This document shows, piece after piece, positions 1-41,646 of a DNA stretch of 41,646 nt. A program made the translations under genes and the position numbers. Source of the DNA: Methanobacteriota archaeon. Lineage in GTDB: Archaea > Halobacteriota > Methanomicrobia > Methanomicrobiales > Methanospirillaceae. How positions within the stretch are numbered: the stretch's first letter is position 1; every line of letters begins with the position of its first letter. A model generated the notes under the pieces. It saw nothing but the letters and a program-made list of their open reading frames with translations, searched no databases and had not been told where the DNA came from. The stretch spans positions 1 through 41,646 of the forward strand of contig JAKPSJ010000148.1 of assembly GCA_029555345.1 (NCBI GenBank), given 5' to 3'.

Positions 1-1631
1 ACCTTGTCCCCGACACCGAGAGCGGTGCCATAGACCAGCCACTCGCCCCACATGGATATATCCGCGGGGGAGTACTGCCGGATGAGGGCGAGGTCAGAGA
101 GGAAACGTGCGAATGCGTCCCATTCCAGTTTCTCCCTGTACCCGTCGCCCTTCCAGTGCCCGAAGAGGGTGGAGGGAAAGGCAAGGGCAATCCCGGACTG
201 GACGATCGCCCCGGCGAACAGGATAACGGCAGGTCCGAGCAGGTGCGACAGGACGGGCACGATCACCAGGGCCATGACCGATACCGCACAGAACGCAATC
301 GCCACGAAGAGCAGGGGGAAGACGTGGTCCCTCCCGTCGACCACGTACTGCGCAATCAGGCGGGGGTCGGACTTGCGTGTCATGGACATGAGGTCCCGCT
401 GGTACCGGAGGAGCATCTTCTCGGTCGAAGGGTCTCTTCTCGCCTGCCCGACAAGGTGCTGGAGGTGCTCCGTGTCCACGGTTCCACCAGCCCCTATCTC
501 TTCCAGGAAGCTGAGCACCCTCTGCTCGTATGCATCGGCCCCCTCCTTTCCGTGCACCGCGATCACGAGGCCCTTTCCTTCGGGTTTCTCCTGGATCGTG
601 ATGAGGTTGCGCCGGTTTAGGTCGAGGAGTGTCGCGAAAAATCCATCCTCGTCGAAAGTCATCGGGTCGCCTTTGAAGAGGAGGTTGACTGCCCAGGGTT
701 TCATCCCGGGGTTTGGGGTGAAGCTCAGGTACTCCGGGACCGAGAACTCCTTCTCCCTGCCGTACCGGCGGTAGAACAGGAGGAGGACGACGGGAGTGAG
801 GACGACCGATGCGATGCCCAGCGCGAAGAGTGCATAGGCACAGTACAGGGGAAGGATGTGGGTGAACGGGTTTGCAGCATGCGTTCTTCCAGGAACGTCC
901 TCCACGTACTGCGGGAACCCCTGCAATCCCCCCATCTCATACACGGGGAAGAGTGTCTCGACCCCGAGGACCTCGTCGGCCGCGACGCTGCCTGTGATGA
1001 TGACACGGTCGCCTTCCCGCACGACCGAGAGGCCTGGAGGGTGGGCGAAGACCTCGCCTGCGTACCGTGCAGGGAGCTGTATCTCCAGGTGGCGGTAGGG
1101 GATGTGGCGGTCGACGAGCCGCAGGTTCAGGTGGGCAATGCTGTCGTCATGCTCAACGGGCGGATGGAGGAGATACGTGTAAGAGACTGTATACGTCCCC
1201 CTCTCGAAATAGGCAGGGTTGTAGATGCCGACCTCGTTTCGTTCCGCCACCCCCTCGACGAACCTGGTGTACGCAGGGTTGTCATCATGGAAGAGCGTCA
1301 CCTTCCCGGACCAGTCCCGGATGTACCCAACGGTCCCCGGGGGTGTTTCCATGCCGACGATCTGGATGTGAGGTACATCGAGGACCTGGGTGGAGAGCGG
1401 GTCCTGCCAGAAACGGTAGAGCATGCGGTAGTTCCCGCCCTGCTTCACCTCGTACGTGTAGGCTTCGACAAAGGTGCCGTTCTCGTGCAGCGTTGCCCTG
1501 TAATCTGCAATCACAAGGTCCCCTTCAAAGAGTGCCGGCACGAGGAGCGCGATAGCTATCGTCACTGCCCCGATGGCAGCAGTGACGACCAGGAGGAGGA
1601 CGATATCCTTCTTTTCACCTTCGAGCGCCAT
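1..1631 (-). CDS. DUF2207 domain membrane protein (3' end cut by window edge)
   Basis: This open frame runs off the left edge, so it is missing from the ORF track. I read it by hand from an ATG (MALEGEKKDIVLLL). An N-terminal membrane segment (about residues 9-30) is followed by an extracytoplasmic beta-rich domain with runs such as GTYTVSYTYLLHPPVEHDD. Two further hydrophobic regions come after that (near LPLYCAYALFALGIASVVL and near FPLLFVAIAFCAVSV). The end reads FARFLSDLALIRQYSPADIS then YGTALGVGDKV, the typical DUF2207 C-terminal block, so only a short tail should be missing. It starts 4 nt after the lemA stop; LemA-DUF2207 pairs are common. The function is unknown; the family is a predicted envelope protein. 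Family assignment is good, biochemical role is not. Confidence 0.85.
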   Translation of the reverse strand, partial: MALEGEKKDIVLLLVVTAAIGAVTIAIALLVPALFEGDLVIADYRATLHENGTFVEAYTYEVKQGGNYRMLYRFWQDPLSTQVLDVPHIQIVGMETPPGTVGYIRDWSGKVTLFHDDNPAYTRFVEGVAERNEVGIYNPAYFERGTYTVSYTYLLHPPVEHDDSIAHLNLRLVDRHIPYRHLEIQLPARYAGEVFAHPPGLSVVREGDRVIITGSVAADEVLGVETLFPVYEMGGLQGFPQYVEDVPGRTHAANPFTHILPLYCAYALFALGIASVVLTPVVLLLFYRRYGREKEFSVPEYLSFTPNPGMKPWAVNLLFKGDPMTFDEDGFFATLLDLNRRNLITIQEKPEGKGLVIAVHGKEGADAYEQRVLSFLEEIGAGGTVDTEHLQHLVGQARRDPSTEKMLLRYQRDLMSMTRKSDPRLIAQYVVDGRDHVFPLLFVAIAFCAVSVMALVIVPVLSHLLGPAVILFAGAIVQSGIALAFPSTLFGHWKGDGYREKLEWDAFARFLSDLALIRQYSPADISMWGEWLVYGTALGVGDK

Positions 1632-1635
1632 TTCT

Positions 1636-2208
1636 TCAGAACGTGATCCTGGGTGGGGCCTGGATTGCCTCCTCGAACTCCAGGTAATCGAGTTTCGAGA
1701 GGCCGAGGAGCCGCGCGATGATGTTGGACGGGATGACGTCGCAGAGGGTGTTGTACTGCTGGGAGATATTGTTGTAGGTATACCTCTGCCGGGCGATCTC
1801 GTCCTCGACACCCCTGACCGAGTCCATCAGGGTCATGACTGTGCTGTTCGTCTTGAGGTCCGGGTAGTTCTCCGCAACCGCGAAGAGCCGCCCGAGGAGC
1901 GAGCGTGACTCCCTCTCGATCTGGTTGAGGTCCCCCGGCCCTGCGGCCCCGACGCTCGCCCGCATTGCCGTGACCTTCTCGAAGGTCTCCCGCTCGAATG
2001 CGGCATAGCTCTTGACCGCACCCAGGAGCTGCTCGATCATGTCCAGCCTTTTCTTCATTGCGACCCGTATCTGCCCGAGGGTCGCTTCTGAAGAGTTCTT
2101 CAGGCTGAAGAACCTGTTGTAGATGCTGACGAAGTAGAGCACCAGGCCCACCGCGATGACGATGAGGATGCCGATGACGATCCAGGGAATGAGGTCACCA
2201 AGTGCCAT
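1636..2208 (-). CDS. lemA: LemA family protein
   Basis: The protein is 190 aa, the usual LemA length. It has one N-terminal membrane anchor (IPWIVIGILIVIAVGLVLYF, about residues 7-26), then a helical cytoplasmic or surface domain. The conserved LemA signatures YNRFFSLKN near the anchor and ENYPDLKTN in the middle are both present, as is the closing hydrophobic helix (NIIARLLGLSKLDYLEFEEA). GGTGA lies about a dozen bases upstream of the ATG and could act as ribosome binding site. It is the first gene of a two-gene unit with the DUF2207 protein. LemA proteins are membrane-anchored helical bundles of uncertain function, often linked to envelope stress and proteolysis; nothing here specifies the role further. 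Confidence 0.92.
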   Translation of the reverse strand: MALGDLIPWIVIGILIVIAVGLVLYFVSIYNRFFSLKNSSEATLGQIRVAMKKRLDMIEQLLGAVKSYAAFERETFEKVTAMRASVGAAGPGDLNQIERESRSLLGRLFAVAENYPDLKTNSTVMTLMDSVRGVEDEIARQRYTYNNISQQYNTLCDVIPSNIIARLLGLSKLDYLEFEEAIQAPPRITF

Positions 2209-2395
2209 GGATCATCTTTCACCCCGGGCATCATTAACTTCCCTCACGAAAAACACCCGCCTGGCATTGTCTCCCGGGACCGGGTGCAGGGACCTGGAAG
2301 AAGATGGTACAGCCGGGGAAACGCGATCTGCATCACCCCATGCCCTTTCGCGACCCCATTCGCCCGTGCAAAAAAAACGCGGAGGGATTCCCGAC

Positions 2396-3358
2396 CTATC
2401 GCGGCACGAACCTTCCCACCACCCGGAGTTTCCCCCCCTCGAGGTAGTGGACGAGGACCGCCGACCCAGGGGGATACACGAGGTCTTTTTCCGAGCGGAA
2501 GGTCACCTCCGGCTTCTTCCAGTCGCCGCTGTTGTTCACGTAGGCGACCTTGGCAGGGACGAACTGCATCCAGTGGCCGAGGTACACGACCATCTGTTCT
2601 TTCAAAGGCCCGGGCCAGTAGCGGACGAGTTCTACCCGGCCGTTCAGGATGCTGGAGACGACCAGGCTTGGATCGTTGGAGAGGACGTGCCCCCGGTCGA
2701 GGTCATCGGCCTCCACTCCCTTGAGGGCAAGGCCGACCCTGTCCCCGGCTGCCGCCTCTGTCACGTCATCGTCGTGTTTCTGGATGGAACGGACATGGGC
2801 GACCCTGCTCGTCGGGAAGACCCGGAGCTCATCGTGGACCCTGATCCTCCCCTCGGCCACCCCTCCGAGCACGACGGTGCCCACCCCCTTCACCGGGAAG
2901 AAATGGTCGACAGGGACCGACCCATGCTGCATGCCCACGCCGCGGGCAGGCTGCTGTTCTGCCAGGAGGAGGAACGTTTCGCGGAGCTGGTTGTGGTCGT
3001 CGGGCACGATTGGGTAGTTCCCGACGACGGTCCCCTTCACGAGAGGCATCACCTGGTCGGGAGAGAGGTAGTTCAAAAGGACCATGAACCCCTTCCCTAT
3101 CCCTGCCGCATCGAGCATGAGCACGGATTCGCCAAAAGCGGGCGTAATCTCATCGACGACCAGGAGGGCCATCTCTGCCATGGACACAGCGAAAAAGAGC
3201 GAGGAGACCCTTTCCGGGTATCTGCTGGGCTCGATGTAGGTGACGGTGATCCGGTCCCTCTTCTGGTTGTAGAAGGTGAGGTCCGATGCTGTCCCCTTCT
3301 TCCCGAGGTGACCGGCATAACCCGCAGGCCCGATGACCGCAACTGTGAGGTTCGGCAT
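2396..3358 (-). CDS. EF-Tu/SelB-like protein with degenerate GTPase domain
   Basis: Residues from about 165 on match translational GTPase domain II (GVGTVVLGGVAEGRIRV, VRSIQKHDDDVTEAAAGDRV, GLALKGV, DLDRGHVLS), followed by a domain III-like barrel. The pattern is closest to SelB-type factors. The N-terminal 150 residues sit where the G domain should be but lack a P-loop: the region reads GPAGYAGHLGKKGT rather than GHVDHGKST. No DxxG switch or NKxD specificity motif is recognisable. It therefore probably does not hydrolyse GTP. The length (320 aa) is shorter than SelB or EF-1A. Related G-motif-poor paralogues annotated EF-Tu domain 2 protein exist in methanogens; a role in tRNA or ribosome binding is inference only. 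Confidence 0.75.
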   Translation of the reverse strand: MPNLTVAVIGPAGYAGHLGKKGTASDLTFYNQKRDRITVTYIEPSRYPERVSSLFFAVSMAEMALLVVDEITPAFGESVLMLDAAGIGKGFMVLLNYLSPDQVMPLVKGTVVGNYPIVPDDHNQLRETFLLLAEQQPARGVGMQHGSVPVDHFFPVKGVGTVVLGGVAEGRIRVHDELRVFPTSRVAHVRSIQKHDDDVTEAAAGDRVGLALKGVEADDLDRGHVLSNDPSLVVSSILNGRVELVRYWPGPLKEQMVVYLGHWMQFVPAKVAYVNNSGDWKKPEVTFRSEKDLVYPPGSAVLVHYLEGGKLRVVGRFVPR

Positions 3359-3556
3359 GTGTGGTATTTGGACGACTGGGAATAAGAGTATGGGGTATTA
3401 TTAGTGCGCCCGACGAGGCCATTCCTTGTTACGAGGTTAGATACGTATTATTTATTTTGGCGATTCATTCAGTTTAGCACAAGTTCGGGAGAAAAATCTA
3501 ATTTAAAATACAACAATCTTTTTTTCTGTTTTATGCGTTGAAGGATATCCTCTATC

Positions 3557-5221
3557 ATGCCCTCTATCATGAAAAAAAATAATCTGTTTAAAAGGTTAAT
3601 TTTTTTTATCCAGATTGCTATCGGGATACTATTGATATTCTTTATCTTGTTCTTTATTACAGCCAAATCTTTTGTTAATAGTCTTTATATGATCAATCTA
3701 TGGTTTTTCTTCCTCGCAATCTCCTGTTATTTTCTCAATAATATCCTCATGATAATACGTCTCAAACGTGTTCTTGCACATCTCGGACAAAAACTTCGAT
3801 TCAAATTTGTTTTCTGGGCACACATGTCCGGCATGATACTATCTGATTTCACTCCGCTAAGAAGCGGCTATTTTTACACGGCTCATGCCTTGCACAAGAA
3901 AGGTATACCTCTGGAAGCGGGGACAGCCGCTATAACTTCGACCTATGTTTATGATCTCCTTTTCAAAATCACTGTAGCGACCGTTGGTCTCGTATACCTG
4001 TATATCACTATCCTATCCCCTGCTATGATAATCTCCCTTGTTCTCGCAATTGTTCTTGTTATAGTAATTCTTTCTGCTTATTTCATTGTCCTGTATCCAT
4101 CGACTACAGTGAAGCGTTTCATGGAGGGGGGGAGAATCAGGCAGAATGTTTTGAAAATCGGAAAATCCGGGAGGGATATCCAGCATCTCTTCCCCTTCAT
4201 ATTGACTATATCATTCATTGGATGGATCCTTCGCGGGTTGCAGTGGCTTTTCATAGGTCTCTCGCTTCATTTCGTTTTCAGTTCATTTCTTGATGCCTTT
4301 TTCTTGAGTCCCCTCCTTACACTCTTCTCCCTTATTCCCCTCACCCCCGCGGGAATTGGTATCCAGGAATCAGCAATAATAGGATTTTTCTCACTGATTG
4401 GGATTCCTGCTGCCTTATCTGCCTTATTTGCCTTCCTTGTCAGAGGATCAGAAATCATTGTGGATTCTATAGGTTCAAAGGAGTTTTTCAGCAGGATTCT
4501 ACATAGGGAAGACCTCATTTCCCATTATCAGACTCAAGAAGGGGACATTGATGAAAAGGCTTTTAATTCCAACATTCTTGTCCAACGGTATTTCCAGCAA
4601 AGAAAAACCAATATGATAAGAAAATATCTCGAAAATTCAAAGCCTGACGTTCTCTTGGACATCGGTTGCGGTAGCGGCGTTCAGCTTCGAGAGTTACAGC
4701 AGGTAACTGGGGGAATTTCCATTGGCATGGATATCAATAGAAATGTTCTGCGCTATGCTCGTTCCAGGAATTTGCCCAATACAGAATTCATACAAGCAGA
4801 TGTACATCATCTTCCAATCAAAAGCTCGTCCGTCAGGGTTATCGTCTGTGCAGAGATTATCGAGCATCTCCCAGAACCCCAGATGATGCTGGATGAGATA
4901 AATCGGGTATTGAAACCTGGCGGTGAGGTCGTTATCACCACTCCCAACGAATGCTCCATTTGGGGACTGTATGAATTTTTCTGGGATGTCCTTGGTCGTG
5001 GACGCGATTATGGGAGGACGCATCTCAAATTTTTCACTGTTCGCGAACTCCAATATCACTTCGGAAATTTCTCGACCTGTTCATCGGAGACTATCTTCTT
5101 CCTCTCCCCTCTCTTCGCCCTTTTTAATAATATGACAATTCTCGATTTAGGAATGAGGTTTGATCGGTTCTTTGAGCGTCACGGATTAGGGGTCTCAATC
5201 ATATTTTATGCTAAAAAATGA
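3557..5221 (+). CDS. Flippase-like (UPF0104) membrane protein fused to SAM methyltransferase
   Basis: Residues 1 to about 310 form a polytopic membrane region of the lysylphosphatidylglycerol synthase/flippase-like family (LPG_synthase_TM, UPF0104). It has many hydrophobic helices and the conserved block LIPLTPAGIGIQESAIIGFF. After a polar linker, residues about 365-520 form a class I methyltransferase: VLLDIGCGSGVQL is the SAM-binding motif I, followed by GMDINRNVLRYARSRN, FIQADVHHLPI, AEIIEHLPEP and VLKPGGEVVITTPNE. Both halves are normally separate proteins. An ATG 12 nt downstream is an alternative start, but the AGGA near the upstream ATG favours the longer form. The AT-rich codon use differs from most of the window and matches the two glycosyltransferase genes that follow. 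Likely role: handling or modifying a lipid-linked glycan; substrate unknown. Confidence 0.85.
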   Translation: MPSIMKKNNLFKRLIFFIQIAIGILLIFFILFFITAKSFVNSLYMINLWFFFLAISCYFLNNILMIIRLKRVLAHLGQKLRFKFVFWAHMSGMILSDFTPLRSGYFYTAHALHKKGIPLEAGTAAITSTYVYDLLFKITVATVGLVYLYITILSPAMIISLVLAIVLVIVILSAYFIVLYPSTTVKRFMEGGRIRQNVLKIGKSGRDIQHLFPFILTISFIGWILRGLQWLFIGLSLHFVFSSFLDAFFLSPLLTLFSLIPLTPAGIGIQESAIIGFFSLIGIPAALSALFAFLVRGSEIIVDSIGSKEFFSRILHREDLISHYQTQEGDIDEKAFNSNILVQRYFQQRKTNMIRKYLENSKPDVLLDIGCGSGVQLRELQQVTGGISIGMDINRNVLRYARSRNLPNTEFIQADVHHLPIKSSSVRVIVCAEIIEHLPEPQMMLDEINRVLKPGGEVVITTPNECSIWGLYEFFWDVLGRGRDYGRTHLKFFTVRELQYHFGNFSTCSSETIFFLSPLFALFNNMTILDLGMRFDRFFERHGLGVSIIFYAKK

Positions 5222-5313
5222 GGGCGGTTTGAAAGCGGTTCCCTGCACTCGAAAGCAGATTCTATTAATGAGTGAGATTGAAAATAAAAGGATAAATATA
5301 ATCTCAGTAGGTA

Positions 5314-6135
5314 GTGATTGTTATCGTAGAGCAAGGAAATAATGGTAACTTCAGAGAAAAACAAGATATATATAATTTGACTGTTTTAATTCCGACGTTC
5401 AACGAGAGTGAAAATGTCTCCAAAATGATAAAATCAGTGGACGCTGTGTGCAGTATTGCCGGGATAACATGCTTTATATTAGTGATAGATGACAATTCAC
5501 GTGACGGAACAGGAGAGATTGTTCATAAATTAATGAACACAAAAGATAACCTTGGCCTAATTGTAAGACACCATAACCATGGGCTGTCCCAGTCTCTCTA
5601 CGATGGGCTTCTGGCTGCTCCAACCACTTTTGTCCAATGTATTGATTGCGATTTTTCTCATCCTCCTGAGTTGATACCACTTTTCTATAAATCACTCTCC
5701 GAAGAGAATTGCGATATTGTTATCGGAAGCAGATATTTACCTGGAGGCGGGTCTATGAACTGGCCATTATCAAGGCGAATCCTCTCCTATGGTGCATCTA
5801 TTATAGGAAGATTAGTAATTCCCTTGGTCCATGATTCTGGAAGCGGCTTCTTTGCCATCAATACTCGTGTACTATCCGGGGCCCATCTAACGCCTCGTGG
5901 ATTCCGCATGTGTTTCGAGATACTCGGAAAAGGCGAATGGAAAAAAGTCAAGGAAATCCCCTTCATTTTCAGAAACCGGGAGGTAGGGAAGAGCAAGTTG
6001 AAGCCTCTGATCATCATCCAATTCCTTATACAAACCCTGGATATCATTCAATACAATCTGATATTAAAGAAGAGCAAGAATATACAAATGGCTTGGAGGA
6101 TGCATTTGACGAAAAATTATGAAATGAAAGTATAA
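5314..6135 (+). CDS. Family 2 glycosyltransferase, DPM1-like
   Basis: The GT-A fold is clear: LTVLIPTFNESENVSKMI, VIDDNSRDGTGEIV and the metal/nucleotide motif QCIDCDFSHPPELIP, typical of dolichyl-phosphate mannose synthase-like enzymes. GSRYLPGG and SGSGFFAI further fit this family. There is no obvious C-terminal transmembrane pair, so it resembles soluble DPM1. It should transfer a sugar from a nucleotide donor to dolichyl/polyprenyl phosphate, making the donor for the neighbouring GT-C enzyme. The reported GTG start is uncertain: a better-spaced ATG (after AAGGAAAT) lies 28 nt downstream but is out of frame across an ATATATATA tract. A TTG immediately before the GT domain is another option. 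The stop overlaps the convergent GT39 gene by 19 bp. Confidence 0.87.
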   Translation: MIVIVEQGNNGNFREKQDIYNLTVLIPTFNESENVSKMIKSVDAVCSIAGITCFILVIDDNSRDGTGEIVHKLMNTKDNLGLIVRHHNHGLSQSLYDGLLAAPTTFVQCIDCDFSHPPELIPLFYKSLSEENCDIVIGSRYLPGGGSMNWPLSRRILSYGASIIGRLVIPLVHDSGSGFFAINTRVLSGAHLTPRGFRMCFEILGKGEWKKVKEIPFIFRNREVGKSKLKPLIIIQFLIQTLDIIQYNLILKKSKNIQMAWRMHLTKNYEMKV

Positions 6136-7622
6136 ATATTTGTATAAGATCCTGCAAATCTTGCATTCTCCTGTAACCATTTAAAAGCATCTCCCTCTGG
6201 GTTGGCTGCGGTGATATCTGCTGTCACTATATAATAAATAGAATTATTTGCCTTCATCTGTAAAATGGTCTCCAATTCTTTGGAATTTGTCGCTCCGAAC
6301 TGAATAGTCCCATCTGTGGAGTTCTTGTAATAGTAATTGAACGGGAGATTAAGATAAGGGGGAACCAACACGATAAAATCGCCATTCTTCGTATTTTCTG
6401 CTATGGTGTGGGTATATGTTCTCCAATCTTCTTTTGTGAGGTTCTGATAATATGCAAGAAGGGAGGGTAAATTTACACACATGATCGCAATAATAAGTCC
6501 AAGGATTATCCATTTTCTTGGATTGAGATGCTGAATCCAGGTATAACTGCATGCAATACCTGTATAAAAAACAGTTAAAAGATAAATTAGATATCGCGGA
6601 TTCATGGTCATTCGGGCAGATAACAGAACACTAATGAGAAAAGGTAGTGTAATCAACATTAGAAACAAAAGGAATGTAGATTTACTATTACGCCATAGCG
6701 GTACCACCCCTAATACAAATAGAATAAGAAACACTACAGCGAGAAATGTGTTGAATGAGGAAAATCTGGTGAAGGATTCCAGTATAAGAGCCGGTCCCAG
6801 AACACCGTATGTCGGTGGTCTCGCTGTGAGGGTGAAATAACGCTCGATAACGATGAATATTAGAGGGGAAATGAATATAATGAAAATCAATCCCGATTCA
6901 ACGATTCTTTTCAGTTCATGGATATCACTCTTGAAATTAACGATTTTTGTAAGGACTGCATGAAGGAAGAGTACTGCAACCGGTATGATCGTATAAAAAT
7001 GCACCCAGAAGCAAAGTGCAGAAATGATGCCGAAGATTATCCAGTCCTTTCTAGAATTGTCCCGGATTGCCTTTACATAGAAAATTATGGCAAGGGTGAA
7101 TACGAAAAGGACCGCCGAATAGGAATAGGCTTCCTGCGAGTAAAATATATGGAATGGAGAGAAGGTGAGGAGTGCAGCACTTAAAATGCCCACTCTCTCG
7201 TCCGAGACTTCTCTCCCAAATAGGTAGAATAGCGGAACCGTGGCGACACCGAGCAAGGCTGGGACAAAACGAAGAATAAATTCAGTGTTTCCAAACATGA
7301 GCATCACATGCTCGATCCAGTGGAACAATGGGGGATGGAAATCGCCACTTTTCATTAATTCCCAAATATCCAACATCGAGGCACTGGATGCATTGTAGGT
7401 GAAAGCCTCGTCAAGCCAGAGTGAATTAAAATCAAGATGATAGAACCGGAGAAATATTGCGATTACAGTTAATACTAAGAGAAGTTGCACATAGAGATTG
7501 TCACGCAAGAGACGTGATATATTGCAAAAACCGCTTTTCTTTTCAGCTTTCTGTACTTCCGATTCAATAGGCTCGTTGATAATTTTCTTTTTTGAAGACT
7601 TTTTATTCTTTCCCCTTTTCAT
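6117..7622 (-). CDS. GT39/ArnT-like membrane glycosyltransferase
   Basis: This is a polytopic GT-C enzyme of about 501 aa. After a lysine-rich cytoplasmic N-terminus (KKSSKKK) come a first membrane helix and the catalytic loop SLWLDEAFTYNASSA with the acidic DE pair. HPPLFHWIEHVML and LRFVPALLGVATVPLFYLFG, both typical of PMT_2/GT39 proteins, follow. About ten more hydrophobic helices and a C-terminal extracytoplasmic part complete it. The ORF track begins at a TTG; I prefer the ATG 12 nt later because GGAGG lies 5 nt before it. It probably moves a sugar from a polyprenyl-phosphate donor, plausibly made by the convergent DPM1-like enzyme, onto a lipid or protein on the outer face. Acceptor unknown. 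It shares the AT-rich composition of the island. Confidence 0.85.
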   Translation of the reverse strand: MKRGKNKKSSKKKIINEPIESEVQKAEKKSGFCNISRLLRDNLYVQLLLVLTVIAIFLRFYHLDFNSLWLDEAFTYNASSASMLDIWELMKSGDFHPPLFHWIEHVMLMFGNTEFILRFVPALLGVATVPLFYLFGREVSDERVGILSAALLTFSPFHIFYSQEAYSYSAVLFVFTLAIIFYVKAIRDNSRKDWIIFGIISALCFWVHFYTIIPVAVLFLHAVLTKIVNFKSDIHELKRIVESGLIFIIFISPLIFIVIERYFTLTARPPTYGVLGPALILESFTRFSSFNTFLAVVFLILFVLGVVPLWRNSKSTFLLFLMLITLPFLISVLLSARMTMNPRYLIYLLTVFYTGIACSYTWIQHLNPRKWIILGLIIAIMCVNLPSLLAYYQNLTKEDWRTYTHTIAENTKNGDFIVLVPPYLNLPFNYYYKNSTDGTIQFGATNSKELETILQMKANNSIYYIVTADITAANPEGDAFKWLQENARFAGSYTNIYTFIS

Positions 7623-7860
7623 TTCATCCTCCAAAACATTATTCGATAGAATTACAACATCAACGAAGGATCACCAGTAATGAATGATATGAGTTATTGC
7701 TGTTACCAAATTTTCGATCTGTTTTGTCTGGTTGCTTTCTGAAATTCGAATATCTTCTTCAATTGAATGAACATTAGTCATCTGATTGGTTTTGTATCTG
7801 GTACCAGTGAGACCATCCCATCAGGAATTATTGAAACGATCTCCAGGCAGGAACAGTTTC
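7623..7860. other. AT-rich intergenic segment at end of glycan island
   Basis: This 238-bp stretch lies between the start of the GT39 gene and the stop of the desulfidase fusion, both on the minus strand. I see no convincing gene, RNA or repeat. Several TATA-like stretches are present and could drive the GT39 gene. The composition changes back to GC-rich sequence near its right end, marking the border of the AT-rich block. Confidence 0.4.
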
Positions 7861-8745
7861 TTATCCCCCCTTTTTCGCAGATTCTGTTTCCACCGATACG
7901 GGTAATCTATATGGCGAATGGATCTCATCGAGAAGGCCCTCCTCGTTCGTCACAACCCGTGACGATTGCTCGAGCATCAGGTTGACGCACTCGTGTGCAC
8001 CAACCCTCCGGAAATCCGTTCTCAGTGCAATGACGGGAATGCCCCGTGCATAGGCAAACCCCATCTCCCATGACGTCCCTGAGTCTGCGTCTGCCCCGTC
8101 GATGACCGCGACAACGATGTCGCTGCGGGATATCTCATCGCAACAGCGGGAAAATATCTCCTTCTGAGATCCCCTGTCCCGGTGAGGACCCGTGTCCCCC
8201 GCTTCCTGGGGGAGGAAGACCGAGAAGAGGTGCTCCTCGAGGAGGTCACGGAGGTATACGTTGAACCGCCGTTCCGCGGCAGAGAAGAGGGGAGCTGCAA
8301 GGTAAATGCGGTACCGTGAGAAGTCGACGACATCGATTGCCGGGATGTCAGGAAACCTTGCAAGGAAGACACCCCTCCCCTGCCGGCGGGAAGGTCCGGT
8401 CACGTCCTCTCCGTGGTAGGTCGTATCGACCCCGCACGTTGGCGACGAATTGACCCCGACCAGGCACAGGGGCGGTCCCCTCGTCCCGATGATATCCCGG
8501 ACATCCCTCTCGAGCTTCTCGAGGAGACAGAAAAAGTCTTTCCTGTCGAGCCTCTCGAGGAACGTGCCCGGTTCCCTGTCCCTCCCCAGGAAGAGCGTCT
8601 CTGGACAGGGGAGGAACACGACATCGATCCCAAAGTCTCTGCACCGTGCAAGTGCCCTCTCGAACGCATGGAGGTCCGACTCCCTCGTAATCCCCCTCGC
8701 CCTCAACTCTGGGTCATGGATACAGGGACAAGCCAACACGTACAT
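7861..8745 (-). CDS. TudS-like desulfidase fused to nucleoside 2-deoxyribosyltransferase
   Basis: Residues 1 to about 150 resemble the DUF523/TudS-related desulfidases. Three cysteines sit in family-typical places: LACPCIHDPE at the N-terminus, FLPCPETLFLG in the middle and GVNSSPTCGVDT, matching the three-Cys [4Fe-4S] ligand pattern. Residues about 165-275 are a nucleoside 2-deoxyribosyltransferase domain: IYLAAPLFSAAERRFN, a DIVVAVIDGADADSG stretch and the nucleophile region GTSWEMGFAYARGIPVIAL. The track starts 25 codons earlier in unrelated sequence; MYVLACP is the natural family start. It is divergent from tsr3 with 32 bp between. The pairing suggests salvage of thiolated nucleobases or nucleosides, but this is inference; neither activity can be proven from sequence. 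Confidence 0.8.
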   Translation of the reverse strand: MYVLACPCIHDPELRARGITRESDLHAFERALARCRDFGIDVVFLPCPETLFLGRDREPGTFLERLDRKDFFCLLEKLERDVRDIIGTRGPPLCLVGVNSSPTCGVDTTYHGEDVTGPSRRQGRGVFLARFPDIPAIDVVDFSRYRIYLAAPLFSAAERRFNVYLRDLLEEHLFSVFLPQEAGDTGPHRDRGSQKEIFSRCCDEISRSDIVVAVIDGADADSGTSWEMGFAYARGIPVIALRTDFRRVGAHECVNLMLEQSSRVVTNEEGLLDEIHSPYRLPVSVETESAKKGG

Positions 8746-8777
8746 TGATAGAAAGTTGAGGAGAAGGAATACATTAG

Positions 8778-9269
8778 ATGATCCCGCTGTTTGCCTTCCG
8801 GGATAACAGCTGCGACCCACGGAAGTGCACGGTCAAACGGCTGGAACGTGCCGGGCTCATCCGGGTATTCTCCAGGGTCTCCCGGCTGCCCCGGGCCACC
8901 CATCTCCTCGACCCGACCGCCGGGAAGGCCCTCTCTCCTGCAGACAGGGCCCTCCACTCCCTCTCTGTCCTCGACTGTTCGTGGGAAGTGCTCGAAGAGA
9001 TCCCCCTCGGTTCATGGCGGCACCGCAGGGCCCTCCCCTTCCTCGTTGCTGCAAACCCCGTGAACTTCGGGAGACCCTGGCGGCTCTCCTCCGTCGAGGC
9101 GCTCGCTGCAGCACTCTTCATAATCGGGGAGAGAGAGCAGGCGGAGGGTATCCTTGGCACCGTACCCTGGGGAATACGTTTCCTCGAACTGAACGAGGAG
9201 CCTCTCGACCTTTACTCGAAAGCACGGGACAGCCGGGAAGTTCTCGAAGTGCAAAGCCTTTACTATTGA
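8778..9269 (+). CDS. tsr3: 16S/18S rRNA aminocarboxypropyltransferase Tsr3
   Basis: The protein (163 aa) matches the Tsr3/DUF367 family throughout: NSCDPRKCTVKRLERAGL at the N-terminus, LLDPTAGKALSPADR, then DCSWEVLEEIPLGSWRHR, LPFLVAANPVNFGRPWRLSS, VEALAAALFIIGE and the closing WGIRFLELNEEPLDLYS. The family transfers the 3-amino-3-carboxypropyl group of SAM to a hypermodified uridine of small-subunit rRNA. A GGAGAAGG stretch lies just upstream of the ATG. Its stop overlaps the far end of the convergent PAS remnant. It looks intact and normal in length. Confidence 0.93.
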   Translation: MIPLFAFRDNSCDPRKCTVKRLERAGLIRVFSRVSRLPRATHLLDPTAGKALSPADRALHSLSVLDCSWEVLEEIPLGSWRHRRALPFLVAANPVNFGRPWRLSSVEALAAALFIIGEREQAEGILGTVPWGIRFLELNEEPLDLYSKARDSREVLEVQSLYY

Positions 9270-9616
9270 TTCTCCACCGGGACTGGCTGCCTGGCAACCA
9301 CCAGCTGCCCGGCGGGGTGTCCTTCCCTGCTCAGGATGAAAGAGAACTCCAGGATCACGCAACTCTTATTCCTTCCGACACGTACCCAGATTGTGTCCGT
9401 TCACCTGGCAGGATCTCCCGACCGATGCAGGCACAGGTTCACACTTTCAGCGTCTTCCAGGTCCAGGAACTCGGTGAACAGTCTTCCTGCCATCTCAATC
9501 AGGGGTATTTCCAGAAGTGTGGCAAGAGGAGGATTTGCCCTGTTTATCCCTCCTCCCGGATAAAGGAGTGCACACCCATCGGGAAGCATCCCGAATACGG
9601 ATTCAAAGAGAATACC
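9263..9616 (-). pseudogene. Remnant of a further PAS domain beyond the sensor's stop codon
   Basis: Reading on in the same frame after the TGA that ends the PAS protein gives FESVFGMLPDGCALLYPGGG, NRANPPLATLLEIPLIEMAG and, after a second in-frame TGA, TDTIWVRVGRNKSCVILEFS and GHPAGQLVVARQPVPVEN before a TAG. The pieces together look like one PAS domain interrupted by a stop. This suggests that the ancestral sensor was longer and that its 3' end has decayed. The track lists only a 62-aa piece. The last bases overlap the convergent tsr3 stop. Confidence 0.55.
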
Positions 9617-11009
9617 TCAGTTTCCGTCTCCCTCTCTGGACGCGCCATGATCTGCAAATGCACTCTGGCCCGTATACCAGGGAATCAGGAGGGATTCCCT
9701 TGCCTTTTTCCATTCGGATATGTCCCTGAACGACTCGATTGCCCCGATGATATTTCCTTCCCCGTCAAAGAGCGGCGTTGCCTTGGCCCAGAGGAACTTC
9801 TCATTCCTTCCCTTGGACGCAGGGATTTTGGCCTCGACATAGATACTGTCACCAAACTTCCTGACCAAAGGGTAGGCCCTGGCAAGGTCGTGTGCCGAGT
9901 CGCCCAGGATATCGACAAGAATGGGCATTGCTCCCTGAAGGAATGCAAGAGCGTCTGCATACCTGTCAGACCCGAGCACCTCTTCCCTTTTAACCCCTGA
10001 AAGAACCTCCATGGCCCTGTTCCAGGCGATAACCCTCCTCTCCCTGCCAATGATGAAGGTCGGGTCCGGCATGAACTCGACAGCTTCCTGGAGTTTCTCA
10101 TAGACCGTCTTGAGTATCTTTTCTATCGTTTTCTGACCGGTAGTCTCCATGAGGACGCAGATGATGCAGAGTGGATCGCCCCCCCTGTCCCTGACCAGAG
10201 TTGCTGAGCACTGGAAGAACCCTGCGTCCCGCCCGGGCACCTGTGTCCGGATCTCTCCGTTCCACCTCCCGTTCTGGTGGAGGATCCAGTTGATTTCACT
10301 GACCCGTGGAGTTATGGAATCTGCAATGAGCCAGAACAGGTCCATGTGTTTCTGTTGCATGTCCTCGAGATCTGTTGCCCCGAACCATGACAGGAAGCTC
10401 CTGTTTGCATAAATCAGGCGGTCATTTTTGTCAAAAATAAAAATGCTGTTGATAGCCGCTTCGATCGCAGTATTTTTTATCCGTATCTCCTGTTCTGCCT
10501 CGACCCTTTCCGTGATATCCACGAGGGATAGCATGATCGCAACCGGGGCACCCCTCGAGTCCCTAACCAGGTTTCCAATGCAGTAGATAAAGGACCTCGT
10601 GCCATCATTCCTGTGGACCACCATCTCTTCTGTCCATTCCCCTCTCTCCAGCATGCCCTGCATCATGTCACCCATGGTGTGGCCCTGGTGTCCCCGGGCA
10701 TCCAGCATGGCAAGGGACTTGTTTATTATCTCTTCGAGGCGTGGTATCCCGAAAATTCTGAGAAAGGCATTGTTTGCATGGGTGATCCTGCCGTCCAGTG
10801 TTGCAATCGCAATCCCGTTGATGGATGACGACACAGCCATGTTCAGGACATGGAGCCTCTCCTCGGAAAGTTTCCTCTCGGTAATATCCCTGCCGACTCC
10901 CTGGTACTCGACTATCCTCCCAGAACCGTCAAAAATTGCCCTGTTCGTCCACTGTTGCCACCTGATTTCACCGGATGGACAGGTTACCCTTTGCTCATGG
11001 GTCTCAACC
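9617..11009 (-). pseudogene. C-terminal part of frameshifted multi-PAS sensor
   Basis: This frame continues the upstream HTH-PAS gene after a shift at a GA tract. It carries the end of one PAS domain (PSGEIRWQQWTNRAIFDGSG, VGRDITERKLSEE, in codons before the track's ATG at base 10840). Three more PAS domains follow: SINGIAIATLDGRITHANNA, then SIFIFDKNDRLIYANRSFLSWF, and FMPDPTFIIGRERRVIAWNRA ending in SFRDISEWKKARESL. No histidine kinase, GGDEF or other output domain is present. The last 20 or so residues before the TGA do not look PAS-like. If translated separately from its internal ATG it would be a 407-aa PAS-only protein. Most likely it is the 3' portion of a single gene that is broken or switched off in this sequence. 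Confidence 0.75.
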
Positions 11010-11795
11010 TCATGACCTGGACCGAGAGAGAGAGAGGATTTTCTGCCTTACCATATCCCTGTCACCGGGATAGACAAAAGAGAGCATATCCTTTCCAAGG
11101 ATCTCTTCCGTTGGCTGCCCAAGGTACTTGCTCACAGCGCCGTTGGTGAAAGTGAAGCAAAATCCAGGGTCGAACCGGGTGATCAACTCGGTCTGGTCTT
11201 CAACAATTGCCCGGTACCGCTCCTCGCTCATCCTGATTTTCTTTCCGAAGTCACGGGCGACTGTCACGTCGTCGAATATCAGGGTATATCCCCTGCTTCC
11301 ATTCTCAAAGACTGTGGGGACGACCTTGTATGCCAGCGTGCAGTCTTTCCCGGCAATTGGGAGGGTTACCTCCTGCTTCCTTCCCGTGAGTTGGTTCTCC
11401 TCCCCGAAGATTATCCCGGAGGAGAGTGCCCCGATTCGCGGGTTGCCCGAAGTCCTGAAGTCGGTACCTATCAGGTCATCCTTCCCAAGCGAAAAGAAAG
11501 AGAGGAAATTGTCGTTGACATCGATGACCCGGAAATCCGAGTCTAGGATGAGGATGAGTTCCGTTGCGAACTTGAGTAGTGACGATATGGGGACGCGCTG
11601 GGCGAGGGAATAGACCTTTGCGTTACCATAGTGCCTGACCTCGACGTCTCCCGTGATGAGCAGGATCTCCAGGTACTTTGCAACGGAGTTCCGGTTCAAC
11701 TTCAGGGTGTGGGAGATATCTGATATTGCGAGGCCTTTTGGACGGCTTTTCAATAGTCTCTTAATTCTTGCAATTTTTTCCTGGTCCGGGATCAT
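11010..11795 (-). CDS. Winged-helix/PAS sensor, N-terminal part of frameshifted gene
   Basis: The start MIPDQEKIARIKRLLKSRP is preferred over the track's start 51 codons upstream, which adds Pro/Gly-rich sequence with no family signal; GGGGGAGA lies upstream of the preferred ATG. Residues 1-65 form a winged helix (GLAISDISHTLKLNRNSVAK, YLEILLITGDVEVR), the architecture typical of Methanomicrobiales multi-PAS proteins. One PAS domain (FATELILILDSDFRVIDVND) and most of a second (YRAIVEDQTELITRFDPGFC) follow. The frame then ends in SLSRSRS at a dinucleotide tract, while the missing half of the second PAS continues in another frame. It probably sensed a small ligand or redox state and acted by DNA binding or protein contact. 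A divergent response regulator starts 250 bp away. Confidence 0.72.
   Translation of the reverse strand: MIPDQEKIARIKRLLKSRPKGLAISDISHTLKLNRNSVAKYLEILLITGDVEVRHYGNAKVYSLAQRVPISSLLKFATELILILDSDFRVIDVNDNFLSFFSLGKDDLIGTDFRTSGNPRIGALSSGIIFGEENQLTGRKQEVTLPIAGKDCTLAYKVVPTVFENGSRGYTLIFDDVTVARDFGKKIRMSEERYRAIVEDQTELITRFDPGFCFTFTNGAVSKYLGQPTEEILGKDMLSFVYPGDRDMVRQKILSLSRSRS
11024..11035. repeat. (GA)6 dinucleotide tract at sensor frameshift
   Basis: Six GA units (CT on the coding strand) lie exactly where the two PAS reading frames must join. Adding one unit, or losing two, would restore a continuous frame through ILSLSLGPGHEVETHEQRV. This is the kind of tract that changes length by slippage in replication, and also a site prone to assembly error. 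Confidence 0.8.
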
Positions 11796-12045
11796 GACAG
11801 TGGTTTGATCTCCCCCAGCCTGCGATAAAGATATGCCAACCAGATGAGTCCCCCCGATCCCGGCGGGTCCGGTTGCTGGAAGTCCAATCCCCCTCTGCAA
11901 CGGTGCTTTCCGCGGAGGAGGGGCACAGGGAAAGGGTTTATCACCCAAACAAGGAGACCCTCCTCATAGATACGCGGGATAATTGGCACCAGAATAGGGA
12001 TCATCACCCAAAAATTTTTCTATATCAGTAGTATATGCAATACCG
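11796..12045. promoter_or_regulatory. Divergent promoter region, sensor and response regulator
   Basis: This 250-bp divergent region has no convincing gene. On the plus strand an AT-rich TTTTTCTATAT stretch sits about 25 nt before the response regulator ATG. No Shine-Dalgarno lies between, which fits an archaeal TATA box with a leaderless transcript. The minus-strand side is GC-rich and its promoter is not obvious. Confidence 0.5.
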
Positions 12046-12507
12046 ATGGAGAACCCCGGGAATACTGGAGAGATACTCCTCGTCGAGGACAACCCCAACG
12101 ATGTCGAACTCATCCTCCATATTTTCCAGTGGTGCAACCTTTCCGACAGGGTCCACGTAGCATGGAACGGTGAAGAAGCCCTCGACTACGTATTTGGTAC
12201 AGGCCCTTATAGGGGAAGAGACATCCATTACCAGCCAAACGTCATCCTCCTCGACCTGAAACTTCCGAAAGTCGATGGTATAGAAGTTCTAAGACGCCTG
12301 AAAGGTGACCCGGAAACCCGCACCATTCCCGTTGTGGTCCTGACCTCTTCCAGGGAAGACCGGGATGTCGTAGCGAGCTATGACCTCGGAGTGAACAGCT
12401 ATATTGTAAAACCGGTGAATTTTGACGATTTTGCAAACGTCATCCGGGAGCTTGGGCTCTACTGGAGGGTTATCAACCAACCGCCAATAAAAAAGGGCAG
12501 TGAGTAG
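12046..12507 (+). CDS. Single-domain response regulator (Rcp1-like)
   Basis: A stand-alone receiver domain of 153 aa. The acidic pair is in ILLVEDNPNDVELIL, the phospho-acceptor Asp in NVILLDLKLPKVDGIEVLRR, the Thr/Ser in VVVLTSSREDRDV and the Lys in YIVKPVNFDDF. The longer loop around YVFGTGPYRGRDIHYQPN is typical of Rcp1-type receivers that work with PAS/GAF kinases. There is no output domain, so it should act through protein contact. No kinase is encoded in the window; the divergent PAS protein lacks a kinase domain. The partner kinase is therefore elsewhere or unknown. Confidence 0.9.
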   Translation: MENPGNTGEILLVEDNPNDVELILHIFQWCNLSDRVHVAWNGEEALDYVFGTGPYRGRDIHYQPNVILLDLKLPKVDGIEVLRRLKGDPETRTIPVVVLTSSREDRDVVASYDLGVNSYIVKPVNFDDFANVIRELGLYWRVINQPPIKKGSE

Positions 12508-12600
12508 ACCTCATTATCTCTCTTGTTCGTCCATGAACTGCTGGATCTTTTTTCTCTTGAATAATCCTGATACATTGATTCTACCGGTTGCCACTATGAG

Positions 12601-13530
12601 TCACGGGGAGGGCAGCCGTGCCCGCTCTCCGGCGTCTTTTTCCGCAACAAGGAGGTAATATGCCGCAAGCCCCTTCCACTCCCCCCACCGTCCGGCAATC
12701 TCCCTCGCCCGGGCCGGGCTGACCTCCTCCCCGGGGCAATAGAAACGGCCTATCGCACGCCTGATCCCCAGGTCGTCGGCAGGGATAGTGTCCAGGCGAT
12801 GAAGGCCCCGCAGGAGCACGAACTCCGCTGTCCACCTCCCGATACCCCTGATCTTGCAGAGTTCGCGGACAAAGGAGTCTGGATCGCTTGCCGATCCTGA
12901 TGATTCGAGGTCAAGCGCCCCGTTCTTCACCATTCGTGCAATACCCGAGATATACTCGCCTTTCCGGGCAGAGAGCCCGCAATCGCGGAACTCGGCCGGA
13001 CTTGCGTCCGCGAGATCCACCGGCCGGGGATATGCACAGTACGTCTTTTTACCGACCCTGACCTCTTCTCCAAACCGTCTCACCAGTCGCGACTCGATCT
13101 TCCGTGCGACAGGGGTCGCGATCTGCTGCTCGATGATCGATGTCACCAGTGCCTCGAAGACGGTTTCTGACGATGGGACTTTCAGGCCATGAAGGGCTGC
13201 CGTCAGGCTGGAGAGAACAGGGTCGTCACTTACTGCCTGGTAAAAAACTTCGAGGTCATCGTCCAGGCTCAGCAGGCGGGAGATATGTCTCTTCAAGTCT
13301 TCTTCAGAGGCTTCACGTGAATCCTCTCCTGGGAGAGCATCGACTGCAAGGACTGCATCGCCCTCCTCTCCAACATCCCTGATACGGATGACAACCGGTC
13401 CACCGCCAATACGGATGACCTGGGAAAAGATATTCTGCTGGAACGTCCTGAATGCCGGGTCTCCACCGGAAAAGAAACTGCAGCTTAAGGAAAAGTCATA
13501 CGGGGGGACCGGGTGGATGAGGAGGGGCAT
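12601..13530 (-). CDS. AlkA/OGG-like HhH-GPD DNA glycosylase
   Basis: The helix-hairpin-helix glycosylase core is in the second half: ALVTSIIEQQIATPVARKIE, then the hairpin CKIRGIGRWTAEFVLLRGL followed by DTIPADDLGIRRAIGRF. The second Asp of ADD fits the catalytic aspartate of AlkA-type enzymes. The N-terminal 100 residues (YDFSLSCSFF and on) resemble the AlkA/OGG N-terminal domain. It should excise damaged bases such as alkylated or oxidised purines; the exact substrate is open. The track gives a 742-aa ORF, but everything upstream of MPLLIHPVPPYDF is antisense to the neighbouring G3PDH gene, so I use this ATG (309 aa). No iron-sulfur cysteine cluster is present at the C-terminus. Confidence 0.85.
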   Translation of the reverse strand: MPLLIHPVPPYDFSLSCSFFSGGDPAFRTFQQNIFSQVIRIGGGPVVIRIRDVGEEGDAVLAVDALPGEDSREASEEDLKRHISRLLSLDDDLEVFYQAVSDDPVLSSLTAALHGLKVPSSETVFEALVTSIIEQQIATPVARKIESRLVRRFGEEVRVGKKTYCAYPRPVDLADASPAEFRDCGLSARKGEYISGIARMVKNGALDLESSGSASDPDSFVRELCKIRGIGRWTAEFVLLRGLHRLDTIPADDLGIRRAIGRFYCPGEEVSPARAREIAGRWGEWKGLAAYYLLVAEKDAGERARLPSP

Positions 13531-13632
13531 TCCGCAGGATACAATGGGAGGGGGCGGGAGAAAAAATGGTGGTATTTCTTCTTCCCCATAAGTGGCAATC
13601 TTTAATTCCCCCCGTTCCCACTCCCTCACCAT

Positions 13633-14655
13633 ATGATCAGAGTTGCCATCAATGGGTACGGGACCATTGGAAAGCGTGTTGCCGACGCGGTGTCCGCCCA
13701 GCCTGACATGAAAGTGGTGGGGGTCTCCAAGACGAGGCCAAGCCACGAGGCCTTTGTAGCCAAGTCCAGGGGATACCCGCTCTACATCGCCGACCTCTCG
13801 AAAAAGGCTGCCTTCGAGAAGGCCGGTCTCCCTGTCGCGGGGAGCGTCGAAGACATGCTGGAGGCTGCCGATATCGTGGTGGATGCAACGCCGGGCGGTG
13901 TCGGGGAGAAGAACAGGCCGCTCTACGAGAAGGCAGGGGTGAAGGCAATCTGGCAGGGTGGGGAAGAGCACGAAGTCGCCGGGTTCTCGTTCAACTCTGA
14001 CTGCAATTACACTGATGCCCTGGGAAAGCAGTTCGCACGCGTTGTCTCCTGCAACACCACGGGGCTGTGCCGCATCATCAACGCGATGGACAGGAATTTC
14101 GGTGTTGATAAGGTCCGGGCACTGATGGTGCGCCGGGGGGGGGATCCTGCAGACATCAAGAGGGGTCCCATCGATGCAATCGTGCTGAACCCTGTCCATA
14201 TCCCCAGCCACCATGGGCCGGACGTCCAGAGCGTACTGCCTCACATCGACATCGTCACGCTTGCCATGATCGTCCCGGTGACGATGATGCATATGCATGC
14301 CGTGCAGATGGATTTGAAAAAAGCGGCCACTCGCGACGAGGTCATCAGCATCATCGAGAAGAACCCCCGGATGGGGCTCGTACGGAATGCAACCGGGATC
14401 ACAAGCACGGCCGAGCTGAAGGAGTATGCCATGGACATGGGGCGGCCACGCTCGGACCTGTGGGAGAACGGTATCTTCGAAGATTCGATCTCCTGCGCAG
14501 GGAAGGAACTCTACCTCTTCCAGGCGATCCACCAGGAGGCGGACGTCGTGGTCGAGAACATCGACTGCATCCGGGCGATGACAGGCATCGAGAAGGACCC
14601 GGCAAGATCCATCGCAATGACAAACCGTGCATTGAACTTCCTGCCAATCAAGTGA
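13633..14655 (+). CDS. gap: Type II glyceraldehyde-3-phosphate dehydrogenase
   Basis: This is the archaeal phosphorylating G3PDH (340 aa, normal length). MIRVAINGYGTIGKRVADAV is the dinucleotide-binding start, DIVVDATPGGVGEKN follows, and the catalytic cysteine is in VVSCNTTGLCRI. RRGGDPADIKRGPIDAIVLN and the His-rich loop PVTMMHMHAVQM are hallmarks of the type II family. It interconverts glyceraldehyde-3-phosphate and 1,3-bisphosphoglycerate with NAD(P), in a methanogen mainly for gluconeogenesis. The ATG is preceded by CTTTAATT about 25-30 nt upstream and no Shine-Dalgarno, suggesting a leaderless mRNA. Confidence 0.97.
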   Translation: MIRVAINGYGTIGKRVADAVSAQPDMKVVGVSKTRPSHEAFVAKSRGYPLYIADLSKKAAFEKAGLPVAGSVEDMLEAADIVVDATPGGVGEKNRPLYEKAGVKAIWQGGEEHEVAGFSFNSDCNYTDALGKQFARVVSCNTTGLCRIINAMDRNFGVDKVRALMVRRGGDPADIKRGPIDAIVLNPVHIPSHHGPDVQSVLPHIDIVTLAMIVPVTMMHMHAVQMDLKKAATRDEVISIIEKNPRMGLVRNATGITSTAELKEYAMDMGRPRSDLWENGIFEDSISCAGKELYLFQAIHQEADVVVENIDCIRAMTGIEKDPARSIAMTNRALNFLPIK

Positions 14656-15006
14656 CCTTTTTTCGACTGGCTCGATGCATCGGGTGAGGGGTCTCACCCG
14701 ACTCTGGCATGAAAACAATAATGGTGCGTCTCGCAACAGGCCCGACGCATGAAAATGCCGGGGACATTTTCTTAGGAGATCGCATCTGCGATTTTCATCG
14801 GGAGGGGGCCTGTGAACGCAGGTTATCATGTGAGTTTTTTATACCCGGATGGTCAGCCGGATATTTCGTCGCACGTGTGTTTTGCTCCAATCTCTGCCTC
14901 CGATCCCATCTGTCCAGGCCTCTGTCCCCCCCTTGGGGACCTGGAAGAATGAATGCTTCTGGCATCCTCACAAGCATTAACACCATGAATTCCCCATTTT
15001 ATACGA
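14656..15006. other. Intergenic region with palindromic repeat
   Basis: The 351 bp between gap and tyrS hold no gene I can support. Just after gap there is a T run (CTTTTTT) that may end transcription. The middle contains one copy of a repeat also found at the origin, with a degraded mirror half (ATTTTCATCGGGAGGGGGCC). The final part, ending TTTTATACGA before the tyrS ATG, is the likely tyrS promoter region. The 134-aa plus-strand ORF across the repeat is not supported. Confidence 0.5.
14709..14771 (+). repeat. Palindromic repeat copy A
   Basis: The left 35 or so bases (from ATGAAAACAATAATGGTGCG through CAACAGGCCC) are the exact reverse complement of the right end of the copy near the origin. 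The following part (GCAACAGGCCCGACGCATGA and on to CATTTTC) matches the left end of that copy in direct orientation with one mismatch. Together with a degenerate continuation to the right it can fold into a hairpin. No transposase is nearby; a MITE-like or REP-like element is possible. Confidence 0.75.
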
Positions 15007-15948
15007 ATGGATGCGTATGCCCTGGCGACGAGGAATACCGTGGAAGTGGTCACGGACGACGAGCTCCGCGAGCTCCTCGCGAAGGAGAAGAAAAGGGTAT
15101 ATGCCGGGTATGAACCGAGCGGCGAGATCCACCTCGGCCACCTCGTGACAGTCAACAAGCTCATCGACCTCCAGGAGGCAGGCTTCGATGTTGTCATCCT
15201 GCTCGCGGACCTCCATGCATTTCTGAACAGGAAAGGGACCATGGAGGAGGTCCGGGAACTGGCCAGGTACAACAGGCGGTGCTTCGAAGGACTCGGGCTC
15301 TCCGGTGTCCGGTACGTGCTCGGGTCGGACCTGCAGCTCGACAGGGACTACGAACTGATGGTCCTGCGGCTGTCCCAGCAGATCACATTGAACAGGGCTA
15401 CGCGGAGCATGGATGAAGTGGGCAGGCAGATGGAGAACCCGACCGTCTCCCAGATGATCTATCCGATCATGCAGATGGTGGACATTGCAAGGCTGGGGGT
15501 CGATGCTGCTGTCGGAGGCATAGACCAGAGGAAGATCCACATGCTCGCCAGGGAACACCTCCCCTCCGTAGGGTACCCGGCACCGGTCTGCATCCATACG
15601 CCTATCATAAATGGCCTCGACGGGAAGAAGATGTCCTCCTCGAGCCACAATTACATATCCGTTGCCGACAGCGTCGAAGACATCGAGAAGAAATGCCAGA
15701 AAGCGTTCTGCCCGCCGGAGTGCGAGGACAACCCGATCCTCCAGATCCTCCAGTACCATATCTTTCCCCGAGTCCCCTGCGTGGAGGTACACAGGCCCGA
15801 AAAGTTCGGGGGCGACCGGGAGTTTTCAAGCTATTCGGAACTCGAAGACGCATACAGGAAAGGGAGCATCCACCCGCTCGACCTGAAGAAGACCACTGCC
15901 CGTTACCTGGCCGAGATCCTTGCAGGTGTCAGGGACCGCGCAGTATGA
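15007..15948 (+). CDS. tyrS: Tyrosyl-tRNA synthetase
   Basis: Archaeal/eukaryal type TyrRS of 313 aa. The class I signature HIGH is represented by GEIHLGHLVTVNKL and the KMSKS loop by LDGKKMSSSSHNYI. Other matches are YAGYEPSG, ILLADLHAFLN and YPIMQMVDIARLGVDAAVGG in the tyrosine-binding pocket. It charges tRNA-Tyr. It heads a tight cluster with rio1 (12-nt gap) and the KH protein (overlap), a translation/ribosome unit. The length is normal for archaeal enzymes, which lack the bacterial C-terminal S4-type domain. Confidence 0.97.
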   Translation: MDAYALATRNTVEVVTDDELRELLAKEKKRVYAGYEPSGEIHLGHLVTVNKLIDLQEAGFDVVILLADLHAFLNRKGTMEEVRELARYNRRCFEGLGLSGVRYVLGSDLQLDRDYELMVLRLSQQITLNRATRSMDEVGRQMENPTVSQMIYPIMQMVDIARLGVDAAVGGIDQRKIHMLAREHLPSVGYPAPVCIHTPIINGLDGKKMSSSSHNYISVADSVEDIEKKCQKAFCPPECEDNPILQILQYHIFPRVPCVEVHRPEKFGGDREFSSYSELEDAYRKGSIHPLDLKKTTARYLAEILAGVRDRAV

Positions 15949-15960
15949 GCGGGTGAGAGG

Positions 15961-16767
15961 GTGAGCATCGACCGCATCGAGGACAGGTTCGACCGGAAGA
16001 TCGCGGAACTCGGGGTCCGAGTCAGGGACATGGACCAGCTCAAGGTGCGCGAGGATGTCTTTGACGAGATCACCCTCCTCTCCCTCTACCGCCTCGTCCA
16101 TAGGGGCTGGATCACTGCAATCGGGGGATCCATCTCGACGGGGAAGGAGGCCAACATTTTTTTTGGTGACCGGGACAAGACCGCCCTCGCGATCAAGATT
16201 TACCGGATCCGGACTGCCAATTTCAATGCAATGAGCGAGTACATCATCGGGGACCGGCGGTTCTCGGGGATCAGGAGGACCCGCAAGGACATCGTCTTTG
16301 CATGGACCAGGAAGGAGTACTCCAATCTCCTTCGTGCCCACGAAGCGGGTCTTCCTGTCCCCAGGCCTCTCGTTTGGGACAGGAACATACTTATCATGGA
16401 GTTTCTCGGCGAGGGTGAACGCCCCTATCCCCAGCTCCGGGCAGCAGATCTGGAGGACCCGGCCTCCGCATACCAGGAGATCCTCGGGTTCATCACGGCA
16501 CTCTACCGGAAAGCCGGCCTCGTTCATGCCGACCTCTCGGAGTACAACATCCTCGCAGGAGACCGCCTCTATATCATCGACATGGGGCAGGCTGTCATGG
16601 AGGACCACCCCCGGGCGCTCCATTTCCTGGCCCGGGACATCGCAAACATCAACAGGTTTTTCCGGTCAAAGTGTCCTCTCCGTGATGAGAGGGAGTTCTT
16701 TTCCGAGGTGACCGGGATCTCACTCGAGGGAGAGCCCGCCGGTGACGGGAGGCGAAAGAAGGCATGA
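15961..16767 (+). CDS. rio1: RIO1-type serine/threonine protein kinase
   Basis: RIO kinase (268 aa). The flexible P-loop is GGSISTGKEANIFFG, the ATP Lys is in LAIKIYRIRT, the catalytic loop is LVHADLSEYNIL and the metal-binding Asp is in LYIIDMGQAV (the DFG equivalent). ARDIANINRFF near the end is typical of RIO1. It acts in small-subunit ribosome maturation as a kinase/ATPase. The start is a GTG with GGGTGAGAGG directly upstream, just after the tyrS stop. It overlaps the KH gene by ATGA, so translational coupling is likely; eukaryotic Rio1 and Dim2/Pno1 both act on the pre-40S particle. Confidence 0.95.
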   Translation: MSIDRIEDRFDRKIAELGVRVRDMDQLKVREDVFDEITLLSLYRLVHRGWITAIGGSISTGKEANIFFGDRDKTALAIKIYRIRTANFNAMSEYIIGDRRFSGIRRTRKDIVFAWTRKEYSNLLRAHEAGLPVPRPLVWDRNILIMEFLGEGERPYPQLRAADLEDPASAYQEILGFITALYRKAGLVHADLSEYNILAGDRLYIIDMGQAVMEDHPRALHFLARDIANINRFFRSKCPLRDEREFFSEVTGISLEGEPAGDGRRKKA

Positions 16768-17303
16768 TGCAGGAACTGAAAATGGCCCAGAACCGTGTTG
16801 GTGTCCTGATAGGGAAGGGCGGCCAGGTAAAGAAGGACCTGGAGGAGAAGACAAGGACCCGGATAAGTATCGATAGCCAGGAAGGGATGGTCAGAATCGA
16901 GGGCGAATCTGCAGTCCCCTTCCTCCGGGCAGTCGAGGTGATCAATGCCATCAACAGGGGTTTTTCACCTGAACGGGCGTTTTCCCTCCTCGAAGACGAA
17001 GACCTCCTCCTCGATGTGATCGACCTTTCCGGGGTCGCTGACACCCCCCGGCAGCTGGACCGTATCAGGGGGAGGGTCATCGGGCGCGACGGCAGGGCGC
17101 GAGAGCAGATCGAACACATGACGAACACCCAGATCTCCGTCCTCGGAAAGACAATCGCCCTTATCGGTCTGCCGGAACAGCTCAAGGTTGCCCGGGCTGC
17201 AATCGACATGCTGGTCGAAGGTGCCCCCCACGAAGCGGTCTTCTCCTACCTCGAGAAGAAAAGACAGGAATCCCGGCAGAACATGGTCGATTACTACTAC
17301 TGA
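16764..17303 (+). CDS. KH-domain ribosome maturation protein (Pno1/Dim2-like)
   Basis: Two KH-type RNA-binding units are visible. The first has VGVLIGKGGQVKKDLEEKT near the N-terminus; the second has RIRGRVIGRDGRAREQIEHM followed by ISVLGKTIALIG. This matches archaeal homologues of Pno1/Dim2 (Krr1 family), at the usual size of about 180 aa. The protein ends in YYY. Two ATGs start in tandem; the first overlaps the rio1 stop. By homology it should bind the 3' region of small-subunit rRNA with RIO1 during maturation; the operon supports this. Confidence 0.92.
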   Translation: MMQELKMAQNRVGVLIGKGGQVKKDLEEKTRTRISIDSQEGMVRIEGESAVPFLRAVEVINAINRGFSPERAFSLLEDEDLLLDVIDLSGVADTPRQLDRIRGRVIGRDGRAREQIEHMTNTQISVLGKTIALIGLPEQLKVARAAIDMLVEGAPHEAVFSYLEKKRQESRQNMVDYYY

Positions 17304-17361
17304 TACTATGAGTTGCATCGTTGGCTACCGAGAGGGCGAACTGACGGCCCCATGGCATCAT

Positions 17362-17374
17362 TTCCAGTGCAAGT
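17362..17374 (+). promoter_or_regulatory. Partial ORB-like half site upstream of hel308
   Basis: TTCCAGTGCAAGT differs by one base from the TTCCAGTGGAAGT half of the origin recognition boxes, in the same orientation as the full site 66 bp downstream. The G-rich part is not conserved. An AT-rich stretch (TTTTTTATTGAGATCAAATT) lies between the two. It could be a weak Orc1 site; on its own the evidence is modest. Confidence 0.4.
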
Positions 17375-17427
17375 GGATAACATCGGATGACCATGTTTTT
17401 TATTGAGATCAAATTATAATGAGAGTC

Positions 17428-17448
17428 CTGGAGTGGAAACAAAGGGGT
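17428..17448 (+). promoter_or_regulatory. Origin recognition box in the hel308 promoter
   Basis: AGTGGAAACAAAGGGGT is a 17-bp exact match to the ORB just upstream of orc1 (18 of 21 positions overall). It ends 6 nt before the hel308 ATG, downstream of the TATA-like AAATTATAA. Orc1 bound here would cover the transcription start or ribosome-binding region, so direct repression or replication-linked control of hel308 is plausible. The AGGGGT may also serve as ribosome binding site. Confidence 0.75.
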
Positions 17449-17453
17449 TATAA

Positions 17454-19619
17454 ATGAAGGTGAGAGACCTCCCGCTTCCGGGGTACCTCCTGGATACCTA
17501 TGCTGACCTCGGCATCGACGAGATGTATCCCCCACAGGCTGAATGTGTCGAGAAGGGACTGTTCGAGGGGAAAAACATCCTTCTTGCCGTTCCCACGGCG
17601 AGCGGAAAGACCCTGGTTGCAGAGATGGCCATGCACTATCATATCTCCCGGGGGGGAAAGTGCCTTTACATCGTCCCTCTCAAGGCCCTCGCAAGCGAAA
17701 AATACGAAGACTTCGCCCGGAAAAAGGTCAAGGTCGGGATTTCAACCGGCGATTTCGATCGCCGGGACGAAAACCTCGGGCGGAACGATATCATCGTGGC
17801 AACGAGTGAGAAGGTCGACTCGCTGATACGCAACAGTGCACACTGGATCCCCACGATCACGCTCCTTGTCGTGGACGAGGTACATCTCATTGACGAGCCC
17901 AGGCGTGGGCCGACACTCGAGATGGTCGTCACCAAGATGCGGGCGAGGAACGAGAACCTCCAGATAATCGCCCTCTCGGCAACGATTGGAAACCCCTGCG
18001 TGCTTGCGGGCTGGCTCGGCGCAGAGGTGGTGACAGGGTCGTGGCGCCCCATAGACCTCCGCCAGGGTGTCTACTGCAACGGCAGGATCTGTTTCGGCAG
18101 GGAAACACGAAAAGTGCCCCCCGTCTCGCGGAACGAGGATGTCAACCTCCTGCTCGACACGATATCCGAGGGGGGCCAGTGCCTTGTCTTTGTCTCGTCG
18201 CGCAAGAATGCCGAGGCATATGCAAAGAGAGCGGCAGCTGCACTCAAATGCACTGATCCCAGCCTCGAAGGGTATGCTGCCCGCCTGAAGAAGGTGTCGC
18301 AGACCGGCAACGAGGAAGTCCTCGCCTCCTGCGTTGCCATGGGTGCGGCGTTCCACCATGCCGGGCTGTCCCGGGAGTCGCGGGCCATCGTGGAGGAGGG
18401 GTTCAGGAAAGGCCACATACGGTGTATCGCCTCGACCCCGACGCTTGCTGCAGGGTTGAACCTCCCTGCCCGGCGGGTCGTCGTAAGGGATTTCCGCCGC
18501 TACGAGGCTGGCCAGGGGATGGTACCGATACCCGCCCGCGAATACCACCAGATGGCAGGAAGGGCCGGGCGACCAGGTCTCGACCCATACGGGGAGGCGG
18601 TCCTCATTGCGAAGGACGAGATCGAGGCGAAGGACCTCGAGGAATTCTACATCAATGCCCCAGCCGAGGACGTCAACTCCCGGTGCGCTGACGAGTCCGT
18701 CCTGGTAACGCACATCCTCTCTCTAATCGCATCCGGGTTCGCACGCAACCGCGATGACCTGGTAACATTCCTCGACAGGACTTTTTACTATTTCCAGCAC
18801 AAGAAGAGCCGCGTGATGGAGGCTGTCACAAAAAAGGCCCTGGATTTCCTCGAGAATGCCGGGATGATCACGAACCTTGGCGGCAACCTGTCCGCGACTG
18901 AGTATGGAACCCTCGTTTCGCTCCTCTATATCGACCCGCGAGGCGCCGAAACTATCGTCTCGGGTATGAGATCAGCAAAGGGATACTCGGACATGGGGCT
19001 CCTTCACCTCCTCTGCACCACGCCGGACATGTTCTGCCTCTATGTCAGCAACAAGGATCTCCCCACCATGGAAAGGTATCTCCTCGAGAACGAGGATGAG
19101 CTGTGGCTGGACCTTTCGTTTGGTGAGGAGGAGCCCTTTTTCCGTGCTCTCAAGACCGCCCTCGTCCTCCGGGACTGGACCGGTGAAGTCCCTATCGAGA
19201 CCATATGCGAAAGGTATTCAATCGGGGCTGGGGATGTCCATGCTCTCGTCGAGAGCTGCAACTGGCTTCTCCACGCCTCGGGCCGGCTCTCCTCGATGTG
19301 TGCACCACGGTTCACGAGGGCGATACGCGAGTTCGAAGTCTGCATGAAACACGGTATCAGGCGCGAGCTCCTGCCGCTTGTAAGGCTGCGCAACATCGGC
19401 CGGGTGAGGGCTCGGAGCCTCTATTCCAATGGGATAACGACTCCGGATGCCCTGCGTGCAGCCGATCCACGGGTCGTTGCATCCATTCTCGGGCGCGGGG
19501 TCGCCCAGTCTGTCCTGAAGCAGCTGGAACAGGAAGACAGCGATGACCGGGATGGCACGGGCGGGGATACTGGCACTCCCCTGGTCCAGTCCCGGCTCGA
19601 CGCATTTTCCGCGAGGTGA
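17454..19619 (+). CDS. hel308: Hel308 ATP-dependent DNA helicase
   Basis: A 721-aa superfamily 2 helicase of normal length. The Q motif is near YPPQAECVEKG, motif I is AVPTASGKTLVAEMA, motif Ia is YIVPLKALASEK, and the DEVH box is LLVVDEVHLIDEPRRG. Motif III is IALSATIGNP, motif IV is LVFVSSRKNAE and motifs V/VI are STPTLAAGLNLPARR and YHQMAGRAGRPG. The winged-helix and ratchet domains follow, and the C-terminal HhH is near LRNIGRVRARSLYSNG. The very end (STPLVQSRLDAFSAR-like, with QSRLDAF) resembles a PIP-type motif. It unwinds forked DNA at stalled replication forks. The promoter carries an ORB. The cgi121 gene follows after 30 bp. Confidence 0.96.
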   Translation: MKVRDLPLPGYLLDTYADLGIDEMYPPQAECVEKGLFEGKNILLAVPTASGKTLVAEMAMHYHISRGGKCLYIVPLKALASEKYEDFARKKVKVGISTGDFDRRDENLGRNDIIVATSEKVDSLIRNSAHWIPTITLLVVDEVHLIDEPRRGPTLEMVVTKMRARNENLQIIALSATIGNPCVLAGWLGAEVVTGSWRPIDLRQGVYCNGRICFGRETRKVPPVSRNEDVNLLLDTISEGGQCLVFVSSRKNAEAYAKRAAAALKCTDPSLEGYAARLKKVSQTGNEEVLASCVAMGAAFHHAGLSRESRAIVEEGFRKGHIRCIASTPTLAAGLNLPARRVVVRDFRRYEAGQGMVPIPAREYHQMAGRAGRPGLDPYGEAVLIAKDEIEAKDLEEFYINAPAEDVNSRCADESVLVTHILSLIASGFARNRDDLVTFLDRTFYYFQHKKSRVMEAVTKKALDFLENAGMITNLGGNLSATEYGTLVSLLYIDPRGAETIVSGMRSAKGYSDMGLLHLLCTTPDMFCLYVSNKDLPTMERYLLENEDELWLDLSFGEEEPFFRALKTALVLRDWTGEVPIETICERYSIGAGDVHALVESCNWLLHASGRLSSMCAPRFTRAIREFEVCMKHGIRRELLPLVRLRNIGRVRARSLYSNGITTPDALRAADPRVVASILGRGVAQSVLKQLEQEDSDDRDGTGGDTGTPLVQSRLDAFSAR

Positions 19620-19649
19620 TCTGAGACGGAGTCTTTCTCAATTCGGCAG

Positions 19650-20138
19650 GTGAGGGTCACGATCGAGGACCTCGGGGGTTTCCTGCAGAGAATCAATTGT
19701 ATCGCGGCCAGGGCGGGGACGCATATCATACTCTTCGATGCCAGCAGGATGGCTGGAAAGGCACACGTCATGGCAGCTCTTCACCATGCCTTCAGATCAC
19801 TTGAGAACGACACGATGATCTCGGCACGGGTCGAGGTGGAGGCCCTCCTCTATGCGGCCGGATCACGCCAGATAGTAGAGGGAATACAATTCGGGGTGCA
19901 TGCAGGTGAAAACATGGCATACCTCTGCCTGTGCCCAGAGAGCAGGGAGGCGTGGGAAGAGCTTGCACCTCTTTTCTCACCTGCCGACGACGAGGACTGG
20001 GAGTCTATCGATCCGGAAAAGGCAGCCCTTCTCTGTTCCCTGTTCTCGATCACGCCCCGTGAACTCGAGGTCTGCGGGATCGAGAGACTGCAGGACCTCG
20101 TCATAGAGAGAGTGGCACTCCTAGAGGTCTACCGGTAA
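19650..20138 (+). CDS. cgi121: KEOPS complex subunit Cgi121
   Basis: A 162-aa protein matching Cgi121. The region AALHHAFRSLENDTMISARV, then VEALLYAAGSRQIVEGIQFG, is the family hallmark, and a C-terminal helix ends in VIERVALLEVYR. Cgi121 binds the CCA end of tRNA for the KEOPS complex, which makes t6A37. The GTG start follows the hel308 stop by 30 bp. The same orientation suggests a shared transcript with the helicase. It is convergent with moaB, with only 8 bp between. The TrmO-family gene in this window acts on the same tRNA modification. Confidence 0.88.
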   Translation: MRVTIEDLGGFLQRINCIAARAGTHIILFDASRMAGKAHVMAALHHAFRSLENDTMISARVEVEALLYAAGSRQIVEGIQFGVHAGENMAYLCLCPESREAWEELAPLFSPADDEDWESIDPEKAALLCSLFSITPRELEVCGIERLQDLVIERVALLEVYR

Positions 20139-20146
20139 AGAATGTT

Positions 20147-20644
20147 TCACTGCTCTCTCTTCCGGGCATGCGATACCAGGTGGCGCAACTCCGGGAGGAT
20201 GATCTCCTTCATGGCAAGAGTTACTGCCGCTGTCGAGCCCGGCAGGCAGAAGACTACCCTCTCTCTGCATGTCCCTGCGATGGCCCTCGAAAGGAGTGCT
20301 GCCGTCCCGACATCAGCATAACTCTTCTGCCTGAAGATCTCTCCAAACCCATCGATGATTTTGTCAAGAACGGGGACCACGGCTTCGATGGTACAGTCGT
20401 CAGGCGATATGCCCGTACCCCCGTTGAGGATGACACAGTTGCAGTCTCCGAGGACTTCGTGGAGGCCACACCTGATCATCAGGATGTCGTCTCTCACGAT
20501 TGAGTAGTGGAGAACAGGGATCTTTTCTTCTTCAAGGAGGGAGAGAATTGCCTGTCCACTTCCGTCAGTCTCCCTCGTACGTGTGGTGGAAACGGTGATC
20601 ACGGCTGCCGTGATATCCACGGGTCTTTCATGTTCTTTCTTCAT
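20147..20644 (-). CDS. moaB: MoaB/MogA family molybdopterin biosynthesis protein
   Basis: A 165-aa protein with the MoCF-binding fold: AAVITVSTTRTRETDGSGQA at the start, the signature VILNGGTGISPDDCTIEAV, FRQKSYADVGTAALLSRAIA and the closing VFCLPGSTAAVTLAMKEII. The family adenylylates molybdopterin during molybdenum/tungsten cofactor synthesis, needed by formylmethanofuran and formate dehydrogenases in methanogens. Its start borders the replication origin region, so its promoter lies within it. Normal length. Confidence 0.93.
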   Translation of the reverse strand: MKKEHERPVDITAAVITVSTTRTRETDGSGQAILSLLEEEKIPVLHYSIVRDDILMIRCGLHEVLGDCNCVILNGGTGISPDDCTIEAVVPVLDKIIDGFGEIFRQKSYADVGTAALLSRAIAGTCRERVVFCLPGSTAAVTLAMKEIILPELRHLVSHARKREQ

Positions 20645-20729
20645 CGGTACCTGGTTCGTTTCTCAAGTAGGATAAACAATATTGCTTGCCATTGGCCTGT
20701 TTACCGGCATTGCCAGGAACAGGAGCAAG

Positions 20730-20750
20730 ACCCCATTATTTCCACTGGAG
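20730..20750 (-). repeat. Origin recognition box 1
   Basis: On the minus strand this reads TCCAGTGGAAATAATGGGGT, matching the TTCCAGTGGAA core and GGGGT end of the other boxes. It is the outermost left box and lies beyond the palindromic repeat. Confidence 0.8.
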
Positions 20751-20870
20751 ATTGGGAAGTGGCAGCGGGTGATTCCCGATTCAATGGAACTTGAAAAGGC
20801 TGACCCTAAATCAATGGTATAACTAGGTCTGAAGAATTGGTTTTGGCACGAAAACACGCATAATTCCTCT

Positions 20871-20952
20871 GGCAACAGGCCCGACGCATGAAAATGCCGG
20901 GGGCATTTTCATGCATAGGGCCTGTTGCGAGACGCACCATTATTGTTTTCAT
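20871..20952. repeat. Palindromic repeat copy B, inside the origin region
   Basis: A long hairpin can form. CAACAGGCCC pairs with GGGCCTGTTG, and ATGAAAATGCC pairs with GGCATTTTCAT around a short G-rich turn. The right flank (GAGACGCACCATTATTGTTT) is the reverse complement of the start of copy A between gap and tyrS. It lies between origin boxes 1 and 2, so it may affect origin structure or be a non-autonomous insertion. Confidence 0.8.
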
Positions 20953-21194
20953 AGGAAATTGCTGTATTCAATTGTTAAGATCCAAACGGGGGAGGAAATG
21001 AAAATTTTCATCCAGTAGGCCTGATGCACGCATCACTGCGATTATCAGCGATTGTACCTATCGTAGCAGGATATGTATTGCCTGGACGAGTTTCTATATC
21101 CCGAGAGGCAGCTTTCCGTTTTGGACCTGGCACCTATAGTTCCTATATGGATTTATAGGGATGGAAAAATTCCCTTTTCATGAACCGCTGAAGA

Positions 21195-21215
21195 ACCCCT
21201 TTACTTCCACTGGAA
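21195..21215 (-). repeat. Origin recognition box 2
   Basis: On the minus strand this reads TTCCAGTGGAAGTAAAGGGG followed by T. It fits the box consensus fully and points away from the AT-rich core. Confidence 0.88.
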
Positions 21216-21426
21216 CCCATCAGATGAAATAATGAGGATAATCAATTTTTTAAGGATCTTATGTGTTGCAATTCTATAGAGTTACAGGGTGTGGTTTCCA
21301 TATTTCAATAGAGTGTGGGTATTGAAACTTTACATGTATTTCGTTAAACTTTTATAAAATAAAAGGATAAACAGAAATGAATAGTTCTTATTCTTACAAC
21401 TTCAAACAATGAAGTTCTTACAATAT

Positions 21427-21447
21427 TTCCAGTGGAAGTAATAGGGT
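21427..21447 (+). repeat. Origin recognition box 3
   Basis: TTCCAGTGGAAGTAATAGGG plus T matches the consensus, with changes only near the G run. It borders the right side of the AT-rich core, in opposite orientation to boxes 1 and 2. Confidence 0.85.
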
Positions 21448-21561
21448 CCCCCACTGGATATCCAGGCTTCGATCACTTCTATGGAAACATACGTTTTTCA
21501 CGTCTATTGAAATTCATTTTTAAAATCGTTTGTTACCATTTCGTAACCTGAATTTTTTTTA

Positions 21562-21582
21562 TTCCAGTGGAAACAAAGGGGT
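21562..21582 (+). repeat. Origin recognition box 4
   Basis: TTCCAGTGGAAACAAAGGGG plus T is the box closest to orc1, about 70 bp before its ATG, and shares 17 consecutive bases with the hel308 promoter site. Autoregulation of orc1 by its product is possible. Confidence 0.88.
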
Positions 21583-21652
21583 TTATTTCGATATCAAACA
21601 GCTGACTTTTTGAGGATTGGCAGGGATATGATACTCTCCCAGAGGGTCAGGG

Positions 21653-22936
21653 ATGTCAGACGAAGAGAGTGCATCGGTAGGACTGTTCAAAAAATACCTT
21701 GAGTCGAATAAAATTTTTAAAAACAGGGAGGTACTTCGTCATTCGTACAGGCCCCAGATACTCCCTCACAGGCGCCCGCAGATAGACCAGGTCGCAGCGA
21801 TCCTTGCACCCTCCCTCCGGAACGAAACTCCCTCGAATATACTCATCTACGGCAAGACTGGAACAGGAAAAACCGCGGTTGTCCGCTACGTCGGGGCAGA
21901 ACTCGAGACTGCCGGGGTCCACCTGGAGAAGATCTGCAGGGTCGTGCACCTCAACTGCGAAGTCATCGATACCCAGTACCGTGTGCTCGCACAGATATCC
22001 AAGACACTCCTTGGCGATGACGAGACGGCAAGCGACAAGGCGCGGACACATATCCCCATGACGGGATGGCCCACAGATCAGGTTTATGCCGAACTCAAGA
22101 ACCAGCTCGAGAGCATGGGAGGCGTCCTTATCATCGTCCTGGACGAAATTGACAAACTCGTGAAAAAGAGCGGGGACGAGACCCTCTATAACCTCTCCCG
22201 TATCAATTCAGACCTGAAAAAGTCGAAGGTGAGCATGATCGGAATTTCGAACGATCTTTCCTTCAAAGACTTCCTCGACCCCCGCGTGCTCTCATCCCTT
22301 TCCGAAGAGGAACTCGTATTTCCCCCCTACAATGCACCCCAACTCTGCGATATCCTGTGGCAACGTGCCGAGATGGCATTCCTCGAAGGGGTCCTCGAGG
22401 AAGGGGTCATCCCGCTCTGTGCGGCGCTTGCTGCCCAGGAACACGGGGATGCACGGCGCGCCCTCGACCTACTCCGCGTTTCCGGCGAGATCGCCGACCG
22501 GGAGGAGGCCGGCCGGGTCAGCGAGTCCCATGTCAAGATGGCGCAGGCCAAGATCGAGGTTGACTCGATGATCGAATGCATTGCAACACTGCCAACCCAG
22601 AGCAAGGTCGTCCTCTATTCCATGCTCCTCCTCGACCAGATGGGCCAGACTATCTTCACGAGCGGAGAGGTGAGCAGGATCTACAAGGAGATCGCACCTG
22701 TCCTCGACCTCGATGTCCTCACGCACCGGAGGATCACGGACCTCATCTCCGAACTGAACATGCTGGGTGTCATCAATACCCGGATAGTGAGCCGGGGACG
22801 CTACGGAAGGACAAAGGAGATGTGGTTTGATACGAATACACGTAAGATATGGGATGTCATCACCTCGGATGCCCGCCTGAGCGCCCAGGGCATCATCAAG
22901 AAGGACGTCCAGTGGTGTATATCCCTGTTCAGGTGA
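21653..22936 (+). CDS. orc1: Orc1/Cdc6 replication initiator
   Basis: A 427-aa AAA+ initiator of normal length. Walker A is NILIYGKTGTGKTAVVRYV, Walker B is VLIIVLDEIDKLV, sensor 1 is in SMIGISNDLSF and the sensor 2 region is HGDARRALDLLRVSGEIADR. A C-terminal winged helix (IYKEIAPVLDLDVLTHRRIT, DLISELNMLGVINTRIVSRG) binds ORB DNA. It should bind the boxes directly upstream and load MCM. AGAGGGTCAGGG precedes the ATG. An Lrp gene and an aminotransferase follow with tiny gaps, so the three may be co-transcribed. Confidence 0.97.
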   Translation: MSDEESASVGLFKKYLESNKIFKNREVLRHSYRPQILPHRRPQIDQVAAILAPSLRNETPSNILIYGKTGTGKTAVVRYVGAELETAGVHLEKICRVVHLNCEVIDTQYRVLAQISKTLLGDDETASDKARTHIPMTGWPTDQVYAELKNQLESMGGVLIIVLDEIDKLVKKSGDETLYNLSRINSDLKKSKVSMIGISNDLSFKDFLDPRVLSSLSEEELVFPPYNAPQLCDILWQRAEMAFLEGVLEEGVIPLCAALAAQEHGDARRALDLLRVSGEIADREEAGRVSESHVKMAQAKIEVDSMIECIATLPTQSKVVLYSMLLLDQMGQTIFTSGEVSRIYKEIAPVLDLDVLTHRRITDLISELNMLGVINTRIVSRGRYGRTKEMWFDTNTRKIWDVITSDARLSAQGIIKKDVQWCISLFR

Positions 22937-22943
22937 AACATTC

Positions 22944-23435
22944 ATGGACGAAAAAGACCTTCTCCTGCTCCAGCTTCTAGAGGAGAACAGCCGCCTGACT
23001 ACCCAGGAGCTGGCCGTCATGACCGAGATGGCGCCAGAAGAGGTTGCAGCACGTGTATCGGCACTGGAATCATCAGGCGTGATCTGCAGTTACACTGCAG
23101 TCATCGACTGGGAGAAGGCGGGAAACGGGGAAGTGTCTGCAATCATCGAGCTGAAGGTGAACCCAGAGCGTGACTTTGGGTACGACCGGATCGCCGAGAG
23201 GCTATCCCGGTTCCGCCAGGTCAGATCCCTTCGGCTCATCACCGGGACGTATGACCTCCAGCTGACCGTCACAGGCAGGACCATGCAGGAAGTGGCTCGT
23301 TTTGTGTCTGAATATATCGCCCCTATGGACCGTATCCGGGAGACTGCCACCCATATCGTCATGAAGAGCTACAAAGAGAACGGTCGCACATTCCGCGAGA
23401 AGGAAGGGGACGAGCGGATCCCGTACTCGCTGTGA
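22944..23435 (+). CDS. Lrp/AsnC family transcriptional regulator
   Basis: The N-terminal helix-turn-helix (LLQLLEENSRLTTQELAVMT, then VAARVSALESSGVICSYTAV) is followed by an RAM/Lrp ligand-binding domain (GEVSAIIELKVNPERDFGYD, LRLITGTYDLQLTVTGRTMQ). The size of 163 aa is normal. It lies 7 bp after orc1 and 7 bp before the aminotransferase, so it probably controls or senses the amino acid handled by that enzyme. Lrp-aminotransferase pairs are common in archaea. Confidence 0.93.
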   Translation: MDEKDLLLLQLLEENSRLTTQELAVMTEMAPEEVAARVSALESSGVICSYTAVIDWEKAGNGEVSAIIELKVNPERDFGYDRIAERLSRFRQVRSLRLITGTYDLQLTVTGRTMQEVARFVSEYIAPMDRIRETATHIVMKSYKENGRTFREKEGDERIPYSL

Positions 23436-23442
23436 GGTTGCG

Positions 23443-24642
23443 ATGAGGGACTTGGTCTCGCGGAAGGCAAGGGAGATCCCCCCTTCCGGCATCCGCAGGT
23501 TCTTTGAACTGGCCCTCACGATGAACGAGGTCATATCTCTCGGCGTGGGCGAACCGGACTTTTCCACCCCCTGGAATATCTGCGAGGCAAGCATCTACTC
23601 GATAGAACAGGGTGGCACATCATATACCCCCAACCGGGGCATCGGGCCACTCCGGGAAGCGCTGTCGCGCTGGCTGCGCGACCATTACAGGCTCTCCTAT
23701 GACCCTGAAAACGAGATGATTATCACATCCGGTGTCTCAGAGGGCCTGGATATTGCGATAAGGGCAGTTGTCGACCCAGGCGACGAGGTCCTGGTAGCGG
23801 AGCCCTGTTATGTCTCCTACTCCCCCTGCGTGACACTGTCCGGGGGGACACCGGTCCCGGTCCCGTGCGTCGAGGAGGACCAGTTCCGGCTCAACCCGGA
23901 CCGGCTGATGGAGAGGGTCACGGGGAAGAGCAAGGCGCTCGTCATGAACTTCCCCAACAACCCGACGGGAGCAGTCATGGGAAGGGAGGACCTGCGGGCG
24001 ATAGCAGATATCGTCTGTGACCATGACTTGGTGCTGATCAGCGACGAGGTATACTCCGAACTGACATACAGCGGGAACCACGTCGCAGCCGCAACAGTGG
24101 GCGACCTTGCGCAACGCACGATAACCCTGAACGGGTTTTCAAAGGCGTATGCAATGACAGGGTGGCGAATAGGGTACCTCTGCGCGCCGCAGGAAATCTG
24201 CGATGCCGCGCTCAAGATCCACCAGTACGTCATGCTCTGCGCCCCTGTCATGGGGCAGGTAGCAGCCCTCGAGGGGATAAGGAGGGGCGAAGAGGAAAAG
24301 GACAGGATGATCAGGGAATACCACGTGAGGCGGAACCTCTTTGTCGATGGCCTCAACAGCATCGGGCTCGTGTGCCACCGCCCGGAGGGTGCGTTCTATG
24401 CGTTCCCCTCGGTCGCGGAAACAGGCCTCTCCGACCAGGAATTTGCCGAGCGGCTCCTTCTGGAAGAGCACGTGGCGGTCGTGCCGGGCAACGTCTTCGG
24501 ATGCGGAGGGGAGGGGCACGTCCGTTGCGCGTACGCGGTCTCGCGGGAGGACCTCGCTCAAGCTCTCCAGCGGATGAAAGGGTTCGTATCGAGGTGCCAG
24601 GAAACTGCAGTCCCTCTTGTCCACCCGCATGACCTTTCTTAG
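23443..24642 (+). CDS. Class I/II pyridoxal-phosphate aminotransferase
   Basis: A fold type I aminotransferase of 399 aa. ISLGVGEPDFSTPWNI is the N-terminal substrate motif, YTPNRGIGPLREALSRWL follows, and NFPNNPTGAVMGREDL and VLISDEVYSELTYSG contact the cofactor. The PLP lysine is in TLNGFSKAYAMTGWRIGYLC, and the carboxylate-binding Arg is in GHVRCAYAVSRED. It resembles the aspartate/alanine or aromatic aminotransferase groups; specificity cannot be read from sequence. It is the third gene after orc1 and probably regulated by the adjacent Lrp protein. Confidence 0.92.
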   Translation: MRDLVSRKAREIPPSGIRRFFELALTMNEVISLGVGEPDFSTPWNICEASIYSIEQGGTSYTPNRGIGPLREALSRWLRDHYRLSYDPENEMIITSGVSEGLDIAIRAVVDPGDEVLVAEPCYVSYSPCVTLSGGTPVPVPCVEEDQFRLNPDRLMERVTGKSKALVMNFPNNPTGAVMGREDLRAIADIVCDHDLVLISDEVYSELTYSGNHVAAATVGDLAQRTITLNGFSKAYAMTGWRIGYLCAPQEICDAALKIHQYVMLCAPVMGQVAALEGIRRGEEEKDRMIREYHVRRNLFVDGLNSIGLVCHRPEGAFYAFPSVAETGLSDQEFAERLLLEEHVAVVPGNVFGCGGEGHVRCAYAVSREDLAQALQRMKGFVSRCQETAVPLVHPHDLS

Positions 24643-24896
24643 GACAGCCGGCATTTCTCTGTCATAGGTCTCCTGGAGTATGGATTCCCCGGCCTGCGGG
24701 AAAAAACGCGCAGAAGATGCCAGGCCGGATAACCATGGAGAAATCCGGTTAGAGACGTGGGGAGAAATCCCGGCATGTTCCTGCATGCCTGTGCAGGAGC
24801 CAGTCGCACCTTCTCGTTCTCTCTCCTCTCAGGGCAGGAGCGGTGTTTTACGATAGCCTTTTATCCGGTATCCGGGTCTATAGTATATGGTCGTAC
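24643..24896. other. Intergenic region before purA
   Basis: About 250 bp with no gene supported. TTCCCCGGCCTGCGGGAAAAAA may form a small hairpin followed by an A run, and could act as a terminator-like structure. The right end (CTATAGTATATGG) is AT-rich and may be the purA promoter. The purA frame stays open upstream into this region, but those codons are not conserved. Confidence 0.35.
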
Positions 24897-25907
24897 ATGA
24901 GTTGCACCATAGTCGTTGGCGGTTTTTTTGGTGATGAAGGGAAGGGCAAGATCGTTGCGCACCTTGCTTACCGGGATCACCCCTCCATCATCTCGCGGGG
25001 AGGGGTCGGTCCGAATGCCGGTCATACAGTGAAGATGGGGGAAAGGGAGTACGGTGTGCGCATGGTTCCTTCGGGGTTTGTGTACCCCGATGCCCGCCTG
25101 ATGATCGGAACAGGCGTCCTGGTCGACCCGAGAGTCTTCGCCAGTGAAGTCGAGATGCTCGGCGTCGCAGGCAGGACATTCGTCGACAAGCGGTGTGCAA
25201 TCATCGATGAAACCCATATCGAGCGGGACAGGTCGAGTTCTCACCTTGCAAAGACAATCGGAAGCACGGGGAGCGGGTGCGGTCCTGCCAATGCAGACCG
25301 CGTCCTCCGCGTGGCCAGACTGGCAGGGGACATCCCCGAGCTGGGCCCGTATCTCGCAGACGTCCCGCTCGAGATCAATTCGGCCCTCGACCGTGGCGAA
25401 AGCGTCCTCCTCGAGGGAACACAGGGTTTTGGGATCTCGCTGTTCTACGGGACTTACCCGTACGTCACGAGCAAGGACACATCCGCGTCCCAGATAGCGG
25501 CTGACAACGGCGTGGGACCGACCCGTGTCGATGACGTCGTGGTCGTCTTCAAGGCCTACCCGACAAGGGTCGGCGAGGGGCCCTTTTCGACCGAGATGGC
25601 GAGGGATGTATCCGACCATATTGGCATCCAGGAATTCGGGACCGTGACGCACAGGCAGAGGAGGATAGGGGAGTGGGATGGAGAGATGGCTCGGTATTCC
25701 GCCATGGTGAACGGTTGCACTCAGGCAGCGATCACGGGGATCGACCGGGTCGACAGTGACTGTTTTGGGATAACCGAATATGACCGCCTGACGAAAAAAG
25801 CCCGTGAGTTCCTCTCCCAGGCAGAAGAAGACATCGGGTGTCCCATCACCCTCATCTCGACCGGACCGGATATCTCCCAGATCGTCGATATCAGGAGTGA
25901 GCTGTGA
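24897..25907 (+). CDS. purA: Adenylosuccinate synthetase
   Basis: Archaeal short-form PurA (336 aa from the chosen start). The GTP-binding start [20 protein letters not shown], the IMP site [37 protein letters not shown] and the C-terminal base-recognition region are clear. It joins IMP and aspartate using GTP on the path to AMP. The track start adds 18 unrelated residues; MSCTIVVGG is the family start. The stop overlaps the GTG of the following Trm112-like gene. Confidence 0.95.
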
Positions 25908-26110
25908 AGCGCTCTCTGCTCCCCATCCTCTGCTGCCCGGTCTGCAGGGAGGACCTCACCCTGCAGGTGGCAGTCGAAGACGAAAAGGAGATACTCGAAG
26001 GGGTGCTGTGTTGTCCCGCATGCGGCGTTGACTACCCGATCGAGGACGGCATCCCCGACCTCCTTCCCCGCGGAAAAACTGAGGAAAAACACGCGGGAAG
26101 ACCCGGATAA
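25904..26110 (+). CDS. Trm112-like zinc-ribbon protein
   Basis: A 68-aa protein with two CxxC pairs, [12 protein letters not shown] and [20 protein letters not shown], the Trm112/UPF0434 zinc-ribbon pattern. In archaea Trm112 is an activating partner of several tRNA, rRNA and protein methyltransferases. The GTG start overlaps the purA stop by 4 nt, implying coupling. The C-terminal tail ([12 protein letters not shown]) is probably disordered. The assignment is good; its methyltransferase partners are unknown here. Confidence 0.85.
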
Positions 26111-26199
26111 GAGGTGAAGGAAAGCCGATCTTCGAGCGGACGCCCTGCGGCCGGCTCTCCTCCATTCAGCCAGGTTGTGCCCCTGCCCATCCACCACAA

Positions 26200-27123
26200 A
26201 TGCTCATCGCACGTGCTGCAGTCATCCCCCTCTCCCTCCTCGTCGACAGGGTGACAGGAGACCCCCATTCCCGGTTTCACCCTGTCGCTCTCCTCGGGCA
26301 GTTCATCGCGCTCTGGGGAGACCCCCGGAGGTACAGGCCCGCCCTGCAGCGATCTGCTGGTGTGGTCATGTGGGTCGTGACCGTGGTCCTCTTTTCACTC
26401 CCCTTCCTCCTCGCAGAGGTCCTGCTTCCCTGGTATGCCCTCCTGGTCTTCGCTCCCCTTCTCCTCAAGGCATGCCTTGCATGGCGCTCCCTCGAAGAGC
26501 ACGTTCAGGCAGTGGAACAGGCCCTTTCTGTGGATCTTTCCAGGGGGAGGGAGCAGGTCAGGTACATGGTGAGCAGGGACCCTGGGGGACTCTCCGAAGA
26601 GCAGGTGCGATCGGCTGCATACGAGTCGCTCTCGGAGAACCTCGTGGACAGCATCGTTTCGCCGCTGTTCTACTATGCCCTTCTCGGCCTTGCCGGGGCC
26701 GCCGCTTACCGCGCGGCAAACACGATGGATGCGATGCTCGGGTACCGTGACGAGAGGGAGCGTCTCGGTTGGTTCTCTGCCAGGGCCGACGATCTCCTGA
26801 ACTTCGTCCCGGCCCGACTTGCCGTGGCAGTACTCCTCCTCTATTTCGCCTTACGGGGGAGGTACTCTGCTGCTGCACAGTGCCTGCATCAGGACGGGAA
26901 GAAGCGCCCGGGTTTCAACGGCGGTCTACCCATGGCAGTCATCGCGGGGGGTTGCGGAACCCGGTTCGAAAAGCCGGGTGTATACACGATAGGCCCGGGC
27001 GGGAAGAGCCTCGGCGATGCCGCCCCCGATATCCTTGCTGCTGCCCGGGCCGGTACCCTCCTCACTGCAGCCATCCTGATGCTGATACCAATATTTTTGG
27101 CCCTGCTCGTCCCATTCCTATAA
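26200..27123 (+). CDS. cbiB: Adenosylcobinamide-phosphate synthase CbiB/CobD
   Basis: An integral membrane protein of 307 aa. [20 protein letters not shown] is the N-terminal signature of CbiB. The middle has [20 protein letters not shown] and [20 protein letters not shown], and [19 protein letters not shown] completes the family pattern. It attaches aminopropanol (or its phosphate) to adenosylcobyric acid in cobamide synthesis, needed for methanogen methyltransferases. Four to five hydrophobic helices are visible. PdxS begins 4 nt after its stop. Confidence 0.94.
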
Positions 27124-27127
27124 ACAT

Positions 27128-28024
27128 ATGAAACTCGAGGAACTGAGGTTTGGCACCGAGCTCCTGAAACGCGGCTTTGCATCCATGCAGAAGGGAGGGG
27201 TGATCATGGATGTGGTCAGCGCAGAGCAGGCGCTGGTCGCAGAGGAGGCAGGTGCCGTCGCGGTCATGGCACTGGAGCGTGTCCCCGCGGATATCAGGAA
27301 GGCAGGCGGCGTGGCGAGAATGGCCGACCCTGCCATCGTCCTCGGGATCATGGACGCGGTCTCGATCCCCGTGATGGCGAAGGTCCGCATCGGTCACTTC
27401 GTCGAGGCCCAGGTCCTCGAGTCCCTGGGCGTGGACATGATCGACGAGAGCGAGGTCCTCACTCCCGCCGACGAGGAGTACCACATCGACAAGAAGGCCT
27501 TTTCGGTCCCCTTCGTCTGCGGGGCACGCGACCTGGGAGAAGCATTGCGCCGTATCCACGAGGGGGCAGCGATGATCCGGACCAAGGGAGAGGCGGGGAC
27601 AGGAAACGTGGTGGAGGCGGTCCGCCACATGCGAAACATCACGGGCGAGATACGGTCGCTCCAGGGGAAGACACCCCAGGAAATTATCAACCGGGCACGG
27701 GAACTCGAGGCGCCGCCCGACCTCCTCCTCGAGACGGTGAAGATGGGCCGGCTCCCGGTCGTCAATTTCTCTGCGGGAGGGATCGCGACGCCGGCAGATG
27801 CGGCAATGATGATGCAGATGGGGGCGGACGGCGTCTTTGTCGGTTCTGGGATCTTCCTCTCGAGCAACCCCCAGAAGATGGCCCGGGCAATCGTCGAGGC
27901 AGTCGATCACTTCGACGACGCAGCGGTCATAGCCGAGGTGAGCAAGGGGCTCGGCCAGCCGATGAAGGGTATCGACGTCCATACCCTCCGCGAGGACGAG
28001 GTGCTCCAGTACCGTGGGCGCTAG
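27128..28024 (+). CDS. pdxS: Pyridoxal 5'-phosphate synthase lyase subunit PdxS
   Basis: A TIM-barrel PdxS of 298 aa with strong conservation: [68 protein letters not shown] (active-site Lys), [18 protein letters not shown] and [20 protein letters not shown]. It makes PLP from ribose 5-phosphate, glyceraldehyde 3-phosphate and ammonia from PdxT. It overlaps pdxT by 11 nt, so the complex subunits are co-translated. Normal length. Confidence 0.97.
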
Positions 28025-28604
28025 GCTTGGAGTGCTGGCCCTCCAGGGGGACGTGAGCGAGCACATCCTGGCTTTTTCACGCGCACTCCGTGCCACCGGG
28101 GAGGTGGATGGTTCTGTCATCCCTGTCCGGAAACCGCAGGACCTCGAGGGTCTCCAGGGCCTGGCGATCCCAGGCGGCGAATCGACAACGATATCCCGCC
28201 TGGTAGAAAAAAACGGGTTATTCGGACCCCTCGTCAATTTCGAGGGGGGGATATTCGCCACGTGTGCAGGCATGGTGCTCGCGGCAAGCCGGGTGGATGA
28301 TCCGAGAGTAAGACCACTCGGTCTCCTGGACATGGCCGTGAAGCGGAACGCGTTCGGTCGCCAGCGGGAATCGTTCGAAGCTGACCTCGCTGTCAGGGGC
28401 CTTGACCAGCCATTCCATGCGTGCTTCATCCGGGCACCGGTTGCAACAGCGACCGGGAAAGACGTCGAAGTCCTTGCCCGGATAGATGCAGGAGCGGTGG
28501 CCGTGAGGAGGGGAAAGCACATGGCACTCTCGTTCCACCCCGAGCTCGGGGACGACCCGAGGCTCCACGCGATGTTCCTGGAGAGGATTTTTGCAGGAGA
28601 ATGA
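28014..28604 (+). CDS. pdxT: Pyridoxal 5'-phosphate synthase glutaminase subunit PdxT
   Basis: A class I glutaminase of 196 aa. [20 protein letters not shown] is the start, [20 protein letters not shown] is the oxyanion region, the nucleophile Cys is in [15 protein letters not shown], and the catalytic His/Glu pair is in [14 protein letters not shown]. It supplies ammonia to PdxS. The start is a GTG inside the end of pdxS. An A/T tract after the stop should end transcription. Confidence 0.96.
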
Positions 28605-28652
28605 GGACCCTGGTCTCCTGCCGGGAACCTGTGAATCAGTCGATTTTCATGC

Positions 28653-28677
28653 CAAAAATAAAAAAAATATTTTTTTG
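28653..28677. terminator. Bidirectional A/T tract terminator
   Basis: AAAAAAATATTTTTTT lies between the convergent pdxT and hppA genes. It gives a U tract in both directions, matching the oligo-T terminators used by archaeal RNA polymerase. Confidence 0.6.
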
Positions 28678-28680
28678 AAT

Positions 28681-30711
28681 TCACACGAGGAACAGCGGTG
28701 CGAAGACGGCAGATACAATCGCCATCAGTTTCAAGAGGATGTTGAGTGCCGGCCCCGCGGTGTCCTTGAATGGGTCTCCGACCGTGTCACCGATCACCGC
28801 TGCCTTGTGGGCAGGAGACCCCTTGCCACCGAGGTGTCCCGCCTCGATGTACTTCTTCGTGTTGTCCCAGGCGCCTCCCGCGTTCGCCATCATAATAGCC
28901 AAGACGAATCCAGTCGTGATGGAGCCCACCAGCAAGCCTGCGAGGGCTTCTGGGCCGAGAACTAACCCTACGAAGAGGGGAGCGATGATCGCCAGCAGCC
29001 CTGGGGCGATCATCTGCTTGATCGCTGCATTGGTCGAGATCGTGATGCAGGAATTGTAGTCGGGGTCTGCGTTCCCTTCCATGAGGCCCGGGATATCCTT
29101 GAACTGCCTCCTCACCTCTTCGACGATGAACCCTGCAGCTTTGCCAACTGCAGAGAGGGCGAACGAAGAGAACAGGAACGGCAGGACGGCGCCGATCAGG
29201 ATACCTGCGAACACCAGCCCGGACGGGTCGAGCATGTCGACTATCTTGAGGCCGACTGCCTGCGTGTAGGCCGTAAAGAGTCCAAGGGCGGTCAGTGCGG
29301 CGCCACCGATCGCAAAGCCCTTCCCCATCGCTGCTGTGGTGTTCCCCACTGCGTCCAGGGTATCCGTGATCTCCCGGACTTCCTTGGGCTGGTGAGACAT
29401 CTCGGCGATGCCTCCCGCGTTGTCTGCAACAGGTCCGTAGGCGTCGACCGAGAGGGTGATACCGAGGGTTGCCAGCATCCCGAGACCGGCAATCGAGATG
29501 CCGTAGAGTCCCGCCTGCTGTGCAGCGACGAGTATCGCGATGGCAACGATGATGACAGGGAATATCGTGCTCTCGAAACTGACCGCGAGCCCAGATATGA
29601 TATCGGTCGCAGCACCGGTCTCTGTCGACTTGACGATGCGCAGGGTCGGCGACCGTTCGTAAGAGGTGTAATACTCGGTGACAAGTCCGATCAGGAACCC
29701 AGCGACGAGTCCTGCGATCGTCGCCCAGAATACTCCCATGTACTGGCTGCCAAGCATCGTATCGACCAGCCACCACGTCGCTACGACGGTGATGAGCAGG
29801 CTGGCGAAGGTTCCGAGGTTGAAAGCCCTGTGAATCGCACTACTCTCGTTCTTCGAACTCCGAACGAAGAACGTCCCGATGATCGACGCGATGATCCCGA
29901 GTGCAGCGATCATCATGGGAAGCAGCACGAGGTTGAGCGTCTCGACCCCCTTGAACTGGTTTAACGAGACTGCAGCGACACCGACTGCCATCGGTGCGAT
30001 GATCGAACCCACGTAGGACTCGTAGAGGTCAGCCCCCATCCCGGCGATGTCCCCCACGTTGTCCCCGACGTTATCCGCGATGACAGCAGGGTTCCGCGGG
30101 TCGTCCTCCGGGATGCCTGCCTCGACTTTCCCGACGAGATCAGCCCCGACATCGGCTGCCTTGGTGAAGATGCCACCCCCGACCCGTGCGAAAAGGGCGA
30201 TCGTGCTGGCGCCCATGGAAAAACCGAGAAGGACTTCGACGACTCTCGCGAGGGTGAGGGACGTGAAAGCGTTGAGGCCCACGAAGAGGAGCGAAAGCCC
30301 GAGAAGACCGAAACTCACGACTATCAGGCCCATCACCGTGCCGCTCGCATAGGAGACGCGGAACGCATTGGCCATCCCCTTCTTTGCCGCCTGCGTCGTG
30401 CGGGCATTGGCGTAGGTCGCTGCTTTCATTCCGACATAACCGGCCGCCGCCGAGAGCGTTGCGCCCACGATGTAGCACAATCCAGTGAAGGGATTGATCA
30501 GGAGTGCGAGAATGATGGTGACAACGGCCACGATGACTGCAATGACCATGTACTGTCGTTTCAAATACACCATTGCACCGAGCCGGATGGCACCGGAAAT
30601 CTTCTGCATGAGCTCATCGCCTTCACTCTCCTTTTTCATCGTGAAATAGGCGTAGATTGCAAAAAGAAGCCCGATAAGGGCACAGACAGGAACAATGAGG
30701 AATATATCCAT
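28681..30711 (-). CDS. hppA: Membrane-bound ion-translocating pyrophosphatase
   Basis: A polytopic membrane pyrophosphatase of 676 aa with about 16 hydrophobic helices. The substrate-binding loop is [20 protein letters not shown] then [19 protein letters not shown], and the second conserved loop is [29 protein letters not shown] carries Ala where potassium-independent enzymes have Lys, so it should be the K+-dependent type. The third loop is [17 protein letters not shown]. It couples PPi hydrolysis to Na+ or H+ export; sequence alone does not settle which. GGAGGT is placed just before the ATG, and a TATTTTTATG-like box is further upstream in the gap to polB. Confidence 0.95.
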
Positions 30712-30802
30712 AACGCGGAACCTCCGGAGAACCTATCGATCTCCACGCACACATGTTGCGCCTGAGATCAATTGATTTCCGGGCATAAAAATGAGGCTGA
30801 TA

Positions 30803-32200
30803 TCAGTTGAAGTCGAGGACCCGGTAACCCAGGGTCTGGAGGTCGAGCAGGACTGCCCGGCTCGGTGTCGGGGTGATGTTCATCTGCTTCTGGAACGATG
30901 TCTGCGCCTGCCAGGTCCCGGAATTGACACAGAGTACTCCCCGGTAATCGGAGACGTCCATGATGTGGATGTGTCCCGTGTGGAGGACCTCTGGGATGGG
31001 GTCGATGACGAGGTGGTCCTCTTTCCCGGCAGCAATGGGAGTCCTTTTTCCGTAGGTGGGTGCGAGGTGGCGCCGTTGCAGCATGCCGGCCATCAGGGGG
31101 GCAGACTTTTCGTACGTCGACCCCGGGATCAGGCTGATGAAGTCATCGAGGGACCGCCCGTGGTACATAAGGACCCGCACCCCCTGCAGGCTGACCATGG
31201 CCGGGTTCTCGACCAGGATGCAGTTTTTAGGAAAACTCGCGGAGAATTCAGGAGGTATTGCAGGCTGCGGCTCGGCCTGCCTCACCACGTCGTGGTTGCC
31301 GGGAGAGATGATGATCTTTATCCGGGAGGGCAGGTCCCGTAGCATCGACCCGAACACCTCGTACTGTTCGTAAATATTCCTGATCGTCAATTCCTGGTCC
31401 TGGTTAGGGTAGACACCGATCCCGTCCACGAGGTCTCCCGCTACAAGCAGGTAGGAGACATCGGAGTCCGAGAGCCAGTCGGCAAAGCGGGTCCAGGTGT
31501 CCTCGAGAAACGTGTTGCTCCCGACATGGACATCGGAGATCAGGACGGCCTGTCCGGGCCTCTCGCTCCGGAACGGTGCATGGGTGAGCGGGACGTCGGG
31601 CCTGAGAAGTTGCTCGGCGAAAAAGAGCCTTCCGTCGCCGGAAAGCGTCCCCCGGACGCCGATGACCTCGTCGGGGACGAGCGTCTCTGCCTCGGCGAAC
31701 TGGGGGCGGTCCTTGTGGAAGAGGACCTGGATGGAGGATGTGAGGTCCTCCACCTCCACCATGCGGTGGCCGTTTGCCGTGGTCCTGCTCTCCACGACAA
31801 GCCCTATGATCGAGCACGCCTCCTGCCTGTAGCGCGACGCCTTCTTCAATGCCTCGATCGGCATCGGGGCTGTCCGTGCCCGTATGCATTCCCCCAGGCG
31901 CTGGTACCTGTCACGGAAATAGGAGATGTAATCAGAGATGCTCGCTATTGTACGGGAGGTACCGGCAGCACCCTTGATCACCTCGCACTCGGGGTCGGTC
32001 AGGAAACGACTCCCGTCACGGTCCTGGTAAAAACCGGGGATATGCCTGACCGAGACCACCACGGCATCGCCGGGCACGTTCGCGATGATGCGGTCTATGA
32101 GACCCGGGTCGTCCTTTTCAGCGATGTACCGGACTACCTCCGGGTGCACCTGCAGTCTCGTCTGGAGAAAACGCTGGACGATGGTTGCAGCATCGAGCAT
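30803..32200 (-). CDS. polB: DNA polymerase D small (exonuclease) subunit DP1
   Basis: The C-terminal two thirds form a calcineurin-like phosphodiesterase with all motifs: VLISDVHVGSNTFLEDTWTR, LLVAGDLVDGIG, IIISPGNHDVVRQAE, MYHGRSLDDFISLIPG and LHTGHIHIMDVSDYRG. An OB fold (SIIGLVVESRTTANGHRMVE) precedes it. DP1 is the 3'-5' proofreading subunit of PolD, the main replicase of Euryarchaeota. At 465 aa it is on the short side because the N-terminal linker is brief. The metal-binding residues appear intact. It sits within about 10 kb of the origin. Confidence 0.95.
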   Translation of the reverse strand: MLDAATIVQRFLQTRLQVHPEVVRYIAEKDDPGLIDRIIANVPGDAVVVSVRHIPGFYQDRDGSRFLTDPECEVIKGAAGTSRTIASISDYISYFRDRYQRLGECIRARTAPMPIEALKKASRYRQEACSIIGLVVESRTTANGHRMVEVEDLTSSIQVLFHKDRPQFAEAETLVPDEVIGVRGTLSGDGRLFFAEQLLRPDVPLTHAPFRSERPGQAVLISDVHVGSNTFLEDTWTRFADWLSDSDVSYLLVAGDLVDGIGVYPNQDQELTIRNIYEQYEVFGSMLRDLPSRIKIIISPGNHDVVRQAEPQPAIPPEFSASFPKNCILVENPAMVSLQGVRVLMYHGRSLDDFISLIPGSTYEKSAPLMAGMLQRRHLAPTYGKRTPIAAGKEDHLVIDPIPEVLHTGHIHIMDVSDYRGVLCVNSGTWQAQTSFQKQMNITPTPSRAVLLDLQTLGYRVLDFN

Positions 32201-32372
32201 CGATCATGTATGGGCCGTGCCAGATATAGGGTTTTCACTACTGCACCGGGTAGCCTGAAAATTCTTCCAAGCCACGATCAAGTGCGCTGGCCAAAAGACC
32301 ACGGACCGCTGGATAACCGGCATTGGTGCGATTCCTTATCATGCCTGGGAAAAAACATATCAGGGTCCAGGA
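32201..32372. promoter_or_regulatory. Divergent region between polB and signal peptidase
   Basis: A 172-bp gap between divergent genes with no coding signal. AAAAAACATATC lies about 20 nt before the signal peptidase ATG and may be its TATA box. Nothing else stands out. Confidence 0.35.
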
Positions 32373-33248
32373 ATGCCGCACGAAGAAAAAAATGAGAAAA
32401 AACCGGGGCTCTGGCAGAGATTTTTAAACAGCACCAACCCATGGGTCTCCCTCGCCCGCGAACTCGCCTGGGTGGCCGCAGTGGTGGGTGGAATAGCGCT
32501 TGCCCTTTTCCTCGTCTCCGGCACGTGGCCGGCAGTCGTGACGATAGAGTCAGAGAGCATGGTCCCCCATATGCACGTCGGAGACCTCGTCTTCGTGGTC
32601 AGTGCTGACCGTTTCGGCGAACTCCAGACGTGGACGACCGGGAATGAGACAGGGTACCGGAAGTTCGGAGACTACGGAGACGTACTCATCTACCGTCCCA
32701 ACGATGCCCCCCATCCCGCTGTGTACATCCCGTTCATCACGAAAGGGGTCCACCCGATCATCCACAGGGCGATGGAGAGAGTCGAGGAAGGGGAGTACAT
32801 CCCCAAATACTACAATCTCTACCGCGGCCAGGCGACCCCTGTCCGATATGTCCCAGCTGTCATCCGGAACAACAGCCTTGTGCTCGAAGACGGGACAGTT
32901 GTCACGCCGCAGAATGCTGACCCAGAGGTCGGGTACATAGTCAAGACCGGGATAAAGAGCCCTCATGCTGGGTATATCACGAAGGGTGACAACAACCTCG
33001 TCAGTGACCAGGGGGGGTACCTCTCGTCCGTTTCCGGTGCAGTCATCATGCCCGTCAGAGACGATTGGATCGTCGGGAAAGCCCTCTTCGCGATCCCGCT
33101 CCTCGGATACCTGCCCCTGAACATCGTCCCTGTTGCAGTCATCCTCATTGCGTTTATGGTTGCCTGGGAATATTACTCGAGGAAGAAGGAAAGCAGCAAG
33201 GAGCAGAAGAAGGTTAAGAAGAAGACGAAGGGGAAGAAGAAAGGGTGA
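32373..33248 (+). CDS. Signal peptidase I, archaeal (S26B)
   Basis: An N-terminal membrane segment (ELAWVAAVVGGIALALFLVS) is followed by the catalytic serine in TIESESMVPHMHVGDLVFVV. The general base is the histidine of HPIIHRAMERVEEGE rather than lysine, as in ER/archaeal enzymes. ITKGDNNLVSDQGG provides the aspartates. A second membrane helix (LNIVPVAVILIAFMVAWEYY) is near the C-terminus, then a very Lys-rich tail (KKVKKKTKGKKKG). The large central insertion of about 80 residues makes it longer (291 aa) than many archaeal homologues. It cleaves signal peptides of secreted proteins on the outer face of the membrane. Confidence 0.92.
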   Translation: MPHEEKNEKKPGLWQRFLNSTNPWVSLARELAWVAAVVGGIALALFLVSGTWPAVVTIESESMVPHMHVGDLVFVVSADRFGELQTWTTGNETGYRKFGDYGDVLIYRPNDAPHPAVYIPFITKGVHPIIHRAMERVEEGEYIPKYYNLYRGQATPVRYVPAVIRNNSLVLEDGTVVTPQNADPEVGYIVKTGIKSPHAGYITKGDNNLVSDQGGYLSSVSGAVIMPVRDDWIVGKALFAIPLLGYLPLNIVPVAVILIAFMVAWEYYSRKKESSKEQKKVKKKTKGKKKG

Positions 33249-33313
33249 AGGCACTTGCATGTGCAAGGTGAGGGAGTCCCTCGCCGGTGAACGCGGAGGT
33301 GTACGCCAGACAG

Positions 33314-33661
33314 TCAGTCTCCGGACCAGCAGTAGAAAGTCCCCCTCGCTTCCCTGCGTGTTATCAGGCGTGGATCAGACGATAGGGCACGGAGCATCTT
33401 GATCACTTCCTGGCGGTGCAGGCCCGTCTGGGCTGCGAGGTCATCGAGGGTACTCGGGCGCCTCCTGATCGTCTCGATCACCATGGATCTTGCATCTTCC
33501 GGGGGGAAAAATTCCTGTCTTGCTGTTGTTTTCAGTGTAGTACGGCCCACTTCGCAGTAAATGCAGTCAAAAGAGCAGACCTTGTAGGGGACGAGGTCCA
33601 CGCCGAGGGAACGACCGAGACGCCGGGATGCGACAGGCCCGAAGAGGTGGGAGTATCCCAT
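33314..33661 (-). pseudogene. Radical SAM (COG0731-like) protein with internal deletion
   Basis: The first 50 residues (MGYSHLFGPVASRRLGRSLG, VDLVPYKVCSFDCIYCEVGR) match the start of COG0731-type radical SAM proteins, including the CxxxCxxC cluster motif. The last 60 (TLDDLAAQTGLHRQEVIKML) form the winged helix found at the end of such proteins in methanogens. The 150-200 residue barrel between them is missing, yet the frame is kept, giving 115 aa. It is probably an in-frame deletion remnant. Whether the short protein is made is unknown; it could hardly bind SAM normally. Confidence 0.7.
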
Positions 33662-33783
33662 GGATGTACTACTTCATCCACGGTGTGTCTTTAATTGTTG
33701 GAGGGTCCTGTCCAGTTGGAGAATACCATTATTTGACAAAATCACAATGTTCATTATTTTCCCAATTTCATTCTCAACCACTG

Positions 33784-34284
33784 ATGAACGCTGTCAGTGA
33801 TGTATGCTACAGGGTCATAGGCGTTATACATTCCCCATTCACCGATCAGAAGCGTACCCCAATCCAGAGCGTTTTTTCGAGTGCGAGGGGGCAGGTCGAA
33901 GTATTTCCTCAATATTCTGAAGGTCTCGAAGGTCTCGATGGGTTCTCCTATATATACCTCCTCTACCATTTCCACCAAGCCGCTCCTGGTCCCCTCATGG
34001 AGACCCCGTTCCTCGACGGAGAGAGGCCGAGGGGAATCTTCTCCATCCGGCACTACAACCGGCCCAACCCCATCGGGCTCTCGATTGTTGAAATCGAGAA
34101 GATAGAAACAAACATTATCTTCGTGAAAGGCATCGATGTCCTCGACGGGACACCCCTACTCGATATCAAGCCCTACGTGGCACGGTTCGACCTCCGTACC
34201 GATGCCCGGGACGGCTGGGTCGGTGCACAGCAAAAAAGGGATATTAGAGACGAGAGTGCAACGCCAGAGGATCTGCTGCGTTAA
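33784..34284 (+). CDS. trmO: tRNA methyltransferase TrmO/TsaA family
   Basis: A UPF0066/TrmO beta-barrel of 166 aa. VIGVIHSPFTDQKRTPIQ is the SAM-binding start, and SYIYLLYHFHQA, RPRGIFSIRHYNRPNPIGLS and VLDGTPLLDIKPYVARFD are the diagnostic blocks. TrmO adds a methyl group to t6A37 of some tRNAs, so its substrate would be the product of KEOPS, one of whose subunits is also in this window. The track starts 52 codons earlier in unrelated sequence; MNAVSDVCYRVIGV is the family-like start, apparently leaderless. Confidence 0.88.
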   Translation: MNAVSDVCYRVIGVIHSPFTDQKRTPIQSVFSSARGQVEVFPQYSEGLEGLDGFSYIYLLYHFHQAAPGPLMETPFLDGERPRGIFSIRHYNRPNPIGLSIVEIEKIETNIIFVKGIDVLDGTPLLDIKPYVARFDLRTDARDGWVGAQQKRDIRDESATPEDLLR

Positions 34285-34309
34285 AATTGGGCGATTGCGG
34301 GACACGAAC

Positions 34310-34349
34310 CTCATATATATATACTCATATGAGCAAAAAATGAGTTATT
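34310..34349 (+). promoter_or_regulatory. Promoter and palindrome before the NifX/MinD operon
   Basis: CATATATATATACTC is a strong TATA-like box about 35 nt before the ATG. It runs into the perfect palindrome CTCATATGAG. A second copy of the half site appears after AGCAAAAAA (TGAGTTATT), giving ACTCA...TGAGT symmetry. This placement suits a repressor operator over the transcription start. The regulator is not known. Confidence 0.45.
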
Positions 34350-34685
34350 ATGATCGTATGTGTCACCGCGAAAGGCCCAGGGCCTGAAGACCTCATGGAG
34401 GAACGTTTTGGGCGGTCACCCTATTTCCTCTTCAAGAATACAGAGGGAGGAGAATGGAGTTCAATCGCGAACAAGTTCGCAGACACTGCGGGAGGGGTCG
34501 GACCGAGAGCCGCCCAGGTGCTTATCGACAGGGGAACCCATGTACTAATCACAGGGAACATCGGGGGAAACGCCCTTGCGGTCCTACAGGCGGCAGGGAT
34601 TGAGATCTATCTCTTTAAGAGTAGCGGAACTGCCGCAGACGCTTTTCAGAAGTTCATTGCGGGGCAGCTCAAAAAATTTTCATAA
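34350..34685 (+). CDS. NifX/ORP-like iron-molybdenum cofactor family protein
   Basis: A 111-aa single-domain protein of the dinitrogenase Fe-Mo cofactor family (NifX/NifB C-terminal, orange protein). MIVCVTAKGPGPEDLMEERF, GRSPYFLF, GGVGPRAAQVLIDRGTHVLI, TGNIGGNALAVLQAAGIEIY and AFQKFIAGQLKKF match. It lacks a nitrogenase context; no nif gene is present. It is followed by two ferredoxin-containing MinD ATPases, the combination seen with orange protein (ORP), which binds a Mo-Cu-S cluster. Metal-cluster binding here is inference. Confidence 0.88.
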   Translation: MIVCVTAKGPGPEDLMEERFGRSPYFLFKNTEGGEWSSIANKFADTAGGVGPRAAQVLIDRGTHVLITGNIGGNALAVLQAAGIEIYLFKSSGTAADAFQKFIAGQLKKFS

Positions 34686-34691
34686 AGATAT

Positions 34692-35537
34692 ATGAGACTC
34701 GTGGTGGCCAGCGGCAAAGGGGGGACTGGAAAGACTCTCGTCGCGGCGAACCTGGCAGCGGTACTGTCCTCAGAAATGGAGGTGGTTCTGGTGGACTGCG
34801 ACGTGGAGGAACCGAATGCACATCTTTTCTTCCCGTCGGAGGAGAAGGTCCTCCCCGTGTTGATCGATGTGCCCGCATTTGAGAGTTCCCGGTGCAATCA
34901 TTGTGGGAACTGCTCGGACTCCTGCCAATACGGGGCGATAGTGGTTCTTAGGGAACAATTGCTGTTCTTTCCCGCGATGTGCCATGGGTGCGGGGGCTGC
35001 GAACTGGTCTGCCCCCAGGGGGCTATTTCCATGGCGAAGAGGCCCATCGGGCATATCGCGTTCTCCACGCCTCGCCAGGGCCTGGTCCTCATCACGGGTG
35101 TCTTGCACGAGCGCGAGGTAATGAGCCCCCGCGTGATCAGGGAGGCGCTCAATTATGCGTCCGGCCACGCCCTCGTCATCTGCGATGCACCACCGGGAAC
35201 CGCATGCCCTGTCGTCGAGACCCTCGAAGGGGCGGATGCCTGCATCTTCGTGACCGAACCCACCCGGTTTGGGCTCCATGACCTAACGCTCGCCGCAGGC
35301 GTGGCGGAGTTGCTGGGGGTGCCTTCGGGGGTGGTAATCAACCGGAGCATGGGAGACGATGATAGCATCCGTGATTTCTGCCGGGCACGGAAGCTCCCTG
35401 TCCTCACGACCATACCATTCGACCGCGATATCGCGGAAACTGTGAACAGCGGCCAACTGTTGACTGACAGGATGCCGATCATGAGAGGGCAGTTCAGGGA
35501 ACTCTTCAGCAGGGCTTGTGTGCTCACTGGAGTTTGA
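34692..35537 (+). CDS. MinD-family ATPase with inserted 2[4Fe-4S] ferredoxin (first)
   Basis: The deviant Walker A of MinD/Mrp proteins opens the protein (LVVASGKGGTGKTLVAANLA), then VVLVDCDVEEPNAHLFF. Residues about 70-120 are a ferredoxin insert with CNHCGNCSDSCQYGAI and CHGCGGCELVCPQGAI. The ATPase then continues (VICDAPPGTACPVVETLEGA, ACIFVTEPTRFGLHDL). 281 aa. Such proteins are thought to couple ATP to building or transferring metal-sulfur clusters. It lies 6 nt after the NifX-like gene and shares one base with the next paralogue, so the three form an operon. Confidence 0.92.
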   Translation: MRLVVASGKGGTGKTLVAANLAAVLSSEMEVVLVDCDVEEPNAHLFFPSEEKVLPVLIDVPAFESSRCNHCGNCSDSCQYGAIVVLREQLLFFPAMCHGCGGCELVCPQGAISMAKRPIGHIAFSTPRQGLVLITGVLHEREVMSPRVIREALNYASGHALVICDAPPGTACPVVETLEGADACIFVTEPTRFGLHDLTLAAGVAELLGVPSGVVINRSMGDDDSIRDFCRARKLPVLTTIPFDRDIAETVNSGQLLTDRMPIMRGQFRELFSRACVLTGV

Positions 35538-36418
35538 TGATGCTGCAGGTGGCGGTAATCTCGGGGAAGGGGGGCACGGGCAAGACCGTGGTGACTGCTG
35601 CATTGGCTGACATCCTGCCGGGAAAACTGGCCTTTGCGGATTGCGACGTGGAGGCCGCAAACCTCGCCCTTCTCCTCTCCCCAAGAGAGAAGAGGAGGAT
35701 TCCGTTCTTTGGCATGAAGAAGGCAGTGATCCGGGAAGAGACATGCGTGGTCTGCGGCCTCTGCAAGGCCGCGTGCCGATTCAACGCGATATATCAGGAA
35801 CCCGGAGGGGCATATAGGGTGGATCCGGTCCGATGCGAAGGATGTGCCGTGTGCATGGGGGTCTGCCCCGAGAGGGCCATCTCCCTTCTCGAACACCAGG
35901 GTGGCGAGGTAGTAACCGCAGATTCGGACAGGGGGCCTCTCGTATATGCAGAGCTCCGTCCCGGCTCCGGCAACTCCGGGCTCCTGGTCCACGAGGTGAA
36001 GAAGGAAGCCCTGAAAGAGTCGGAGGGGCGGGACCTCCTGCTCATCGACGGGCCTCCCGGGATAGGGTGCCCTGTCATCTCCACGATGAGCGGGATCTCT
36101 GCAATAGTCATAGTTACAGAACCCGGAATCGCCGCATTGCACGACCTTCGGAGGCTTGTAACGGTCTCGTCGGGGTTCTCGCTTTTGCACTGGGTAGTGA
36201 TCAATAGGGCCGACCTCCATCACGGGTATACTGGGGAGATCGAACTTTTCTGTGCGGAAAAAGGAATCCCCGTGATAGGCAAGATCCCTTTCGACCCTGC
36301 GGTGATGCTCGCGGTCAGGGATGGCGTCCCCGTTACGCGGAGGGATTGTGCGGCTTCGAGAGAGCTGGCAGGCATCGGGAAACGGCTTGCAGAAGGGCTT
36401 TCGTATGTGCCAGGGTGA
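35537..36418 (+). CDS. MinD-family ATPase with inserted 2[4Fe-4S] ferredoxin (second)
   Basis: A paralogue of the preceding gene with the same layout. LQVAVISGKGGTGKTVVTAA is the Walker A, LAFADCDVEAANLALLL follows, the ferredoxin insert has CVVCGLCKAACRFNAI and CEGCAVCMGVCPERAI, and LLIDGPPGIGCPVISTMSG is the switch region. The ATG overlaps the previous stop by one base (TGATG); an ATG directly after it is an alternative. The track start 7 codons earlier lies inside the upstream gene. The pair probably works as a heterodimer with the NifX-like protein, as proposed for ORP complexes. Confidence 0.92.
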   Translation: MMLQVAVISGKGGTGKTVVTAALADILPGKLAFADCDVEAANLALLLSPREKRRIPFFGMKKAVIREETCVVCGLCKAACRFNAIYQEPGGAYRVDPVRCEGCAVCMGVCPERAISLLEHQGGEVVTADSDRGPLVYAELRPGSGNSGLLVHEVKKEALKESEGRDLLLIDGPPGIGCPVISTMSGISAIVIVTEPGIAALHDLRRLVTVSSGFSLLHWVVINRADLHHGYTGEIELFCAEKGIPVIGKIPFDPAVMLAVRDGVPVTRRDCAASRELAGIGKRLAEGLSYVPG

Positions 36419-36520
36419 CAATGGCGGGAACCCCCCACGGGTAAAGCTGGGTACTCCGAAGGAAATTTGGAAAAATGGCTGGAGCGAGAAGAATCCGCTG
36501 ATGCGGGAGGCAGAGGACGG

Positions 36521-36823
36521 TCACGAGAGGAGGTCGAGTGCCTCCCTCCCGGTCATCCCCTCGCGGACCCCGAGTCCCTGTGCACTGCTGTTGGCCTCCT
36601 TGACGAGTCCGGAAACGAGGTCAGAAACGTTTTCGATTTTTGTGCCCGTGGACGGCCTGACCCGGGCAGCGGGGTACCCGAACTTCTCGAGGGCAGCGAC
36701 ATCCACTGCCCCGCACCCGACCATGCCGTTCCTTGCCACGACGCCGACGAGGTTCACCGGGCCGAGAGGGATCACGAACCCTTCACCGATCGAGTTCTGG
36801 AGCGGGACGCGTTCAGTAAGCAT
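36521..36823 (-). CDS. DUF1805 domain protein
   Basis: A 100-aa protein of the YunC/DUF1805 family. VIPLGPVNLVGVVARNGMVG, CGAVDVAALEKFGYPAARV and a C-terminal helix match. The family function is unknown; structures show a small alpha/beta fold. It converges with the MinD operon and diverges from the cofH-like gene, with the two starts 84 bp apart. Full length for the family. Confidence 0.85.
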   Translation of the reverse strand: MLTERVPLQNSIGEGFVIPLGPVNLVGVVARNGMVGCGAVDVAALEKFGYPAARVRPSTGTKIENVSDLVSGLVKEANSSAQGLGVREGMTGREALDLLS

Positions 36824-36867
36824 ATTCCTCTATGATGCGGGCAGGGCAAATAATGTCATGGAAGCGG

Positions 36868-36881
36868 GTTTTATATAGTGA
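36868..36881 (+). promoter_or_regulatory. TATA box of the cofH-like gene
   Basis: GGTTTTATATAGTG lies about 30 nt before the ATG I prefer for the cofH-like gene. It supports that start over the ATGs further upstream in the track ORF, which would lie before the promoter. Confidence 0.6.
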
Positions 36882-36906
36882 GTCTTCCCAGTCTGTCAGA
36901 GGACGC

Positions 36907-38040
36907 ATGTCAATGAACTGCATGGCCCTTCCCGCGCCACTCTCCGGGAAAGAGCTCTCCACACTCCTCGATGACGCACTTGCCGGCTACCGGCTCTCCG
37001 TCGCAGAGGCCGCATCACTTTTCAAGGTGAAGGGGAGGGATGTCTGGCGGGTCGCAGCAGCCGCCGATGAGCAGAGGGCCCGCAGGGTGGGTGACGTCGT
37101 CACCTATGTCCGCAACCAGAATATCAACGTCACGAACCTCTGCATCAATTCATGCGGGTTCTGCGGCTTCTCCCGGAAGCCCGGGGACACCGACGCCTAT
37201 TATCACTCCTCCGACACGGTGAAGAAGAAGGCTGCAGAGGCTCTCGCGCGGGACGTAACAGAGATATGCACCGTATCGGGCCTGCACCCTGACTTCGATG
37301 CAGGGTCGTATCTCCAGATCCTAGAGTGCATCCGCGAGGGTGCCCCTGGGGTCCACATCCATGCCAGCAACCCGATGGAGGTTGCGTATGGGGCGAAGAA
37401 GAGCGGCATCTCTACCCGGGAGATGCTCTCCCTCATGAAGGACGCCGGGCTCGGGTCGCTCTGCGGTACTGCAGCCGAGATACTCGTCGATGACGTGCGG
37501 AAGGTCATCTGCCCGGGAAAGATCTCCAGCCAGGAGTGGGAGAGGATCATCAGGGAAGCGCATGACCTTGGGATCCGGACAACAGCCACGATCATGTACG
37601 GGCACTGCGAGACAGAGGAGGACCGGGCTCAGCACCTCGGCATCCTGCGCAGGATCCAGGATGACACGGGGGGCTTTACCGAGTTCGTCCCGCTCAGCTT
37701 CATCCATTACCGGACACCCCTGTACCGAAAGGGTGCCGCACGGGCAGGGGCGACAGGAAGGGAAGACCTCCTCATGGTCGCGGTCTCCCGCCTTTTCCTC
37801 GACAACATCCCCCACATCCAGGTATCATGGGTCAAGCTCGGCCTGAAGATGGCCCAGGTGGGCCTCCTTGCAGGGGGAGACGACATCGGCGGCACCATGT
37901 TCGAGGAGAGCATCTCCAAGGGTGCAGGGGCGAGCGGTACGGACTACCTCGACCCGGCAGAGATGAAACGGGTCGTCGAAGACGCCGGCCGGACACTCCG
38001 CAGGAGGACGACGCTCTACAGTATCCTGCCCGGTGCATGA
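36907..38040 (+). CDS. cofH: CofH-family radical SAM enzyme (F420 deazaflavin synthesis)
   Basis: A 377-aa radical SAM protein with NVTNLCINSCGFCGFSRKPG carrying the CxxxCxxC cluster motif. YHSSDTVKKKAAEALARDVT, HIHASNPMEVAYGAKKSG, GTAAEILVDDVRKVICPGKI, TTATIMYGHCETEEDRAQHL and EFVPLSFIHYRTPLYR are all CofH-like. CofH joins tyrosine to a ribitylaminouracil to form the Fo precursor. Several usually constant positions differ: VSGLHP instead of a GGLHP run, ASNP instead of FSP, and Cys for Pro before GTAAEI. It may therefore be a second, diverged copy. I chose the ATG that fits the TATA box; the track start is 25 codons upstream. Confidence 0.82.
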   Translation: MSMNCMALPAPLSGKELSTLLDDALAGYRLSVAEAASLFKVKGRDVWRVAAAADEQRARRVGDVVTYVRNQNINVTNLCINSCGFCGFSRKPGDTDAYYHSSDTVKKKAAEALARDVTEICTVSGLHPDFDAGSYLQILECIREGAPGVHIHASNPMEVAYGAKKSGISTREMLSLMKDAGLGSLCGTAAEILVDDVRKVICPGKISSQEWERIIREAHDLGIRTTATIMYGHCETEEDRAQHLGILRRIQDDTGGFTEFVPLSFIHYRTPLYRKGAARAGATGREDLLMVAVSRLFLDNIPHIQVSWVKLGLKMAQVGLLAGGDDIGGTMFEESISKGAGASGTDYLDPAEMKRVVEDAGRTLRRRTTLYSILPGA

Positions 38041-38113
38041 GAGGGGGCCTGTCCCTTTCCGGATAGGGATTGGAAAAGTGTGGGGATCCAGGGTCCAAGG
38101 ATAAGTGAGATCC

Positions 38114-38665
38114 CTAGTCGACGGGCTTGAGGAGCTGGACGATCTTGTCTCCCAATTCCTGGGCCCGCTTCAGGGCGCGGTTGTCCCTCTCGATATCGCC
38201 TTCGAGGTAGCCTTTGCCCCTGACCCAGCCGAGATACGCGAACTCGTGCGAGTTCAGGAATGCTTCGAGCGTCTCGATGGTCCGGGCGCCCCCCGTGGTT
38301 GCGCATACCGCAACGGCGACCGCCTTCCTCCCGGCAAGCTGCCTCCGGTGATAGAGGGAGTAACTCCGGTCGATGAAGTTCTTGATGTGACCGCAGACAT
38401 CGTAGTAGTACGTGGGGGAACCGATGACGAGGACCTCGCACTCGAGGACCTTCTCCATGATCGCGCCCCAGTCATCGTTCCTGATGACGCACCAGTCGTT
38501 CTCCTTGCATTTTTCACAGCCGAGACAGGGTTTTATCTCTTTTCCGGCAAGCGAGATGAACTCGGTCTTGATTCCGGCATTCTCGCAGCGCTCGAGCACT
38601 GCCCTGATCAGGCGGGACGTGTTCCCGTTCTTCCTCATGCTCCCCGAGATCCCCAGCACGCTCAT
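38114..38665 (-). CDS. Iron-sulfur flavoprotein (NADPH-dependent FMN reductase family)
   Basis: A flavodoxin-like protein of 183 aa. SVLGISGSMRKNGNTSRLIR is the FMN phosphate loop, the compact cluster motif is CLGCEKCKENDWC (CX2CX2CX5C), and VLVIGSPTYYYDVCGHIKNF is the second FMN contact. The cysteine spacing matches the Isf proteins of methanogens, which pass electrons between ferredoxin and acceptors such as O2 or H2O2. It stands alone between convergent cofH and the DUF123 gene. Confidence 0.92.
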   Translation of the reverse strand: MSVLGISGSMRKNGNTSRLIRAVLERCENAGIKTEFISLAGKEIKPCLGCEKCKENDWCVIRNDDWGAIMEKVLECEVLVIGSPTYYYDVCGHIKNFIDRSYSLYHRRQLAGRKAVAVAVCATTGGARTIETLEAFLNSHEFAYLGWVRGKGYLEGDIERDNRALKRAQELGDKIVQLLKPVD

Positions 38666-38680
38666 GAAGTAACACTCAAC

Positions 38681-39124
38681 CTATGGGTTTTTGATAGTTT
38701 TGCTGTGAGCAGGAAGCGAGAGAGTCGCTGCGGCATCTCCTATCCGAGCAGCCGGATGGGTGGGGTAGAAAAAGAGGTGCGAGCCGCACCTGCAGTCGCT
38801 GCATCCGAATCCGGGGACGGGCATGCCTCCTGCGAGGAGGGATGCGAAACGGCACTCGGCACGCTCTCCCGTCGGGAAGCAGTACACTGTATCCATTGCG
38901 AACGACGGGCTGCAGAGGAGGTAATCGATATGCCAGCGTGGCCGTGATGACCCCGGGTTCTTCGAGAGCTGGATGTGCCTGGTGACCCGGGAGAGGCCGC
39001 CAGGTCCGAGCGCCGACCCGACGTAGACATAGTACCCGCCGGGAAACTCCAGCTCTCCGAGAGCACCGACCCGCACCCTGCAGGGCACACACGAAAGGAC
39101 GAGACAGTAAGTGCCTTTAATCAT
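38681..39124 (-). CDS. GIY-YIG-like nuclease (DUF123/Uri superfamily)
   Basis: 147 aa from the start MIKGTYCLVLSC. GELEFPGGYYVYVGSALGPG is the GIY-YIG-like block, GLSRVTRHIQL is next, and RPRWHIDYLLCSPSFAMDTV and GSHLFFYP are family motifs. COG1833 proteins are predicted endonucleases; the target is unknown. The track ORF is twice as long because the frame is open through the upstream gene in antisense phase. The start overlaps the stop of the MBL hydrolase by 8 bp, suggesting an operon. Confidence 0.85.
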   Translation of the reverse strand: MIKGTYCLVLSCVPCRVRVGALGELEFPGGYYVYVGSALGPGGLSRVTRHIQLSKNPGSSRPRWHIDYLLCSPSFAMDTVYCFPTGERAECRFASLLAGGMPVPGFGCSDCRCGSHLFFYPTHPAARIGDAAATLSLPAHSKTIKNP

Positions 39125-39719
39125 ACGATGCGCGGAGGAGTTCCCGTGCGGCCATGATATGACGTTTTCCCCCCCTCTCCACGGGCGAGCCGTGACCCGG
39201 GTACAGCCCCTCGACATCGAGCTTTGCGAGCCGCTCGATGGACTGCTGGAGGTCAGCACTGCTCCCACCCGGGAAGTCGAACCTGCCGAACCCGCCGTCT
39301 GCAAAGACGGTGTCGCCCGAGATGAGTGCGCATTCCCCCTCGTGCAGCAGGCAGATGCTGCCCGGCGTGTGCCCCGGTGTGTGGATGACGAGGAGGCCAC
39401 CGATGCGGTCCCCGTCGGCGAGGATCCTGTCCGGAGGACGCATCGGGGCCCTCGCGCCGAAGTGGAGCGAGAGCGATGCGGCCTCGCTCGAGAGCCCGGG
39501 GGCGTCCTCCCGGTGGATGCTGACACGGGCATTGCACATCCGGGCAATCTCGTTCAAGTGGGCGATATGGTCATAGTGGCAATGGGTGAGGACGACCTCC
39601 CTGATCGCGTCCCTGTACCTCTCTATGGCAGTGGGGAGGACCCCGGCATCCACCAGGACGTCACCGACAAGGTAGGAGTTGCCGAGGAACCCGCCTCCGG
39701 GAATCCACCGGACTGGCAT
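39117..39719 (-). CDS. Metallo-beta-lactamase fold hydrolase (glyoxalase II-like)
   Basis: The zinc motif HxHxDH is present as VLTHCHYDHIAHLNEI, with further ligands in IHTPGHTPGSICLLHEGECA, ISGDTVFADGGFGRFDFPGG and LYPGHGSPVE. At 200 aa it is the compact glyoxalase II-like type acting on thioesters or similar substrates; the exact one is unknown. The track ORF of 605 aa is antisense to thiC for two thirds of its length; MPVRWIPGGGFLGN is the plausible start. It diverges from thiC across about 30 bp. Confidence 0.9.
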   Translation of the reverse strand: MPVRWIPGGGFLGNSYLVGDVLVDAGVLPTAIERYRDAIREVVLTHCHYDHIAHLNEIARMCNARVSIHREDAPGLSSEAASLSLHFGARAPMRPPDRILADGDRIGGLLVIHTPGHTPGSICLLHEGECALISGDTVFADGGFGRFDFPGGSSADLQQSIERLAKLDVEGLYPGHGSPVERGGKRHIMAARELLRASYD

Positions 39720-39755
39720 GGTAGAGTAATTAGGTTCACCCACCCAATGTCTGTT

Positions 39756-41027
39756 ATGCCGAGCCTCATCCATGAGTGCCTCTCTGGTATGCCAGAACTG
39801 GTGGAGGATGTGGCAAGGGAGGAGGGGATCAACCCGCGGGTCGCTGCCCGGTCCGTTGCAAGGGGGAGGCTGGTAATCCCTGCCAACCCCGCGCGGCACC
39901 ACCGCACATGCGGAATTGGCGATGGATGCCGGGTCAAAGTCAACGTCAACGTGGGGACGTCGGGGCCCTTGTGCGACCCCGCGCTCGAGGAGGCGAAGGC
40001 GAGGGCCGCCCTCGAGAACGGTGCCGACACCCTGATGGACCTCTCGACCGGCGGTGACCTCCGGGCTATCCGCCGGATGCTCCTCGCCCTCGATGTCCCG
40101 GTCGGGACCGTCCCGATATACGAGGCTGTACGCCGTGCTGGCAGCGCGGCCGATCTCGATGCAGACCTTCTCTTCTCCGTGATCAGGGAGCATTGCCGGG
40201 ACGGCGTCGATTTCCTGACACTCCACTGCGGTGTCAACCGGGACGCCCTTTCCGCCCTCCGGACCGACCCCCGGGTCATGCCCGTCGTGTCGAGGGGCGG
40301 GGCGTTCCACGTGGCCATGATGGTCCAGCGGGACGAGGAAAACCCCCTCTACGCAGAATTCGACTACCTCCTCGAGATACTCTCCGAGTACGGGGTCGTG
40401 GCGAGCCTCGGGGACGGCATGCGGCCAGGCTGCCTCCAGGATGCCGAGAGGCATGCGAAGACTGCCGAGTACCTGACACTCGGGAGACTGGCCGGCCGGG
40501 CACTCGAGGCGGGTGTCCAGAGGATGATCGAGGGCCCTGGCCATATCCCCCTCCCCCAGGTCCCCTGCAACGTCCAGGAGATCAAGGAACTCTCCAACGA
40601 TGCACCGCTCTACCTCCTCGGCCCCATTGTCACGGACATCGCCCCCGGTTACGACCACGTGGTCTCTGCCATCGGCGGGGCAGTCGCCGCGATGCACGGG
40701 GCTGACTTCCTCTGCATGGTCTCCCCGAGCGAACACCTCGCCCTGCCCAGTGTCGACGACATCGTGGAGGGGACGAGGGTTGCCCGGATCGCGGCCCATA
40801 TCGGAGACATCTCCAGGCACAGGGAGGGTTTCAAGGCACCGCGGGAACTCCAGATGGCGGAGTCGCGGCAGAAGCTCGACTGGGAGTCCATGTTCTCCCT
40901 CGCCCTGTTCGGTGACCACGCCCGGGGGGTCCACGGCCGTGACGGGGAGACAGAGACGTGCTCGATGTGCGGGGATCTCTGTGCCGTCAAGCTCGTCCGG
41001 GAGATATTCAAGAGAAAAGACTTGTAG
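39756..41027 (+). CDS. thiC: Phosphomethylpyrimidine synthase ThiC
   Basis: An archaeal short ThiC of about 423 aa. KVNVNVGTSGPLCDPALEEA, DTLMDLSTGGDLRAIRR, VGTVPIYEAV, FLTLHCGVNRDALSALR, VVSRGGAFHVAMM, SLGDGMRPGCLQDAERHAK, MIEGPGHIPLPQVPCNVQ and GPIVTDIAPGYDHVVSAIGG are typical. The C-terminal cluster motif reads CSMCGDLCAVK, with three rather than four residues before the last Cys. It converts aminoimidazole ribotide to the thiamin pyrimidine with radical SAM chemistry. A second in-frame ATG 9 nt upstream is an equally possible start; the longer track ORF is antisense to the MBL gene. Confidence 0.93.
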   Translation: MPSLIHECLSGMPELVEDVAREEGINPRVAARSVARGRLVIPANPARHHRTCGIGDGCRVKVNVNVGTSGPLCDPALEEAKARAALENGADTLMDLSTGGDLRAIRRMLLALDVPVGTVPIYEAVRRAGSAADLDADLLFSVIREHCRDGVDFLTLHCGVNRDALSALRTDPRVMPVVSRGGAFHVAMMVQRDEENPLYAEFDYLLEILSEYGVVASLGDGMRPGCLQDAERHAKTAEYLTLGRLAGRALEAGVQRMIEGPGHIPLPQVPCNVQEIKELSNDAPLYLLGPIVTDIAPGYDHVVSAIGGAVAAMHGADFLCMVSPSEHLALPSVDDIVEGTRVARIAAHIGDISRHREGFKAPRELQMAESRQKLDWESMFSLALFGDHARGVHGRDGETETCSMCGDLCAVKLVREIFKRKDL

Positions 41028-41075
41028 AGCAGGGGATGCTCTTTTCCAGCCAGGCCACTGTAACCCGGAACCCCT

Positions 41076-41471
41076 TCACTCTTTGTCCAGCGAAAGGATG
41101 CGGATGGCGAGGAGTGCGGCATTCTCGCCGTTATCCACTCCGACGCATGCGACCGGGACCCCCTTCGGCATCTGGACGATCGAGAGGAGGGCGTCGAGCC
41201 CACCCATCAGCTTCCCGCTCACCGGGACCCCGATGACAGGTCGCTTCGTCCGGGATGCCACGACCCCGGGGAGCGCTGCCGAGAGCCCGGCGACAGCGAT
41301 GAAGACCTTGCAGTCACTCCTCTGGATGTAGTCATCCAGGGCAGCCGGGTCACGATGTGCCGAGATGACCCTGGTCTCCCACGTGACCCCATGCTCATTC
41401 AGGACTTCCGCGACCCTCTGCACAATGGACGCATCAGAGGCCGACCCGCTGAGAATCGATACGTCTGTCAT
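41076..41471 (-). CDS. purE: N5-carboxyaminoimidazole ribonucleotide mutase PurE
   Basis: 131 aa with the PurE fold. [20 protein letters not shown] is the phosphate-binding start, [15 protein letters not shown] has the active-site SAHR, and [20 protein letters not shown] and [19 protein letters not shown] complete the site. It acts in purine synthesis, complementing purA found earlier in the window. The start MTDVSIL is five codons inside the track ORF and about 20-25 nt downstream of a TTATATGC box, suggesting a leaderless mRNA. It converges with thiC. Confidence 0.94.
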
Positions 41472-41528
41472 GGGTTCGCCATCCACACTTATATGCAGGG
41501 GTTGTAAAAATACTATGGGCTGGTTTTT

Positions 41529-41646
41529 ATGGAAAAAGAACCTCTCCTGATGCTGCCAGGCCCCGTGCCCATGCCGGAACGGGTGCGTGCAGCGATGGTG
41601 CGGCAGTCAATCAACCACCGCGGGCAGGAGTTCTCGGCGGTATACG
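41529..41646 (+). CDS. Class V aminotransferase (5' part only)
   Basis: The first 39 codons read [20 protein letters not shown] then [19 protein letters not shown] before the window ends. The LPGPVPxPERV and HRGxEFSAVY pattern is typical of the alanine/serine-glyoxylate aminotransferase group of class V PLP enzymes. It is divergent from purE, about 58 bp apart. Substrate cannot be judged from the fragment. Confidence 0.75.

Follow-up and report, generated by a model that had tools for sequence, protein, structure and literature searches.

TudS (PF04463; PDB 6z92), a thiouracil and 4-thio-UMP desulfidase, swaps C=S for C=O at a [4Fe-4S] cluster, and nucleoside deoxyribosyltransferases transfer deoxyribose via a covalent Glu intermediate. 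To our knowledge, the fate of thiolated bases at tRNA breakdown is known mainly from bacterial TudS and bacterial RudS (TudS-DUF1722), a tRNA 4-thiouridine desulfidase. In TudS, Cys10, Cys43 and Cys104 bind the cluster, catalysis is aided by Glu45, Ser101 and Ser103, and the preferred substrate is thio-UMP (PMC10611767). In RudS, Arg60 also matters, and mutation of the counterpart of TudS Ser103 abolishes activity (PMC11417400). Among the transferases, a C-terminal NLM motif completes the active site of the adjoining subunit, and AvNRT from the archaeon Archaeoglobus veneficus is a true ribosyltransferase with Phe7 at the position of a Tyr (PMC7308715). Changing this Tyr to Phe raises ribonucleoside use in both CtNDT (Y7F) and BpNDT (PMC12645435).

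Here, we analyzed a window of 41,646 nucleotides (contig JAKPSJ010000148.1, positions 1 to 41,646), the whole stretch of DNA under study, from a Methanolinea-like MAG of 1.39 Mb that is 76% complete. A gene on its minus strand (7861-8745 including the stop codon at 7861-7863, with the start codon at 8743-8745; features below are on this strand unless indicated) encodes a protein of 294 aa. The original prediction had read it as a three-cysteine desulfidase domain of the TudS/DUF523 type fused to a nucleoside 2-deoxyribosyltransferase, a pair of activities for which it knew of no described enzyme, and all three statements held up in the comparisons below. The nearest named relatives are proteins of Methanolinea MAGs (78-80% identity among the best 80 of 170 loci from the contig scan). 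Cultured species with an orthologue include Methanoculleus sediminis and Methanocalculus chunghsingensis. Matches to the fusion were found in 188 of 199 Methanomicrobiales genomes, including 130 of the 132 near-complete ones, and nearly all of those among the matches listed span both halves. The fusion is thus not an assembly artefact, and the survey of fused homologues that had been proposed shows it to be order-wide. In those Methanolinea pairs that were compared, selection on each half is purifying, with dN/dS values of 0.07-0.17, several of the synonymous distances being near saturation.

The N-domain (residues 1-131; 8353-8745) matched NF045597, the CD3072 family of TudS-related putative desulfidases, over residues 4-131 (E 2.7e-12), with a score of 46.6 bits where the cut-off is 130, and the same profile matched the N-half in 29/29 orthologues. 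Free-standing archaeal CD3072-like relatives likewise score below this cut-off, and the N-half is, by its sequence, related to the CD3072 equivalog and not a member of NF045597. The match to the Pfam profile PF04463 (2-thiour_desulf) also fell below its cut-off (E 0.032; 14.7 bits against 34.7), with orthologues reaching E values down to 1.9e-5 and 16 of 29 having an E value of 0.01 or lower. A profile of 17 N-halves aligned over 114 columns with free-standing archaeal CD3072-like proteins (E 3.7e-20 in profile-profile comparison) and only weakly with the TudS domains of archaeal RudS, and these alignments place the N-half in the CD3072 branch rather than in TudS proper. Members of the CD3072 family in other archaea of the phylum are its closest relatives (38% identity) and have the same cysteine, CPE and SPxCG motifs. 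Unlike the fusion, they are free-standing and about 140-190 aa long, and they keep a Ser directly before the third Cys. We found no experimentally assigned function for this family.

The N-domain was modelled alone, as a fold search with the full-length protein gave transferase-family structures only among the matches listed. In this AlphaFold model (pLDDT 93.7), the first three PDB matches were the TudS structures 6z92, 6z93 and 6z96 (probability 0.98-1.00; E 0.0056-0.024), at moderate TM scores of 0.55-0.57 and with 15% identity in the fold alignment. TudS was recovered by this fold comparison alone, as a search of the PDB sequences with the N-half profile returned no TudS. C8 (8722-8724), C47 (8605-8607) and C104 (8434-8436) correspond to TudS Cys10, Cys43 and Cys104, as predicted cluster ligands 1, 2 and 3. 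E49 (8599-8601), the predicted water-activating Glu, corresponds to Glu45, S101 (8443-8445), the predicted catalytic Ser, to Ser101, and R15 to Arg17. These six residues are identical in 69/69 orthologues, and R57, the equivalent of RudS Arg60, in 68/69. C6 is variable among orthologues; C35 (8641-8643), which is not among the TudS cluster ligands, is invariant in 69/69 fusions. We conclude from sequence and model that the N-half is distantly related to TudS and is probably a sulfur-removing iron-sulfur domain.

The N-half differs from TudS in its very low sequence similarity and at the position of Ser103, directly before the third Cys, which is Thr in 50 orthologues, Ala in 12, Cys in 3, Val in 3 and Ser in 1. 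By analogy with the inactive RudS mutant, the Thr or Ala found there may count against a bifunctional enzyme. The loss of this second catalytic Ser, together with the extra invariant C35, would also suit an N-domain whose cluster senses oxygen, iron or sulfide and so controls the transferase, rather than one that acts as a catalyst. We find such a role quite improbable, however, since a bare sensor would have no need for the invariant or nearly invariant E49, S101, R15 and R57. Least plausible by far is that the N-domain runs in reverse and thiolates a base, the cell being rich in sulfide: characterized TudS enzymes desulfurate, and thiolases of the NcsA/TtuA type have an ATP-activating domain, of which Pfam and NCBIfam searches found none in the fusion protein.

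The C-half matched PF05014 over residues 147-257 (7975-8307) with an E value of 1.9e-25 and 89.7 bits against a cut-off of 28.8, the transferase domain spanning residues 144-260, and this match was above the cut-off in 29/29 orthologues. A match to PF15891 was also above its cut-off (E 2.1e-17). Thus, of the domain searches proposed for the two halves, those with the C-half passed the Pfam cut-offs, whereas those with the N-half gave matches below them. Against PDB sequences, the C-half matched the Desulfotalea (7o62; E 5e-29) and Enterococcus (7m5h; 2e-28) enzymes and CtNDT (about 1e-12), with catalytic residues kept. Deoxyribosyltransferases were also the best fold matches of the AlphaFold model of the whole protein (pLDDT 89.6), with a TMt of 0.85 to 7o62. 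The known enzymes 7o62, 7m5h and CtNDT differ from the fusion in being free-standing, and none has an iron-sulfur domain. Identity with DNPH1/Rcl or MilB was considered and rejected, based on E values of only 7e-5 for Rcl, 5e-4 for CMP N-glycosidase and 0.007 for DNPH1 against 5e-29 for 7o62, and on the retention of the Asn of the NLM motif.

The transferase active site appears complete. Y148 (8302-8304), D209, D221 and E227 (8065-8067) align with CtNDT Y7, D62, D82 and E88, and N255 and M257 with the C-terminal NLM motif (N255-L-M257; 7975-7983). Y148, D221, E227 and N255 are identical in 69/69 orthologues, D209 in 67 and M257 in 68. E227, the predicted nucleophile, is the Glu of the DSGTSWEMG stretch on which the transferase assignment had first been based. 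The original prediction had named loss of the three cysteines or of the catalytic Glu in all close homologues as a reason to abandon it, and no such loss was found among the 69 orthologues. This invariance indicates that the presence of the three cysteines and the Glu is not due to chance.

The residue at position 148 bears on which sugar is used. Since Y148 is invariant and a Phe there goes with ribonucleoside use, the transferase half should, by analogy with its characterized relatives, prefer 2'-deoxyribonucleosides. The coupled pathway first envisaged was salvage by a single protein of thiolated ribonucleosides from tRNA turnover, in which the sulfur would be removed first and the ribosidic bond then cleaved or exchanged. 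Its case draws on AvNRT, a characterized archaeal ribosyltransferase of the same family that shares 37-40% identity with the C-half, as well as on CtNDT, which accepts ribonucleosides slowly, and on a gene neighbourhood of the N-half relatives described below. AvNRT, however, has no N-domain and has Phe7 where the fusions have Tyr, and the kcat of CtNDT is more than 100-fold lower on ribonucleosides. As tRNA turnover gives ribonucleotides and Y148 favours deoxynucleosides, it is doubtful that the protein handles ribonucleosides from tRNA directly, and we consider this reading unlikely. The suggestion of a salvage role for thionucleosides from tRNA turnover therefore survives only in part. The preference expected from Y148 moves the likely role away from the salvage of tRNA ribonucleosides and toward meeting thio-bases in the deoxynucleoside pool.

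Among described enzymes, RudS resembles the fusion in its architecture, with a TudS-type domain followed by a partner domain that may determine which substrate is used. Its partner is DUF1722 rather than a transferase, and no DUF1722 match was found by Pfam in the fusion protein; TudS itself has no transferase domain. Of 21 Methanomicrobiales genomes sampled, 10 encode RudS as a protein of its own (PF04463 above cut-off). Several RudS-like proteins of the order (L113, L114, L116, L117, L119 and L120) carry Ser where the third cluster cysteine would be (SPTSG for SPSCG), making their cluster binding uncertain, and others keep the Cys. We found no description of a desulfidase paired with a deoxyribosyltransferase in the literature, most subscription journals being outside the search, and the TudS and RudS papers make no mention of a deoxyribosyltransferase. 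Both domains are of known kinds, and their order-wide pairing is undescribed as far as we found.

Outside the order, in the phylum sample, the halves occur as separate genes only, namely transferases that share up to 59% identity with the C-half, and CD3072-like genes, with no positional linkage between the two. Plasmid and phage records yielded no match covering 80% of the fusion and, among the matches listed, the transferase half only. Independent fusions in other phyla are possible, the contig scan having covered the best 80 of 170 loci. One locus labelled candidate division WOR-3 (L083) was rejected as a bacterial fusion, as it sits inside the Methanolinea branch with Tsr3 adjoining, and is probably a mis-binned archaeal contig.

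The fusion has been undone within the order. In a maximum-likelihood tree of the C-half, four free-standing transferases of family f3 (G002, G014, G044 and G050) nest inside the fused clade, grouping with fused f3 members with a support of 98/85 and with one another with 94/82. Their loci keep the Tsr3 neighbour wherever there is enough flank, and G002 has no remaining match to the N-half. In this part of the family, therefore, an ancestral fusion later shed its N-half and kept the transferase. Conversely, in G179 the N-half keeps its motifs with no recognizable transferase behind it. In another genome (G130; L156, L154), the fusion gene adjoining Tsr3 appears damaged, with a disrupted frame and no third cysteine in the part that can be read, and a distinct transferase on a long branch lies on another contig; replacement, contamination or assembly error are possible explanations.

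The f3 sublineage shows that the two activities need not be coupled, and the dispensability of the N-half there counts against a bifunctional enzyme. Two active domains may instead be merely joined physically, each with its own substrates and no common pathway, as could be expected from the loss of either half alone and from their existence as separate genes outside the order. Against this stand the retention of the fusion across almost all of the order and the model of the full chain, whose confidence (pTM 0.88) suggests a fixed arrangement, so that we regard simple physical joining as a minor possibility.

A gene for Tsr3 (DUF367), an rRNA aminocarboxypropyltransferase, lies divergently beside the fusion (8778-9269, plus strand), and does so in 78 of 80 named loci, with a gap of 29-37 bp in 71. 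In the window, 32 bases (8746-8777) separate the two start codons, placing each promoter within or very near the coding sequence of the other gene. A link to the chemistry of Tsr3 through its methylthioadenosine by-product was considered and set aside, as it is supported by the neighbourhood alone.

The free-standing CD3072-like genes have neighbourhoods of their own. In 12 of 15 loci of the Methanosarcina-like family f8 they lie near NcsA (assigned by NCBIfam, E 2.5e-85), with one other gene between. This proximity fits thio-nucleoside chemistry and is the sole positional hint in that direction; coming from one family, it may reflect a single evolutionary event, and this origin and the intervening gene count against the bifunctional reading. 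CD3072-like genes were also found near PurP in five loci of one family, and directly after GAPDH (assigned by NCBIfam) in five loci of three families (L131, L132, L172, L173 and L174), where no more than a few bases separate their start from the archaeal GAPDH gene's end, in an apparent operon. A GAPDH gene also lies in the neighbourhood of the fusion, at 13633-14655 of the same window. In two genomes of family f9 (L138:2782-3844; L137:1855-2988), a free-standing (deoxy)ribosyltransferase gene is immediately followed by a gene with DUF5591, a domain also present in archaeosine synthase, which suggests a connection with the modification or salvage of tRNA bases. One of these two genomes is that of A. 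veneficus, as locus L138 agrees with AvNRT, as published, in the stretch 14-CEAEREFNIKVAEFL-28 and in Phe7. ThiI is present in 21/21 relatives, including the genome that the window comes from, and thiolated tRNA is thus expected.

Taken together, we favour, at a probability of roughly one half, a bifunctional pyrimidine-salvage enzyme of Methanomicrobiales that acts as a desulfidase on thiolated pyrimidines and as a transferase in the exchange of 2'-deoxyribose, possibly so that thio-bases do not enter DNA precursors. We infer that the N-domain would hold a [4Fe-4S] cluster via C8, C47 and C104, with the free iron of the cluster taking the sulfur from a thiolated pyrimidine, either thiouracil or its nucleoside, and E49, helped by S101, activating a water so that oxygen replaces sulfur. 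The C-domain would oligomerize like nucleoside deoxyribosyltransferases and pass 2'-deoxyribose between bases through a deoxyribosyl-E227 intermediate. If the halves are functionally coupled and run in these directions, thio-bases from the turnover of thiolated tRNA would become uracil before the transferase could turn them into thio-deoxynucleosides, or immediately afterwards. As TudS prefers thio-UMP and a transferase of this type binds a free 5'-OH, the free base would be the most natural shared compound; given these two preferences, a substrate shared by the two domains is unproven. A more specific version of the pyrimidine-salvage enzyme, in which the desulfidase is wired to the deoxyribosyltransferase as a sanitiser of the nucleotide pool that keeps thio-bases from tRNA turnover out of DNA, is put forward tentatively.

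The two active sites look intact and are open to bench testing, and the natural losses of either half provide ready-made comparisons. The fusion also yields a testable substrate proposal for the uncharacterized CD3072 family. A fused desulfidase-transferase in nearly all Methanomicrobiales would tie thio-base chemistry to deoxynucleoside salvage and, if the sanitiser reading is true, no enzyme uniting these two activities would have been described before it, and its gene would be core to an entire methanogen order.

Follow-up and report, generated by a model that had tools for sequence, protein, structure and literature searches.

DnaA is established both as an initiator of replication and as a transcription factor, with DnaA boxes residing in the promoters of dnaA, nrdAB and uvrB (reviewed in PMC8203912). 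For the Orc1/Cdc6 proteins of archaea, the described example of transcriptional activity is Orc1-2 of Saccharolobus islandicus, a non-initiator that binds the promoters of DNA-repair genes, reads the element ANTTTC and regulates the DNA-damage response (PMC9738581). Origin recognition boxes (ORBs) have been noted earlier within the DP1 gene of Thermococcales (PMC2643942), and in Haloarcula hispanica the oriC2D element, a 722-bp cluster of eleven ORBs situated downstream of cdc6E, titrates Cdc6E (PMC3936714). The open-licence literature searched yielded no account of ORBs in the promoter of hel308. Herein we describe such a box in the window, i.e. the whole 41,646 nt stretch of archaeal DNA that was analysed, the nearest named relatives of which belong to Methanolinea (L161, 85 % identity), and evaluate its conservation across the Methanomicrobiales.

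The origin and its gene neighbourhood

The gap preceding orc1 displays the anatomy of an archaeal origin, with two left-pointing and two right-pointing ORBs on either side of an AT-rich stretch (Table 1). The surrounding gene order, tyrS–rio1–KH–hel308–cgi121–moaB–origin–orc1–lrp, is kept in most of 40 long loci drawn from the six families sampled. In nearly every member of the Methanomicrobiales, the distance between hel308 and oriC is 4 kb. In three complete records (L015, L019 and L021) the order is broken between moaB and orc1, which is the point at which the linear record opens.

Table 1. Features of the hel308 and orc1 regions, in coordinates of the window
Feature	Sequence	Position	Strand	Remark
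Upstream mini-ORB (half box)	TTTCCAGTGCA	17361..17371	.	66 bp centre to centre from promoter ORB
TATA-like element	TTTATTGA	17399..17406	+	31 nt before first base of the 19-bp box; putative hel308 core promoter
Alternative TATA-like element	ATTATAAT	17413..17420		Alternative to TTTATTGA as hel308 core promoter
Promoter ORB	GGAGTGGAAACAAAGGGGT	17430..17448	+	Right half-dyad and G-string; conserved, putative operator
hel308		17454..19619	+	Hel308/Hjm family DNA helicase, 721 aa
Origin ORB	CCAGTGGAAATAATGGGGT	20730..20748	-	
Origin ORB	CCAGTGGAAGTAAAGGGGT	21195..21213	-	
AT-rich stretch		21214..21428	.	73 % A+T, GC down to 0.23; presumed unwinding element
Weaker origin ORB	CCAGTGGAAGTAATAGGGT	21429..21447	+	
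orc1-proximal ORB	CCAGTGGAAACAAAGGGGT	21564..21582	+	Abuts TTTAT; 89 nt before orc1 ATG
orc1		21653..22936	+	Initiator-type Orc1/Cdc6 (AAA+, lid, winged helix); candidate binder of the box

The orc1-proximal ORB abuts its TTTAT element (GGGGTTTAT, 21564–21590) in 10 of the 11 f1 genomes that have an ORB at −86 to −89, an arrangement consistent with autorepression of orc1. Between moaB and the origin ORBs there is also a long, near-perfect inverted repeat (gcaacaggccc...gggcctgttgc, 20878–20927).

Further ORBs occur elsewhere in the order. A second group is found beyond orc1, upstream of purA and approximately 3.0–3.4 kb past the orc1 start (L025–L031, L033 and L036), in families f2, f3 and f5, and is absent from the genus of the window. 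A full ORB (AAATCTCCAGTGGAAATCAAGGGGTTTGC) that stands alone, several hundred kb away from orc1 (L118:1398–1416, L119 and L121, with a variant in L130), is conserved in many genomes of Methanoculleus; it comes directly after a gene whose end resembles a SET-domain protein. This distal box is possibly an initiator-titration site, and an Rfam search of the region returned no match.

A 17-bp copy of the orc1-proximal ORB precedes hel308

The first-pass annotation had pointed to a 17-bp exact copy of the orc1 ORB ahead of hel308, and this is borne out: AGTGGAAACAAAGGGGT occurs without mismatch on the plus strand at 17432–17448 and at 21566–21582, the latter copy being 71 nt upstream of the orc1 ATG. 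Two further copies, each with two mismatches, lie on the minus strand at 20730–20746 and 21195–21211. The hel308 box contains the right ORB half-dyad only (GGAGTGGAA, not CCAGTGGAA), such that its match to the orc1 ORB spans 17 bp rather than the full 19–21 bp; within the dyad TTCCAGTGGAA, the mini-ORB core, the right half is exact and the left half reads GG instead of CC. The promoter ORB ends 5 nt upstream of the hel308 ATG (17454), within an intergenic gap of only 150 bp. The product of the gene harbours the Pfam domains helicase domain 4, DEAD, Helicase_C and HTH_61. The half box that had been reported 66 bp upstream is likewise present at that distance, and the intervening region (17372–17429) is AT-rich as claimed, at 67 % A+T.

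It had also been argued that chance could hardly account for these matches, and the controls agree: shuffled windows yield a mean of 0.05 matches to the AGTGGAAACAAAGGGGT pattern, and throughout the 1.39 Mb assembly (76 % complete), scanned with patterns rather than a position weight matrix (PWM), AGTGGAAACAAAGGGGT with up to two mismatches is found in four places, three of them ahead of orc1 and the fourth ahead of hel308, with no match to the reversed-pattern control. A chance match was therefore rejected. A separate sequence within a PMT-family glycosyltransferase gene, CCAGTGGAACAATGGGGGA at 7317–7335, has one mismatch to a reduced ORB pattern and is probably fortuitous.

Conservation of the box across Methanomicrobiales

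Conservation upstream of hel308 in relatives had been set as a test of the proposal, and the proposal withstood it. A PWM was built from 78 ORBs preceding orc1 only, with no hel308 site included, and was applied to the region upstream of hel308 in every genome of the order set with this gene (118 genomes), using as threshold the maximum over 354 dinucleotide-shuffled upstream regions. By this measure, 107 of the 118 regions score above every shuffle, with matches in 20/25 (f1), 23/24 (f2), 5/9 (f3), 12/12 (f4), 23/24 (f5) and 24/24 (f6) genomes of the respective families; the box of the window has an ORB-matrix score of 24.6. All 107 boxes lie on the hel308 sense strand (+). A second collection of 48 further non-identical loci contains matches in 37, of which 36 are in the sense orientation. 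A clear box is absent in the remaining 11 of the 118 genomes, so the box is not essential. Some hel308 frames in f2 (G087:C4:451330–453015, G091:C59, G013 and G025) are lengthened by in-frame inserts to a total of 792–930 aa, and match the query in two pieces.

Beyond the order, none of the hel308 upstream regions from 20 genomes of other classes of the phylum contains an ORB. Taken with the order-wide matches, this indicates that the feature belongs to the Methanomicrobiales, where hel308 resides in the origin neighbourhood. Inheritance from a deeper ancestor was rejected on the same count, and because a class-level search returned the same order only.

As the GGGG of the window's box finishes 6 nt ahead of the ATG, a spacing that would suit a Shine–Dalgarno sequence, the GGGG or AAGGGG string could in principle be a ribosome-binding or generic promoter motif whose likeness to an ORB is convergent. 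This we regard as very improbable. The distance from box to start codon varies, being mostly 23–24 nt, and is too great for a Shine–Dalgarno sequence in one f1 genus (36–37 nt) and in many f6 genomes (~42 nt), on which ground this reading was rejected. In addition, the AGTGGAA portion is conserved as strongly as the G-run, and the same PWM finds no match in 155 upstream regions of rio1, KH, cgi121 and lrp from the same loci, which also led to rejection of a generic promoter motif.

Architecture of the hel308 promoter

When sequences are anchored on the box, a TATA-like peak appears at −31 overall and in f1, at −29 in f2, at −30 in f6 and at −39 in f4 (P 0.0002 to 0.0022 by rolling), and is stronger than the peak obtained when anchoring on the ATG. 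Since this spacing is fixed and the distance to the ATG is variable, the box is tied to the core promoter and not to the start codon. In archaeal promoters, transcription begins some 25 nt downstream of the TATA centre; the box would in this arrangement cover the transcription start and the first ~20 nt. A second regularity concerns the mini-ORB TTTCCA(G/C)TGGA of families f1–f4: of the 58 promoters that have one, 57 place it at a centre-to-centre distance of 63–66 bp upstream of the box, against a chance expectation of ~1.6 % per sequence for a mini-ORB at such spacing. No upstream mini-ORB was detected in f5 or f6 promoters.

The arrangement also survives rearrangement of the locus. In six genomes (G037, G055, G079, G083 and G111, which are Methanogenium-type, and G045), hel308 and orc1 occupy opposite strands and are separated by 23–43 kb, and the box is still at −23; in G041, with 24 kb between the two genes, it is degenerate but recognisable. 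Both its constant position with respect to the core promoter and its conservation ahead of the same gene in all six sampled families are as would be looked for in an initiator-controlled promoter of the DnaA-box type.

These features bear upon two further readings. The first-pass annotation had offered Orc1-controlled expression, a secondary origin at hel308 and an Orc1 reservoir as alternatives; of the first two, the former is favoured by the TATA spacing, the orientation and the persistence after inversion. The co-occurrence of an ORB, a mini-ORB and an AT-rich stretch is what would recommend an origin here, yet there is no unwinding element (DUE) between an inverted pair of full ORBs, only a TATA-like element flanked by a degenerate ORB and a mini-ORB. 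No more than 150 bp separate the two genes, families f5 and f6 lack the second site altogether, and a complete origin, in which inverted ORBs enclose a stretch of 73 % A+T, is situated 4 kb away. Of all the explanations weighed herein, a secondary origin has the slimmest chance of being correct.

A role as an outlying origin ORB or Orc1 reservoir deserves greater attention. Under this explanation the site would titrate Orc1 or organise the origin region, with any effect on hel308 being incidental, as at datA of E. coli and at the ORB-rich oriC2D of Haloarcula. The proximity of hel308 to oriC in nearly all Methanomicrobiales fits such a role, as does the lack of a box in outgroups without a clustered hel308, and three families possess other outlying ORBs 3.0–3.4 kb away, past orc1. 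Titration by origin-adjacent ORBs is, moreover, genetically supported in Haloarcula (PMC3936714). A reservoir would, however, need neither fixed TATA spacing, nor a partner at 63–66 bp, nor a constant orientation to the gene; one or two sites make a poor sink, and the box persists at 23–43 kb after inversion. As hel308 is within ~45 kb of orc1 wherever both share a contig, an origin-region role is not fully separable from a promoter role. Nevertheless, the fixed TATA spacing, the paired mini-ORB and the persistence after inversion favour promoter function, and a reservoir seems unlikely to be the main explanation.

Composition of the box and its candidate binding protein

Across 61 dereplicated hel308 promoters, the GGGG string and the dyad A are invariant (61/61), TGGAA is nearly so, and a T follows GGGG in 98 %. 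The left dyad CC (positions 0–1), which is present at ~95 % at origins, falls to 43 % and 62 % C at hel308; in f6, both dyad halves are found in all 13 dereplicated promoters. With its left half-dyad usually lost, the hel308 box may be of lower affinity than the origin ORBs.

Variation within Methanocorpusculum provides a limited view of how origin and hel308 boxes change together. In eight genomes both carry a rare TCG variant, as TCGAA (G114, G024, G070, G048 and G074) or as TCG(C/A)A (G106, G098 and G118), and in one further genome both read TGG; in six others the variants at the two places are discordant. Strict co-evolution was rejected on account of these six, the agreement being partial only. 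The sharing of variants is thus no more than suggestive. A separate observation in this genus is that the origin ORBs of G054, G078, G065, G030 and G042 have drifted to CCACTCGCAAC...GGGGT with the hel308 box retaining TGGAAAC, offering a natural contrast for studies of Orc1 specificity.

With regard to the protein, the neighbouring Orc1 was aligned with Cdc6-1 of S. solfataricus (2qby_A) and Orc1 of A. pernix (2v1u_A). Its residues R359, R360, R381 and R383 align with R345, R346, R367 and R369 of A. pernix, the winged-helix arginines that read the ORB (PMC9738581), making the initiator Orc1 the putative binder of the hel308 box. A different regulator with ORB-like specificity, be it a paralogue of Orc1/Cdc6 or some unrelated factor serving, for example, the DNA-damage response, is improbable. 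The same assembly does encode a second Orc1/Cdc6 (L242, 27 % identity), and in Saccharolobus Orc1-2 is a proven transcription regulator of that response (PMC9738581). However, the paralogue lacks the ORB-reading arginines of the RR...RGRYG motif, the box fits the origin matrix with its G-string included, and ANTTTC is absent from both strands of 17304–17453, for which reason an Orc1-2-type damage-response element was rejected.

A proposed Orc1 operator and its relation to known systems

On the strength of the observed sites, their order-wide conservation and orientation, their spacing to the TATA-like element and to one another, and the ORB-reading residues of the neighbouring Orc1, the hel308 promoter of Methanomicrobiales is probably a two-site Orc1 operator that represses hel308, tying the supply of a repair helicase to initiator availability. 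In this model, which supposes Orc1 binding, repression and a cell-cycle logic, the G-string ORB would cover the likely start and the mini-ORB would sit ~65 bp, or roughly six helical turns, upstream, such that the TATA box is flanked. Orc1, whose gene lies next to oriC at a distance of 4 kb, would occupy both sites and thereby block TBP, TFB and RNA polymerase. Repression is preferred to activation because the box covers the start site. Whilst free Orc1 is plentiful, hel308 would be held down; once Orc1 has been consumed or inactivated, or titrated by freshly replicated origins, the gene would be released and the repair helicase supplied while forks run. Given a half-dyad box and a G-less mini-ORB, both of suggested lower affinity than the origin ORBs, occupancy would report free Orc1.

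Whether this amounts to an order-wide, DnaA-like coupling, in which the initiator Orc1 serves as an ORB-reading transcription factor with essentially one target, hel308, besides its own locus, is a proposition to which we would give even chances. If true, it would constitute a direct link from an archaeal initiator to the supply of a stalled-fork helicase, and would explain the placement of hel308 in the oriC–orc1 neighbourhood of Methanomicrobiales. It predicts that a footprint of Orc1 would be seen at the start site of hel308, and both Methanoculleus and Methanocorpusculum are culturable.

In comparison with the described systems, the closest is the archaeal ORB/mini-ORB read by initiator Orc1/Cdc6 proteins. 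The hel308 box similarly consists of an A(G/C)TGGAA half-dyad, a spacer and a GGGG string, is matched by a matrix derived from origin ORBs of the same order, and lies near an Orc1 that keeps the ORB-reading arginines. It differs in its location at a promoter start site and not beside an unwinding element, in the usual loss of the left half-dyad, and in having a mini-ORB partner at a fixed 63–66 bp. Like the Thermococcales DP1 ORBs, it lies apart from the unwinding element and belongs to a replication gene in the vicinity of the origin, although those boxes are inside the gene, whereas the hel308 ORB is in the promoter at a fixed TATA spacing. As with oriC2D, ORBs are found outside the minimal origin and near the initiator gene, but the hel308 promoter has one ORB and one mini-ORB in place of a cluster. 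The DnaA-box promoters share the principle that a replication or repair gene carries an initiator site in its promoter, the initiator there serving as a transcription factor through which expression is coupled to initiation; here, however, protein and box are different, the gene concerned encodes a fork-repair helicase of archaea, and its regulation is a proposal. Finally, in common with the Orc1-2 regulon, an Orc1/Cdc6 protein is placed, putatively, at the promoter of a DNA-repair gene, with an initiator-type ORB rather than ANTTTC. In archaea, the Orc1 proven to act in transcription, Orc1-2, is a non-initiator reading a different motif, and it is in this respect that an initiator acting at hel308 would differ.
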